This document shows positions 1-38,768 of a stretch of DNA of 38,768 bases, one piece after another. Source of the stretch: a virus. The notes beneath the pieces were generated by a model, which saw only the letters and a program-made list of their open reading frames with translations, was not told where the DNA came from and searched no databases. Position numbers and translations under genes: made by a program. Each line of letters starts with the position of its first letter. Within the stretch, counting starts at the first letter, position 1. The DNA is taken from positions 1 through 38,768 of IMG/VR virus record IMGVR_UViG_3300025011_000096. One strand, 5' to 3'.

Positions 1-133
1 ACGAGCAGACGCATCAAGCCTACGTGCTTCTCAGTTACTTAAATCAGCTGATTCAAAGGAGCAAGAGGCATCAAAGTGTGTTGCTTCAGCGAAAGCTATC
101 GAGGAATCAGCCATACTTATGAAGGACGAATCC
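1..133. repeat. terminal direct repeat (circular-genome overlap), left copy
   Basis: Positions 1-133 match 38636-38768 except for one base (C at 127 against G at 38762). An overlap of this kind is what a circular or circularly permuted phage genome gives when the assembler reads past the join. The reading frame entering at position 2 continues the gene that begins at 38232, which supports circularity. A genuine short terminal repeat cannot be excluded from sequence alone. Confidence 0.9.
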
Positions 134-301
134 ATAAAAACGTTGTTAGCACGCGAAAATGCAGTAGCACTTCGCGAAAGTAGTATGATTTTGCAGGAAA
201 ATAACGCCGAAAAAGAAAGAGAAGAACTAGCAAAAGAATGGCGGTTGCTCGAAGACCGCAAAGCATTATTCGAACGAAACAAAAAAAGATTATGTCTCTA
301 A
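2..301 (+). CDS. coiled-coil virion-region protein, C-terminal part (continues from 38232)
   Basis: This is the C-terminal part of a gene that starts at 38232 and crosses the circle junction; the frame is continuous through the terminal overlap and stops at TAA 299-301. The joined protein is 234 residues. The visible part is rich in Glu, Lys, Arg, Ala and Ser with heptad-like spacing, so a long coiled coil is expected. The next gene starts at 292, inside its last codons, which suggests coupled translation. No family is recognised. Its place among head and tail genes suggests a virion component or assembly factor, but that is inference. Confidence 0.75.
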   Translation, partial: RADASSLRASQLLKSADSKEQEASKCVASAKAIEESAILMKDESIKTLLARENAVALRESSMILQENNAEKEREELAKEWRLLEDRKALFERNKKRLCL

Positions 302-588
302 ATACAGGCACTGCAGTTGGATATTCATACAAGAATATCACCACAACCACTACTACACTTGTAAAATCAGGTGCTGGTATTCTTCACACCTTAACACTTA
401 CTAAGCCTGTTGCGACTGGTACGATTGCTATTTATGATGGAATTGATGCTACAGGCACTTTGATTGGAACTATCACCGTTCCTGCAAATCCACAGCCGTC
501 TACGCTCACATTTAACGCGCATGTTCTCGTTGGAATTACAATAGTAACGGGAACTGCTGCGCAGGATATTACCGTAACATTCATCTAA
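292..588 (+). CDS. small beta-rich virion-associated protein
   Basis: A 98-residue protein rich in Thr, Gly and Val with alternating hydrophobic residues, consistent with a compact beta-sandwich. The N-terminal part has a KSGAG motif followed by a segment resembling small phage structural proteins of the type 'LTLTKPVATGTIAIYDG'. The ATG at 292 is preferred over an earlier in-frame start at 238, because 238 would overlap the upstream coding region by 64 bases. It overlaps the previous stop by a few bases and is followed after one base by the next gene. Family resemblance is from memory; the exact role is unknown. Confidence 0.75.
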   Translation: MSLNTGTAVGYSYKNITTTTTTLVKSGAGILHTLTLTKPVATGTIAIYDGIDATGTLIGTITVPANPQPSTLTFNAHVLVGITIVTGTAAQDITVTFI

Positions 589-589
589 T

Positions 590-859
590 ATGACAAATGC
601 GCCGAGAGACGAAAATAACGTACCTGCGCTTCTTGCTGTATTAAATACTGATAGCGTTCAAGGTACGAATCTTGTACCTTTAGAAATTGATAGCAGTGGT
701 TTGATAAAGATATCAACAAGTGCTACAATTTCATTTACGATGGTACCTGTCGACCCGAGAGACGAAAACTACCGTACCTGTGCCTTATTTCTTGGAGATG
801 ATGAATTAACATACCCCGCAGTTGCAACCAGTGACGGGAGTTTATTAATTGATATGTGA
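590..859 (+). CDS. small virion protein with duplicated RDEN module
   Basis: An 89-residue protein containing two copies of a short module that begins with Pro-Arg-Asp-Glu-Asn, near residues 5 and 56. A related version (SRDQNSVPVTLFQIDG) opens the next gene, so the module is shared across the cluster. The gene ends in TGA at 857-859, which also shows that TGA is used as stop. Such modules are common in tail-fibre or adhesin-attached proteins, so a role as a tail-appendage or adaptor component is likely but not proven. Confidence 0.65.
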   Translation: MTNAPRDENNVPALLAVLNTDSVQGTNLVPLEIDSSGLIKISTSATISFTMVPVDPRDENYRTCALFLGDDELTYPAVATSDGSLLIDM

Positions 860-863
860 TCTT

Positions 864-2288
864 ATGGCAGAAAACGCTTCAAGAGACCAAAATTCTGTAC
901 CTGTAACCTTATTCCAGATTGACGGAGAGGCGAGAGGTAATTTAATGATGGGTAGGATAGACCAGGCCACAGGACGTATCCTTGTCGATGCAGCAGGAGG
1001 TGGTGACGTAGTAGGTCCAGCTTCATCTACCGATAACGCAATAGCTAGGTTTGACGGGACTACAGGTTTACTACTACAAAATAGCGGTGTAACCATATCT
1101 GATGCTAACGTGATGTTAGTACCGAGTCTTACTGCTTCTGAGATAGTCATTACAGATGCGTCAAAGAATCTAGTATCAGCTGCCGTAGCTACATATCCAA
1201 GTCTTACCGAACTCACTTATCTTAAGGGGGTTACTTCTGCTATCCAGACACAAATAAATACAAAGGCTCCGTCTACGTCTCCGACTTTTGCAACATCAAT
1301 AACAGGTTCATACCTAACAGCATCAGAGATTCTTATCACTGATGGCTCTAAGAATATTGTTTCTGCTGCCGTTGCTACATATCCATCACTCACAGAACTA
1401 ACTTATGTCAAAGGAGTAACTAGTGCTATTCAGACACAGCTCAATGCTAAGGCTGCAACTCTAAGTGGCACTATTAACGAGATTGCGTACTTCGATAGTT
1501 CTTCTACTATCGCATCTCTCGCTGTAGCAACATATCCGTCTCTAACGGAACTTTCTTATGTAAAGGGCGTAACAAGTGCTATACAGACACAGTTAGGTAC
1601 GAAGGCATCAACAGCACTCGACAACCTTGCATCTGTTGCAATCAATACATCTCTCGTATCAGATACAGATAACACAGATGACTTAGGTACTACGGTAAAG
1701 AAGTGGGCTAACTTATTTGTAACAACAATCGGAGCTACTGCAACGCGCGTGACGAAGGGATGGTTCACTGATATTGAATCTAGCAACATGCCAACAGTTG
1801 GTGGCACAGCAATTCTCACATCTCTCACAGCACCACAGTTCACTACAATAGAATTAGGACATGCTTCAGACACTACACTATCCCGTGTATCCGCAGGAGT
1901 GATTGCAGTAGAAGGCGTGACAATACCAAGCATTTCTAGTACGAACACATTTACGAATAAGCGTGTGACTAAACGTACAGGAACAACAACATCAAGTGCG
2001 ACACCTACTATCAACACTGATAACGTAGATGCTTACTCGCTCACAGCTCAAACAGAAGCAATTACCTCGTTCACTACAAACCTTTCAGGAACACCAACAG
2101 AAGCACAAGGTCTTTTGATTAGTGTGACAGGAACGGCAGCCCGTGCAATTACATGGGGCGCATCATTCGAGAACGGTCCCGTGGCATTACCAACAACCAC
2201 AGTCACAACCACGAGACTTGATACATTCTTTATTTGGAACAGTGTCACCTCGAAATGGAGATGTATGGCAACAGGTTCAACAGTATAA
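864..2288 (+). CDS. tail fibre-like protein with three repeats
   Basis: A 474-residue, Thr/Ser/Ala-rich fibrous protein. The N-terminal 40 residues repeat the RD-x-N-x-VP module of the preceding gene and may anchor the fibre. Three near-identical 28-residue repeats beginning VATYPSLTEL lie at about bases 1185-1268, 1371-1454 and 1523-1606. The C-terminal region (about 365-474) has a segment rich in TxxLTGTP and AxITWGASF-like features typical of trimeric phage fibre ends. ATG 864 is chosen over a TTG at 849. Likely a receptor-binding or tail-side fibre; the receptor cannot be inferred. Confidence 0.75.
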   Translation: MAENASRDQNSVPVTLFQIDGEARGNLMMGRIDQATGRILVDAAGGGDVVGPASSTDNAIARFDGTTGLLLQNSGVTISDANVMLVPSLTASEIVITDASKNLVSAAVATYPSLTELTYLKGVTSAIQTQINTKAPSTSPTFATSITGSYLTASEILITDGSKNIVSAAVATYPSLTELTYVKGVTSAIQTQLNAKAATLSGTINEIAYFDSSSTIASLAVATYPSLTELSYVKGVTSAIQTQLGTKASTALDNLASVAINTSLVSDTDNTDDLGTTVKKWANLFVTTIGATATRVTKGWFTDIESSNMPTVGGTAILTSLTAPQFTTIELGHASDTTLSRVSAGVIAVEGVTIPSISSTNTFTNKRVTKRTGTTTSSATPTINTDNVDAYSLTAQTEAITSFTTNLSGTPTEAQGLLISVTGTAARAITWGASFENGPVALPTTTVTTTRLDTFFIWNSVTSKWRCMATGSTV

Positions 2289-2298
2289 TAAATAATAT

Positions 2299-2472
2299 AT
2301 GACAAAGGTAAAAACAAACTCAAGTGTAAATATTACGAAGACATTCAATTATTCTAAAAATGGAGTAACACTCAGTTTCTCTCTTCGTACTGATGTAAAG
2401 AACCAACTCATTGACTTCAAGGAAATACTTGAGACTGCTTTGTCGGATATTAACAAGGAGATAGCAGAATAG
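2299..2472 (+). CDS. small hypothetical protein
   Basis: A 57-residue frame starting MTKVKTNSSVNITKTFNYSK and ending at TAG 2470-2472. The first half is polar and beta-prone; the second half is acidic and probably helical (DFKEILETALSDINKEIAE). It fits tightly between the fibre gene and the glycine-rich gene with the same AT-rich pre-start spacer used by its neighbours. No family is recognised. It may be a chaperone or small virion protein for the adjacent fibre genes. Confidence 0.6.
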   Translation: MTKVKTNSSVNITKTFNYSKNGVTLSFSLRTDVKNQLIDFKEILETALSDINKEIAE

Positions 2473-2476
2473 ATTT

Positions 2477-3310
2477 ATGGCTACAGTTAATACATTGGTT
2501 GTTGCGGGTGGAGGCGGAGGGGCTGGCGAAGATGTTGGGGGTAACCAGGTTGGAGGAGGTGGTGGTGGTGGTGGTGGATACCAAGCCAACACGACCTTTA
2601 CTGTAACTCCACAAGCATACACAATAACAGTTGGTGCTGGCGGTGCTGGCGGAAGCGGAAGCGGAAGTTCTGGTTCTATCGGAAACAACTCTGTCTTTGA
2701 TTCCATAACAGCAAATGGGGGGGGGCTTGGAGGATGCCGCATAGCGGGCGGAAACGGAGGCTGCGGTGGCGGTGGCGGTGTTTTGAATACGGGCGGAGGT
2801 ACAGGTTCTCAGGGTGGAAATGGGGGCGGAGGAAACGCAACAGCCCCAGGTGCAGGCGGAGGAGGTGGTGGTGCTGGAGTAAACGGTACTGCCGCATCAG
2901 GAACTGTCGGCGGAGCAGGAGGAAACGGAACAGCCAACTCAATATCTGGTTCCTCAGTCACATATGCTGGCGGAGGAGGAGGAGGAAATACTGGAGGAGG
3001 AGGTGCAGCAGGTACTGGAGGTGGAGGCGTTGGTGGCAACAATACACACGGCACAAACGGCACGGCTAACACTGGCGGAGGAGGAGGCGGAGGAGGTTCC
3101 ACTGGTGGCGCAAGAAACGGAGGTAATGGCGGTTCAGGTATCGTCATCATCGCCTACAAAACAGACGGCTCAGACGGTGTGTCCACCTCTTCAACAGGAG
3201 GTACTATCACCACGTCAGGTGCTTACACAATCCACACATTTACAACAAGTGGTACGTGGACAATGGTTGCATCGGCTTCTAACACCTCGAATTTCTTTGC
3301 AATGATGTAA
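2477..3310 (+). CDS. glycine-rich virion adhesin-like protein
   Basis: A 277-residue protein in which residues about 10-220 are dominated by Gly runs separated by Asn, Thr, Ser and Ala. The end (GGSGIVIIAYKT followed by a Thr-rich beta segment) matches the exit of the glycine-rich domain in the next large gene. Such domains form polyglycine-II-like sandwiches in phage adhesins such as the T-even gp38 tips (family knowledge). Probably a tail-tip or fibre adhesin. The low-complexity DNA opens many spurious frames on both strands. Confidence 0.75.
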   Translation: MATVNTLVVAGGGGGAGEDVGGNQVGGGGGGGGGYQANTTFTVTPQAYTITVGAGGAGGSGSGSSGSIGNNSVFDSITANGGGLGGCRIAGGNGGCGGGGGVLNTGGGTGSQGGNGGGGNATAPGAGGGGGGAGVNGTAASGTVGGAGGNGTANSISGSSVTYAGGGGGGNTGGGGAAGTGGGGVGGNNTHGTNGTANTGGGGGGGGSTGGARNGGNGGSGIVIIAYKTDGSDGVSTSSTGGTITTSGAYTIHTFTTSGTWTMVASASNTSNFFAMM

Positions 3311-3325
3311 TAAAAAAATATATAT

Positions 3326-6280
3326 ATGTCTTGGCGAAACGAAAAAACAAAAACAGGTTCCGACTTGGTCTGGAGTAATCCAGAAACAGGAATTGCACCA
3401 TCTGCTCTAAAAGGCAATGCAATTTTACAGAACGTGAATATCGCAACTCAGTCAGGACAGGCATATGTTTCTTTTGCGCGTATTGCACAAACGCCATTAG
3501 ACGCACAAGACGCAACACTCACACCTGTTTCCTCAACACTTTTTACATCAAGCGAAACAATCAAGGCAGGTGTGTGGCTTCAGGTTACTGCTTCGACAGT
3601 GACCAGTATTAACGTGTCTACCTTCCCTACAACACTTGATGTTGATTATCTTGTGGTAGCTGGAGGTGGAGCAGGAGGTGTTGCTTTTGATGGAGGTGGA
3701 GGCGGAGGTTCTGCTGGTGAGGCTGTTGAGGACGTAGAAACAATGGCTGTTGGAACGTATACTGTTACGATTGGTGTTGGTGGTACGTCAGGTTCGATTA
3801 CACCTTCAAACGGCGATGGTAATGCATCGTCTATTGTTGGTGGCGCAGTATCAATTACAGCTGCAAAAGGTCTTGGTGGAGGTACATACTCAAGTAGAAA
3901 TGGACAGAATGGTGCGCTTGGTTCAGGTGCCGCAGGAACGACTGCAGGTGCTGGTACTGGCGGTACGGGGACTTCTTTTGCTGGTGGTAACGGTTTTACA
4001 GGAACTGCATCTGCATCAGCAGGAGGTTCTGGCGCAGGAGCAGGTGGCGCTGGGAATAATGCAAGTTCCGATAATGGTGGAGACGCAGGAGCACATACTA
4101 CAAGCTCTATTTCTGGCGCATCAAAGCGATATGCAGAGGGTGGTGGTGGTGGTGTCGGTTCTGGTACTGGAGGTACCGCATCATCAGGTGGTTCTGGTGG
4201 AAGCAATGCCGTCGGAGGTACACCAACCATTGCAAGTGGAGAGTGGTACGGTTCAGCAGGTGGTGGTGGTGGAGATAACGCTGGATCTACGAATGATGGC
4301 GGTGATGGTGTTCAGGGTATCGTAATTATTTCATACCCAACAGGTTCAGCAGTATGTACAGGAGGAGCAATCACAACATCAGGAGGTAATACAATCCATA
4401 CATTTACATCAAGTGGCTCATTCGAGGTGGTTTCTATAAAACCAGTTGATTTGTACTATGTATCATCTGTAGACGAATCTGGTAACATTAAACTATCTTC
4501 ACAATACGACCCTTATAGTGACTTCGTTGTTACACATGGAACAACAGGTACCGTTACTTTTGATGTGTACGCCGTACCAAATAAAGCAATAGCAAAAGCT
4601 ACAGAAAAGTATAATACTGCAAACAGTACGGAATATCGTTATTACATACTTGATGATAATGGTCTTGTGTGGGTATACGATACCCAAGTATATGATTCAA
4701 CTCTCGCCACATATGATGTAGGTGTTACATGGCAGCTTCCCGACCCCGTAAGTACTGATATAACAGGAATAGGGATTCTCAACGGTTGGCTTATTGGGAT
4801 ATCACCACAAATAATTCAATGTAAGCCTACAGAGACATTAGGCATTACCTATCTATCAATGCACGAAGGATACACGATGAATCCTTTTGATTTAAATCCT
4901 AAGCACGCAATAAATACTTCACAAGGCACACTTATATATACCGATGGCAATTTCATTGGTGAGATTTTCCCAACAACGTCACTTGTTACGAGCGTTGCAA
5001 ACGTGCAGTCATACGCTGCGTATACCGCAGTCACAACTACAGGAACAATCACGAAAATTATTGGCGGTTCTCTTCCTGTCACTACAGATGGCACAAGAAT
5101 GCCTGTGGTATTTTTTACAAGTGAAGGAGGAACGCTCCCAACATCTATTTCTTCTGATACTGTTTATTATTTAGATTATAATAACGAATCAGATACATTC
5201 CAGGTATATACAGCAATCACGGGTGGAAGTAATAAAGACATGCAAACAGGAGCAACAGGCACTCAGTATTTCAACACATTCTATCCTGTTGGATCTGACG
5301 CTGGTTCTAATGGGACGAATCCTCTCGTTCAATTCTCAAATCAACGTGTAAATCTACCTTTCTATGAATCATCAAAGGTGCTTCTTGAAATTGGGAATAC
5401 AATTCTTATTGGATGTAGAGGGTCAAAAGTGTATCCATGGAATCAGCAGGATGCGGTACCAAGCGATGTTATTGCCTTACCAGAAAGTGACGTCGTTGCG
5501 ATGATAAACGCAAACAACACTGCTTACATTTTTGCGGGAAACAAAGGGAACATTTATATCACGAACAACGTAGTTGCATCTCTCGCACTAAAGGTGCCAG
5601 ACTACTGCGCGGGGGTTCCTGGATCACCAAACACATATATAGAGCCATATTTCACATGGGGAGATGCAATGTATGTTCGAGGGCGTGTGTACTTCAGTAT
5701 TCTAGACCAAACAGCTACAAAGGCGGGGAACTGTGGAGGCGTGTGGTCATTCATCCCTTCTCAGAACATAGACCCGAGCCAAGAAGTTGGTTTAGCTCTT
5801 CGTCTTGAAAATCAGAATAGCTATGGTGATTATGACGGATATGCTAATATTCTTATTCCAAACGAAGAACAACAGGCTATAGCACCACAATACTGGGCTG
5901 CATGGCAGGACAGCTACAACGATGCTACTGCTGGTTTTGGAATCGACCAAACTGCTTCTACGCCAGTTACACAAGCAGTTATTGAAACCGACCTCATACC
6001 AACTGGTACAATTCTCGATAAAACAACGTTCTCGCAGATCGAATACAAACTTGCAACACCTCTTGCAACAAACGATAGTGTAGAGATATTCTGGAGAACA
6101 AACGCCACATCTTCATGGACATCCGCGGGGACTGCTGAGCAGGAATCTGATAATCTTATGTCGGGATACTACCGCGTGAACTTTCAAAAGACACAATGGG
6201 TGCAATTCCGTGCTATAATTACAACAGGAGGCACAGCAGCATCCTCGTTTGTACCTGTAACTGAAATAAGATTAAGGTAA
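3326..6280 (+). CDS. large tail protein: glycine-rich domain plus nozzle/propeller-like region
   Basis: A 984-residue protein, the largest in the genome. Residues about 1-105 form a beta-rich N-terminus, about 108-340 a glycine-rich domain starting DYLVVAGGGAGG and ending GIVIISYPTG, and the remaining 640 residues contain repeated beta strands with aromatic/Gly turns (for example NGWLIGISPQ and GNTILIGCRG) that look like a beta-propeller. Podovirus nozzle proteins (T7 gp12 type) have propellers of this kind, and a tail-adaptor-like gene lies two genes downstream. Fusion of an adhesin-type glycine-rich domain to a nozzle-like body would be unusual. Function by architecture only. Confidence 0.65.
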   Translation: MSWRNEKTKTGSDLVWSNPETGIAPSALKGNAILQNVNIATQSGQAYVSFARIAQTPLDAQDATLTPVSSTLFTSSETIKAGVWLQVTASTVTSINVSTFPTTLDVDYLVVAGGGAGGVAFDGGGGGGSAGEAVEDVETMAVGTYTVTIGVGGTSGSITPSNGDGNASSIVGGAVSITAAKGLGGGTYSSRNGQNGALGSGAAGTTAGAGTGGTGTSFAGGNGFTGTASASAGGSGAGAGGAGNNASSDNGGDAGAHTTSSISGASKRYAEGGGGGVGSGTGGTASSGGSGGSNAVGGTPTIASGEWYGSAGGGGGDNAGSTNDGGDGVQGIVIISYPTGSAVCTGGAITTSGGNTIHTFTSSGSFEVVSIKPVDLYYVSSVDESGNIKLSSQYDPYSDFVVTHGTTGTVTFDVYAVPNKAIAKATEKYNTANSTEYRYYILDDNGLVWVYDTQVYDSTLATYDVGVTWQLPDPVSTDITGIGILNGWLIGISPQIIQCKPTETLGITYLSMHEGYTMNPFDLNPKHAINTSQGTLIYTDGNFIGEIFPTTSLVTSVANVQSYAAYTAVTTTGTITKIIGGSLPVTTDGTRMPVVFFTSEGGTLPTSISSDTVYYLDYNNESDTFQVYTAITGGSNKDMQTGATGTQYFNTFYPVGSDAGSNGTNPLVQFSNQRVNLPFYESSKVLLEIGNTILIGCRGSKVYPWNQQDAVPSDVIALPESDVVAMINANNTAYIFAGNKGNIYITNNVVASLALKVPDYCAGVPGSPNTYIEPYFTWGDAMYVRGRVYFSILDQTATKAGNCGGVWSFIPSQNIDPSQEVGLALRLENQNSYGDYDGYANILIPNEEQQAIAPQYWAAWQDSYNDATAGFGIDQTASTPVTQAVIETDLIPTGTILDKTTFSQIEYKLATPLATNDSVEIFWRTNATSSWTSAGTAEQESDNLMSGYYRVNFQKTQWVQFRAIITTGGTAASSFVPVTEIRLR

Positions 6281-6281
6281 T

Positions 6282-6917
6282 ATGAACGAGCAAAAAGTAA
6301 GGATCATTGTGCAACAGGAATTGCAAAAGAAAAATAACCAAGACAGGTTTGGTTATTCGACGATTCCGCTTCATACTCACAATGGCAAAGACGCTCCAAC
6401 TATTCCGATGGATAACGTTACACCAAATGGTGCTGTCGTAGGTACTATTACCATGGCAACTGAAGGTGCTGTGTACACACTAAATCTAAATTCTAAATTC
6501 ACACCGAGACAAATAACTGCATACGGCGTTGTAACAGGAACATATGGAGGTGCAGCGATTAGAGCCATCACGACAGGAAGCGCGCAACTAACTCCTGCAT
6601 TCTACTTCCAACCAGGTACGAGTAAGTCGGTGTTCGCGAACAATAAAGAATATCCACTACCGACGACACAACCAGACGGAACAACACCATCCGTCCCCGC
6701 ACAATCATCAGCATATCTGCTCTCTTCGAGAGGAAGTCTTGCCGATACCTATGCGCTCACCTCTGAAAATCATATCGTGAGCGTATCAGGATTCCCGACA
6801 TCAGCAGATATATATGCTCGTGCTACCGTTATTGGATTCAGTAAAGATGCAGTGCTCGTGTATGTCCCCTACCTTGATTCTGGGTGGGAAATAAATTTAA
6901 CCTTTATTATTTCATGA
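6282..6917 (+). CDS. putative tail structural protein
   Basis: A 211-residue protein. The N-terminus is charged and helical (RIIVQQELQKKNNQD), followed by an HTHNGKDAPTI segment; a His-Asn-Gly motif of this type is common near the base of phage fibre and tail proteins. The rest is beta-rich and ends in a hydrophobic strand. It starts one base after the large tail gene and its TGA overlaps the ATG of the next gene, indicating translational coupling. No specific family is recognised. Confidence 0.65.
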   Translation: MNEQKVRIIVQQELQKKNNQDRFGYSTIPLHTHNGKDAPTIPMDNVTPNGAVVGTITMATEGAVYTLNLNSKFTPRQITAYGVVTGTYGGAAIRAITTGSAQLTPAFYFQPGTSKSVFANNKEYPLPTTQPDGTTPSVPAQSSAYLLSSRGSLADTYALTSENHIVSVSGFPTSADIYARATVIGFSKDAVLVYVPYLDSGWEINLTFIIS

Positions 6918-8026
6918 AAACTTTCACAGGACTTAAAAATTTGAGCACAAACCTTTCCAATAATACGACAACTGGAAATGATTCACTTATGGGGCAACTC
7001 ATAAGTGACCAGCATAGGTACCTGCTTCAAAAATTCTTCGATAACGAACGTACGTATACTACGCTTACCGTTGGTGCTGAAGATTTAACACTTACTGGTG
7101 TAGTTGCGACAGATGCAACAAGTGCAACGCTTACAGCAGAATGGGAGCATCAAAGCTGTCAGCAATTCGTCGTGTTTAGCAACGGAGAACAGCGCACTGT
7201 AACCTTCACACAAAATAGTACAGCGATTACATGGAGACCAGGCTTGACTTCTGCTTCAACAACAGCCATATCAACTGTCGGAGTTCAGGCGTACCAAATT
7301 CCAGCAACGGTATCAAAGATTAAAAATGATACCATTACAGTCGGGCAGTTGGTGTATACGCCAGCGCCAATTCAAAGTATCCAAGAATGGACACTTTTGA
7401 ACGCTCTACCGTATACATCAGACATCCCGAATTACTTCTACATATATAATAACCAGGTGATGTTCTGGCCAATTCCTAGTACTTCGGGGAACGTCATAAC
7501 ATTCAACTATAAGGCACGAGTACCAGACTTGTCATTCGCAGATTATACAACTGGTACACTAAGTGGCATCACGGTCGGTAGTAACGTCATAACAGGCGTA
7601 ACTACATCATGGGCAACACCATACCCTACTGGAATCGATATCTCATTCTTCAATCTTCACATCAGGATTACACCACCAAGTGGAGACGGTATATGGTATC
7701 CTATTCAAAGATTCAACAGCGCCACAGAGGTAGTGCTTGCGACACCGATACAATATGCCCCAAGTTCAACTGCCTCTGCATACACTATCGGACAACTACC
7801 ATTGCTTCAGGAGGATTTCCACGACATGTTGGTATATGGTGCATTGAAAACGTACTTTACGTCGATTGTAAAAGATAAGACAAGTTTTGAAACATATAGT
7901 ATACTATATGCAGAACGACTCGACTTACTCGAAGCCTACGCTGCAAACAAAAGTGTAAACGTAGACCTTGGAGCACAGCCAATACCGAACAACCCGAATT
8001 TGTTCATCTACGCTAACCAACAATAA
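6914..8026 (+). CDS. head-to-tail adaptor / tail tubular A-like protein
   Basis: A 370-residue protein. ATG 6914 overlaps the upstream TGA (ATGA), so it is preferred over an earlier non-ATG start at 6884. The N-terminal helical segment (LISDQHRYLLQKFFDNERT) and the middle LP-x(5)-PNYFYIYNNQVMFWPIP region followed by a polar strand are typical of podovirus gatekeeper/adaptor proteins (T7 gp11 or P22 gp4-like folds). The C-terminal helices (FHDMLVYGALKTYF) resemble the adaptor helical bundle. It is expected to connect portal and nozzle. Confidence 0.65.
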   Translation: MKTFTGLKNLSTNLSNNTTTGNDSLMGQLISDQHRYLLQKFFDNERTYTTLTVGAEDLTLTGVVATDATSATLTAEWEHQSCQQFVVFSNGEQRTVTFTQNSTAITWRPGLTSASTTAISTVGVQAYQIPATVSKIKNDTITVGQLVYTPAPIQSIQEWTLLNALPYTSDIPNYFYIYNNQVMFWPIPSTSGNVITFNYKARVPDLSFADYTTGTLSGITVGSNVITGVTTSWATPYPTGIDISFFNLHIRITPPSGDGIWYPIQRFNSATEVVLATPIQYAPSSTASAYTIGQLPLLQEDFHDMLVYGALKTYFTSIVKDKTSFETYSILYAERLDLLEAYAANKSVNVDLGAQPIPNNPNLFIYANQQ

Positions 8027-8029
8027 TAT

Positions 8030-9532
8030 ATGGCACAATCAATAAGCACATTGCTCAAACCTACGTTCTCGCAATCATCTTTATACCAACCTCTAGGAAT
8101 GAAGATACAGACAACTACTCCTGCACTACCAAAGTCATTGCAACTGAACCAGCCGACACCTCAATTAGGTGTCGTTACTGTGCCAAAAGCTCCAGCTATA
8201 ACTAGTGCTCCTTCTACTGTGCAAAATAATCCTACCAGTGGATTAGTCGCACCTATGTCACAGGCTGCGCCTCAATTTCTTCCACAGCAACCACCTGTAG
8301 CACCAACAGCACCGAAGATGGTGTCTACACCAGGTGGAAACGACACATCGAGAGGTTTGTTTGGTTCCGTTCTTGGTTCTATTGCAAAGCCACAGCAAAC
8401 TCCTGAGCAACAGGAATATCTACGAAGACTAGCGGAATCAAGCGCGGCAGGAATTGGAGTAGGTGAACGAGCAGCTGACACAGCACGAAGATACGGACAA
8501 GAGATTTCTCGTGTTGGACAACTTGGTGCTGGAGCACAAGCAGGAGCAATGAGTACAGGGACTGATGTTGTTGGGCGGGGAAACGCTGCTATAGCATCTC
8601 AATCTGCATCACAACGCATGCAGGCACTTGCACAAGGACTTGGTGCAGAACTACAAGGAACTGAACAGCAACTTACTGCAACAGGACAGCAAATATCAGG
8701 ACTAGGAACTGCAGCACAGCAGGCAAATGCTGTGCAGCAAATGCAGTTACAATCTCAGCAAGTTGCAGCAGGATTAGCACAGCCAACAGTAGCTGCGTTT
8801 GGACAAACTGTTTTTGACCCAACAACAGGAACATATGTATCAAGTGGTGGTAACTTAGACCCTCAGACACAAGCAACACAGTTAGCTCAGGCTGTCATGA
8901 GTGGACGTATGACATACGAGCAAGCTCTTTCCTCAATGGGATATGCTGGGCAGGCAGGTACTACATTCCTGAACAATGCCATTACTGGTGCTGGCGGCAA
9001 TGCATTGCAACTACAAGCATCAGGTGCCGCACAACAAGCAAATATAGGAACTCAAAACACTTCACAAGCAAATATCGCACAACAAGGATTACAGCAATCA
9101 ACTCAAACATACGTTCAAATGAATACTGCTGCACAATTTGCTGGCGAACAATCAATGGCAGTTACTGATATTTTGCAAAGAGCAGGTCTAAATAATGCTT
9201 CATCTTCTGATTACAACAAGGCATTAAGTAAGATACAGACACGTCTTTCTGATGTAGACCGCGTAGCATTAAACACTGCACTTCAAGAAGCTCGAATTGC
9301 ATACACAAACCTTCTTTCAAGTACTGGTGGCACACCGACGGGGAACGAAAGTTCTGCACTTGCAACCCTCGATCCTAATCAATCAGCAGCAGCAATCAAC
9401 GCGTCTATTAAAGAACTTGAAGCAGCAGCAGCACGAAGACTACAAGCACAATATGGTGCTATGCAGCAGTACCAGCAGAATCTAGGCGGTGGACAAACTA
9501 CACCTACAAGTGGAAGTAATTTTGATTGGTAA
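8030..9532 (+). CDS. Gln/Ala-rich internal virion (ejection-like) protein
   Basis: A 500-residue protein with a Pro/Thr-rich N-terminus (about 1-120), then long Ala/Gln-rich helical stretches (about 130-360) and a helical C-terminal third with Ala runs. Composition and position before a transglycosylase-bearing internal protein match podovirus ejection proteins, which are packed in the capsid and expelled to form a channel through the envelope. No sequence family is recognised, so the assignment rests on composition and gene order. Confidence 0.55.
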   Translation: MAQSISTLLKPTFSQSSLYQPLGMKIQTTTPALPKSLQLNQPTPQLGVVTVPKAPAITSAPSTVQNNPTSGLVAPMSQAAPQFLPQQPPVAPTAPKMVSTPGGNDTSRGLFGSVLGSIAKPQQTPEQQEYLRRLAESSAAGIGVGERAADTARRYGQEISRVGQLGAGAQAGAMSTGTDVVGRGNAAIASQSASQRMQALAQGLGAELQGTEQQLTATGQQISGLGTAAQQANAVQQMQLQSQQVAAGLAQPTVAAFGQTVFDPTTGTYVSSGGNLDPQTQATQLAQAVMSGRMTYEQALSSMGYAGQAGTTFLNNAITGAGGNALQLQASGAAQQANIGTQNTSQANIAQQGLQQSTQTYVQMNTAAQFAGEQSMAVTDILQRAGLNNASSSDYNKALSKIQTRLSDVDRVALNTALQEARIAYTNLLSSTGGTPTGNESSALATLDPNQSAAAINASIKELEAAAARRLQAQYGAMQQYQQNLGGGQTTPTSGSNFDW

Positions 9533-9533
9533 T

Positions 9534-11600
9534 ATGAATGAACAACTAGACCAAGACGTAGTAAATCTAGCAAAATCAATCCGAAAGGTTGAAAGCGCAG
9601 ATAACGAAAACGCACGAGGCTCATCGGGCGAATTTGGTTTGTATCAATTCATGCCAAACACATGGGCATCTACTACTGCTAAATATGGACTAGATGCGAA
9701 TGATAAGTCTCGTCAAAATCAAAATAAGGCTGCATACATGCAGTTGAAAGAATTGAAAGATGCAGGTCACAAACCAAGTGATATTGCAGCATATTGGAAT
9801 AGTGGGAAATTAAAAGATTGGGAAAATAATGTAGGGACAAACAGTAAAGGTGTTGCCTTCGACACTCCTGCATATGTACAGAAAGTTGGTACTACTTATC
9901 AGCAAATTAAAGGCGGTCAACAACAAACAAATATACCAAAATCTGGCTATACACCACCACCGTCTATTCATTCAGATCCGATAGTAAATAAAGAGAAAGA
10001 GCCTGAGAAAAAAGAATCAATCGCAGAAAAGATTACAAGATTTGCAGGATTAGAGAAAACTGCAGAGACAGCAGGTTCATGGCTTGCTCGACTTATGGTT
10101 GATAAAGATACTCGTCAATATCTCGAAAAACCAACCGCAAAAGAAACTGCTGGCGCGCTATTAAACGTAGGTTCTATGTTTGTAGGAGGTGGTGCTGTAG
10201 GAGCTGGAGCAAAAGCACTTGGAGGCGGAGCATTACGTCAGGCTGCTAAAGCTGGGCTTGTTGGAGGAGCAAAAGCAGGAGGTATGGTTGGTGCAGGACA
10301 AGCTCTTGAAGAAAATGCTGGTGCTGCTGAAATTGCAAAGAAAGCTGTAACTGGCGGAGCAATAGGCGGTGCACTTGGAGTAGGAGTTCCAGTTATTGGT
10401 GCGGCGGCAGGTATTGTGCCTGCAGCAGTTCGCGCAACAAAAGGTCTTGTTACTCGTGGTTTAGAGGGCGCAGAAAGCGTCGTTGCACGTCAAGCACAAT
10501 TAAAAACTTTGCCTAAGGTAGAACAAGAAGCATTACGCTCAGGATTGCCAGACCCTATAGTGAACACATTGAAAGAGAGCAGTCCAGCAACAAAAAGTAC
10601 GTTCTATGAAATGCTCAACATTCATAAGAAGGGACTTGAAAATCCTATGTATGCTAGAGATAACAAAGCAAGCCGTGTACCAGCACAAACTTTCCTTAAA
10701 AATGTCGAAGGTATTCAAGCGTCATCAAAGAGAATCGGGCAAGAAATATCTCAAATTGCTCAATCAGAGCCTGGTGTACAGAAAGATTTTAGTAATCCTA
10801 TCATTGCCTTTATTGAAAGTCTTGAAAAGAAGGGTATTACATTAAATCCTGGCACTGGTAAGTTCACATCTACAGGAAAGGTGCCGTCTGCTGAAATGAA
10901 GTATTACGACGATATTCTAAAAGAATTACAGATTGTAACAAAAGATAGTCCATATATAACAAATAAGCAGGCTCATGAGTTGCGACAAAGACTATTCCAG
11001 ACACTTGATGCAGCAACACGTCAGGGAGGGGCAGTCGGGCAACGTCCGTACGGTGTCGATGTTGACCAGGATGTACAAATGTTACGCCGAGGTATTTCTG
11101 AAATGATTGGGCCAGAATATCAACGACTTGCAAAAGAATACGCTGAAAATGAACAAGTGTTGAGTGAGATTGCGAAGATTGCAAAGACATCAATTGATAA
11201 AATTGATACGAAGGATAAAGACCTTGCCCAGATACTTATGCGGACTATGGGAAATACATCTGCTCGACCACAAGAGCTTATTGATAAAGTTATACAAACG
11301 GCACAGAAAAACGGTGTAAATATAGATTCTGATATCAATGCACAGCTGTACATGGCAGACCTTCTTGAGAAACTATATGGATCTACACAGACAAGAACCT
11401 TGCAATCAGGCGTAAAACAAGGAACATCTGAAGCAATAGAAACAATGTTACCTTCAGCAGTTACAGGAGATTTTACAAATGCAATTATGCAGGGAGGTCG
11501 TGCGTTGCTAGGTAAAGGGCAAAATGACCAAATCAAAGCATTTGAACGACTCATAAACGAATACGCAGGGCAGAATGGTGGATTGATTAAATTACGATAG
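9534..11600 (+). CDS. virion-associated lytic transglycosylase / internal protein
   Basis: A 688-residue protein. The N-terminal 120 residues are an SLT-type lysozyme-like domain: probable catalytic Glu20 in KVESA, GLYQFMP at 35-41 and AAYWNSG at 85-91. A Gly/Ala-rich hydrophobic region around residues 195-305 could insert in membranes. The C-terminal half is helical and charged. This combination parallels T7 gp16-like internal proteins that open peptidoglycan and help DNA entry. ATG 9534, two bases after the previous stop, is preferred over ATG 9489, which would overlap it by 44 bases. A terminator follows immediately. Confidence 0.8.
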   Translation: MNEQLDQDVVNLAKSIRKVESADNENARGSSGEFGLYQFMPNTWASTTAKYGLDANDKSRQNQNKAAYMQLKELKDAGHKPSDIAAYWNSGKLKDWENNVGTNSKGVAFDTPAYVQKVGTTYQQIKGGQQQTNIPKSGYTPPPSIHSDPIVNKEKEPEKKESIAEKITRFAGLEKTAETAGSWLARLMVDKDTRQYLEKPTAKETAGALLNVGSMFVGGGAVGAGAKALGGGALRQAAKAGLVGGAKAGGMVGAGQALEENAGAAEIAKKAVTGGAIGGALGVGVPVIGAAAGIVPAAVRATKGLVTRGLEGAESVVARQAQLKTLPKVEQEALRSGLPDPIVNTLKESSPATKSTFYEMLNIHKKGLENPMYARDNKASRVPAQTFLKNVEGIQASSKRIGQEISQIAQSEPGVQKDFSNPIIAFIESLEKKGITLNPGTGKFTSTGKVPSAEMKYYDDILKELQIVTKDSPYITNKQAHELRQRLFQTLDAATRQGGAVGQRPYGVDVDQDVQMLRRGISEMIGPEYQRLAKEYAENEQVLSEIAKIAKTSIDKIDTKDKDLAQILMRTMGNTSARPQELIDKVIQTAQKNGVNIDSDINAQLYMADLLEKLYGSTQTRTLQSGVKQGTSEAIETMLPSAVTGDFTNAIMQGGRALLGKGQNDQIKAFERLINEYAGQNGGLIKLR

Positions 11601-11632
11601 AAAAAATCTCACATTAGTGTGTGAGTTTTTTT
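11601..11632. terminator. bidirectional intrinsic terminator ending the virion operon
   Basis: The stem CTCACA (11608-11613) pairs with TGTGAG (11620-11625), with an A-run on the left and a T-run on the right, so it can act on both strands. It lies between the stop of the + strand virion operon at 11600 and the stop of a converging minus-strand gene at 11634. Confidence 0.85.
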
Positions 11633-11633
11633 A

Positions 11634-11939
11634 TTAAAACGATTCATTAAGAAGTTCGTATGCAACCTCTAAAATACGTCTATCTTCACGAAGTTGAAGA
11701 ATAGACTTATGAATTTCAAGATTGTGTCCATCTTCAATAGATATATTGTATGTCCATGACTTTTTAGGGTCTTTCACAACAAGAGAAGACTGAAGTCTTA
11801 AAATATCTGCATCAATTTTTTCAATCTTTGTTTGATATGTATTACTCAAATTTATCTGAGTAATAAATGTCTGTGCGCCGTAGGCCACCCCAATTGGTAG
11901 AACTAGAGCAATAGCAAGTGTTATAAGTATGTTTTTCAT
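11634..11939 (-). CDS. secreted or membrane-anchored small coiled-coil protein
   Basis: A 101-residue protein starting MKNILITLAIALVLPIG, a clear signal peptide or signal anchor ending near AYGA. The mature part has a heptad-like region (KIEKIDADILRLQSSL) and a charged helix at the C-terminus. ATG 11939 is chosen because the N-terminal hydrophobic segment then begins correctly; an upstream in-frame ATG at 11978 would add 13 residues. A sigma70-like promoter lies just upstream. Envelope location is well supported; function is unknown, with a spanin-like or superinfection role possible. Confidence 0.65.
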   Translation of the reverse strand: MKNILITLAIALVLPIGVAYGAQTFITQINLSNTYQTKIEKIDADILRLQSSLVVKDPKKSWTYNISIEDGHNLEIHKSILQLREDRRILEVAYELLNESF

Positions 11940-11969
11940 ATTAGTGCTTTTATTTGATAAGCTACTTAA

Positions 11970-11998
11970 ACAATACAATACTCAAAGTAAAAAGTCAA
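11970..11998 (-). promoter_or_regulatory. putative leftward promoter for the secreted small protein
   Basis: On the minus strand TTGACT (11998-11993) is followed after 17 nt by TATTGT (11975-11970). The predicted start is near 11963, 24 nt before the ATG at 11939. It is divergent to the promoter at 12014-12042. Confidence 0.5.
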
Positions 11999-12013
11999 TA
12001 CGTATTCTTACAT

Positions 12014-12042
12014 TTGGATAAAAGTAATTGTTGTTGTATAAT
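12014..12042 (+). promoter_or_regulatory. sigma70-like promoter for the XhlA-like holin gene
   Basis: TTGGAT (12014-12019), a 17-nt spacer and a perfect TATAAT (12037-12042). The ATG at 12060 follows 17 nt after the -10 box. Confidence 0.7.
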
Positions 12043-12059
12043 TAATTTTATTACAACAT

Positions 12060-12341
12060 ATGTACAACCAAAGAATGGCAAACTTGGAAAAAGAAGTAGG
12101 CGCACTCAAAACAGAGGTTGCGGTTGTTAAGGTTGACGGGCAGTACACAAAGAATACTGTTACGGAAATCAAAGACACTCTTGATGCATACACAGTATCG
12201 GAAAAGAAACGTCACGCTGATGCTGACGAAAGAGCCGACAAGAAGTACGCGTCGAAATCAACACAGCATATTGTGTATGGACTCGTGGCAATTATCCTCA
12301 CCGCTGTGGCTGGCGCACTTGTGAGGCTGGTTGTGATGTAG
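12060..12341 (+). CDS. XhlA-like membrane protein (holin/haemolysin type)
   Basis: A 93-residue protein with an N-terminal coiled coil (ANLEKEVGALKTEVAVVKVD), a charged middle region and one C-terminal transmembrane helix (IVYGLVAIILTAVAGALVRL). This layout matches XhlA/haemolysin-like phage proteins that act with holins and amidases in lysis. A second in-frame ATG at 12075 would begin MANLEKE and is equally plausible; the first is listed. It has its own consensus-like promoter and is followed by a long apparently non-coding region. Confidence 0.65.
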   Translation: MYNQRMANLEKEVGALKTEVAVVKVDGQYTKNTVTEIKDTLDAYTVSEKKRHADADERADKKYASKSTQHIVYGLVAIILTAVAGALVRLVVM

Positions 12342-12455
12342 TTGACATTCCGCCTACATGAATATACGTTGATATACAACAATATACAGTGATATAGTAG
12401 ATTACAGCGTGAGTTCGACAAGAACATTTAGACTGGCACTTTGGATTTAATTAGA
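12342..12455 (+). other. non-coding leader with consensus -35 and 10-bp phased repeats
   Basis: TTGACA at 12342-12347 is a perfect -35 box; a possible -10 (TATACG, 12363-12368) lies 15 nt away, which is short. Four 10-base units starting ATATAC or ATATAG follow at 12362, 12372, 12382 and 12392, in helical phase. No coding frame is visible. It may be a promoter/operator or an AT-rich unwinding element upstream of the large stem-loop. Confidence 0.4.
12362..12401. repeat. four phased 10-bp ATATA(C/G) repeats
   Basis: Units begin at 12362, 12372, 12382 and 12392. The first three start ATATAC, the fourth ATATAG. Ten-base spacing puts the motif on one DNA face, as in iterons or cooperative operators. 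Confidence 0.6.
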
Positions 12456-12571
12456 CTGCCACCATAATGCTTGGGATTTAGGATGAGATCCTGTACAGGC
12501 ATACATTATCCATAAGGTAGCTCCTTATACGAAGAGGTTATGGTCTTCAATCCCGAACATTATGGTGGCAG
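12456..12571 (+). ncRNA. large structured RNA / stem-loop of unknown class
   Basis: The arms 12456-12478 and 12549-12571 are inverted repeats of 23 nt with two mismatches; the outer 14 bp (CTGCCACCATAATG) are perfect. Inside are further hairpins: AGGAT-GAG-ATCCT, and ATAAGG-TAGCT-CCTTAT, with an alternative CCATAA/TTATGG pairing. No coding frame occupies the region. A T-rich stretch follows at 12577-12583. This could be a non-coding RNA, an origin structure or the ends of a tiny mobile element; no known RNA family was recognised. Confidence 0.5.
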
Positions 12572-12766
12572 CTTGCATTTTTATAGGAAGTCATTACAAT
12601 CAGCTGGAGAACACCTGACGACCTTGAGTCGCTGAGTGTCCAGACACCCGAAGTGATTAGCGGAGTGTCGGCAAGTAATGTGTCGAAGGACGCGTTGAAA
12701 ACACATAGTATCAACCCTGTGTGTTTTTGTTTTGCATATTCGTAATGTGGGTGTACTATTACTTCC
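12572..12766 (+). other. non-coding stretch with short inverted repeats
   Basis: No convincing gene is seen. Short TGTC/GACA motifs recur between 12635 and 12690. A stem AAACACA (12699-12705) / TGTGTTT (12720-12726) followed by T-rich DNA may be a weak terminator. A promoter-like TTGCAT (12732-12737) with TACTAT (12754-12759) lies just before the gene at 12767. Confidence 0.4.
12732..12760 (+). promoter_or_regulatory. putative promoter with GGGTGTA element, predicted leaderless
   Basis: TTGCAT (12732-12737) and TACTAT (12754-12759) are 16 nt apart. The -10 is fused to GGGTGTA (12749-12755), also present at the promoter at 25089-25117 together with the same TTGCAT. The ATG at 12767 lies 7 nt beyond the -10. 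Confidence 0.45.
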
Positions 12767-12934
12767 ATGAAAGGACACAAGTTCGACTTCATGAACAAGC
12801 CTACCCCCGATTGGGAACTGCACAATGGCGTGGTAGTGGATTGTTATTCCTGCTCTCAAAAGTTCTACACGCCGACTACTAATCAGGCGCACGTTTGTCC
12901 AAGGTGCACTATCAAACATTCCTATGTACGATGA
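12767..12934 (+). CDS. small zinc-ribbon protein
   Basis: A 55-residue protein with two CxxC pairs, CYSC at residues 26-29 and CPRC at 44-47, spaced as in a treble-clef or zinc ribbon. The ATG sits 7 nt after a promoter-like -10. The last bases overlap the next zinc-ribbon gene, which starts at 12924 in another frame. Small proteins of this type often modulate host RNA polymerase or nucleases, but no specific family is recognised. Confidence 0.6.
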   Translation: MKGHKFDFMNKPTPDWELHNGVVVDCYSCSQKFYTPTTNQAHVCPRCTIKHSYVR

Positions 12935-13064
12935 GAACCTGTACTATCCAGATGGTACGAAGCTTAAACACGCAGAGACGGCTTTATGTACAACCTGTAG
13001 ACGCGAGAAGTTTATAAGAAAAAAAGGTAGCACTGACATTACTCAATGCTACCGTTGTCGATAG
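12924..13064 (+). CDS. small zinc-ribbon protein
   Basis: A 46-residue protein with CTTC at residues 22-25 and CYRC at 42-45 and a basic linker between them (RREKFIRKKG). It overlaps the preceding zinc-ribbon gene by 11 bases. Its TAG (13062-13064) directly abuts the stop of a converging minus-strand gene at 13065. DNA or RNA binding is plausible from the charge pattern. Function unknown. Confidence 0.6.
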   Translation: MYDENLYYPDGTKLKHAETALCTTCRREKFIRKKGSTDITQCYRCR

Positions 13065-13277
13065 TCACACATATTGTTTGCACCATGTGATTGCAGGTGA
13101 GCACGGCTCACGACACTCAGACACCCATTCTTTGACACAACGTGCCATACGCTCTGGATATTCAAGCATGCATGCGGCTTCCATCATGCACGAATGCTGA
13201 GAAAGACGACGGTTGCGCTTGTTGAGGTATGCACACTCGACGACGTTGGCGAGTTCTTCACGGGTTGGTTTGTCCAT
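13065..13277 (-). CDS. small Cys-rich hypothetical protein
   Basis: A 70-residue protein beginning MDKPTREELANVVECAYL, mostly helical, with seven Cys residues including a C-terminal run of C-x3-C and a final WCKQYV. ATG 13277 overlaps the HNH gene stop (13258) by 20 bases, so translation is probably coupled. An in-frame ATG at 13340 would overlap the HNH gene far more and is disfavoured. No family recognised. Confidence 0.55.
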   Translation of the reverse strand: MDKPTREELANVVECAYLNKRNRRLSQHSCMMEAACMLEYPERMARCVKEWVSECREPCSPAITWCKQYV

Positions 13278-13527
13278 GATGTTTCTCCAGTAGTTTGGCG
13301 AGCATAATGTACTCATGATGCGCGAGACGTACACGCTCACCTGTCTTTGGATTCATTTCAAGGAAGTACAGTACCTCCTCAACCCCTCTATGACAATTGT
13401 CACAGAGAATGATTATCCACTGGTTCTTTGCAATCCCGTAGAACCTACGTGGCAATGGATGGTGGCGGCTCAACTTCCGTGTCGAACCACATCTAGTACA
13501 GCATGCGCCGATGAAGATTTTTCTCAT
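13258..13527 (-). CDS. HNH endonuclease-like protein
   Basis: An 89-residue protein with CTRCG at residues 10-14, a conserved RHHPLPRRFYG segment and CDNCHRGVEEVL, the arrangement of a zinc-stabilised HNH (His-Asn-His) nuclease. ATG 13527 overlaps the TGA of the upstream gene (ATGA) and is preferred over a non-ATG in-frame start at 13620. Free-standing HNH proteins in phages act as homing endonucleases or packaging nicking enzymes. This one lies far from the terminase genes, so a homing or host-DNA role is more likely, though unproven. Confidence 0.7.
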   Translation of the reverse strand: MRKIFIGACCTRCGSTRKLSRHHPLPRRFYGIAKNQWIIILCDNCHRGVEEVLYFLEMNPKTGERVRLAHHEYIMLAKLLEKHHGQTNP

Positions 13528-13712
13528 TTCTGAGTCCTCCTCTTGTATGCTATAAATGCAGCACGACAGTGTGCGTCCGATTGGAAAATCCAATTCACGA
13601 AACGCTCTGACCGCTTCCAATTACAACGATACACGCGCGACGAGAAAGGTTCCTTTATCGAGCCTCCAAGAATAAAATTCAGGAAGCACGAAATGAATAT
13701 AAGCTTGTCCAT
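13524..13712 (-). CDS. small hypothetical protein with Shine-Dalgarno start
   Basis: A 62-residue protein with a short hydrophobic N-terminus (LIFISCFLNFILGG) and a basic C-terminus. It is the first gene of a three-gene minus-strand operon with the HNH protein. Unlike most genes here it has a good ribosome-binding site: AGGAGG about 5 nt before the ATG at 13712. The stop overlaps the HNH start. The different initiation signal suggests separate acquisition. Confidence 0.55.
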   Translation of the reverse strand: MDKLIFISCFLNFILGGSIKEPFSSRVYRCNWKRSERFVNWIFQSDAHCRAAFIAYKRRTQK

Positions 13713-13748
13713 GACGACCTCCTGTATGTAATGTACTGTCCGTTTTTA

Positions 13749-13775
13749 ATTGTACCACGGTTTTCACGAAGTCAA
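13749..13775 (-). promoter_or_regulatory. putative promoter of the HNH operon
   Basis: On the minus strand TTGACT (13775-13770) and TACAAT (13754-13749) with a 15-nt spacer, followed by a leader of about 30 nt with an AGGAGG ribosome-binding site before ATG 13712. The spacer is shorter than usual. Confidence 0.5.
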
Positions 13776-13783
13776 CTGTGCAC

Positions 13784-13815
13784 AAAAAAACACCAATTAC
13801 TGCGGTGTCTTTTTT
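13784..13815. terminator. bidirectional intrinsic terminator
   Basis: Stem ACACC (13790-13794) with GGTGT (13804-13808), flanked by an A-run on the left and a T-run on the right. Confidence 0.7.
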
Positions 13816-13972
13816 ACCCGAGAGGATATGCTCTAATTATCTGCAGTCGAACTGCTACTCTCGGAACGATTTAGAAACTGTGCTTTCGTACTCAATAATA
13901 CCTACGTTGTCTTCCGACGAGAGGCAGGATTTTTATGAATTAAAAGCGTGGAATATTATGGATAGTCCACTG
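13784..13972 (-). ncRNA. candidate small RNA with own promoter and terminator
   Basis: No convincing gene occupies this stretch. On the minus strand an extended -10 (TGG-TATACT, 13987-13979) predicts a start near 13972. The transcript would contain a 7-bp closing stem CCGAGAG/CTCTCGG (ends at about 13869 and 13819) enclosing GCAG-TTCGA-CTGC, and would end in ACACC/GGTGT followed by seven U at 13790-13784. A plus-strand frame through here crosses the terminator and has no supporting signal. Class unknown; evidence is from signals only. Confidence 0.4.
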
Positions 13973-13987
13973 TGCTGGAGTATACCA

Positions 13988-14121
13988 TATATCAAAAAAA
14001 CCCGTGAATATTGACATGTCGCACATAATATATCGTAGTGACTGATGTTTCTGAGAATCGTGGTAGTATTTTAGTAGATAGCCCTCGGGCTATTTTAGAC
14101 GATAACCGCCGAAAGGCATAT
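13988..14121 (+). promoter_or_regulatory. leader of the secreted transglycosylase gene
   Basis: TTGACA at 14011-14016 is a perfect -35, but the best -10 (TATCGT, 14031-14036) is only 14 nt away. A nine-codon frame (14045-14074) precedes a strong hairpin AUAGCCC/GGGCUAU (14078-14093) followed by TTTA, an attenuator-like layout. A GCC-GAAA-GGC hairpin (14109-14118) sits just before the ATG at 14122. Weakly supported as regulation. Confidence 0.35.
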
Positions 14122-14547
14122 ATGTTATTTACATGCTCACTAATTTTATCATTTCAATTCCATTGCTTGACTCCTCAACAGGAAGAAACCTGGATGACAA
14201 AAAAAGTCGCCTCGGAAGCAACTTTATCGGTAGTATATGCCGAAAAGGAAAAAACGCAAATCATTGCAAAAATCCATGAAGTCTTCGGTGAGGATGGCGA
14301 TATGGCAGTATCCGTCGCTATCGCTGAAAGCGACCTCAATCCAACCGCAGTGAACGGACAAGACAGCCACAGGGGATGTACAGGGAGTATAGGGTTATTC
14401 CAGGTAGGATGCCTACATATGAGTGAGAACCCCGAAGCCCTCAAGGATATAGACACAAACATTCGTGTCGCATATACGATATTCAAAGAGAGCGGCTGGA
14501 AACCATGGGGAGTCTGTACCAATGGTTCTGTGAACTGTGGACTGTAG
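14122..14547 (+). CDS. secreted lytic transglycosylase-like protein
   Basis: A 141-residue protein with an N-terminal hydrophobic signal (MLFTCSLILSFQFHC) and an SLT/lysozyme-like domain: probable catalytic Glu69 in AIAESDLNP, the SIGLFQV motif at 89-95, and a C-terminal GWKPWGVC segment typical of the fold. Cys pairs may stabilise it outside the cytoplasm. ATG 14122 is preferred because upstream in-frame codons lie beyond a hairpin and lack a signal sequence. It probably degrades the cell wall at lysis or entry. A strong terminator follows. Confidence 0.7.
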   Translation: MLFTCSLILSFQFHCLTPQQEETWMTKKVASEATLSVVYAEKEKTQIIAKIHEVFGEDGDMAVSVAIAESDLNPTAVNGQDSHRGCTGSIGLFQVGCLHMSENPEALKDIDTNIRVAYTIFKESGWKPWGVCTNGSVNCGL

Positions 14548-14556
14548 TCCAGATAC

Positions 14557-14588
14557 AAAAACATCCCTATTTCGGGATGTTTTCTTTT
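14557..14588. terminator. strong intrinsic terminator between converging genes
   Basis: Stem ACATCCC (14561-14567) with GGGATGT (14574-14580), an A-run before and T-rich DNA after, so it serves both strands. The stop of a small minus-strand gene lies in its loop. Confidence 0.85.
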
Positions 14589-14677
14589 GCTTGACGACGT
14601 GCTTTATAGCATGTTTTCCTCTGTGCACAGATACCATTGAGTGTTGGGGCACTGCATCCTGAACATGTTGCGAGCAT
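14567..14677 (-). CDS. very small zinc-finger-like protein
   Basis: A 36-residue frame starting MLATCSGCSAPTLNGIC and ending at a TAG inside the terminator loop. It has a CSGC pair and two further Cys (residues 17 and 23), then a basic tail. The ATG is one base beyond the TAG of the holin gene, so it would be translated by coupling as the last gene of the lysis operon. The short length makes it uncertain, but position and Cys spacing favour a real gene. Confidence 0.45.
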   Translation of the reverse strand: MLATCSGCSAPTLNGICAQRKTCYKARRQAKENIPK

Positions 14678-14678
14678 G

Positions 14679-14873
14679 CTACGCGCTCCAGCGTCCATTG
14701 ATATACTTCGTCCCCTCAGATGCGAGAAGGGCGATAACTGCTGTTGCCATAGGGCTTAATTCAAGCATTCCTACGTTGTCTGAAACGTATGCAAGTGCAG
14801 TTACTACGAGTAGTGCACCGAGGCGCCATGTGAATGACTTGACGCGCTTCATGAGTTGTGTGTCCATATACAT
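14679..14873 (-). CDS. holin-like small membrane protein
   Basis: A 64-residue protein with two hydrophobic segments (GALLVVTALAYVSDNVG and ATAVIALLASEGTKYI) separated by a short polar turn, and a basic N-terminus. Two-segment proteins of this size next to an endolysin are typically holins that permeabilise the membrane for lysis. It starts 7 bases after the endolysin gene stop. Two ATGs (14873 and 14867) are possible; a dual start is common in holins but is not shown here. Confidence 0.65.
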   Translation of the reverse strand: MYMDTQLMKRVKSFTWRLGALLVVTALAYVSDNVGMLELSPMATAVIALLASEGTKYINGRWSA

Positions 14874-14880
14874 ATAGTTG

Positions 14881-15924
14881 TTATATATTACTAATTGCTA
14901 ATGATTTTGTACCGAAGAACTTACCTGCCCATCCCTTTAGCTGCGTCTGTGAAACTTTACGATTTCGGAACAGTGACGCGTTAGCGAGTTGCCATGCTAA
15001 TACCTTCGACGCAGTGACATTACCGTAGTACCCTGTTTGGTATTCTGGTGCCATACATAGCCATCGTTGGAGAGCGAGGACGTGGTCGTTTCGTTGACCA
15101 AATTCACACACTCCTGAGGGTACCTTCTTCGTAGGCTTTGGTTCCTTTGAAACCTTTTTGTAAAAATATGCTGGGTGGTACATTCGCTTTGACATAAAGT
15201 CCTCACTTACATAGCGAATACGTAGACCGCCGAACCATGAACTATCAACAATGGTGAACCAGTTGCCAGAAGCATCGTTGTAAGCCCCATATTCGAGTAC
15301 CGTGACTTGGTGTCGGATTGTTGCACCCGTAAGAGCAAGTGCTTTGTCGATAATGTTCACCATGCTCCTTGCCCATTCTGGAACGATTGCGAAAATAGTG
15401 ACAGTGACCGAAGTTCCGCTATTAACGACTCGGGCTATCTGTTGCGTGTCTCCTATCGGGATTGCAAAGTAAGGAATTGGCGTTTCACGTAGAACCATTT
15501 CACGTACAGGAAGTTTGTTTGCTTCTACTTCTGTAAATCCGAAAGGTGTAGGGAAATCTTCCCATGCAAGTGTTTCGTTCTTTGAATACCGATGGACGAT
15601 TTCCTGTGGGTAACATCCTTCTGCAGGATAGTTACTACGGGTACGGTACATTAACATTTGAGAAGGTCGTGGCTCGCCAACACTCTCAAGGATTGTCCCA
15701 ATAGAGTGAACAACACATGCTCCTACCCCGTACTGGTTCTCATCAGCAAGGACATGCCCTGTTATTTTTATCCCTGTAAACGGATTTTCAGTAGTTGCTG
15801 TTGTGAGTACCTCTTCAGCAGAATAATCGCGCGACTTCTCTTCATCTGAACGAGGGTCGTCGAGTACACCGAAGTTGTATGTTTCGGGTATTCGATTAAA
15901 TAGTTTTTTGATTAAATTAAACAT
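14881..15924 (-). CDS. papain-like cysteine peptidase endolysin with peptidoglycan-binding domain
   Basis: A 347-residue protein. Residues about 35-255 resemble a C1-family (papain-like) peptidase: Gln64 and probable nucleophile Cys70 in NQYGVGACVVHS, His205 in RHQVTVLEYG and a following VDSSWFG segment. Residues about 272-316 (FGQRNDHVLALQRWL to the WQLAN end) match a PG_binding_1 domain. With the adjacent holin this fits an endolysin cleaving peptide cross-links. No signal peptide is present, so export would need the holin. Papain-type endolysins are uncommon; substrate is not inferable. Confidence 0.7.
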   Translation of the reverse strand: MFNLIKKLFNRIPETYNFGVLDDPRSDEEKSRDYSAEEVLTTATTENPFTGIKITGHVLADENQYGVGACVVHSIGTILESVGEPRPSQMLMYRTRSNYPAEGCYPQEIVHRYSKNETLAWEDFPTPFGFTEVEANKLPVREMVLRETPIPYFAIPIGDTQQIARVVNSGTSVTVTIFAIVPEWARSMVNIIDKALALTGATIRHQVTVLEYGAYNDASGNWFTIVDSSWFGGLRIRYVSEDFMSKRMYHPAYFYKKVSKEPKPTKKVPSGVCEFGQRNDHVLALQRWLCMAPEYQTGYYGNVTASKVLAWQLANASLFRNRKVSQTQLKGWAGKFFGTKSLAISNI

Positions 15925-15941
15925 TTCTAAAACTTAATGGA

Positions 15942-15990
15942 TAATGCAGATAGTATACACCCGAAACAAAAAACACCGCAAGGGGTGTTT
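15942..15990 (-). promoter_or_regulatory. putative lysis-operon promoter with GGGTGTA element
   Basis: Read leftward, TTGCGG (within the terminator at 15983-15978) is followed after 18 nt by TATACT, which is fused to GGGTGTA. The same GGGTGTA precedes the -10 at 12750 and 25107. The predicted start is about 25-30 nt upstream of ATG 15924. The -35 is imperfect. Confidence 0.35.
15966..15990 (-). terminator. intrinsic terminator downstream of the XRE gene
   Basis: Stem AAACACC (15971-15977) with GGTGTTT (15984-15990). On the minus strand it is followed by a T-rich run, ending the SPFH-XRE operon before the lysis genes. Confidence 0.75.
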
Positions 15991-16000
15991 CTTGTAGGTA

Positions 16001-16219
16001 TCACTTCAAGAAGAAACCAATAGGTTGCCCGTACACCTTTGCAATCTCAACAAGTTCGATTGCGTCAATGTTTCGCTCACCGCGCTCAATCTTTGAGACG
16101 AAGCACTGAGGTTGCTTGAACTTCTTGCCTACCTCTACCTGCGTCATTCCTGCAGCAAGTCGGGCTTCCTTTAACCTCTTCTGTAGGTACTGGTACTTTG
16201 GTAGTTTTGATTTTAACAT
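16001..16219 (-). CDS. XRE-family transcriptional regulator
   Basis: A 72-residue single-domain helix-turn-helix protein: ARLAAGMTQVEVGKKFKQPQ forms the HTH, followed by CFVSKIERGERNIDAIELVEIAKVYG, the classic XRE/Cro-CI signature. It starts one base after the SPFH gene stop and ends before a terminator, so it is the last gene of the SPFH operon. It could repress phage promoters; palindromes at 23291-23316 and the inverted repeat at 25033-25117 are candidate targets, but this is inference. Confidence 0.85.
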   Translation of the reverse strand: MLKSKLPKYQYLQKRLKEARLAAGMTQVEVGKKFKQPQCFVSKIERGERNIDAIELVEIAKVYGQPIGFFLK

Positions 16220-16220
16220 T

Positions 16221-17012
16221 TTACTTACTTAAGTTTAGAAACGGAATAGGTGCAGAGCCATAGATATTCACAGGTAGTTGCCCGTCCCATTTTTCAGCGA
16301 ATTTTAACTGTGCTTCCACCTGTTTGAGTTCAACATAGCGCGGGTTCTGTGCAGCGTCAGACTGCATTTTAATAGCCTCTGCCTCAGCCTTTGCTGTCGC
16401 TACACGCTGGTCTGCCTCGGCTTGTATACGTACGAGGTCATTCTGTGCCTTGAGAGCCTCTTGTTCTGCTTTTACTTTTGCCTCTACCGCAGCATTGAAA
16501 GACGGAGAGAAGTCAAAGTCGGTAATCATAAGGTCGTTCACGACAATGTTACTCCGTGAGGCGCGCTCCTTGATGTTTGCAAAGATTGCGTCACGTATCT
16601 CAGAACGCTTCTTCCCAATCTCGTCTGCTGCGTACTTGGTGAAGACTGCCTTCACTTCTTCTTGTATAGCAGGCACAATCACACGTGCTTCGTAGTCTGT
16701 GTTGTACTGCTTGTATATGTCTATGATTCTACTCTGGTCAACTGAGTAGTTGACCGCAACCTGTGCGGTTACCTGCTGCATGTCACTGGTACCTGCGCTT
16801 GCAGTTGCCTCTACCTTTACAGTGGTTACGTCTATATCCTTCACGTCTTCGGTGAACGGATTGAGCCAGTAGAAACCTGGTTCTACTACTCGGTCTGCAC
16901 GTCCCATGTTAAACACAAGACCACGTGTGCCTTCCTCCACTGTTTCGAATGAAGACCCGACAAGAATCAGTCCAATAAATAGCACAACTCCTGCGATGGT
17001 TTTTCCAAACAT
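16221..17012 (-). CDS. SPFH / prohibitin-like membrane protein
   Basis: A 263-residue protein with an N-terminal transmembrane helix (about residues 4-21), an SPFH/Band-7 domain (about 25-195, including the typical GLVFNMGRADRVVEPGFYWL entry) and a C-terminal coiled coil rich in Ala, Glu and Lys. Bacterial relatives (HflK/HflC, prohibitins) form membrane rings that control proteases such as FtsH. Length is near the normal 270-290. It sits between two small membrane proteins and an XRE regulator. Phage copies are rare; a role in protecting or remodelling the host envelope, or in lysis timing, is possible. Confidence 0.9.
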   Translation of the reverse strand: MFGKTIAGVVLFIGLILVGSSFETVEEGTRGLVFNMGRADRVVEPGFYWLNPFTEDVKDIDVTTVKVEATASAGTSDMQQVTAQVAVNYSVDQSRIIDIYKQYNTDYEARVIVPAIQEEVKAVFTKYAADEIGKKRSEIRDAIFANIKERASRSNIVVNDLMITDFDFSPSFNAAVEAKVKAEQEALKAQNDLVRIQAEADQRVATAKAEAEAIKMQSDAAQNPRYVELKQVEAQLKFAEKWDGQLPVNIYGSAPIPFLNLSK

Positions 17013-17014
17013 AA

Positions 17015-17137
17015 TTATTTTTTGTTATTTCGCTTCGAGAAGTCTCGACGCATGGTTAATATCTTCTTTGCTCCTTCAAGGAGAGCAAATGAGCACGCAA
17101 TGAGAAGTGCACCTATGACGATTACTTTGATTATCAT
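17015..17137 (-). CDS. small single-pass membrane protein
   Basis: A 40-residue protein starting MIIKVIVIGALLIACSFALL, one hydrophobic helix, then a basic cytoplasmic tail (RRDFSKRNNKK). Its ATG overlaps the TGA of the upstream membrane-protein gene (ATGA), and the SPFH gene starts 2 bases after its stop. The tight packing supports a real gene and a shared membrane task with the SPFH protein. Confidence 0.65.
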   Translation of the reverse strand: MIIKVIVIGALLIACSFALLEGAKKILTMRRDFSKRNNKK

Positions 17138-17334
17138 TTTGGTTTAACGAATTTAATGTATAGAAGTGATATTGGTGCGAATACTAGCACTCCTCTGAGT
17201 CCGAATCCTAGAGCAAATGTATCCCATGACAGGAACGACAGGACTATAGCGACGGTTGGAATGAGGGTGAATATAGACAAGAATACTAGTGAGATTATCC
17301 ACAAAGTCTCATCTACGTAATAAACTTTATTCAT
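17134..17334 (-). CDS. small multi-pass membrane protein
   Basis: A 66-residue protein with two or three hydrophobic segments (LWIISLVFLSIFTLIPTVAI, then LSFLSW and a C-terminal GVLVFAPISLLYIKFV). It is the first gene of the SPFH operon, with the promoter TTGTAG-N17-TATAAC ending 10 nt upstream of the ATG. Function unknown. Confidence 0.6.
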   Translation of the reverse strand: MNKVYYVDETLWIISLVFLSIFTLIPTVAIVLSFLSWDTFALGFGLRGVLVFAPISLLYIKFVKPK

Positions 17335-17344
17335 GATTTTGTAA

Positions 17345-17373
17345 GTTATAATAATAGTTTGCTTTCTCTACAA
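17345..17373 (-). promoter_or_regulatory. promoter of the SPFH membrane operon
   Basis: Minus strand TTGTAG (17373-17368), 17-nt spacer, TATAAC (17350-17345). The ATG at 17334 is 10 nt beyond the -10, so the leader is at most a few bases. Confidence 0.6.
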
Positions 17374-17431
17374 ACATTCTTTCACGTTCGTGTTCGGCAT
17401 AGCCCCGATACCATATTTATTTCTTGGTTTT

Positions 17432-17722
17432 TCAAAAAATTCCTTTTTCGTAATCTTGTAATACCTGTGGCTCTTTGGATTTAATAATCGGCAGTCCATC
17501 AGCAAGAACATTTCTTAAATGATATTTTTTCCTGTTGTTTATAAATTCACCAGTTCTTTGACTCTTTATTGATTTTTCAGTTGTTTCCATCACAAATGAA
17601 CGTTTTTCATCTACTCGTTTTATCCCCTCAGAAAAGTGTGGCTGGCAGAACATAAATCCTCTGTATTCATAGGTTTCAGAGTCGTCAAACATCTCTTTAC
17701 ATAGTTGGCATTTATTTTTCAT
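17432..17722 (-). CDS. small Cys/His-rich hypothetical protein
   Basis: A 96-residue protein. The N-terminal 30 residues contain CQLC (5-8) and a FCQPH segment, a LIM/zinc-finger-like metal site. The rest is charged and probably helical. The ATG overlaps the preceding TGA (ATGA). No family recognised. Confidence 0.6.
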   Translation of the reverse strand: MKNKCQLCKEMFDDSETYEYRGFMFCQPHFSEGIKRVDEKRSFVMETTEKSIKSQRTGEFINNRKKYHLRNVLADGLPIIKSKEPQVLQDYEKGIF

Positions 17723-17856
17723 ACCTTAATTATTTTCTTACTGTTTATATATGTAAGCGCGTCTTCTCGGTTAAAGAAGAAATTGCCTGCTTCTTTTCGT
17801 TCTGAGTGAACCCTGTCTTTTCCAAATATGGCATGCGCCGGAATTTTAGTTTCCAT
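17719..17856 (-). CDS. small hypothetical protein
   Basis: A 45-residue protein starting METKIPAHAIFGKDR and ending EDALTYINSKKIIKV. ATG 17856 is the conservative start; a TTG at 17931 in the same frame would give 70 residues. Its TGA overlaps the next ATG. It may share its start with the tail of a preceding tiny frame. Function unknown. Confidence 0.45.
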   Translation of the reverse strand: METKIPAHAIFGKDRVHSERKEAGNFFFNREDALTYINSKKIIKV

Positions 17857-17935
17857 GTTTGCATACCAATACGGAGACCCCAGTATACTGCCGTACCTTT
17901 GAAGCAGACGTGAGTGAGGTGATTGTAGCAAACAT
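17846..17935 (-). CDS. possible very small protein
   Basis: A 29-residue frame starting MFATITSLTSASK. Its ATG lies 5 bases after the stop of the 39-residue frame upstream, and its end overlaps the ATG at 17856 by 11 bases. The tight packing is the only support; it may instead be part of a longer TTG-initiated version of its neighbour. Confidence 0.25.
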   Translation of the reverse strand: MFATITSLTSASKVRQYTGVSVLVCKHGN

Positions 17936-17940
17936 TGTAA

Positions 17941-18060
17941 TCAACTCGATTGTCGCGTTGTCGTAGACGGACTTGATTGTCGCGTTGCCTGAAACGATAA
18001 TATATGCTTTCTCAAAAGACCTTCCGATACTAATGCTGTGGTTGCTATAATTATTAGCAT
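17941..18060 (-). CDS. possible small protein with internal TRQSS repeat
   Basis: A 39-residue frame with a hydrophobic N-terminus (MLIIIATTALV) and a repeated ATRQSS/TTRQSS end. The DNA carries a direct repeat GATTGTCGCGTTG at 17948-17960 and 17975-17987 (27-nt period). Start is the ATG at 18060, 2 bases after the stop of the upstream gene. Could be coding or a repeat-bearing spacer. Confidence 0.35.
   Translation of the reverse strand: MLIIIATTALVSEGLLRKHILSFQATRQSSPSTTTRQSS
17948..17987. repeat. 13-bp direct repeat, 27-bp period
   Basis: GATTGTCGCGTTG occurs at 17948-17960 and 17975-17987, extended to 17 bp with one mismatch (ACTC/ACTT before it). Copies lie in a possible small gene. Confidence 0.6.
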
Positions 18061-18062
18061 AA

Positions 18063-18494
18063 TTATTTAATCTTCTTATACTTCACCCCATTAAATTCGA
18101 TAATATCGTCAGTAGACACCTCCTTTCCCGCATCTTCCACTATCGGTGTAATTTCATAATCTCCGAGAACATATTGTTTATTCCAATAAGAAGAACCTGT
18201 TTCAGAGGTGATGGCTGTGATTTTACCACTGTCGTCACCTCCAATGAACCAACCTTTTGTGAAGTTTGATTTTGCAGATACCCATGCGCTGCCAGATACC
18301 CGTGCGTCGCCAAATACCTGTGCGTCGCCAGATACCCATGCGTTGTCTTCCACGCTTAGATTTTCTTCTTTTTCTATCCAGCCTCCTTTATCTCCTTTTG
18401 ATACATTACTGAAGTCTTTTAATGCTTCGATTTGGTAAAGAATAATGCCGAAGTATTCTTTGGTTTCTCCTGTGAATTTGTATTTTGTGTTCAT
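18063..18494 (-). CDS. left-handed beta-helix (hexapeptide-type) phage protein
   Basis: A 143-residue protein. The N-terminus (KYKFTGETKEYFGIILYQIE followed by GDKGGWIEKEENLS) matches a common phage family, and residues about 50-80 consist of six-residue repeats (NAWVSG, DAQVFG, DARVSG, SAWVSA) that build a beta-helix. Four 18-base DNA repeats underlie this at 18275-18346. The C-terminus is acidic. Widespread in prophages; function unknown. Confidence 0.7.
   Translation of the reverse strand: MNTKYKFTGETKEYFGIILYQIEALKDFSNVSKGDKGGWIEKEENLSVEDNAWVSGDAQVFGDARVSGSAWVSAKSNFTKGWFIGGDDSGKITAITSETGSSYWNKQYVLGDYEITPIVEDAGKEVSTDDIIEFNGVKYKKIK
18275..18346. repeat. four 18-bp tandem repeats in the beta-helix gene
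   Basis: Units starting CAGATA or CAAATA begin at 18275, 18293, 18311 and 18329 and encode the hexapeptide pairs of the beta-helix protein. Confidence 0.75.
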
Positions 18495-18497
18495 ATA

Positions 18498-18596
18498 TTA
18501 GTCTTCTATTTCTTGATTGTTAAAGTCCTCCTCTTCCTTGATAGGAAGAATTTCTTCCTCTCCTGTTTGGAGGTCTGTGGTGAATGAGTTTGGCAT
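18498..18596 (-). CDS. very small acidic protein
   Basis: A 32-residue frame starting MPNSFTTDLQTGEEEILP, strongly acidic (10 Glu/Asp). It begins 1 base after the upstream stop and is followed by an AT-rich spacer and the beta-helix gene. Acidic miniproteins in phages can mimic DNA, but there is no evidence for that here. Confidence 0.4.
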   Translation of the reverse strand: MPNSFTTDLQTGEEEILPIKEEEDFNNQEIED

Positions 18597-18597
18597 T

Positions 18598-18831
18598 TTA
18601 TAAAATAATCGCTCGAAGAATTGTGATAGTCACTTCCCCGAGATAAAAATGGTCGGCTGGTAATGCTTGCGAACTTGCTAGCCACGCGATGGCTGCGAAA
18701 ATGTCTACGGCGATGATTGCTGATGTGACTACGGCTATGTCACCGAGGATTTGCTTGAATGATGTGTATGGATATGGAGGCGTGACTGGTTTGAGTGGTG
18801 TGCGGAATGCGGGGGTGTTGATGTCAAACAT
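18598..18831 (-). CDS. small membrane protein
   Basis: A 77-residue protein with a Pro-rich N-terminal half and a central hydrophobic segment (IAVVTSAIIAVDIFAAIAWL), plus a second hydrophobic C-terminus (VTITILRAIIL). Starts one base after the RHH-like gene's stop. Function unknown. Confidence 0.55.
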   Translation of the reverse strand: MFDINTPAFRTPLKPVTPPYPYTSFKQILGDIAVVTSAIIAVDIFAAIAWLASSQALPADHFYLGEVTITILRAIIL

Positions 18832-18832
18832 G

Positions 18833-18988
18833 TTAGTCGTTGTTGATTGCTTCCATAAAAATGAGTTTTGCGAAAGCGTTGATTGATAAAACTCGATTGT
18901 CTTTTTTAACTCGCATTGAGAGAGCTTCTACTGCTTGGGTGTACTCTTCCTTATTGAGTCGGAAGCGGACATATTCTGTGTCGTTCAT
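18833..18988 (-). CDS. ribbon-helix-helix-like small regulator
   Basis: A 51-residue protein starting MNDTEYVRFRLNKEEYTQAV with a strand-like N-terminus (VRFRLN) followed by two helices (EEYTQAVEALSMRV and INAFAKLIFMEAI), the size and pattern of CopG/Arc ribbon-helix-helix DNA-binding proteins. It is the first gene after a strong promoter (19025-19053), a typical place for an autoregulator. Confidence 0.5.
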   Translation of the reverse strand: MNDTEYVRFRLNKEEYTQAVEALSMRVKKDNRVLSINAFAKLIFMEAINND

Positions 18989-19024
18989 AAATTATTTTGT
19001 TGTTGTTATCTGGTAACTTCCTAC

Positions 19025-19053
19025 AGTATACTCAGGCGTGGCAAATGAGTCAA
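19025..19053 (-). promoter_or_regulatory. strong sigma70-like promoter
   Basis: Minus strand TTGACT (19053-19048), 17-nt spacer and TATACT (19030-19025). It drives the leftward cluster starting at 18988, with a leader of about 30 nt. Confidence 0.75.
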
Positions 19054-19067
19054 GTGACACAGTGCAT

Positions 19068-19098
19068 TAAAAACACCTGTACAATACATACAGGTGTT
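19068..19098 (-). terminator. intrinsic terminator of the recombination operon
   Basis: Perfect 10-bp stem AACACCTGTA (19072-19081) with TACAGGTGTT (19089-19098). On the minus strand a T-run follows, just beyond the stop at 19107. Confidence 0.85.
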
Positions 19099-19106
19099 CG
19101 TCAAAT

Positions 19107-19313
19107 CTACTTGTCTAATAACATCTTTACATCTGCTCTCACACTGCGTCGGGCCATGCCAAACTCACACGGCGCATGTCCTTCACAGAATGGACATGAT
19201 TCACTACAGTCTTTATCTATAGAATTCAAAAGGTCACGCAGCTTTACTAGTGTTAGTTTATCAGTATCTGGAAAGGTTGTTCGAGTGAGATGTTTATATC
19301 CTGTTTTGTCCAT
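19107..19313 (-). CDS. small Cys-rich protein
   Basis: A 68-residue protein starting MDKTGYKHLTRTTFPD with a CSESCPFCEGHAPC cluster that could bind a metal. It is the last gene of the long replication/recombination operon and overlaps the NinG-like gene by 20 bases. No family recognised. Confidence 0.55.
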   Translation of the reverse strand: MDKTGYKHLTRTTFPDTDKLTLVKLRDLLNSIDKDCSESCPFCEGHAPCEFGMARRSVRADVKMLLDK

Positions 19314-19755
19314 ATAGTTTTATTTTCTCTTCGTACCATCGCTTATCGAATTTCATTATTTCGTGGCGTTTCTTTTTCATATCTTCGACGAATTGATCGC
19401 CGAGTTCTTCTTTGAGATTCTCTTCAAAATCAAGAGGCTTCCCGTTTCCGAACATATTGCAACCGACACATTGTGGTCTGCAATTATTTTCATCAAAACG
19501 AGTCGCTAAATATCCTCGAGAAATGAAGTGTCCGTTTTGCATCCTCTCAATAGTATCAACTTTCCCGCATGTATAACATGTTACGTATCCGTTCTTTGCG
19601 TACTTGTTTCTAATGTACTTACTGAACACTGCATCGAGTTTCTTTTTAAGCGACGAGAGTGACACTACTTTCTTTTTTGGTTTCTTCACAACCTCCTTCG
19701 CAACAAACGCAGAGCGCTTCATTGGTGTTTTTCTGAGGAGTGGTGTTTTTTTCAT
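19294..19755 (-). CDS. ninG: NinG-like recombination protein
   Basis: A 153-residue protein. After a basic N-terminal tail come KLDAVFSKYIRNKYA, CYTCGKVDTIERMQNGHFI and NCRPQCVGCNMFGNG, the zinc-binding core of the NinG/Rap family (lambda NinG), which promotes recombination of displaced strands. Two CxxC pairs are present. ATG overlaps the upstream TGA. It stands in the same operon as the ERF and exonuclease genes, supporting a recombination role. Confidence 0.8.
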   Translation of the reverse strand: MKKTPLLRKTPMKRSAFVAKEVVKKPKKKVVSLSSLKKKLDAVFSKYIRNKYAKNGYVTCYTCGKVDTIERMQNGHFISRGYLATRFDENNCRPQCVGCNMFGNGKPLDFEENLKEELGDQFVEDMKKKRHEIMKFDKRWYEEKIKLYGQNRI

Positions 19756-20252
19756 CTCTTAAGTATACCGCAAGTTATCAAATAGTCTATGTAATTATCT
19801 GGCTCGTCTGGTTTACTGAAAGGGAGTATTGTATCATACCAATCCTGATATTTCTTTGTATCCAATGCCTCTGGTGGTGGTGCATAGTTTTCCACAAGCC
19901 AATCCACAACACGTTCAACAAAAAGATTTAACTCTGGACGTCCTTTCGTGGTCTTCGCAATCTTTCTCTTTTCGCCGTTTATGACTATAACTTCACCGTT
20001 AAACTCTGCTTTTAGAAACTCACGCACCTTTCGCTTGTCTTCGGCGTTTCGATGGCTCATTCCCTCTTGGTAGTAAGTTATAAGGCTCACAAGTCCTCCT
20101 TCAAACCAGCGACGCATTTTGTTGCTCTCTGGTATGAGAGGCACCATCTCAAAACGCATACCCTCGTTATCTTTTAGGAAGTTTTTGAAATGTACTTTTG
20201 TGTACTCGTTCATTGCGAGTCCGCCATTTCTGGCTACCATGTGATATTTCAT
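19752..20252 (-). CDS. hypothetical replication/recombination operon protein
   Basis: A 166-residue protein with a conserved-looking middle (VPLIPESNKMRRWFEGGLVS) and basic segment GEVIVINGEKRKIAKTTKG. Similar ninB/DUF1367-like layouts occur next to recombination genes, but the match is not close enough to name. It is coupled by ATGA overlaps at both ends. Possibly a DNA-binding accessory factor. Confidence 0.6.
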   Translation of the reverse strand: MKYHMVARNGGLAMNEYTKVHFKNFLKDNEGMRFEMVPLIPESNKMRRWFEGGLVSLITYYQEGMSHRNAEDKRKVREFLKAEFNGEVIVINGEKRKIAKTTKGRPELNLFVERVVDWLVENYAPPPEALDTKKYQDWYDTILPFSKPDEPDNYIDYLITCGILKR

Positions 20253-20533
20253 ACCTCAATTATTTTCTTAAACTCCTTCGCTACTCCATCCACTACGACG
20301 AATTGACTGACTGTGTGCTTTTGAGGGATGTAACGGTACCACACGTGTCCTTCTTCCTCTTTCCGTTCAAGGAGGTTATCCTCGCAAAGTTCACGCAAAC
20401 GCCTCGACCCGTTACTGCTCTTGTATGTTGTTTTTTGAGATATAAGCCTCTCTATCTCTCCGCCTGAAATAAATTCGCCTGCATGACGTTGGTAGTAACT
20501 CAAAATTCTTTGGCGCAGTGATTGTTTTGCCAT
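20249..20533 (-). CDS. winged-helix-like small DNA-binding protein
   Basis: A 94-residue protein: LRQRILSYYQRHAGEFISGG and RLISQKTTYKSSNGSRRLRE look like the first and recognition helices of a winged helix, with a strand-like wing (HVWYRYIPQ). Located between recombination genes. Target unknown. Confidence 0.55.
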   Translation of the reverse strand: MAKQSLRQRILSYYQRHAGEFISGGEIERLISQKTTYKSSNGSRRLRELCEDNLLERKEEEGHVWYRYIPQKHTVSQFVVVDGVAKEFKKIIEV

Positions 20534-20545
20534 ATAGTTTTTATA

Positions 20546-20797
20546 TTAAAATGGAATATTTTCTGGAGCGATATCATCACCAGCTGAAGAGGCCTGTGCC
20601 TCCTTCTTTTCTTTCGGCTCGTCCAAGAATAGCGAGTACTGTGCATTACGGTCGTTAAGTTCGAGGATGCCGCTCTTCTCTCCGTCATCTTTCGTGAAGA
20701 TTGTCACCTTGCCAATAGATGCCCAAAAGGTTTTCTCTTCACCGTCTTTGGTCTTGTATTTTTTCGGATTTGTCACGTTGTATCGTTCTACTTTCAT
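20546..20797 (-). CDS. SSB-like single-strand-binding protein
   Basis: An 83-residue protein with a beta-rich core (WASIGKVTIFTKDDGEKSG) and an acidic C-terminal tail ending DIAPENIPF, resembling the acidic IPF tip of SSB proteins that recruits partners. Shorter than typical OB-fold SSBs (about 150). Position beside ERF and exonuclease genes supports ssDNA handling. Family assignment is tentative. Confidence 0.45.
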   Translation of the reverse strand: MKVERYNVTNPKKYKTKDGEEKTFWASIGKVTIFTKDDGEKSGILELNDRNAQYSLFLDEPKEKKEAQASSAGDDIAPENIPF

Positions 20798-20798
20798 A

Positions 20799-21566
20799 TT
20801 AGATAGTTATTGTCGCAATTTTGCGATAGATAGTAAATGTGTTTCCTTCGCGCTTCACTTCGTCAGTTTCCTTGTTGTAGTCGTTTGCTTTGAGGAAGTC
20901 TTGATACGCTTGGTTCTTTTCTGCTCTTGCCTTTTCGTTTGCTTCCGCTTCTGCTATCGCTTTTTCATCAGCGATACGCTTTGCTTCTGATTCATTTTTC
21001 TCGCGTTCTGCCTTTTCTTCTGCTTCTCGGACACGGCGGTCGGCATCTTCCTTTGCTCGTTGCTCTGCTTCAGCAACACGTCGGTCTTCAGCTTCCTTGC
21101 GGTCTTTTTCTTCTTGTTCACGGCGAGACTCTGCCGCTTCTCTTTCAATTTTATCCGCCGCGCACTGGTTTTTGTATGCGGTAAATGCAGTGTCGTCGAG
21201 AGTAAGGATGAATTCGTCTATTGCTTCCGCCCCTACCTTGGCAAGCTCTTCCTTCCGCCATGGTAGTTTTTGAGTGCGTTCCTCCATGGTTGCCTTCTGT
21301 GCTTCTTCTGCTTCGAGAGCCTTGAGTCGGTCTTCTTCTGGCTTGAGAATAGAAATATACTCCTTTTCGTTTTCCATAACCATTTTGTTATGTTTTAAGG
21401 CTTCCTCACGGAGAGCCTTGCCAGCCTTTTCGATAATGCCACGCACCTTTACGAGCATCTTTCGTGCCTCAACGGTTTCCAGTGTCTTGCTATGTTCTAG
21501 TATTGCGGTGAGTTTTGTAATGTTCTGCTCCTTTAGGTCAAAGGCTGCGAGTGTAAGTTCTTCCAT
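20799..21566 (-). CDS. coiled-coil recombination-operon protein (DUF1351-like)
   Basis: A 255-residue protein with a helical N-terminal domain (about 1-120) and a very charged coiled coil (about 135-220) of Glu, Arg, Lys and Ala, ending with a short beta-like tail. Proteins of this shape commonly lie between exonuclease and SSB genes in phage recombination operons; precise activity is unknown. It is followed by the SSB-like gene after one base. Confidence 0.6.
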   Translation of the reverse strand: MEELTLAAFDLKEQNITKLTAILEHSKTLETVEARKMLVKVRGIIEKAGKALREEALKHNKMVMENEKEYISILKPEEDRLKALEAEEAQKATMEERTQKLPWRKEELAKVGAEAIDEFILTLDDTAFTAYKNQCAADKIEREAAESRREQEEKDRKEAEDRRVAEAEQRAKEDADRRVREAEEKAEREKNESEAKRIADEKAIAEAEANEKARAEKNQAYQDFLKANDYNKETDEVKREGNTFTIYRKIATITI

Positions 21567-21570
21567 ATAT

Positions 21571-22209
21571 TTAGAATGGGTTAAGTAGTGCTTCGAGGCG
21601 GTCGATTTCTGCTAGCACTGTTTGTTCGTTTAATAAGATTGCTTCTGCGTCCTTTTGTACATCCTCACGAGTTACTTTGAAATATACAAGTGAGGCGGTT
21701 GGTACTGATGGGTTGTAGAATACCACCCAGAGTGTTTGCAGATCGGTATTTACTGCAAAGTATTTACGTGCCTGCGATTTGTACTTAGGTGTCGCGGGGT
21801 CAGTATGGGGGTAGTCTTTCGTGAAGTGTGCGCAAAGGTGATGAGCAGCTTTGAGGCACTTCACTTCGATTGCTGTCTCTTTGTCGATTACCTTGTCAGG
21901 GGATACGTAGATACGGTCGTCGATATCGGACACCCACACAACCTTTTCAGGTTCGTTGTATTCGTACCCTAGTTCTTCCTTTGTCGCTTCGATGAATGCT
22001 TGAACTGCTACGTCTTCGAGACGGTTGCCCCGCGTCATCGGGTTCTCTGCTTCTTCAGGTATTGAGACTCGTTCTGCGAGAAGTTCGTAAAACTCTACGC
22101 CGTATTTCCCGACGGACTTCGGCTTTACGCCATGAGTTCGAGTTCCTCCGATACGTCCTTTGCGGAATTCTTTCCAGTCTTCCTCATTTTGAAATTTAAT
22201 TGTTTGCAT
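21571..22209 (-). CDS. YqaJ / lambda-exonuclease-type recombinase nuclease
   Basis: A 212-residue protein of the PD-(D/E)xK fold: EEDWKEFRKGRIGGT opens the domain, PMTRGNRLEDVAVQ and AIEVKCLKAAHHL give the conserved Glu and the E-V-K catalytic core. It resects dsDNA 5' ends to feed the ERF annealing protein. The ATG at 22209 is preferred over TTG 22221; it overlaps the ERF gene end by 14 bases. Confidence 0.85.
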   Translation of the reverse strand: MQTIKFQNEEDWKEFRKGRIGGTRTHGVKPKSVGKYGVEFYELLAERVSIPEEAENPMTRGNRLEDVAVQAFIEATKEELGYEYNEPEKVVWVSDIDDRIYVSPDKVIDKETAIEVKCLKAAHHLCAHFTKDYPHTDPATPKYKSQARKYFAVNTDLQTLWVVFYNPSVPTASLVYFKVTREDVQKDAEAILLNEQTVLAEIDRLEALLNPF

Positions 22210-22945
22210 TTTGTTCTTCAAGAGTCGCCGATAAAAATGTGACTATGTCTTCAAAGTTATTCTCGACGAGTTCCAACTTTGTTATTTTCTTTACAGCCGC
22301 CTTGCAGGTATCGGCGGTTTCAGTGTCTTCACCAAGAGCCTTGAGGAGTGCCATGATTTTCATCTTCGGGCTTGCTGGTAACTTTGGCTTTGTTTTCTCA
22401 AGTCGAGCATCTTGGTCTTCGTCTGCAACCATAATACCGAATAAATTACAAAGTGTGTATCGCTTGAGGTACGTGATGGTGATTGCAGTTTTCTGAGGGG
22501 CGCTATTTGCTTTCGTTCCCTCTGCAATTTCTGAAACCATTGATGATGTGTCGGTGTGCCCGTTGATGTGTGTTGCTTTACACACGACCTCGATTGACTT
22601 CTCGCTCATTGAAGTATCCCAACTATATGTGAAGCCCTGCTTACGGATTAACTCCTTGCACTGTGCGACAATGTCCTCGAGTGGTGCATAGTTGCTGTTC
22701 GTTCCGCCATTTTTCTTCAGTTTCTTGACTGTTGGTATTTCTGACTGGAGTGTCGACATCGACTTAATGTACTCCGCCTTTGCCTGATTCGCTTGAAAGC
22801 GTTCTTGTAGTGACATGAGTTTCTCAAGTACTTCTACGTTTGCGCCGCTCGCGATGGCTGTCATAATCATGGCCTGTGGGGAGCTTGGATCAACCTGTAG
22901 AGCTGTTTGCTCTTGTGTTACCACCAATTCTTTTTCTTGTGTCAT
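22196..22945 (-). CDS. ERF-family single-strand annealing protein
   Basis: A 249-residue protein. NYAPLEDIVAQCKELIRKQG and ITYLKRYTLCNLFGI are the hallmark ERF (essential recombination function, P22-type) motifs at about residues 87 and 159. It anneals complementary single strands and pairs with the adjacent exonuclease. ATG 22945 follows the common AT-rich spacer and is preferred over TTG 22960. Confidence 0.85.
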   Translation of the reverse strand: MTQEKELVVTQEQTALQVDPSSPQAMIMTAIASGANVEVLEKLMSLQERFQANQAKAEYIKSMSTLQSEIPTVKKLKKNGGTNSNYAPLEDIVAQCKELIRKQGFTYSWDTSMSEKSIEVVCKATHINGHTDTSSMVSEIAEGTKANSAPQKTAITITYLKRYTLCNLFGIMVADEDQDARLEKTKPKLPASPKMKIMALLKALGEDTETADTCKAAVKKITKLELVENNFEDIVTFLSATLEEQNANN

Positions 22946-22949
22946 ATAT

Positions 22950-23144
22950 TTATTCTTCAATTTCTACCAAAGCGTCAACCATCTCTTGTAAATTCTCTTG
23001 CATACCATCAGGCATCAATCCTTCTTCTGAAAGTGCGTAGTTACGCATGAGTTCTCGTCCGTTGATGAAGAGGACTATTTGTACTGTTTTGATTTTCATA
23101 ATTAACTCACCTGTTTCAAACTCTGTGAATATTGAATCTGGCAT
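22950..23144 (-). CDS. small hypothetical protein
   Basis: A 64-residue acidic protein starting MPDSIFTEFETGELIMKIK, with a strand-like VQIVLFINGRELMR and an acidic C-terminal helix. ATG 23144 lies one base beyond the preceding stop; an internal ATG at 23099 is also possible. Early-operon member of unknown role. Confidence 0.5.
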   Translation of the reverse strand: MPDSIFTEFETGELIMKIKTVQIVLFINGRELMRNYALSEEGLMPDGMQENLQEMVDALVEIEE

Positions 23145-23145
23145 A

Positions 23146-23286
23146 CTACTTCTTATAATTATCCATTAAAAATTGCACTGTTGCTTCCATGCTCGGTAGT
23201 CGTTCTTTTGCTTTAAGAATTTGTAACTCTTGTAGCAATAGAACTGACTGGAACCTGATGCGTCCTTCTTTATTTTTTATCTGCAT
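23146..23286 (-). CDS. small basic protein, first gene of the recombination operon
   Basis: A 46-residue protein starting MQIKNKEGRIRFQSVLLLQE, mostly helical and basic. Its ATG is 6 nt downstream of a -10-like TACACT, so its mRNA is probably leaderless. An operator-like palindrome covers this promoter. Function unknown. Confidence 0.5.
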   Translation of the reverse strand: MQIKNKEGRIRFQSVLLLQELQILKAKERLPSMEATVQFLMDNYKK

Positions 23287-23290
23287 AGTC

Positions 23291-23316
23291 GTAGTGTAGC
23301 ACATGTGGCACACTAC
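23291..23316. promoter_or_regulatory. operator-like 26-bp palindrome over the promoter
   Basis: GTAGTGT-N2-CACATGTG-N2-ACACTAC is palindromic at 22 of 26 positions. It spans the -10 and spacer of the promoter at 23293-23320, an ideal place for a repressor. Confidence 0.55.
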
Positions 23317-23320
23317 ACAA
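23293..23320 (-). promoter_or_regulatory. early leftward promoter, predicted leaderless
   Basis: Minus strand TTGTGT (23320-23315), 16-nt spacer, TACACT (23298-23293); ATG 23286 begins 6 nt after the -10. Confidence 0.5.
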
Positions 23321-23349
23321 TATAGACAATAGATATTCTTGTGGTGTAA

Positions 23350-23529
23350 TTATACCTCTGAGTATTCTTTCTTTAATCCTTTTAACATATAAAGGATTGC
23401 TACATCCGCTCTAATAGAAAATGTTTCTTTATCGCCAAATTCAAAGTGAAGTATTATATCGCTTGAATGCAGTTGACCAATATCACCGTACTGTATTGAG
23501 TTGTCCCGTATCGTTATTTCTTTTCTCAT
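23350..23529 (-). CDS. small hypothetical protein
   Basis: A 59-residue protein starting MRKEITIRDNSIQYGDIGQL, strand-rich then helical (AILYMLKGLKKEY). It starts 2 bases after the DnaC-like gene stop and ends before the promoter region at 23290. Typical of phage early miniproteins; no family recognised. Confidence 0.5.
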   Translation of the reverse strand: MRKEITIRDNSIQYGDIGQLHSSDIILHFEFGDKETFSIRADVAILYMLKGLKKEYSEV

Positions 23530-23531
23530 TT

Positions 23532-24059
23532 TTATAATCGTTTATCACTACCTTCGAGACGGACAACATCACACATTCCGATAATTCTTGAAGTGATGCG
23601 TTCACCAAGACGTTCAGACAATTCATCTGGCGAAAGGTTCGATGTGAAGATTGTCGGGAGCATTTCATTGTATCGGTGATTCAGTAAAAGATAGAACTCA
23701 GAAATTACCCACTCACTTAATTTCTCTGCACCTATATCGTCGATAAAAAGAAGTTTTCTACTCTGCACCAATTCTTCCATTGGATGTTCTTTATCTTTCC
23801 GATCAAAATCTTTTTTCATTTCTGAGAAAAGCTCTGATGCGTTTATAAAAATACCTCTGTGAATTTTATGTACTTCGTCACCAACCTTTCTTTCTTTTGT
23901 GTAGTAATTATGCAATGAATAAGCAATGTGAGTTTTACCCGTGCCCACTGAACCGTGGATATAAATACCACGACGTGTCTCTCTTATTTTATCAAAGCAG
24001 GCCTTCACGTTTTCAGGGACATCATCATATTTTGCGTCTTTGTATCGTGGTGGTGTCAT
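23532..24059 (-). CDS. DnaC/IstB-like helicase loader ATPase
   Basis: A 175-residue AAA+ protein: Walker A GSVGTGKT at 36-43, Walker B LLFIDDIG at 103-110, sensor-like FTSNLSPDELSERLGERITS and a final Arg-finger-like region. It lacks the N-terminal extension of E. coli DnaC. It probably loads the host replicative helicase on phage DNA. Its ATG overlaps the initiator gene stop (ATGA). Confidence 0.85.
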   Translation of the reverse strand: MTPPRYKDAKYDDVPENVKACFDKIRETRRGIYIHGSVGTGKTHIAYSLHNYYTKERKVGDEVHKIHRGIFINASELFSEMKKDFDRKDKEHPMEELVQSRKLLFIDDIGAEKLSEWVISEFYLLLNHRYNEMLPTIFTSNLSPDELSERLGERITSRIIGMCDVVRLEGSDKRL

Positions 24060-24868
24060 ACGTTTATTTTGATAGTTTTAATGTTTGCGTATTTTCCAGG
24101 AGTGGCTTGGATTCCAAGTGCCCCCGGCTTCTTCCGCGGCGGAATAATATCGTCTTCCCACTGTCGATTTTTGATGTAACGCTCAGGGTCTTTTACGAAT
24201 CCATTTACCCACTTGTCGTCGAGTTTACGTTTTGGTACGTCAAGCATGATTGCAGCTCGGTCTTCTGCGGTTATTTTTTTCCATTCAACGAAGGCCTTTT
24301 TCTTTGCTGTATGTTTTGGATAGATTTTCCAAAATTCTTCGAAGTCCTCGGGGTATTCTTTATCCTTACCTATACTTACCTTACCTATCCTTACCTTACC
24401 TATCCTAAGTGCACGACTCGTTGACGTTACGTGCACGTGATTTTCTCCTTGTTTTTCAACGTTTTCTGAAATAAGCGTATCAAGTTGGAAGTGTCCGCTT
24501 GGGACAGGAATTGCAACACCACTACTATTAAGCGAGTACGAACCATTCGGTCTTATATACAGCGTTTGTTTGTGGTTGAGGTATTTTGTCTCAGTGTATA
24601 TATCCTTTCGGATGTAGTTGTTAATTCGCCAATGCTTAATAACCACCACGCCGTCTTCAAACGAAATGATAAACTTCTTCATTACGAGAAGTTTTATATC
24701 GTCACCTTGTGAGCCGATATCTCGCATCACTCTCTTTGGGTTTGCAATGAAACCGTCATCATCTGCACGGGCGTTAAGATGAAAATATAAGAGCTGAGCA
24801 CTTTGAGGCATGTCTAGAAACGCATCAGTATCGATGACGTCTAGACTTGTCATTCTACGTTGAGCCAT
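24056..24868 (-). CDS. phage replisome organiser / DnaD-O-like initiator
   Basis: A 270-residue protein. The N-terminus (RRMTSLDVIDTDAFLDMP, followed by SAQLLYFHLNARADDDGFI) is the winged-helix domain typical of phage replication organisers. A low-complexity linker contains IGKVRIGKVSIGKD, encoded by TTACC repeats at 24365-24405. The C-terminal EEFWKIYPKHTAKKKAFVEW motif is also common in this family. It likely binds the adjacent origin and recruits the loader encoded downstream. Confidence 0.75.
   Translation of the reverse strand: MAQRRMTSLDVIDTDAFLDMPQSAQLLYFHLNARADDDGFIANPKRVMRDIGSQGDDIKLLVMKKFIISFEDGVVVIKHWRINNYIRKDIYTETKYLNHKQTLYIRPNGSYSLNSSGVAIPVPSGHFQLDTLISENVEKQGENHVHVTSTSRALRIGKVRIGKVSIGKDKEYPEDFEEFWKIYPKHTAKKKAFVEWKKITAEDRAAIMLDVPKRKLDDKWVNGFVKDPERYIKNRQWEDDIIPPRKKPGALGIQATPGKYANIKTIKINV
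24365..24405. repeat. short CTTACCTTACCTATC-type repeats in the initiator gene
   Basis: TTACCTATC-like 15-base units repeat within the coding sequence and encode (R/S)IGKV tandem units. Such linkers are frequent in this protein family. Confidence 0.6.
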
Positions 24869-24883
24869 ATTTTATATAAATAA

Positions 24884-24971
24884 AACCCTCTATTCAGTAA
24901 GCGAGCATTGCGTGTCGGTGCTTTCCTTCACCGATGGGCATGTAGCCCGCTCTCTTACTAAATACAGGGTT
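24884..24971 (-). ncRNA. structured RNA element in the replication leader
   Basis: Arms 24884-24906 and 24949-24971 pair over 23 nt with three mismatches. The interior folds into two clean hairpins: TCGGTG/CACCGA and GGGC-ATGTA-GCCC, giving a cloverleaf-like multi-branch. It lies 16 nt upstream of the initiator start codon, so it may be a 5' leader or an origin structure. It is not a tRNA: no anticodon arm or CCA context. No known riboswitch was recognised. Confidence 0.5.
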
Positions 24972-25032
24972 GTAGTAACGGAAAGTTTATAACATTTTAT
25001 TGGTTCGCGCGCAACTACTAACCAACTCCACA

Positions 25033-25117
25033 ATTTTACACCCACTTCAAAAATAACACAACCCCATAGTTATCCACAGGTGTGGACATTGCATGAATTC
25101 TGTTATGGGTGTAAAAT
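25033..25117. promoter_or_regulatory. putative replication origin and divergent control region
   Basis: A perfect DnaA-box sequence TTATCCACA occurs at about 25070-25078 and abuts an inverted TCCACA/TGTGGA pair. A perfect 12-bp inverted repeat ATTTTACACCCA (25033-25044) and TGGGTGTAAAAT (25106-25117) brackets the region. It is located between divergent replication and late operons. Together these features point to an origin with an operator. Confidence 0.6.
25089..25117 (+). promoter_or_regulatory. main rightward promoter, predicted leaderless
   Basis: TTGCAT (25089-25094), 17-nt spacer, TAAAAT (25112-25117). The ATG at 25124 begins exactly 6 nt after the -10. The -10 is part of one arm of the inverted repeat, so regulator binding there would block it. 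Confidence 0.65.
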
Positions 25118-25123
25118 ACTGAC

Positions 25124-25369
25124 ATGGAAACAGTAGATTTTGTTAAAGCGGTAGTCAGTCCACTACTTGAACACCCCGACGATTTTGTTATCACAGAAAC
25201 AAAAGACGACCGAGGTATTCTTTTAGTTCTCTCCTGCCACCCAGAAGATATGGGTATGATTATTGGTAAAAGTGGCAAAACGGCAGATGCAATTCGCCTG
25301 CTTGCACGTATTATTGGAGTTAAAAATAATGCTCACGTAGGCATTAAAATTACTGACCCTAGAAAATAA
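25124..25369 (+). CDS. khpA: KhpA-like KH-domain RNA-binding protein
   Basis: An 81-residue single KH domain with the GxxG loop GKSG at 48-51 in EDMGMIIGKSGKTADAIRLL, followed by IIGVKNNAHVGIKI. This is the KhpA (YlqC/UPF0109) layout; cellular KhpA binds RNA, often with KhpB, and affects translation and cell shape. The PEDMG and VKNNA segments resemble versions I recall from Patescibacteria. It is the first gene of the rightward operon. A phage copy suggests post-transcriptional control of host or phage mRNA. Confidence 0.85.
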   Translation: METVDFVKAVVSPLLEHPDDFVITETKDDRGILLVLSCHPEDMGMIIGKSGKTADAIRLLARIIGVKNNAHVGIKITDPRK

Positions 25370-25373
25370 CTAT

Positions 25374-25577
25374 ATGGAAAATAAAGAAGAAGTAGACGCA
25401 CGAGTAAAAGAGTTTACGGAAGGTTATAAGAATCTCGTAGAAAAGCATAAGATTGATTATGCAAATGTACCGACCTTCATCCCCGATGGACAAGGTGCAT
25501 TCAAATTGATCGTACAGAACTACCCAGTTGATATTTCTCAGCGACCGACAGAAAGCCCATTCATTCCAAAAGCATAA
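25374..25577 (+). CDS. small acidic hypothetical protein
   Basis: A 67-residue protein starting MENKEEVDARVKEFTEGYKN; the first half is a charged helix, and the second half has NVPTFIPDGQGAFKL and an ESPFIPKA end. Four bases after the KH gene. No family recognised. Confidence 0.6.
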   Translation: MENKEEVDARVKEFTEGYKNLVEKHKIDYANVPTFIPDGQGAFKLIVQNYPVDISQRPTESPFIPKA

Positions 25578-25578
25578 T

Positions 25579-25701
25579 ATGAAACTCGCCGATATATTCG
25601 GTAAAACCGAAAAAGAAACCTACGAAAAACCTGTAGGTAAAGCAACAATAGTTCAAGATGAACCATTATCAGCATTTGATGAATTTGAAAATGAAACTTA
25701 A
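25579..25701 (+). CDS. very small acidic protein
   Basis: A 40-residue frame starting MKLADIFGKTEKETYEKPVG and ending in an acidic tail (DEFENET). It overlaps the GroES-like start (25691) by 11 bases in another frame. Spacing and the shared pre-start pattern support a real gene. Confidence 0.5.
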   Translation: MKLADIFGKTEKETYEKPVGKATIVQDEPLSAFDEFENET

Positions 25702-25948
25702 ACCAGTCAATAATCATATTTTGATTGAACCCGTAGCAAGAGAAGCATTTATGGCATCTCATACAGAAACATTCCAAGAAATTGGAGTGGTTATTGCTGT
25801 GCCTGACGAATTTACTGGAATTAAAATTGGAGATAAAGTATTCTTCGATTCATGGCTTGCCGCTAAATATCCCGCAGAGAATACAGACGGGTATTATTGG
25901 TTGGTAAAATGGGAAGATATACGCGCCTATGTCCCGCTATCAGAATAG
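25691..25948 (+). CDS. groES: GroES-like co-chaperonin
   Basis: An 85-residue protein: MKLKPVNNHILIEPVA matches the GroES N-terminal strand, a shortened loop region (about 17-31), then GVVIAVPDEF-TGIKIGDKVFF, the conserved GEVLAVG and VKVGD(I/K)V core, and a C-terminal KWEDIRAYV strand. The mobile loop lacks the usual GG-I-(V/L)-L tripeptide, and the roof loop is short; T4 gp31-like variation is known. ATG 25691 is preferred over 25658 because the latter adds residues outside the fold. It pairs with the GroEL-like gene downstream. Confidence 0.8.
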   Translation: MKLKPVNNHILIEPVAREAFMASHTETFQEIGVVIAVPDEFTGIKIGDKVFFDSWLAAKYPAENTDGYYWLVKWEDIRAYVPLSE

Positions 25949-26150
25949 CCTTTGTAGAAACGGCTACCTACACGATTACCGCCTTGTTTCTCAGACTCAC
26001 AAAGGAATGCTAGAGCGTTGCACTCGTTGCGGTAAACAATTACACATATCAAGCGATATGCCAAACCATGTGTTCTTAAGTCACCATATTCGTTCTGCGT
26101 TACAGAAGAATGACCCATTATTCAAAAGGGAGTACCCCGATATTAAATAA
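25929..26150 (+). CDS. small zinc-ribbon protein
   Basis: A 73-residue protein with a CTRCG motif at residues 31-35 and further Cys/His residues, then a helical tail. It overlaps the GroES-like gene by 20 bases and precedes GroEL by 3 bases, so it lies inside the chaperonin operon. Function unknown; a link to chaperonin regulation is only positional. Confidence 0.55.
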   Translation: MSRYQNSLCRNGYLHDYRLVSQTHKGMLERCTRCGKQLHISSDMPNHVFLSHHIRSALQKNDPLFKREYPDIK

Positions 26151-26153
26151 ATT

Positions 26154-27677
26154 ATGTTGAAAAACGACAATCTGCATTTTGATGCACAAGATAAACTTTA
26201 CTCAGGAATCAAGAAAATCGCCACAGCTGTTGGAAGTACTATGGGTACGGCTGGAGGAAACGTTATTATTGAGGCAATTGAAACTCCTGGATACCTCGCA
26301 ACAAACGACGGATTCAGTATTGCAAACAGCATCATCCTTGCCGACCCCACAGAAGACCTTGGACGACGAATCCTTCTTGAATCAATAAACCGTGCCAACA
26401 AGCAGTCTGGCGACGGATCAAGTACTACATGCGTTGTTACCGCTGCAGTCCTTGAAAATGGACGCTCACGAATTGGTAGTGCTCGTCCAATGGAAATTAA
26501 GAGAAGCCTTGAAGAATGTTTACCGTTGGTAATAGAATCAATCAATTCACAAAAGATTGACGTTACTGTAGAAGATATCCATCAAGTAGCATCAATCAGT
26601 GCTGAAGATGTCAATATCGGTAATAGAATTGGAGAGATTTACAAGGAGATTGGTAAAAAAGGAATAATCCACTGGGATATTTCAAAGACAGCGGAAGACC
26701 ATCATGTTATAGGCTCAGGTATTACTGTTGAAGGTGCTGGATATTATAGCCCTTACATGTGCGATGCTTCTGAATCAGGGCAGTCAACAAATCAGGTTCG
26801 TATCAAGAATCCAAAGATTCTTATTACAAAGCAAAAGATTTCAAGTGCCGAAGAACTAGGCGGAATCTCTGGTGCTCTCTTTTCACAAGAAGTACGAGAT
26901 CTTGTAGTATTCTGCGACGATATCGACCCACTTACAATCTCTGATATTATCAAAACACGAGCAGTCCGTGGTTTCCGCATTGTTATTGTAAAAATGCCAG
27001 TAATGTGGAAGGATTGGTGGTTTGAAGATATTGCGAAGGCGACAGGCGCATCAATTGTTGATGTAAATGCAGGACTCTCAATGAAGCAGGTTAAGATTGA
27101 GCACCTAGGAACAGTTGGAGACATCATAATTACAAAAGACGAAACACACCTTGATGGTATTCGTGACTTAAGTTCATACATTTCTTCACTCACTGAAGAT
27201 AACACTGACGATGGTCTTCTTCGAGCAAGCCGTCTCAACACAAAGACAGCACGTTACTTCGTAGGTGCACCAAGTGAAAGTGCCCTTAGCTATCGTCGCC
27301 TAAAGGTTGAAGATGCAATCAGCGCTGCATATCAAGCTCTCAATGGTGGAATTGTAGCAGGTGGAGGCGTAGCGCTTCTACAGGCATCAAAGACACTCCC
27401 ACAAACTATAGGTGGAGACATTCTGCGTGAAGCACTCAAAGCTCCTACTCTACAGATTCTATCAAACGCAGGTATTGAATCGACTAACATTGATTCACTA
27501 GAATCAAATATGGGATACGACAGCCGTACAGGAGAAGTTGTAGACATGGTTAAAGAAGGCATCATCGACCCCGCAAACATTGTTATCAACGCCGTAAAGA
27601 ATTCAATAAGTGTATCAGCAACAGTATTGACCGCACCCACACTTGTTATGCTTCCGATGGACGAATCTCAAATATAA
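26154..27677 (+). CDS. groEL: GroEL-like chaperonin
   Basis: A 507-residue chaperonin (usual length about 540). ATP-site residues are in place: Asp52 in TNDGFSIA, Asp87 in GDGSSTT, and the VEDAISAAYQALNGGIVAGGGVAL region with the catalytic Asp. The apical domain is shorter and divergent, and the C-terminus lacks the GGM tail, ending LPMDESQI. It would assemble a folding chamber for phage (for example capsid) or host proteins. A GroES-like partner lies just upstream. Stop TAA at 27675. Confidence 0.9.
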   Translation: MLKNDNLHFDAQDKLYSGIKKIATAVGSTMGTAGGNVIIEAIETPGYLATNDGFSIANSIILADPTEDLGRRILLESINRANKQSGDGSSTTCVVTAAVLENGRSRIGSARPMEIKRSLEECLPLVIESINSQKIDVTVEDIHQVASISAEDVNIGNRIGEIYKEIGKKGIIHWDISKTAEDHHVIGSGITVEGAGYYSPYMCDASESGQSTNQVRIKNPKILITKQKISSAEELGGISGALFSQEVRDLVVFCDDIDPLTISDIIKTRAVRGFRIVIVKMPVMWKDWWFEDIAKATGASIVDVNAGLSMKQVKIEHLGTVGDIIITKDETHLDGIRDLSSYISSLTEDNTDDGLLRASRLNTKTARYFVGAPSESALSYRRLKVEDAISAAYQALNGGIVAGGGVALLQASKTLPQTIGGDILREALKAPTLQILSNAGIESTNIDSLESNMGYDSRTGEVVDMVKEGIIDPANIVINAVKNSISVSATVLTAPTLVMLPMDESQI

Positions 27678-27682
27678 TAATT

Positions 27683-27865
27683 ATGAAACACTTCAGTATT
27701 CGGGGTATTTGCCGAGGTTGTAGAAAAATGAAATGGTTCGTCCGTAAAAGAAACATTACCCTACCAATCGGACAGGTTGCAGAGTCAAAAGACTTATTCT
27801 GTACAACATGTTACAATAAATTACAAGGAGTATTAAATCAACATGAAGAAAAATTCTACGATTGA
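27683..27865 (+). CDS. small zinc-ribbon protein
   Basis: A 60-residue protein with CRGC (10-13) and CTTC (40-43) pairs separated by a basic strand segment (WFVRKRNITL). Starts 5 bases after GroEL. The TGA stop overlaps the next gene's start region. Function unknown. Confidence 0.55.
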   Translation: MKHFSIRGICRGCRKMKWFVRKRNITLPIGQVAESKDLFCTTCYNKLQGVLNQHEEKFYD

Positions 27866-28025
27866 CCAAATCGACTTTAATCCAGAGTCAAACAAAAACG
27901 TTATATCAATTATTAGACAAGAAGACGGTAACTACATAGGGTATACACAAAGGAACGGAGGCTATGTAACTGTTCGACAAGGTGACCCGAGTACAGTACT
28001 TAGTCTTCTACTAACTCACCCGTAA
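27843..28025 (+). CDS. small hypothetical protein
   Basis: A 60-residue protein starting MKKNSTIDQIDFNPESNKN with strands NVISIIRQEDG and YIGYTQRNGGYVTV. It overlaps the upstream gene by 23 bases and ends 4 bases before the terminase small subunit. Confidence 0.55.
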   Translation: MKKNSTIDQIDFNPESNKNVISIIRQEDGNYIGYTQRNGGYVTVRQGDPSTVLSLLLTHP

Positions 28026-28029
28026 ACTT

Positions 28030-28437
28030 ATGGAAATGCTCACAAAACAAGAAAAGAGATTTGTTGCTGAGGTGGCTGAGCATGGAAATAAGACACTTGC
28101 AGCACAAACTGCTTTTGGTATAAAGGATACAAACTACGCAAGTGTGAAGTCCGTTAGATTGCTAGGTAAAGATAGGATTGTCAATGCTATACAGGATGCA
28201 TTATCAGATGAACTATTGTTGCAAGTTCATCTTGAAGGATTGCAAGCGATGAAGGAAGAGCCCACAGCTGACAAAGAAGGGAAGCCAGATTACGCAGTAC
28301 GTCACAAATACTTAGACAGCGCATACAAACTCAAAGGTTCATTCGCACCAGACAAACACGTCAATCTAAACCTAACCGCAGACGTTCCAAACGAGAAACT
28401 TAAAAAGCTCGCTGACAAACTAAATGGCAGAGGATAA
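28030..28437 (+). CDS. terS: terminase small subunit
   Basis: A 135-residue helical protein. MLTKQEKRFVAEVAEHGNKT, followed by LAAQTAFGIKDTNYASVKSVRLL, looks like the DNA-recognising helix-turn-helix of TerS. It overlaps the large-subunit gene by 14 bases. TerS binds the packaging site and stimulates the large subunit. Size is typical of the family. Confidence 0.75.
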   Translation: MEMLTKQEKRFVAEVAEHGNKTLAAQTAFGIKDTNYASVKSVRLLGKDRIVNAIQDALSDELLLQVHLEGLQAMKEEPTADKEGKPDYAVRHKYLDSAYKLKGSFAPDKHVNLNLTADVPNEKLKKLADKLNGRG

Positions 28438-30148
28438 AATCATAATTGACGGTGAAGAGTATACCAACGAAGAGGTTGCACAGGCGGCAAACCTCTTTCC
28501 GTACACATGGATTATTCAGAATGAGATAAAGAACGAAACAGGTACACCAATAGACTTTGATAAGCGTCCTTGGCAGAAAGACATATACAACGACCTATCA
28601 CCACATCAAGTTCTGTTGAAACCTCCACAGATTGGAGCAACAGTAATGAATACCTTGAAGTCTCTATGGGTAGCTAAGAACCTTGGTAGACAGATTATTT
28701 ATACCCTCCCAACAATGGGAGACGTTCAAGTTATGGTTGGAGGTTCGTTCAACCGTATCATTGCCCAGAATCCAATACTCATGTCATGGGTAAAGGACAA
28801 AGACACTGTTGAGCAGAAGACTGTTGGTAACAGTATGATATTCTACCGCGGTACATGGAGTAACAAACAAGCGATGATGGTTCCGTCAGGTCTAAACATC
28901 CACGACGAAGTAGACGCAAGTGACCCTGAAGTTATCACACAATACGAAACACGCCTGCAAGCTCAAGATGATGGAGGCTGGCGGTGGTACTTCTCTCATC
29001 CAAGTCTCGTAGGGCATGGCGTAGATGTATACTGGCAACAGAGCGACATGAAGGAGTGGTACATCACATGTCCTCACTGTGAACACTCTCAAACTCTCTC
29101 ATGGCCTGATAACATTGATATCGAAACGCAAAAGTATATATGCCAGTCTTGTAAAGGAGAGCTTGAAACTTCTGACCGAATCAATGGAGAATGGAGGAAT
29201 ATTGACGGAGTACCATGGAGAGGTGAGATTGTGGGGGATTATGAATTCAGTGGATGGCATGTGTCACAGCTTATGCTACACAACAAGACCGCTGGAGATA
29301 TCATACATGCATTCAACGATCCACTAAAGAACCAGCAATACTTCTACAACTACGTTCTTGGACTACCATACGCAGACAGCGAAGACCGAGTTGACCATAA
29401 TGTAGTCCTCAGAAACTGTGTTGATGTTGTGAATGACCAACAAGGAAGGACTATCATTGGAGCTGACACAGGTCATGGTATTCACTACGTCCTAATGAAT
29501 AACCAAGGTGTGTTCTTCTATGACCACGAGCGTGAGATAACAGCCAGCAAAACACCATACGATGTTATCAAGGGATACCTTAAGCGATTCCCAAAATCTA
29601 TCGCGGTATTCGACCAAGGTGGTGACCTTATCGGAGTTAGACAACTACAGCAAGAGTATCCAGGTAGAGTCTTCCTTTGTTTCTACACCAAAGACCGTAA
29701 GTCAATCGAGATGGTTGAATGGGGTAAAGATGATGAGTATTGGAAAGTCCGTGTTGATAGAAACAGAATGATGACACTCGTCATGGAGCAGATACGAGAC
29801 ATTGGACGCATTCGCCTCAATGGAACACCTGACGAATGGAGAGATTTCGCGAATATGTTTGACAACATTCACCGTGAAAAGATTATGGTGAAGGAAACAC
29901 GCGGCAAGGATAACCGTGAGCTGTACGGAGCCGAGTATGTATGGAAACGGACGGGGCACGATCACTATTGTCACGCACTGCTCTATGCTATTGTAGGTTT
30001 ACAAAGATTTGGAGGAGGAGAAGCAGCGCGTGTTATAGATACTGCACGCGACGCAATACCGAACGCAAACATAATCACACCTGAGAAGCTCACAAGTCCT
30101 CTAGGATTTCGAGCAAGGGATTTCGCAAATGAAAATTTAGTGGTATAG
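28424..30148 (+). CDS. terL: terminase large subunit (GpA-type)
   Basis: A 574-residue packaging motor. The Walker-A-like KPPQIGAT (66-73) is non-canonical but typical of GpA-type terminases; Walker B LNIHDEVD has Asp161/Glu162. A zinc ribbon (Cys216, 219, 240, 243) sits between the ATPase and nuclease domains. Nuclease metal-binding residues: Asp348 in IIGADTGHG, Asp397 in IAVFDQGGD and Asp513 in GHDHYCHAL. It overlaps TerS by 14 bases. Confidence 0.9.
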   Translation: MAEDKIIIDGEEYTNEEVAQAANLFPYTWIIQNEIKNETGTPIDFDKRPWQKDIYNDLSPHQVLLKPPQIGATVMNTLKSLWVAKNLGRQIIYTLPTMGDVQVMVGGSFNRIIAQNPILMSWVKDKDTVEQKTVGNSMIFYRGTWSNKQAMMVPSGLNIHDEVDASDPEVITQYETRLQAQDDGGWRWYFSHPSLVGHGVDVYWQQSDMKEWYITCPHCEHSQTLSWPDNIDIETQKYICQSCKGELETSDRINGEWRNIDGVPWRGEIVGDYEFSGWHVSQLMLHNKTAGDIIHAFNDPLKNQQYFYNYVLGLPYADSEDRVDHNVVLRNCVDVVNDQQGRTIIGADTGHGIHYVLMNNQGVFFYDHEREITASKTPYDVIKGYLKRFPKSIAVFDQGGDLIGVRQLQQEYPGRVFLCFYTKDRKSIEMVEWGKDDEYWKVRVDRNRMMTLVMEQIRDIGRIRLNGTPDEWRDFANMFDNIHREKIMVKETRGKDNRELYGAEYVWKRTGHDHYCHALLYAIVGLQRFGGGEAARVIDTARDAIPNANIITPEKLTSPLGFRARDFANENLVV

Positions 30149-30190
30149 TTATACAAACACCGTATTCCCCATTATTTTTTATCGTCAATT

Positions 30191-32071
30191 ATGAACGAGA
30201 CAGACCCATTTGCTCTCAATGTACGTGGAGCAACAGATTTGGTTGAGAACCAAACAAACAAGATACGTACTCGTGGAGGAGAGTCACCAGAGGGGCTTTC
30301 TGGAGAGAAAACAGATTCTCTCGATTTAAACATGTCTGATGAAGAACTTATAAAGCTCAAGAACGAGTGGGAAAATAACTACGCAGGTTACGAGGGGAAG
30401 ATGAAGACGATATGGGAGCGAAACCTTGAAAGTTATCTCGGAAAGAAGAAGGACGGGCAATGGTTAAACCCTGAAGGTCCGAGTGCTGCGAATCTTCAAT
30501 TCGAGGCAGAGGAGACATTCTTGTCGGCTGCACTCAGTAAGAATCCTGAGCCTGTTGTTTGGTCTGACAATACTCCTGAAGGGAACGAGATTTCATCAAG
30601 TGTGAAAACCATGCTCGCCTTCCACTCCGACCAGCTTGTACTTCGCCGTAAGCTCGCATTCATGGTACGACAGTGGTCTATCTATCACCTTGGTGTACTT
30701 AAGTTTGGATGGAATGCAGAGATTGGAGACGTAGCAGTAGAGAACAGACGTATCCAGAACTTCGTATTTGACCCAGAAGGATATGTAGATGCATACGGAG
30801 ATTATATAGGTTACGTTGGTGAACGTATTGATGTCACTGCAGAGAAGCTCATAGGGATGTTCCCTAAGTGTAAAGAGTACGTACATAATGAAACTGACGG
30901 TAAGTATGGCACGAAAGTAACATACACAGAATGGTGGTCTGCTGATGGTACTTTTACATTCAAAACATACAAAGGAAAGGTTCTTGAAAAGAATAATAAT
31001 CCATACTTCAACCATCCTGAGCCTGATGTGAATCCAATGACGGGAGAGACTGAAGTAGATGAACTCGGAGAAGAAGTCATGATAACTCCACGTAACCACT
31101 TCGCGATGGCAAAGAAGCCGTATGTGTTCCTTAGTGTATTTAGTCTACAGCAACAGCCTCATGACATCACAGGTCTTATCGAGCAGAACATAGCTAATCA
31201 GAAAAAGATAACTGACCGTAGTGAGCAGATTGATTATAACGTTGGTTCTGCGAATAACGGCTATGCATACAGTGAGGATAACTTTAACCAAGAAACAGCG
31301 AAGCAGGCGGCTAATGCTAGACGTCGTGGGAATCCAATTCTAATCCCAAGTGGCGGTCCTATAGCGAATGCTATCATGCCACTACCAGCACAAAGCCTTC
31401 CACAATCAGTATTCAACGAGGTAGAGATAGCAAAGAACGACCTGCGTCAAAGTTGGGGAGTTCAAGGAATATCAGTTCAGCCTCATGACGAGGATGCAAC
31501 AGCCCGAGGTCTCATCATCAATCAATCGAACGACTCTAGCCGTATTGGTGGAGGTATTGGAGATGCTATTGAACAGGTTGCTGATAATACATTCAATTGG
31601 CTCGTACAGCTCTATTATGTTTTCTATGATGAACAGCATTTCGCTGTAATCATGGGAAGTGCTAAGGCTGTCGAGTACGTTACTCTACAGTCGAGCGACA
31701 TGGATAGACAGGTGATTGTAAGCGTAAGCCCAGACAGTCTTAAGCCAAAGGATGAAGTAACTCAGATAAACCTTGCACAAGCACTATTTGATAAGGGAGC
31801 AATCGGTCCGAAGACACTGCTTAAAATGCTTGACTTCCCTGACCCCGACCAAGCAGCTGCGGATGGTATCTTGTACAAAACAGACCCCATGGCATACATG
31901 ATGTTGAACTTCCCTGAGATGGCACAACAGTTACAATCCTCACAGCAACAAGCAATGATGCAAGCATCACCACAAGGAATGGCACCAGAAGGAATAACTG
32001 AGCCAGCACCTCAAATAAGTCAAGATTCCGCAAGCGCTGCATTAAGTAACGTACCTATTCCATCACTGTAG
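30191..32071 (+). CDS. portal protein
   Basis: A 626-residue protein following the terminase. A helical N-terminal region (about 45-80) with EGKMKTIWERNLESYLGKK leads into a core with repeated QAANARRRGNPILIPSGG-like segments, and the C-terminal 70 residues are Gln/Pro-rich. Order (TerS-TerL-portal-scaffold-capsid) and size fit a dodecameric portal. An AT-rich spacer precedes ATG 30191. Confidence 0.75.
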   Translation: MNETDPFALNVRGATDLVENQTNKIRTRGGESPEGLSGEKTDSLDLNMSDEELIKLKNEWENNYAGYEGKMKTIWERNLESYLGKKKDGQWLNPEGPSAANLQFEAEETFLSAALSKNPEPVVWSDNTPEGNEISSSVKTMLAFHSDQLVLRRKLAFMVRQWSIYHLGVLKFGWNAEIGDVAVENRRIQNFVFDPEGYVDAYGDYIGYVGERIDVTAEKLIGMFPKCKEYVHNETDGKYGTKVTYTEWWSADGTFTFKTYKGKVLEKNNNPYFNHPEPDVNPMTGETEVDELGEEVMITPRNHFAMAKKPYVFLSVFSLQQQPHDITGLIEQNIANQKKITDRSEQIDYNVGSANNGYAYSEDNFNQETAKQAANARRRGNPILIPSGGPIANAIMPLPAQSLPQSVFNEVEIAKNDLRQSWGVQGISVQPHDEDATARGLIINQSNDSSRIGGGIGDAIEQVADNTFNWLVQLYYVFYDEQHFAVIMGSAKAVEYVTLQSSDMDRQVIVSVSPDSLKPKDEVTQINLAQALFDKGAIGPKTLLKMLDFPDPDQAAADGILYKTDPMAYMMLNFPEMAQQLQSSQQQAMMQASPQGMAPEGITEPAPQISQDSASAALSNVPIPSL

Positions 32072-32100
32072 TTGCTTTACAAAAATAATCATTGTATAAT
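32072..32100 (+). promoter_or_regulatory. consensus promoter, predicted leaderless
   Basis: TTGCTT (32072-32077), exactly 17 nt, perfect TATAAT (32095-32100). The next ATG (32107) is 6 nt beyond the -10. Confidence 0.75.
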
Positions 32101-32106
32101 TTATCT

Positions 32107-32196
32107 ATGAATAAATATCATACAACAAAGCATGATATGTCTCCTAAGAAATCCGCAAAAGACAAGGCATTTGAAAATCGTCTAAAGAAGAAATAG
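32107..32196 (+). CDS. very small basic protein with its own promoter
   Basis: A 29-residue frame, MNKYHTTKHDMSPKKSAKDK followed by a basic C-terminal end. It carries 10 lysines, lies between portal and scaffold, and is immediately preceded by a perfect -10/-35 pair with 6-nt spacing to the ATG. The strong promoter and coding context make it likely to be expressed. Possibly nucleic-acid binding. Confidence 0.55.
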   Translation: MNKYHTTKHDMSPKKSAKDKAFENRLKKK

Positions 32197-32369
32197 CCCT
32201 TATTCGGGGGCTGAACGACCTCTATGCGAGTTGGTAGTGCTCTTTCGTAGAAGTCGTCCAGTCCCTGAGTGGGATACCTGTGGCATGTAAAGTTGGCCAG
32301 CGTCAAAACTAGCTTGAATTATTAAGACCTAGAAATAGGCAGTAACGCCTGCAATATGGCAATTCAACT
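32197..32369 (+). other. structured untranslated stretch between genes
   Basis: A long hairpin at 32206-32266 has 18-bp arms (GGGGGCUGAACGACCUCU paired with AGAAGUCGUCCAGUCCCU, two mismatches, G-U pairs allowed). Further short hairpins follow: CCTA-GAAA-TAGG and AGGC-AGTAAC-GCCT, just before the scaffold gene. No gene is visible. It may stabilise or process the mRNA. Confidence 0.5.
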
Positions 32370-33116
32370 ATGAATGAACAAGAAAAGTTCCTTGAAAGTC
32401 TCAATGTAGAACCACAAGACGATATTTTAACTCGCTCGATTAACCCTGAAGCTCCTGAAGCAACTACGCCTGAAGTTCCTGAAAAGGAAGAAGACGAAGA
32501 GGCTGATGGAGTTTCACCACGTAATCGCCGAGAACGACGCTTAATGAAAAAGCTCGACGCAGAACGTTCATCATCAATGCAGTTAGCTGATAGGCTAAAG
32601 GTTGTAGAGGATGCACGTAGCTCATCTGAAGAGAAGGATTATCTCAAGTCTATAGAGAAAATCTATGGTAATGATTCTCCTGAAGCTCAAGTCGCAACAA
32701 GCTTGCTAAAAAATGCAATCATTGGCGCACGTGATGAAGCGAAGTCTCTTGCAATTGCAGAGATGCGTGCTGAACGAGAAGCTGAGAAAAATGCTATTGT
32801 AAAAGCAGAACAGGAACTCGACGATATTATCGACGAGATTGAAGAGTCACAGAATGTTACTCTGACTGCTGCACAAGAAAAAGGCTTTATCCAGCTACTT
32901 CAAAAAATGTCGCCAAAAGACCGCAATGGTACTGTGATTGAATTCGCAGACCCCTCTGCAGTTTGGGATGTCTACAAAGATAAACTAACAAAGAGAACTG
33001 ACACGCGTGCAAAAGACATCGCTGCCCGTTCGATGACTCAAGGTGGGGCACCGCAAGCAAGTACATTGCCAACGGATGCCACCGCACGTGCTTTACAAGC
33101 AATGGGTATTATTTAA
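32370..33116 (+). CDS. putative scaffolding protein
   Basis: A 248-residue acidic/charged helical protein between portal and capsid genes. The N-terminus is acidic (PEVPEKEEDEEADG), followed by a long coiled coil (about 55-175) and a Thr/Ala-rich C-terminus. Composition and position fit a scaffold that shapes the procapsid and leaves before maturation. No family match claimed. Confidence 0.6.
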   Translation: MNEQEKFLESLNVEPQDDILTRSINPEAPEATTPEVPEKEEDEEADGVSPRNRRERRLMKKLDAERSSSMQLADRLKVVEDARSSSEEKDYLKSIEKIYGNDSPEAQVATSLLKNAIIGARDEAKSLAIAEMRAEREAEKNAIVKAEQELDDIIDEIEESQNVTLTAAQEKGFIQLLQKMSPKDRNGTVIEFADPSAVWDVYKDKLTKRTDTRAKDIAARSMTQGGAPQASTLPTDATARALQAMGII

Positions 33117-33128
33117 TATAAATTTATA

Positions 33129-33180
33129 TGGCACCAGGTGTAAATATTACCACTACCACCAACCAGTATTTGGCTCCGTT
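33129..33180 (+). other. major capsid exon 1
   Basis: 52 nt from ATG to the 5' splice site (exon end CCGU pairs with internal guide GCGG at 33194-33197, giving the required U.G pair). Without splicing, translation stops after about 19 codons. The boundary could shift by one or two bases. Confidence 0.8.
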
Positions 33181-35706
33181 AGCCTAACCCAAAGCGGCAA
33201 TTAGTTGATTTATTATTAAAAGGCGCTAAGATATGGTTTATGTCACATAGTGAAGAAACCAAAATAAAAATATCTAACGCACTGAAAGGTCACAAACACT
33301 CTGAAGAAACCCTCGCAAAACTTCGTGGAAGTAAAAGGAGTGACGAGTTTCGCAAAAAGATGAGTGAAATTGCTAGAAATCGTATACCTTGGAACAAAGG
33401 AAAGAAATTAGGAAATTTATTTCCTAATTCTGGACAGTTTGTAAAGGGTAGTAAGCGTTCTAAGGAATCTATCGAAAAACAAAGGACTTCAATGATAGGT
33501 ATAAAACGTACTTCGTCTGAAATAGAGAAGAATAGACAAAGTCAATATCGTAGATTTGAAAAAGAAATAGATGGATATAGTTATGAAGATAACGGTCGTA
33601 GGAACAGAAGAAAGATACGACTTATTAAAAATGGAGGTCATCATTCAATAAAAGAATGGAACGACTTGAAGGAAACTCATAACTTTACCTGTAAAATATG
33701 CCAACTCAAAGAACCTTACATACGATTAACAAAAGACCATATAGTTCCAGTTTCTAAAGGAGGTAGCGACGATATAACAAATATCCAACCTCTCTGTAGG
33801 AAATGTAATTCTATAAAATCAACAAAACTAATTGAAAATCGAGTGAACTCAGGGGAAGTCCAGAACGGATAATCCTGACCCGAGCGTGCATCTAAAAGGT
33901 GCACGAAGGAGCAACGACTAGGTAGTGAAACTCTAACGAGAATATAATCTACCCACGAGCGCTCGACACCGAAAGGTGATGATATAGTCTGAACACTATA
34001 GGAATATAGTGAAGTGGTAATTAAAAAAGCCACGATAACAAAATTGTTTGGGTAGACCAAGTGCTTCGTGACAACTACTTCTTCGGCAAACTAATGCAGA
34101 AGACCAAGAAGTACGAAGGAAGTCAGATGCTTATCCCTAAACTATTTAGTTTCGCTTGGTAAGCGACTTCATGGGGATATAAAATCAGTTCTAATATACG
34201 GCGAAACTCCCACCTGCGCTTTGCGTAAATGGACAACGCCTACCAAGCACATTGACAGATATAATAGGAATGACATATAATGTAGTCATGGAAGATTACA
34301 TTTATATGGCAGGTTTCTTTGATGGTGAAGGATGTATACGTATTAACAAACGGGTAAGACCAGTTAGTATTGAGTATTCTTTGTTTATCTCACTTGGGCA
34401 GAAAGACGGTGCCTGTATGGACTGGTTAGTCAGTACATTTGGAGGACACGTCCATAAAGTCAAGAGAGATAACTCATTTATCTGGATAGTGAGCAATAAA
34501 AAAGCTCACGAGTTTCTAGAAAAAGTAATTCCGTATTTGAAGTACAAGAAACCACAAGCCCTAGCTGCTTTACAACTCGCTAATGGTAAAAGAACAAGAG
34601 TTCTTTCGCCAGAAGAATTAGCAAGACGAGAAAGCATATATCTAGAAATAAAAAGACTTAAACATGTCTTTGAACAACCAATGTTCGCAGGTACAACGAC
34701 TAAACGAATTGACCCGAAAGGGATGTAATAGTCTGAACACGGCAGGAATGTCGTGAGGAGAGGTCGGATAGAGTAAGCAACTATCCCTCGGAAGAATTTC
34801 TCCCTAGTAACAAGCTTGATGAAATACCAGAAGGGTACCGCATCAGTAGCATTCAATGGCTACGACCTTCTCCCAATCTCTCAACAGCCGACGAGCGTCA
34901 ACATGACTTTTTATCCAACATTCATCGCAACAAACGTTTCTCTTGCAGGTACAGACCTTTCGGTCAACGCAACCGCAATGCAAACACTTAAGTTGCTTGC
35001 TGTTGAAATGGAAAGCCGTAAGCAGGATGCCGCAGACGACGTTGGTAACTTCCTCCAGGGTGACGGTACGTCATTCGGTGGAAAGGCTCCGAACGGTCTT
35101 GCAAACACTATCGACAACGGTACTGTCGCAGCAAACTACGGTGGACTTAGCCGTGCAACATACAGTGGTCTTAACGCTACTGTTACAGCATCAGGCGGTA
35201 CAATCTCACTCGTAAAGGTACGTACTCTTTGGAATGCAATCTCAGACGGTCCAGTAGTTCCAGACTTCATTGTAACAGACTACACAACATGGGCTTACTT
35301 TGAACAGCTCCAGACTCCATTCCAGCGCAACACTGCTGACTTCGGTCGTGACAGTGGACGTGTAGCATCTACTTCAGGTTACAGCGAACAGATGTGGGAT
35401 GGTATGATTATCAGCCGTGACAAGAAGGTAACTACTGGTTACTTCTACATGCTCAACATGAAGGACACCCTCGATTGGTACGGTCTTAAGTGGTGGGAAG
35501 GTGAACGTGTCTCTCCAAAGGCAAAGGATATCCAAGGAAACGTATATGAAAACAATCTATACGCTCCAGGTGATGCCTTTACATGGACAGGTATGATTAA
35601 GGCTTACAATCAGGGTACTATCAACGGCTTCATGATTCTCGGTGGACAGATGATTTGTAAGGCTCCGTTCCGTAACGGAGTGCTTACGGGAATTACTGGT
35701 GTGTAA
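33129..35706 (+). CDS. major capsid protein, three exons split by two group I introns
   Basis: Joined exons 33129-33180, 34047-34138 and 34819-35706 give a 343-residue protein without stops: start MAPGVNITTTTNQYLAP, then FWVDQVLRDNYFFGKLM and a QMLIP segment ending exon 2, then MKYQKGTASVAFNGYD in exon 3. Exon junctions are set by P1 and P10 pairings of each intron and keep frame (52+92=144 nt, then 888 nt). The protein resembles the HK97/P22-type coat of related podoviruses (YDTT/VNMTFYPT-type core) and lies after the scaffold. Translation requires splicing; unspliced RNA would stop shortly after exon 1. Confidence 0.85.
33181..34046 (+). ncRNA. group I intron 1 in the capsid gene
   Basis: An 866-nt intron. 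P1 (exon CCGU with GCGG 33194-33197) and P10 (TTTGGG with CCCAAA) fix its ends; the last base is G34046. The catalytic core is visible at the 3' end: P7 GACTA (33916-33920) with TAGTC (33985-33989), P8 CACC-GAAA-GGTG (33967-33978), and P9 CACTATA-GGAA-TATAGTG (33994-34011), with the typical GATATAGTCTGAACAC. The NUMOD3-HNH gene lies in a peripheral loop after P1. Confidence 0.88.
33240..33872 (+). CDS. NUMOD3-HNH homing endonuclease in intron 1
   Basis: A 210-residue protein. The N-terminus has NUMOD3-type repeats (SEETKIKISNALKGHKHSEE and SDEFRKKMSEIARNRIPWNK), and the C-terminus an HNH domain (TCKICQLKE, RLTKDHIVPVSKGGSDDI, PLCRKCNSIK). It would cut intronless capsid genes and promote intron spread. 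It starts 59 bases after the 5' splice site and its end approaches the ribozyme core. No clear own promoter is seen, so it is probably translated from the unspliced late mRNA. Confidence 0.85.
   Translation: MSHSEETKIKISNALKGHKHSEETLAKLRGSKRSDEFRKKMSEIARNRIPWNKGKKLGNLFPNSGQFVKGSKRSKESIEKQRTSMIGIKRTSSEIEKNRQSQYRRFEKEIDGYSYEDNGRRNRRKIRLIKNGGHHSIKEWNDLKETHNFTCKICQLKEPYIRLTKDHIVPVSKGGSDDITNIQPLCRKCNSIKSTKLIENRVNSGEVQNG
34047..34138 (+). other. major capsid exon 2
   Basis: 92 nt. Its first bases TTTGGG pair with CCCAAA (33188-33193) as P10 of intron 1; its last bases TATCCCT pair with GGGGATA (34173-34179) as P1 of intron 2. It continues the capsid frame from exon 1 to exon 3. Confidence 0.85.
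34252..34281 (+). promoter_or_regulatory. consensus promoter inside intron 2, predicted leaderless
   Basis: TTGACA (34252-34257), 18-nt spacer, perfect TATAAT (34276-34281), then ATG 34288 exactly 6 nt later. This would let the endonuclease be expressed without reading through the capsid operon. Confidence 0.75.
34288..34728 (+). CDS. LAGLIDADG homing endonuclease in intron 2
   Basis: A 146-residue protein with the LAGLIDADG motif YMAGFFDGEGC near residues 6-16, the usual hallmark of single-motif dimeric homing enzymes, followed by alpha/beta regions including FGGHVHKVKRDNSFIWIVSN. ATG 34288 is chosen because of the promoter placed 6 nt upstream; a TTG at 34252 would add 12 residues. The last codons and stop (34726-34728) overlap the P7/P8 ribozyme core, so protein and RNA share sequence. 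Confidence 0.85.
   Translation: MEDYIYMAGFFDGEGCIRINKRVRPVSIEYSLFISLGQKDGACMDWLVSTFGGHVHKVKRDNSFIWIVSNKKAHEFLEKVIPYLKYKKPQALAALQLANGKRTRVLSPEELARRESIYLEIKRLKHVFEQPMFAGTTTKRIDPKGM
34819..35706 (+). CDS. major capsid exon 3 (bulk of the coat protein)
   Basis: Encodes the last 295 residues, starting MKYQKGTASVAFNGYD. The first five bases ATGAA pair with TTCAT (34168-34172) as P10, which fixes the 3' splice site just after G34818. On its own this frame could be mistaken for a complete gene with a TTG start at 34816. Confidence 0.9.
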   Translation: MKYQKGTASVAFNGYDLLPISQQPTSVNMTFYPTFIATNVSLAGTDLSVNATAMQTLKLLAVEMESRKQDAADDVGNFLQGDGTSFGGKAPNGLANTIDNGTVAANYGGLSRATYSGLNATVTASGGTISLVKVRTLWNAISDGPVVPDFIVTDYTTWAYFEQLQTPFQRNTADFGRDSGRVASTSGYSEQMWDGMIISRDKKVTTGYFYMLNMKDTLDWYGLKWWEGERVSPKAKDIQGNVYENNLYAPGDAFTWTGMIKAYNQGTINGFMILGGQMICKAPFRNGVLTGITGV

Positions 35707-35717
35707 TCTTAACTTAT

Positions 35718-36842
35718 ATGTCTACACCAGGAAATCTTCTCGTTGAAAACAACGACCCATATACAATGACCAACGGCGGTATTCGTACTGCGAAGCCTGT
35801 ATATATCGACAATGACTTGACAGTAACTGGCACCACTACTATCGCAGGAGTTTCTTTGACCGACCTTACGGTTACTGGAAACACTGTTATTGGTAACTCA
35901 GCAACCGACACACTTGCTGTGACAGGAGTCTCAACATTTACAGCAGGTGCGACAACTGACGCAGTGAATGTTACTGGTACCGCTATTACTACAGGTAAGG
36001 CTATCGAGGTCATTGACCTCGCAGCACTTACTTCTGGTATTGGTGTCAGTGTCACGTCTGCTGCGACTGCCATTACTGGTGCAGGACGCTTGATTAGTTC
36101 GTCACACTCAGGTGCGACAACGACATCAGGTATCTTGAATGAGTTTGCCTCGGCAGCTAACGACGAAACGGTTATCGTAAAGGTAACTGCTTCGGATGTG
36201 AACGCTCTTGGTACTGCTCTTCAGGTGTCTTCTGCTACCACTACTGGTAACGGAATCACTGTAGCAGCCAACGCTCTCACCGATGGTTTCGGAGTCTCCG
36301 TCACGTCTTCGGCAACCGCCTCAACGGCTACGGGTCGCTTGCTTAACGTAAACCACTCGGGGGTGTCAAGTACCTCGGGTATTGTAGCTGAGGTTAAGTC
36401 TGCAGCAGCAGACGAAACTGTAGTGTTCCAAGCCCTTGCCTCTGATGCTCTTGCTGCAGGTAAGGTGGTGAACGTATCAGGTGCGGCTGTCACTACAGGT
36501 ATGCTTCTCTCTGTTGCGAACGCTGACGCGCTTACCACTGGTGGGATCGCTCAGTTCAAGAGTAACAGCGCAGATACCTCATCTCGTAACCTTGTGGACA
36601 TCCACAACGACAACGCCTCTGCAACTGGTACAGTTCCCCTCCAAATCACGCAGGACAACGTAACAAGCACAAACTTCAAACTGATGTATAAACTCGGTTC
36701 TATCGGCTTCTATATCTCAGACGAAACATCACCGAACACTGCACTCACTGCAGCTAAGGGTTCAGTTTGTTTCAATGGTAGTGCGACTGGTCAGGCGTTC
36801 TGGAACACTGACGGAGCTACTGCTTGGACTGCGTTCGCTTAA
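35718..36842 (+). CDS. capsid-proximal fibre-like protein with beta repeats
   Basis: A 374-residue Thr/Ser/Ala-rich protein. The N-terminus has repeats of LTVTG(T/N)T(V/T)I (about residues 33-75), then repeated SVTS-A-x-TGRL and TTTSGI-like units to about 290, and a C-terminal domain with YKLGSIGFYISDETSP and GQAFWNTDGATAWTAFA. This is a fibre or decoration protein placed directly after the capsid gene, so it may be a head fibre. Function by pattern and location. Confidence 0.6.
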   Translation: MSTPGNLLVENNDPYTMTNGGIRTAKPVYIDNDLTVTGTTTIAGVSLTDLTVTGNTVIGNSATDTLAVTGVSTFTAGATTDAVNVTGTAITTGKAIEVIDLAALTSGIGVSVTSAATAITGAGRLISSSHSGATTTSGILNEFASAANDETVIVKVTASDVNALGTALQVSSATTTGNGITVAANALTDGFGVSVTSSATASTATGRLLNVNHSGVSSTSGIVAEVKSAAADETVVFQALASDALAAGKVVNVSGAAVTTGMLLSVANADALTTGGIAQFKSNSADTSSRNLVDIHNDNASATGTVPLQITQDNVTSTNFKLMYKLGSIGFYISDETSPNTALTAAKGSVCFNGSATGQAFWNTDGATAWTAFA

Positions 36843-36860
36843 TAACTAATAACATAAACT

Positions 36861-37616
36861 ATGTCTAGAATTACACAAAAAGGACAAGGCTCACCACTTT
36901 CTGTCGTAGCAAATGGTCTATTCCAGACCTCAACTGATGCATCCCTCGCGACTCTCGTCGGAACACGTTGGGATTTATCAGATGGACGTGAAGTCATGCT
37001 TGTATCAGCAGGTGCGGTAGCCCTCACTTCTGGTAAGCTTATGCAGGATGCAGCAATCGTTGCAGATCACCAGAACGTCGCAGTAACTGCATATCAAGCA
37101 TATTCTGCAAACGGAAACGTTCCTGCAAAGGTTACAGTTACTCTTGGTGCTACAGCAGCAACGGCTAATCAGTACGCAGGAGGCTTCGTGGTAGTGAACG
37201 ACAACAACGGTGAAGGTCAAACTCTCCGTATTGCTTCACATCCAGCAGCAGACGCTTCTGCAACACTTGCTATCACACTTGAGGACGGTGCAAATACCGC
37301 TCTCACGACAGCATCAGAAGTATGTATTATCCCGCCACACGGAAAGGGCATCATCATTAACCCTACCACTCCAACAGGAGCACCAGTAGGTGTGACGCTC
37401 TACCCTATCGCAGCAAATGCATACGGATTCATCACTACAAAGGGAGTAACATCATGCCTTAACGGCGATGCGGCACTCACTGTAGGCTCCGCAATCTCTC
37501 CTTCAAATGCTACGGCAGGAGCAGTAGAGAACGGCGTAATTGCACAAGGCTTTGTAGGAAGTGCACTCCAAACTGGAGTCGACACAGAATACCGAGCAGT
37601 GTTCATTAACCTCTAG
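36861..37616 (+). CDS. putative capsid decoration / head protein
   Basis: A 251-residue protein with N-terminal WDLSDGREVMLVSAGAVALT and repeated beta-rich segments containing Ala/Thr; such entries occur in minor head or decoration proteins next to capsid genes. It follows the fibre-like gene after 18 bases and is followed by a structured spacer. No exact family. Confidence 0.55.
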   Translation: MSRITQKGQGSPLSVVANGLFQTSTDASLATLVGTRWDLSDGREVMLVSAGAVALTSGKLMQDAAIVADHQNVAVTAYQAYSANGNVPAKVTVTLGATAATANQYAGGFVVVNDNNGEGQTLRIASHPAADASATLAITLEDGANTALTTASEVCIIPPHGKGIIINPTTPTGAPVGVTLYPIAANAYGFITTKGVTSCLNGDAALTVGSAISPSNATAGAVENGVIAQGFVGSALQTGVDTEYRAVFINL

Positions 37617-37712
37617 TTCTTCCGCTCTGCCCCATACAGGGGTGGAGACGGGTGCGTTAGGTACGGCTCGACTCTGATAAAGAGTTAATTATCTTGTAAA
37701 AAGAAACATATT
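37617..37712 (+). other. intergenic hairpin region
   Basis: A 9-bp stem CTCTGCCCC/GGGGTGGAG (about 37628-37650, G-U pairs included) encloses ATACA; a smaller ACTCT/AGAGT hairpin follows near 37672. No U-run follows the first. It may stabilise or attenuate the late transcript. Confidence 0.5.
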
Positions 37713-38228
37713 ATGCAAAACAACGTAATGGAGTATGAAAGTGTATTGCCAGAGAATTTCAATGGTATTTTCACATTCAGTAATCCGAGTAAAGAAGATT
37801 TTATTGGCGTATGGAACCGCAAGGAATACATTTTTAGGGCTGGAACAACATCAGATATGGTGATGACAGACCATTCACCAATTGAGGTGCAGCACATTCG
37901 CAAGAAGTTTGCAAAGGACTTGGCGGAACGTGAGTTCTTTAAGAGCAAGAATTATGAACATCACCGTTCTCGTGAATCAACACGTTCATCAAACGGAATG
38001 CTCCAGCCAACGGGGCAAGGCATGTCTCATGCTGGTGCATACACACTTAAAGACCTTGAACCATACATTCAGGAATGTCTCCAGCCTCTACCATCTTCTC
38101 AGCTCATGGCTCGTGCTGTTAAAAATCCAGACCTCGAAGACAGTTTGTCCAGAAATGACAAAGGAGAACTGAACACTAATGTGATTGATACAAAGACGTC
38201 ACTACGCCAAAAGGCTCTCAATTCTTAA
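37713..38228 (+). CDS. hypothetical head-region protein
   Basis: A 171-residue protein. The N-terminal beta-rich part (VLPENFNGIFTFSNPSKEDF, followed by IGVWNRKEYIFRAGTTSDMV) is followed by a charged helical region (IRKKFAKDLAEREFFKSKNYE) and a disordered tail. Located among capsid-associated genes; no family recognised. Confidence 0.6.
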   Translation: MQNNVMEYESVLPENFNGIFTFSNPSKEDFIGVWNRKEYIFRAGTTSDMVMTDHSPIEVQHIRKKFAKDLAEREFFKSKNYEHHRSRESTRSSNGMLQPTGQGMSHAGAYTLKDLEPYIQECLQPLPSSQLMARAVKNPDLEDSLSRNDKGELNTNVIDTKTSLRQKALNS

Positions 38229-38231
38229 TCT

Positions 38232-38768
38232 ATGAAACTGCTCACTAAACAAGAAATACAGCAAAAAACTGCGAATGCTCGTAAGTTAGAAATTGACGAA
38301 GGCAAGAAACTTGCACAGTCTGTAGACAATTTGCGTGAATTACGTTCCTTGGAAGAGCAGAATCTTGAGAAGTTTCGAGAAAAGACAGTTTCTGCTATTC
38401 ATAAAGAAATAGAAGAATTGTCTGGTGAACGTGATTCTTTAGTCAGAGAAGTAAAAACGCTCGAAGATAAACGTGAAGAGGCTCGTAAGCCATTAGATGA
38501 AGAATGGGGCACTGTACGTAAACGTGTCGAAGAAATTGATGATCGACTTGCTAGTATATCTATTCGTGAAGAATGGTTGAAGGAAAGAGAGGAAAAAATC
38601 TCTAGTAAAGAAACACTTACGAAACGCGAGTTTGAACGAGCAGACGCATCAAGCCTACGTGCTTCTCAGTTACTTAAATCAGCTGATTCAAAGGAGCAAG
38701 AGGCATCAAAGTGTGTTGCTTCAGCGAAAGCTATCGAGGAATCAGCCATACTTATGAAGGAGGAATCC
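38232..38768 (+). CDS. coiled-coil virion-region protein, N-terminal part (continues at 2)
   Basis: The first part of a 234-residue protein: MKLLTKQEIQQKTANARKLE begins a long Glu/Lys/Arg heptad-rich coiled coil (SALREL-like repeats, SGERDSLVREVKTLEDKREE). Three bases after the preceding stop. The frame continues through the circular junction to base 301. No function assigned; a structural or assembly role is plausible. Confidence 0.75.
   Translation, partial: MKLLTKQEIQQKTANARKLEIDEGKKLAQSVDNLRELRSLEEQNLEKFREKTVSAIHKEIEELSGERDSLVREVKTLEDKREEARKPLDEEWGTVRKRVEEIDDRLASISIREEWLKEREEKISSKETLTKREFERADASSLRASQLLKSADSKEQEASKCVASAKAIEESAILMKEES
38636..38768. repeat. terminal direct repeat (circular-genome overlap), right copy
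   Basis: This is the right-hand copy of the 133-base terminal overlap. Removing it gives a unique length of 38,635 bp. The single mismatch at 38762 may be a sequencing error near a contig edge or a population variant. Confidence 0.9.

Follow-up and report, generated by a model that had tools for sequence, protein, structure and literature searches.

How can a major capsid gene that lies in three pieces, with a homing endonuclease gene in each of the two gaps, encode a single head protein? The question is posed by a virus record from IMG/VR, 38,768 bases long, which was analysed over its whole length and is referred to below as the window. A 133-bp repeat (99% identity) is common to both ends and another contig, L002, spans the end junction, indicating that the genome is circular or circularly permuted. 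The capsid gene is preceded by the genes for the small terminase (28030), the large terminase (28424), the portal (30191) and an unassigned product (32370–33116). A GroEL-like chaperonin gene (26154–27677; phrog_5725, 1e-85) is located upstream of the packaging genes of this 38.7-kb phage.

The capsid gene comprises three exons on the plus strand: exon 1 (33128–33179), with codons 1–17 and base 1 of codon 18; exon 2 (34047–34138), with the rest of codon 18 to codon 48; and exon 3 (34819–35706), with codons 49–343 and the stop. Their join gives 343 codons and no internal stop. The initial annotation had proposed the same single 343-residue frame, which is obtained with a corrected join: its exon 1 start at 33129 is out of frame and shifts by one base to the ATG at 33128, and its intron 1 start at 33181 becomes 33180, while the bounds given for intron 2, 34139–34818, were unchanged on re-reading. 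Exon 3 identifies the product as a major head protein (phrog_9953, 7e-26), and the annotated capsids of Mx8, BUCT555 and others are 23–29% identical to that of the window. The best fold-search matches for the predicted structure of an intronless relative are phage capsids of the HK97 fold; with a pLDDT of 53, this low-confidence model is poor and serves only as support for that fold. Among the nearest deposited phages is a TM7 phage with 27% capsid identity, which is only a hint at the host. Hydrogenedentes, suggested by one relative in a metagenome bin so labelled that was found in a scan of genome contigs, is not trusted as a host assignment.

Relatives of exon 3 were found in 32 IMG/VR loci and numbered 60 in an alignment-based scan. 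After identical genes were merged, 54 distinct capsid genes had a complete 5' end, and 45 of these are uninterrupted and nine interrupted. The spliced protein aligns without gaps across both joins with the 45 intronless relatives, and those at 71–87% identity are colinear through both joins, so that excision of both introns restores the exon sequence of intronless alleles. Both introns recur in the near-identical contig L002, but since this represents almost the same phage, it adds little independent confirmation. The two contigs differ at 83 positions, 82 of them within one 0.9-kb stretch of the portal gene (30709–31576) and mostly spaced by multiples of three, a cluster that reflects either local recombination or a strain-level assembly switch.

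The cores, guides and Pfam profiles bear out the earlier reading of two group I introns with two families of homing endonucleases. R1, a covariance model that spans P7, P8 and P9 and was trained on five relatives with the window excluded, matches exactly two places in the whole 38.8-kb window, one per intron, in agreement with the P7/P8/P9 cores described at first; the core types of the two introns differ. The U.G-containing P1 helices and the P10 pairings previously reported are also seen in both introns, and both end in G; in each guide the expected U.G is the sole departure from complementarity to the two exon ends.

Intron 1 (33180–34046, plus strand) is inserted after base 1 of codon 18. 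Its core is matched by RF00028 at 33744–34011 when a short stretch is searched (58.7 bits, E 8e-14, gathering threshold 50) and its P7-P8-P9 region by R1 at 33953–34013 (43.1 bits, E 1.2e-9). The guide (33187–33197) pairs through 33194–33197 with the end of exon 1, CCGU (33176–33179), to form a P1 of 4 bp in which the last U faces G 33194, and through 33187–33193 with the start of exon 2 (34047–34053) to form a P10 of 7 bp. A guide of this kind is moderately rare when only the first 60 nt are shuffled (74 of 5000) but not rare on its own, being reached in 75 of 1000 shuffles of the whole intron. In the RF00028 alignment an extra stretch, GGUAG...CUACC, is placed between P7 and P3', where group IA2 introns have the P7.1/P7.2 stems. 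The gene for a 210-aa NUMOD3-HNH nuclease (33240–33872, plus strand) is located between P1 and the core; the HNH and NUMOD3 Pfam matches (PF01844, 3e-13; PF07460, 2.7e-8) agree with the enzyme named initially, as does the LAGLIDADG_1 match in intron 2.

Intron 2 (34139–34818, plus strand) lies between codons 48 and 49, and R1 matches its core at 34694–34757 (84.6 bits, E 1.4e-20). Its guide (34168–34179) comprises 34173–34179, which pairs with the end of exon 2, UAUCCCU (34132–34138), in a P1 of 7 bp with a U.G, and 34168–34172, which forms a P10 of 5 bp with the start of exon 3; only 2 of 5000 shuffles contain such a guide. The R1 model and the alignment of relatives reveal all of the helices P3, P4, P7, P8 and P9, with P3 formed by UCAGUUC (34185–34191) and GAAUUGA (34706–34712), P4 by GGCG (34200–34203) and CGCC (34237–34240), and P7 by GACUA (34698–34702) and UAGUC (34729–34733); covariation in P3, P4 and P7 supports this core. 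Across 15 relatives, 97.9% of the P3 and P7 cells are paired and 32 cells are changed on both sides; the covariation score of 0.355 compares with 0.100 ± 0.018 for shuffled alignments, none of 500 reaching it, and with at most 0.095 for slid controls. The nuclease gene (34288–34728, plus strand; 146 aa) carries a single LAGLIDADG motif, AGFFDGEG (PF00961, 2e-10), and is mostly contained in the P6 loop, with its 3' end overlapping P7, P3', P8 and J8/7. Its product resembles I-MsoI (2e-7) and I-CreI (1e-4) in the PDB, with which it shares the single-motif fold expected to act as a dimer. I-CreI and I-MsoI are encoded in introns of algal organelle rRNA genes, whereas the enzyme of the window sits in a phage capsid intron.

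Rfam covariance models, proposed at the outset as a check, thus support intron 1 and not intron 2: a default scan of the whole window reported neither intron, and intron 2 had no RF00028 match in the window even in a permissive scan. The latter miss stems from the search itself and not from any absent structural feature, because the core of intron 2 is split by a nuclease ORF of about 430 nt in L6. An ORF-less sibling intron at another position of the same gene is matched by RF00028 with 31 bits (E 2e-6), below the gathering threshold. Default scans of six sibling loci returned nothing, and the ORF-less intron of L019 and the intron of L086 likewise had no Rfam match. Because equally long guides exist at nearby out-of-frame sites, the splice sites rest mainly on the reading frame and on homologs. 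Two other kinds of insert were considered and rejected. Inteins are excluded, since the inserts are not in frame with the host protein and stops follow soon after both 5' joins; for group II introns, no family was matched in the permissive Rfam scan and no reverse transcriptase domain was present in the ORFs.

Homologous capsid genes carry group I insertions at about ten positions among the matches listed, all within codons 17–83. Counts of related introns that draw on a pattern scan are lower bounds. Sites are denoted here by codon and base of the window protein, and those of L086, L088–L093, L192, L203, L235, L239, L242 and L248 were read by eye. Intron 1 occupies site 18.1, shared with L086, and intron 2 site 48.3, shared with L088–L093; the other sites are 17.3 (L242, L248), 19.1 (L019, L024/L025, L031, L072, L192, L235), 21.3 (L239), 25.3 (L020, L024/L025), 26.3 (L077), 49.2 (L018, L203), 81.3 (L031, L192, L235) and 83.2 (L030). 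All lie in conserved blocks in the first quarter of the gene, although the probes used in the scans would have found introns further down. Two insertions, at partly different positions, are present in at least five lineages (the window with L002, L024/L025, L031, L192 and L235). Three nuclease families are represented: NUMOD3-HNH, located in the P1 loop in L031 and L072; LAGLIDADG, in the P6 loop; and the endonuclease VII type (PF02945, 9e-25), in the P9 loop in L020 and L077. In the searched stretches of this phage family the core matched by R1 occurs essentially only in capsid genes, and related introns are present in other genes of other phages as well.

L202, L215, L245 and L246 represent other phages in which introns of this core family, with nucleases of the endonuclease VII type, lie in another gene, possibly one for a different capsid protein. 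An identical stretch from two samples (L024:4940–5960 and L025:755–1775) contains two capsid insertions and one ribozyme core. In the upstream insert, at codon 19, an HNH gene is accompanied by a 14-nt P1/P10 guide that pairs perfectly, but this guide lies only about 17 nt from the 3' splice site; the one core is that of the second insert, which follows 20 nt later. The upstream insert may borrow the downstream core, or it may be dead; translation might also restart at a GTG that lies just before the short middle exon. At site 48.3 in L091/L093 (~3477), the join compatible with the protein seems to leave the intron with a terminal A in place of G.

Nuclease similarity follows the insertion site and not phage relatedness, which indicates homing. 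The window and L088, which share site 48.3, have nucleases 53% identical and capsids only 41% identical, whereas L018, with a capsid 78% identical to that of the window, has its intron 2 nt away at 49.2 and a nuclease only 29% identical. The nuclease of L203, also at 49.2, is most like those at 48.3 (46–53%), which suggests a site shift of 2 nt. Relatives of the NUMOD3-HNH enzyme, 40–55% identical to that of the window, occur at 18.1 and 19.1, where they accompany different ribozyme cores. This pattern fits nuclease-driven homing combined with exchange of nucleases between introns. In L092 a NUMOD3-HNH gene (2188–2700) that stands free and shares the promoter layout of the intron nuclease genes immediately precedes the capsid gene, whose start codon in this locus appears to be ATC instead of ATG.

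The promoter layout concerns the start of the nuclease genes. Upstream of the LAGLIDADG gene a sigma-70-like consensus promoter, TTGACA-18-TATAAT (34252–34281, plus strand), ends its -10 element 6 nt before the ATG and is reached in none of 500 shuffles. The HNH gene is preceded by a weak promoter-like site, TTGATT-16-TAAGAT (33205–33232, plus strand), with the -10 element ending 7 nt before the start, which does not rise above shuffles (p 0.48). When 17 related nuclease genes are compared, the -10 score has a sharp maximum of 4.6 of 6 at an offset of exactly 6 nt from the ATG, as against about 2 elsewhere; taken one by one, most of the LAGLIDADG gene sites are unlikely by chance and the HNH gene sites are not. 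Consensus-like promoters with the -10 element ending exactly 6 nt before the start are found also in L018, L024, L030, L031, L072, L077, L088, L090–L092 and L192, while among the 51 window genes checked no other has an equally strong promoter at that place. Recognisable Shine-Dalgarno sequences are rare in the window, where the sequence ahead of start codons is rich in A/T, as in AACTAT|ATG.

A start point predicted to fall on the AUG implies leaderless mRNAs. Expression of the intron 2 nuclease would thus probably depend on its own promoter; in the capsid precursor RNA the AUG, having no ribosome-binding site, would be silent and yield no nuclease. Since this gene overlaps P7, P3', P8 and J8/7, a silent AUG in the long transcript would protect splicing by keeping ribosomes off the ribozyme core. 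Extended to three unrelated nuclease families in three different loops, this proposal is tentative, and we give it somewhat less than an even chance. If true, it would be an answer to the conflict between translation and splicing other than that of phage T4. There, I-TevI of the td intron has its own promoter inside the intron and the 3' end of the ORF overlaps the ribozyme core (PMC2988022), as is predicted for the promoter and seen for the ORF here. In T4, however, the promoter is a late one and the ribosome-binding site is hidden in a hairpin, whereas here no ribosome-binding site is recognisable and the predicted start is on the AUG. A literature search for work linking leaderless mRNA to intron-encoded homing endonucleases returned none, though this does not prove that none exists.

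Taken together, the locus is very probably an HK97-fold capsid gene of an uncultured tailed phage, carrying two mobile group I introns, which would be excised as ribozymes and maintained by nuclease homing into a recurrent target. In the late capsid transcript each intron would fold into its own ribozyme, whose guide would pair with both exon ends, by P1 with its U.G and then by P10, and so choose the splice sites; self-excision is predicted to restore the frame of 343 aa. The NUMOD3-HNH enzyme of intron 1 and the presumably dimeric, I-CreI-like enzyme of intron 2 would cut intronless alleles of co-infecting phages at conserved sequence, and repair would copy the intron in. Persistence by homing is suggested by the phyletic pattern, and the 5' quarter of the capsid gene is a recurrent target in this phage group.

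If the inserts were instead endonuclease genes that broke the capsid gene, a working capsid would have to come from exon 3 alone, and an in-frame ATG is indeed present exactly at its start (34819). This ATG is not a conserved alternative start, because most relatives have Ile and not Met at position 49. Moreover, exons 1 and 2 are conserved about as well as exon 3, with many synonymous changes: compared with L006, amino acid identity is 88% in exons 1–2 and 86% in exon 3, codons 1–48 differ by 18 synonymous and 6 amino-acid-changing substitutions, and W19, D21, L24, R25, D26, N27 and P48 are invariant among the relatives. Intact group I cores would also have no explanation, and we consider a broken gene very unlikely. 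That the locus is an assembly chimera is scarcely credible: the contig is metagenomic and the 0.9-kb portal stretch differs between near-identical contigs, but the exon joins, guides and covarying helices, together with homologous introns in independent contigs from other samples, argue against it.

Two further readings concern what the introns and nucleases are for. That one highly expressed gene has been occupied again and again, each time in its first quarter, could mean that the introns were retained to regulate late capsid expression, with splicing as a timing or host-state switch, and are not only selfish; this is improbable, given that 45 of the 54 relatives have no intron at all, that positions, core types and nucleases vary by lineage, and that intact nucleases fit homing. 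A role in competition, the nucleases cutting the capsid gene of rival phages in co-infection, was shown for an intron nuclease of phage PhiPA3 (PMC11620839), and intronless relatives at about 70–90% identity keep the target motifs. Sequence data cannot separate such a role from plain homing, and we regard it as possible and on the doubtful side. Two homing introns in the capsid gene are the preferred reading.

Introns of this kind are already known, from the capsid genes of crAss-like phages, the capsid intron of mycobacteriophage LittleE and multi-intron genes of Staphylococcus phage Twort. The zeta and delta groups of crAss-like phages have intron-rich major capsid genes, with introns and inteins in many genes (PMC7886860), so that the initial description of the arrangement as unusual holds for small phages and not in general. 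As here, the crAss-like capsid gene is in several pieces, separated by group I introns with endonuclease ORFs. Those phages are large, however (145–192 kb for one family, compared with about 38.7 kb), and their case was annotated from domains, whereas the sites in the window are set by intronless relatives and guides, and within the stretches searched, R1-type introns turned up nowhere but in the capsid gene. The LittleE capsid gene also contains a probable group I intron with a homing endonuclease, with U at the 5' splice site and G at the 3' end, and its splicing was shown by RT-PCR and N-terminal sequencing (PMC3706429); it differs in being a single intron with its ORF on the opposite strand in an unrelated phage, and splicing is here predicted from sequence. 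Lactococcal phage Tuc2009 has one group I intron in its capsid gene, as cited in PMC3706429, and Twort has a gene with three introns (Landthaler and Shub 1999, as cited in PMC6669764). By that secondary account, Twort and the window are alike in having several group I introns in one phage gene. Twort is a larger phage, and its three-intron gene is not the capsid gene.

What is new is the small-phage family, the approximately ten positions with empty-site controls and the predicted leaderless-promoter arrangement. Most of these introns escape a standard Rfam scan, so that gene prediction yields a truncated capsid gene, exon 3 alone, beside "HNH" or "LAGLIDADG" genes, which is a warning for annotation pipelines. 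In this phage group one essential, highly expressed gene has been targeted repeatedly, at about ten positions, by two core types and three nuclease families, with dozens of empty sites. The system makes intron site-shifting, nuclease swapping and the efficiency of capsid-gene splicing directly testable.
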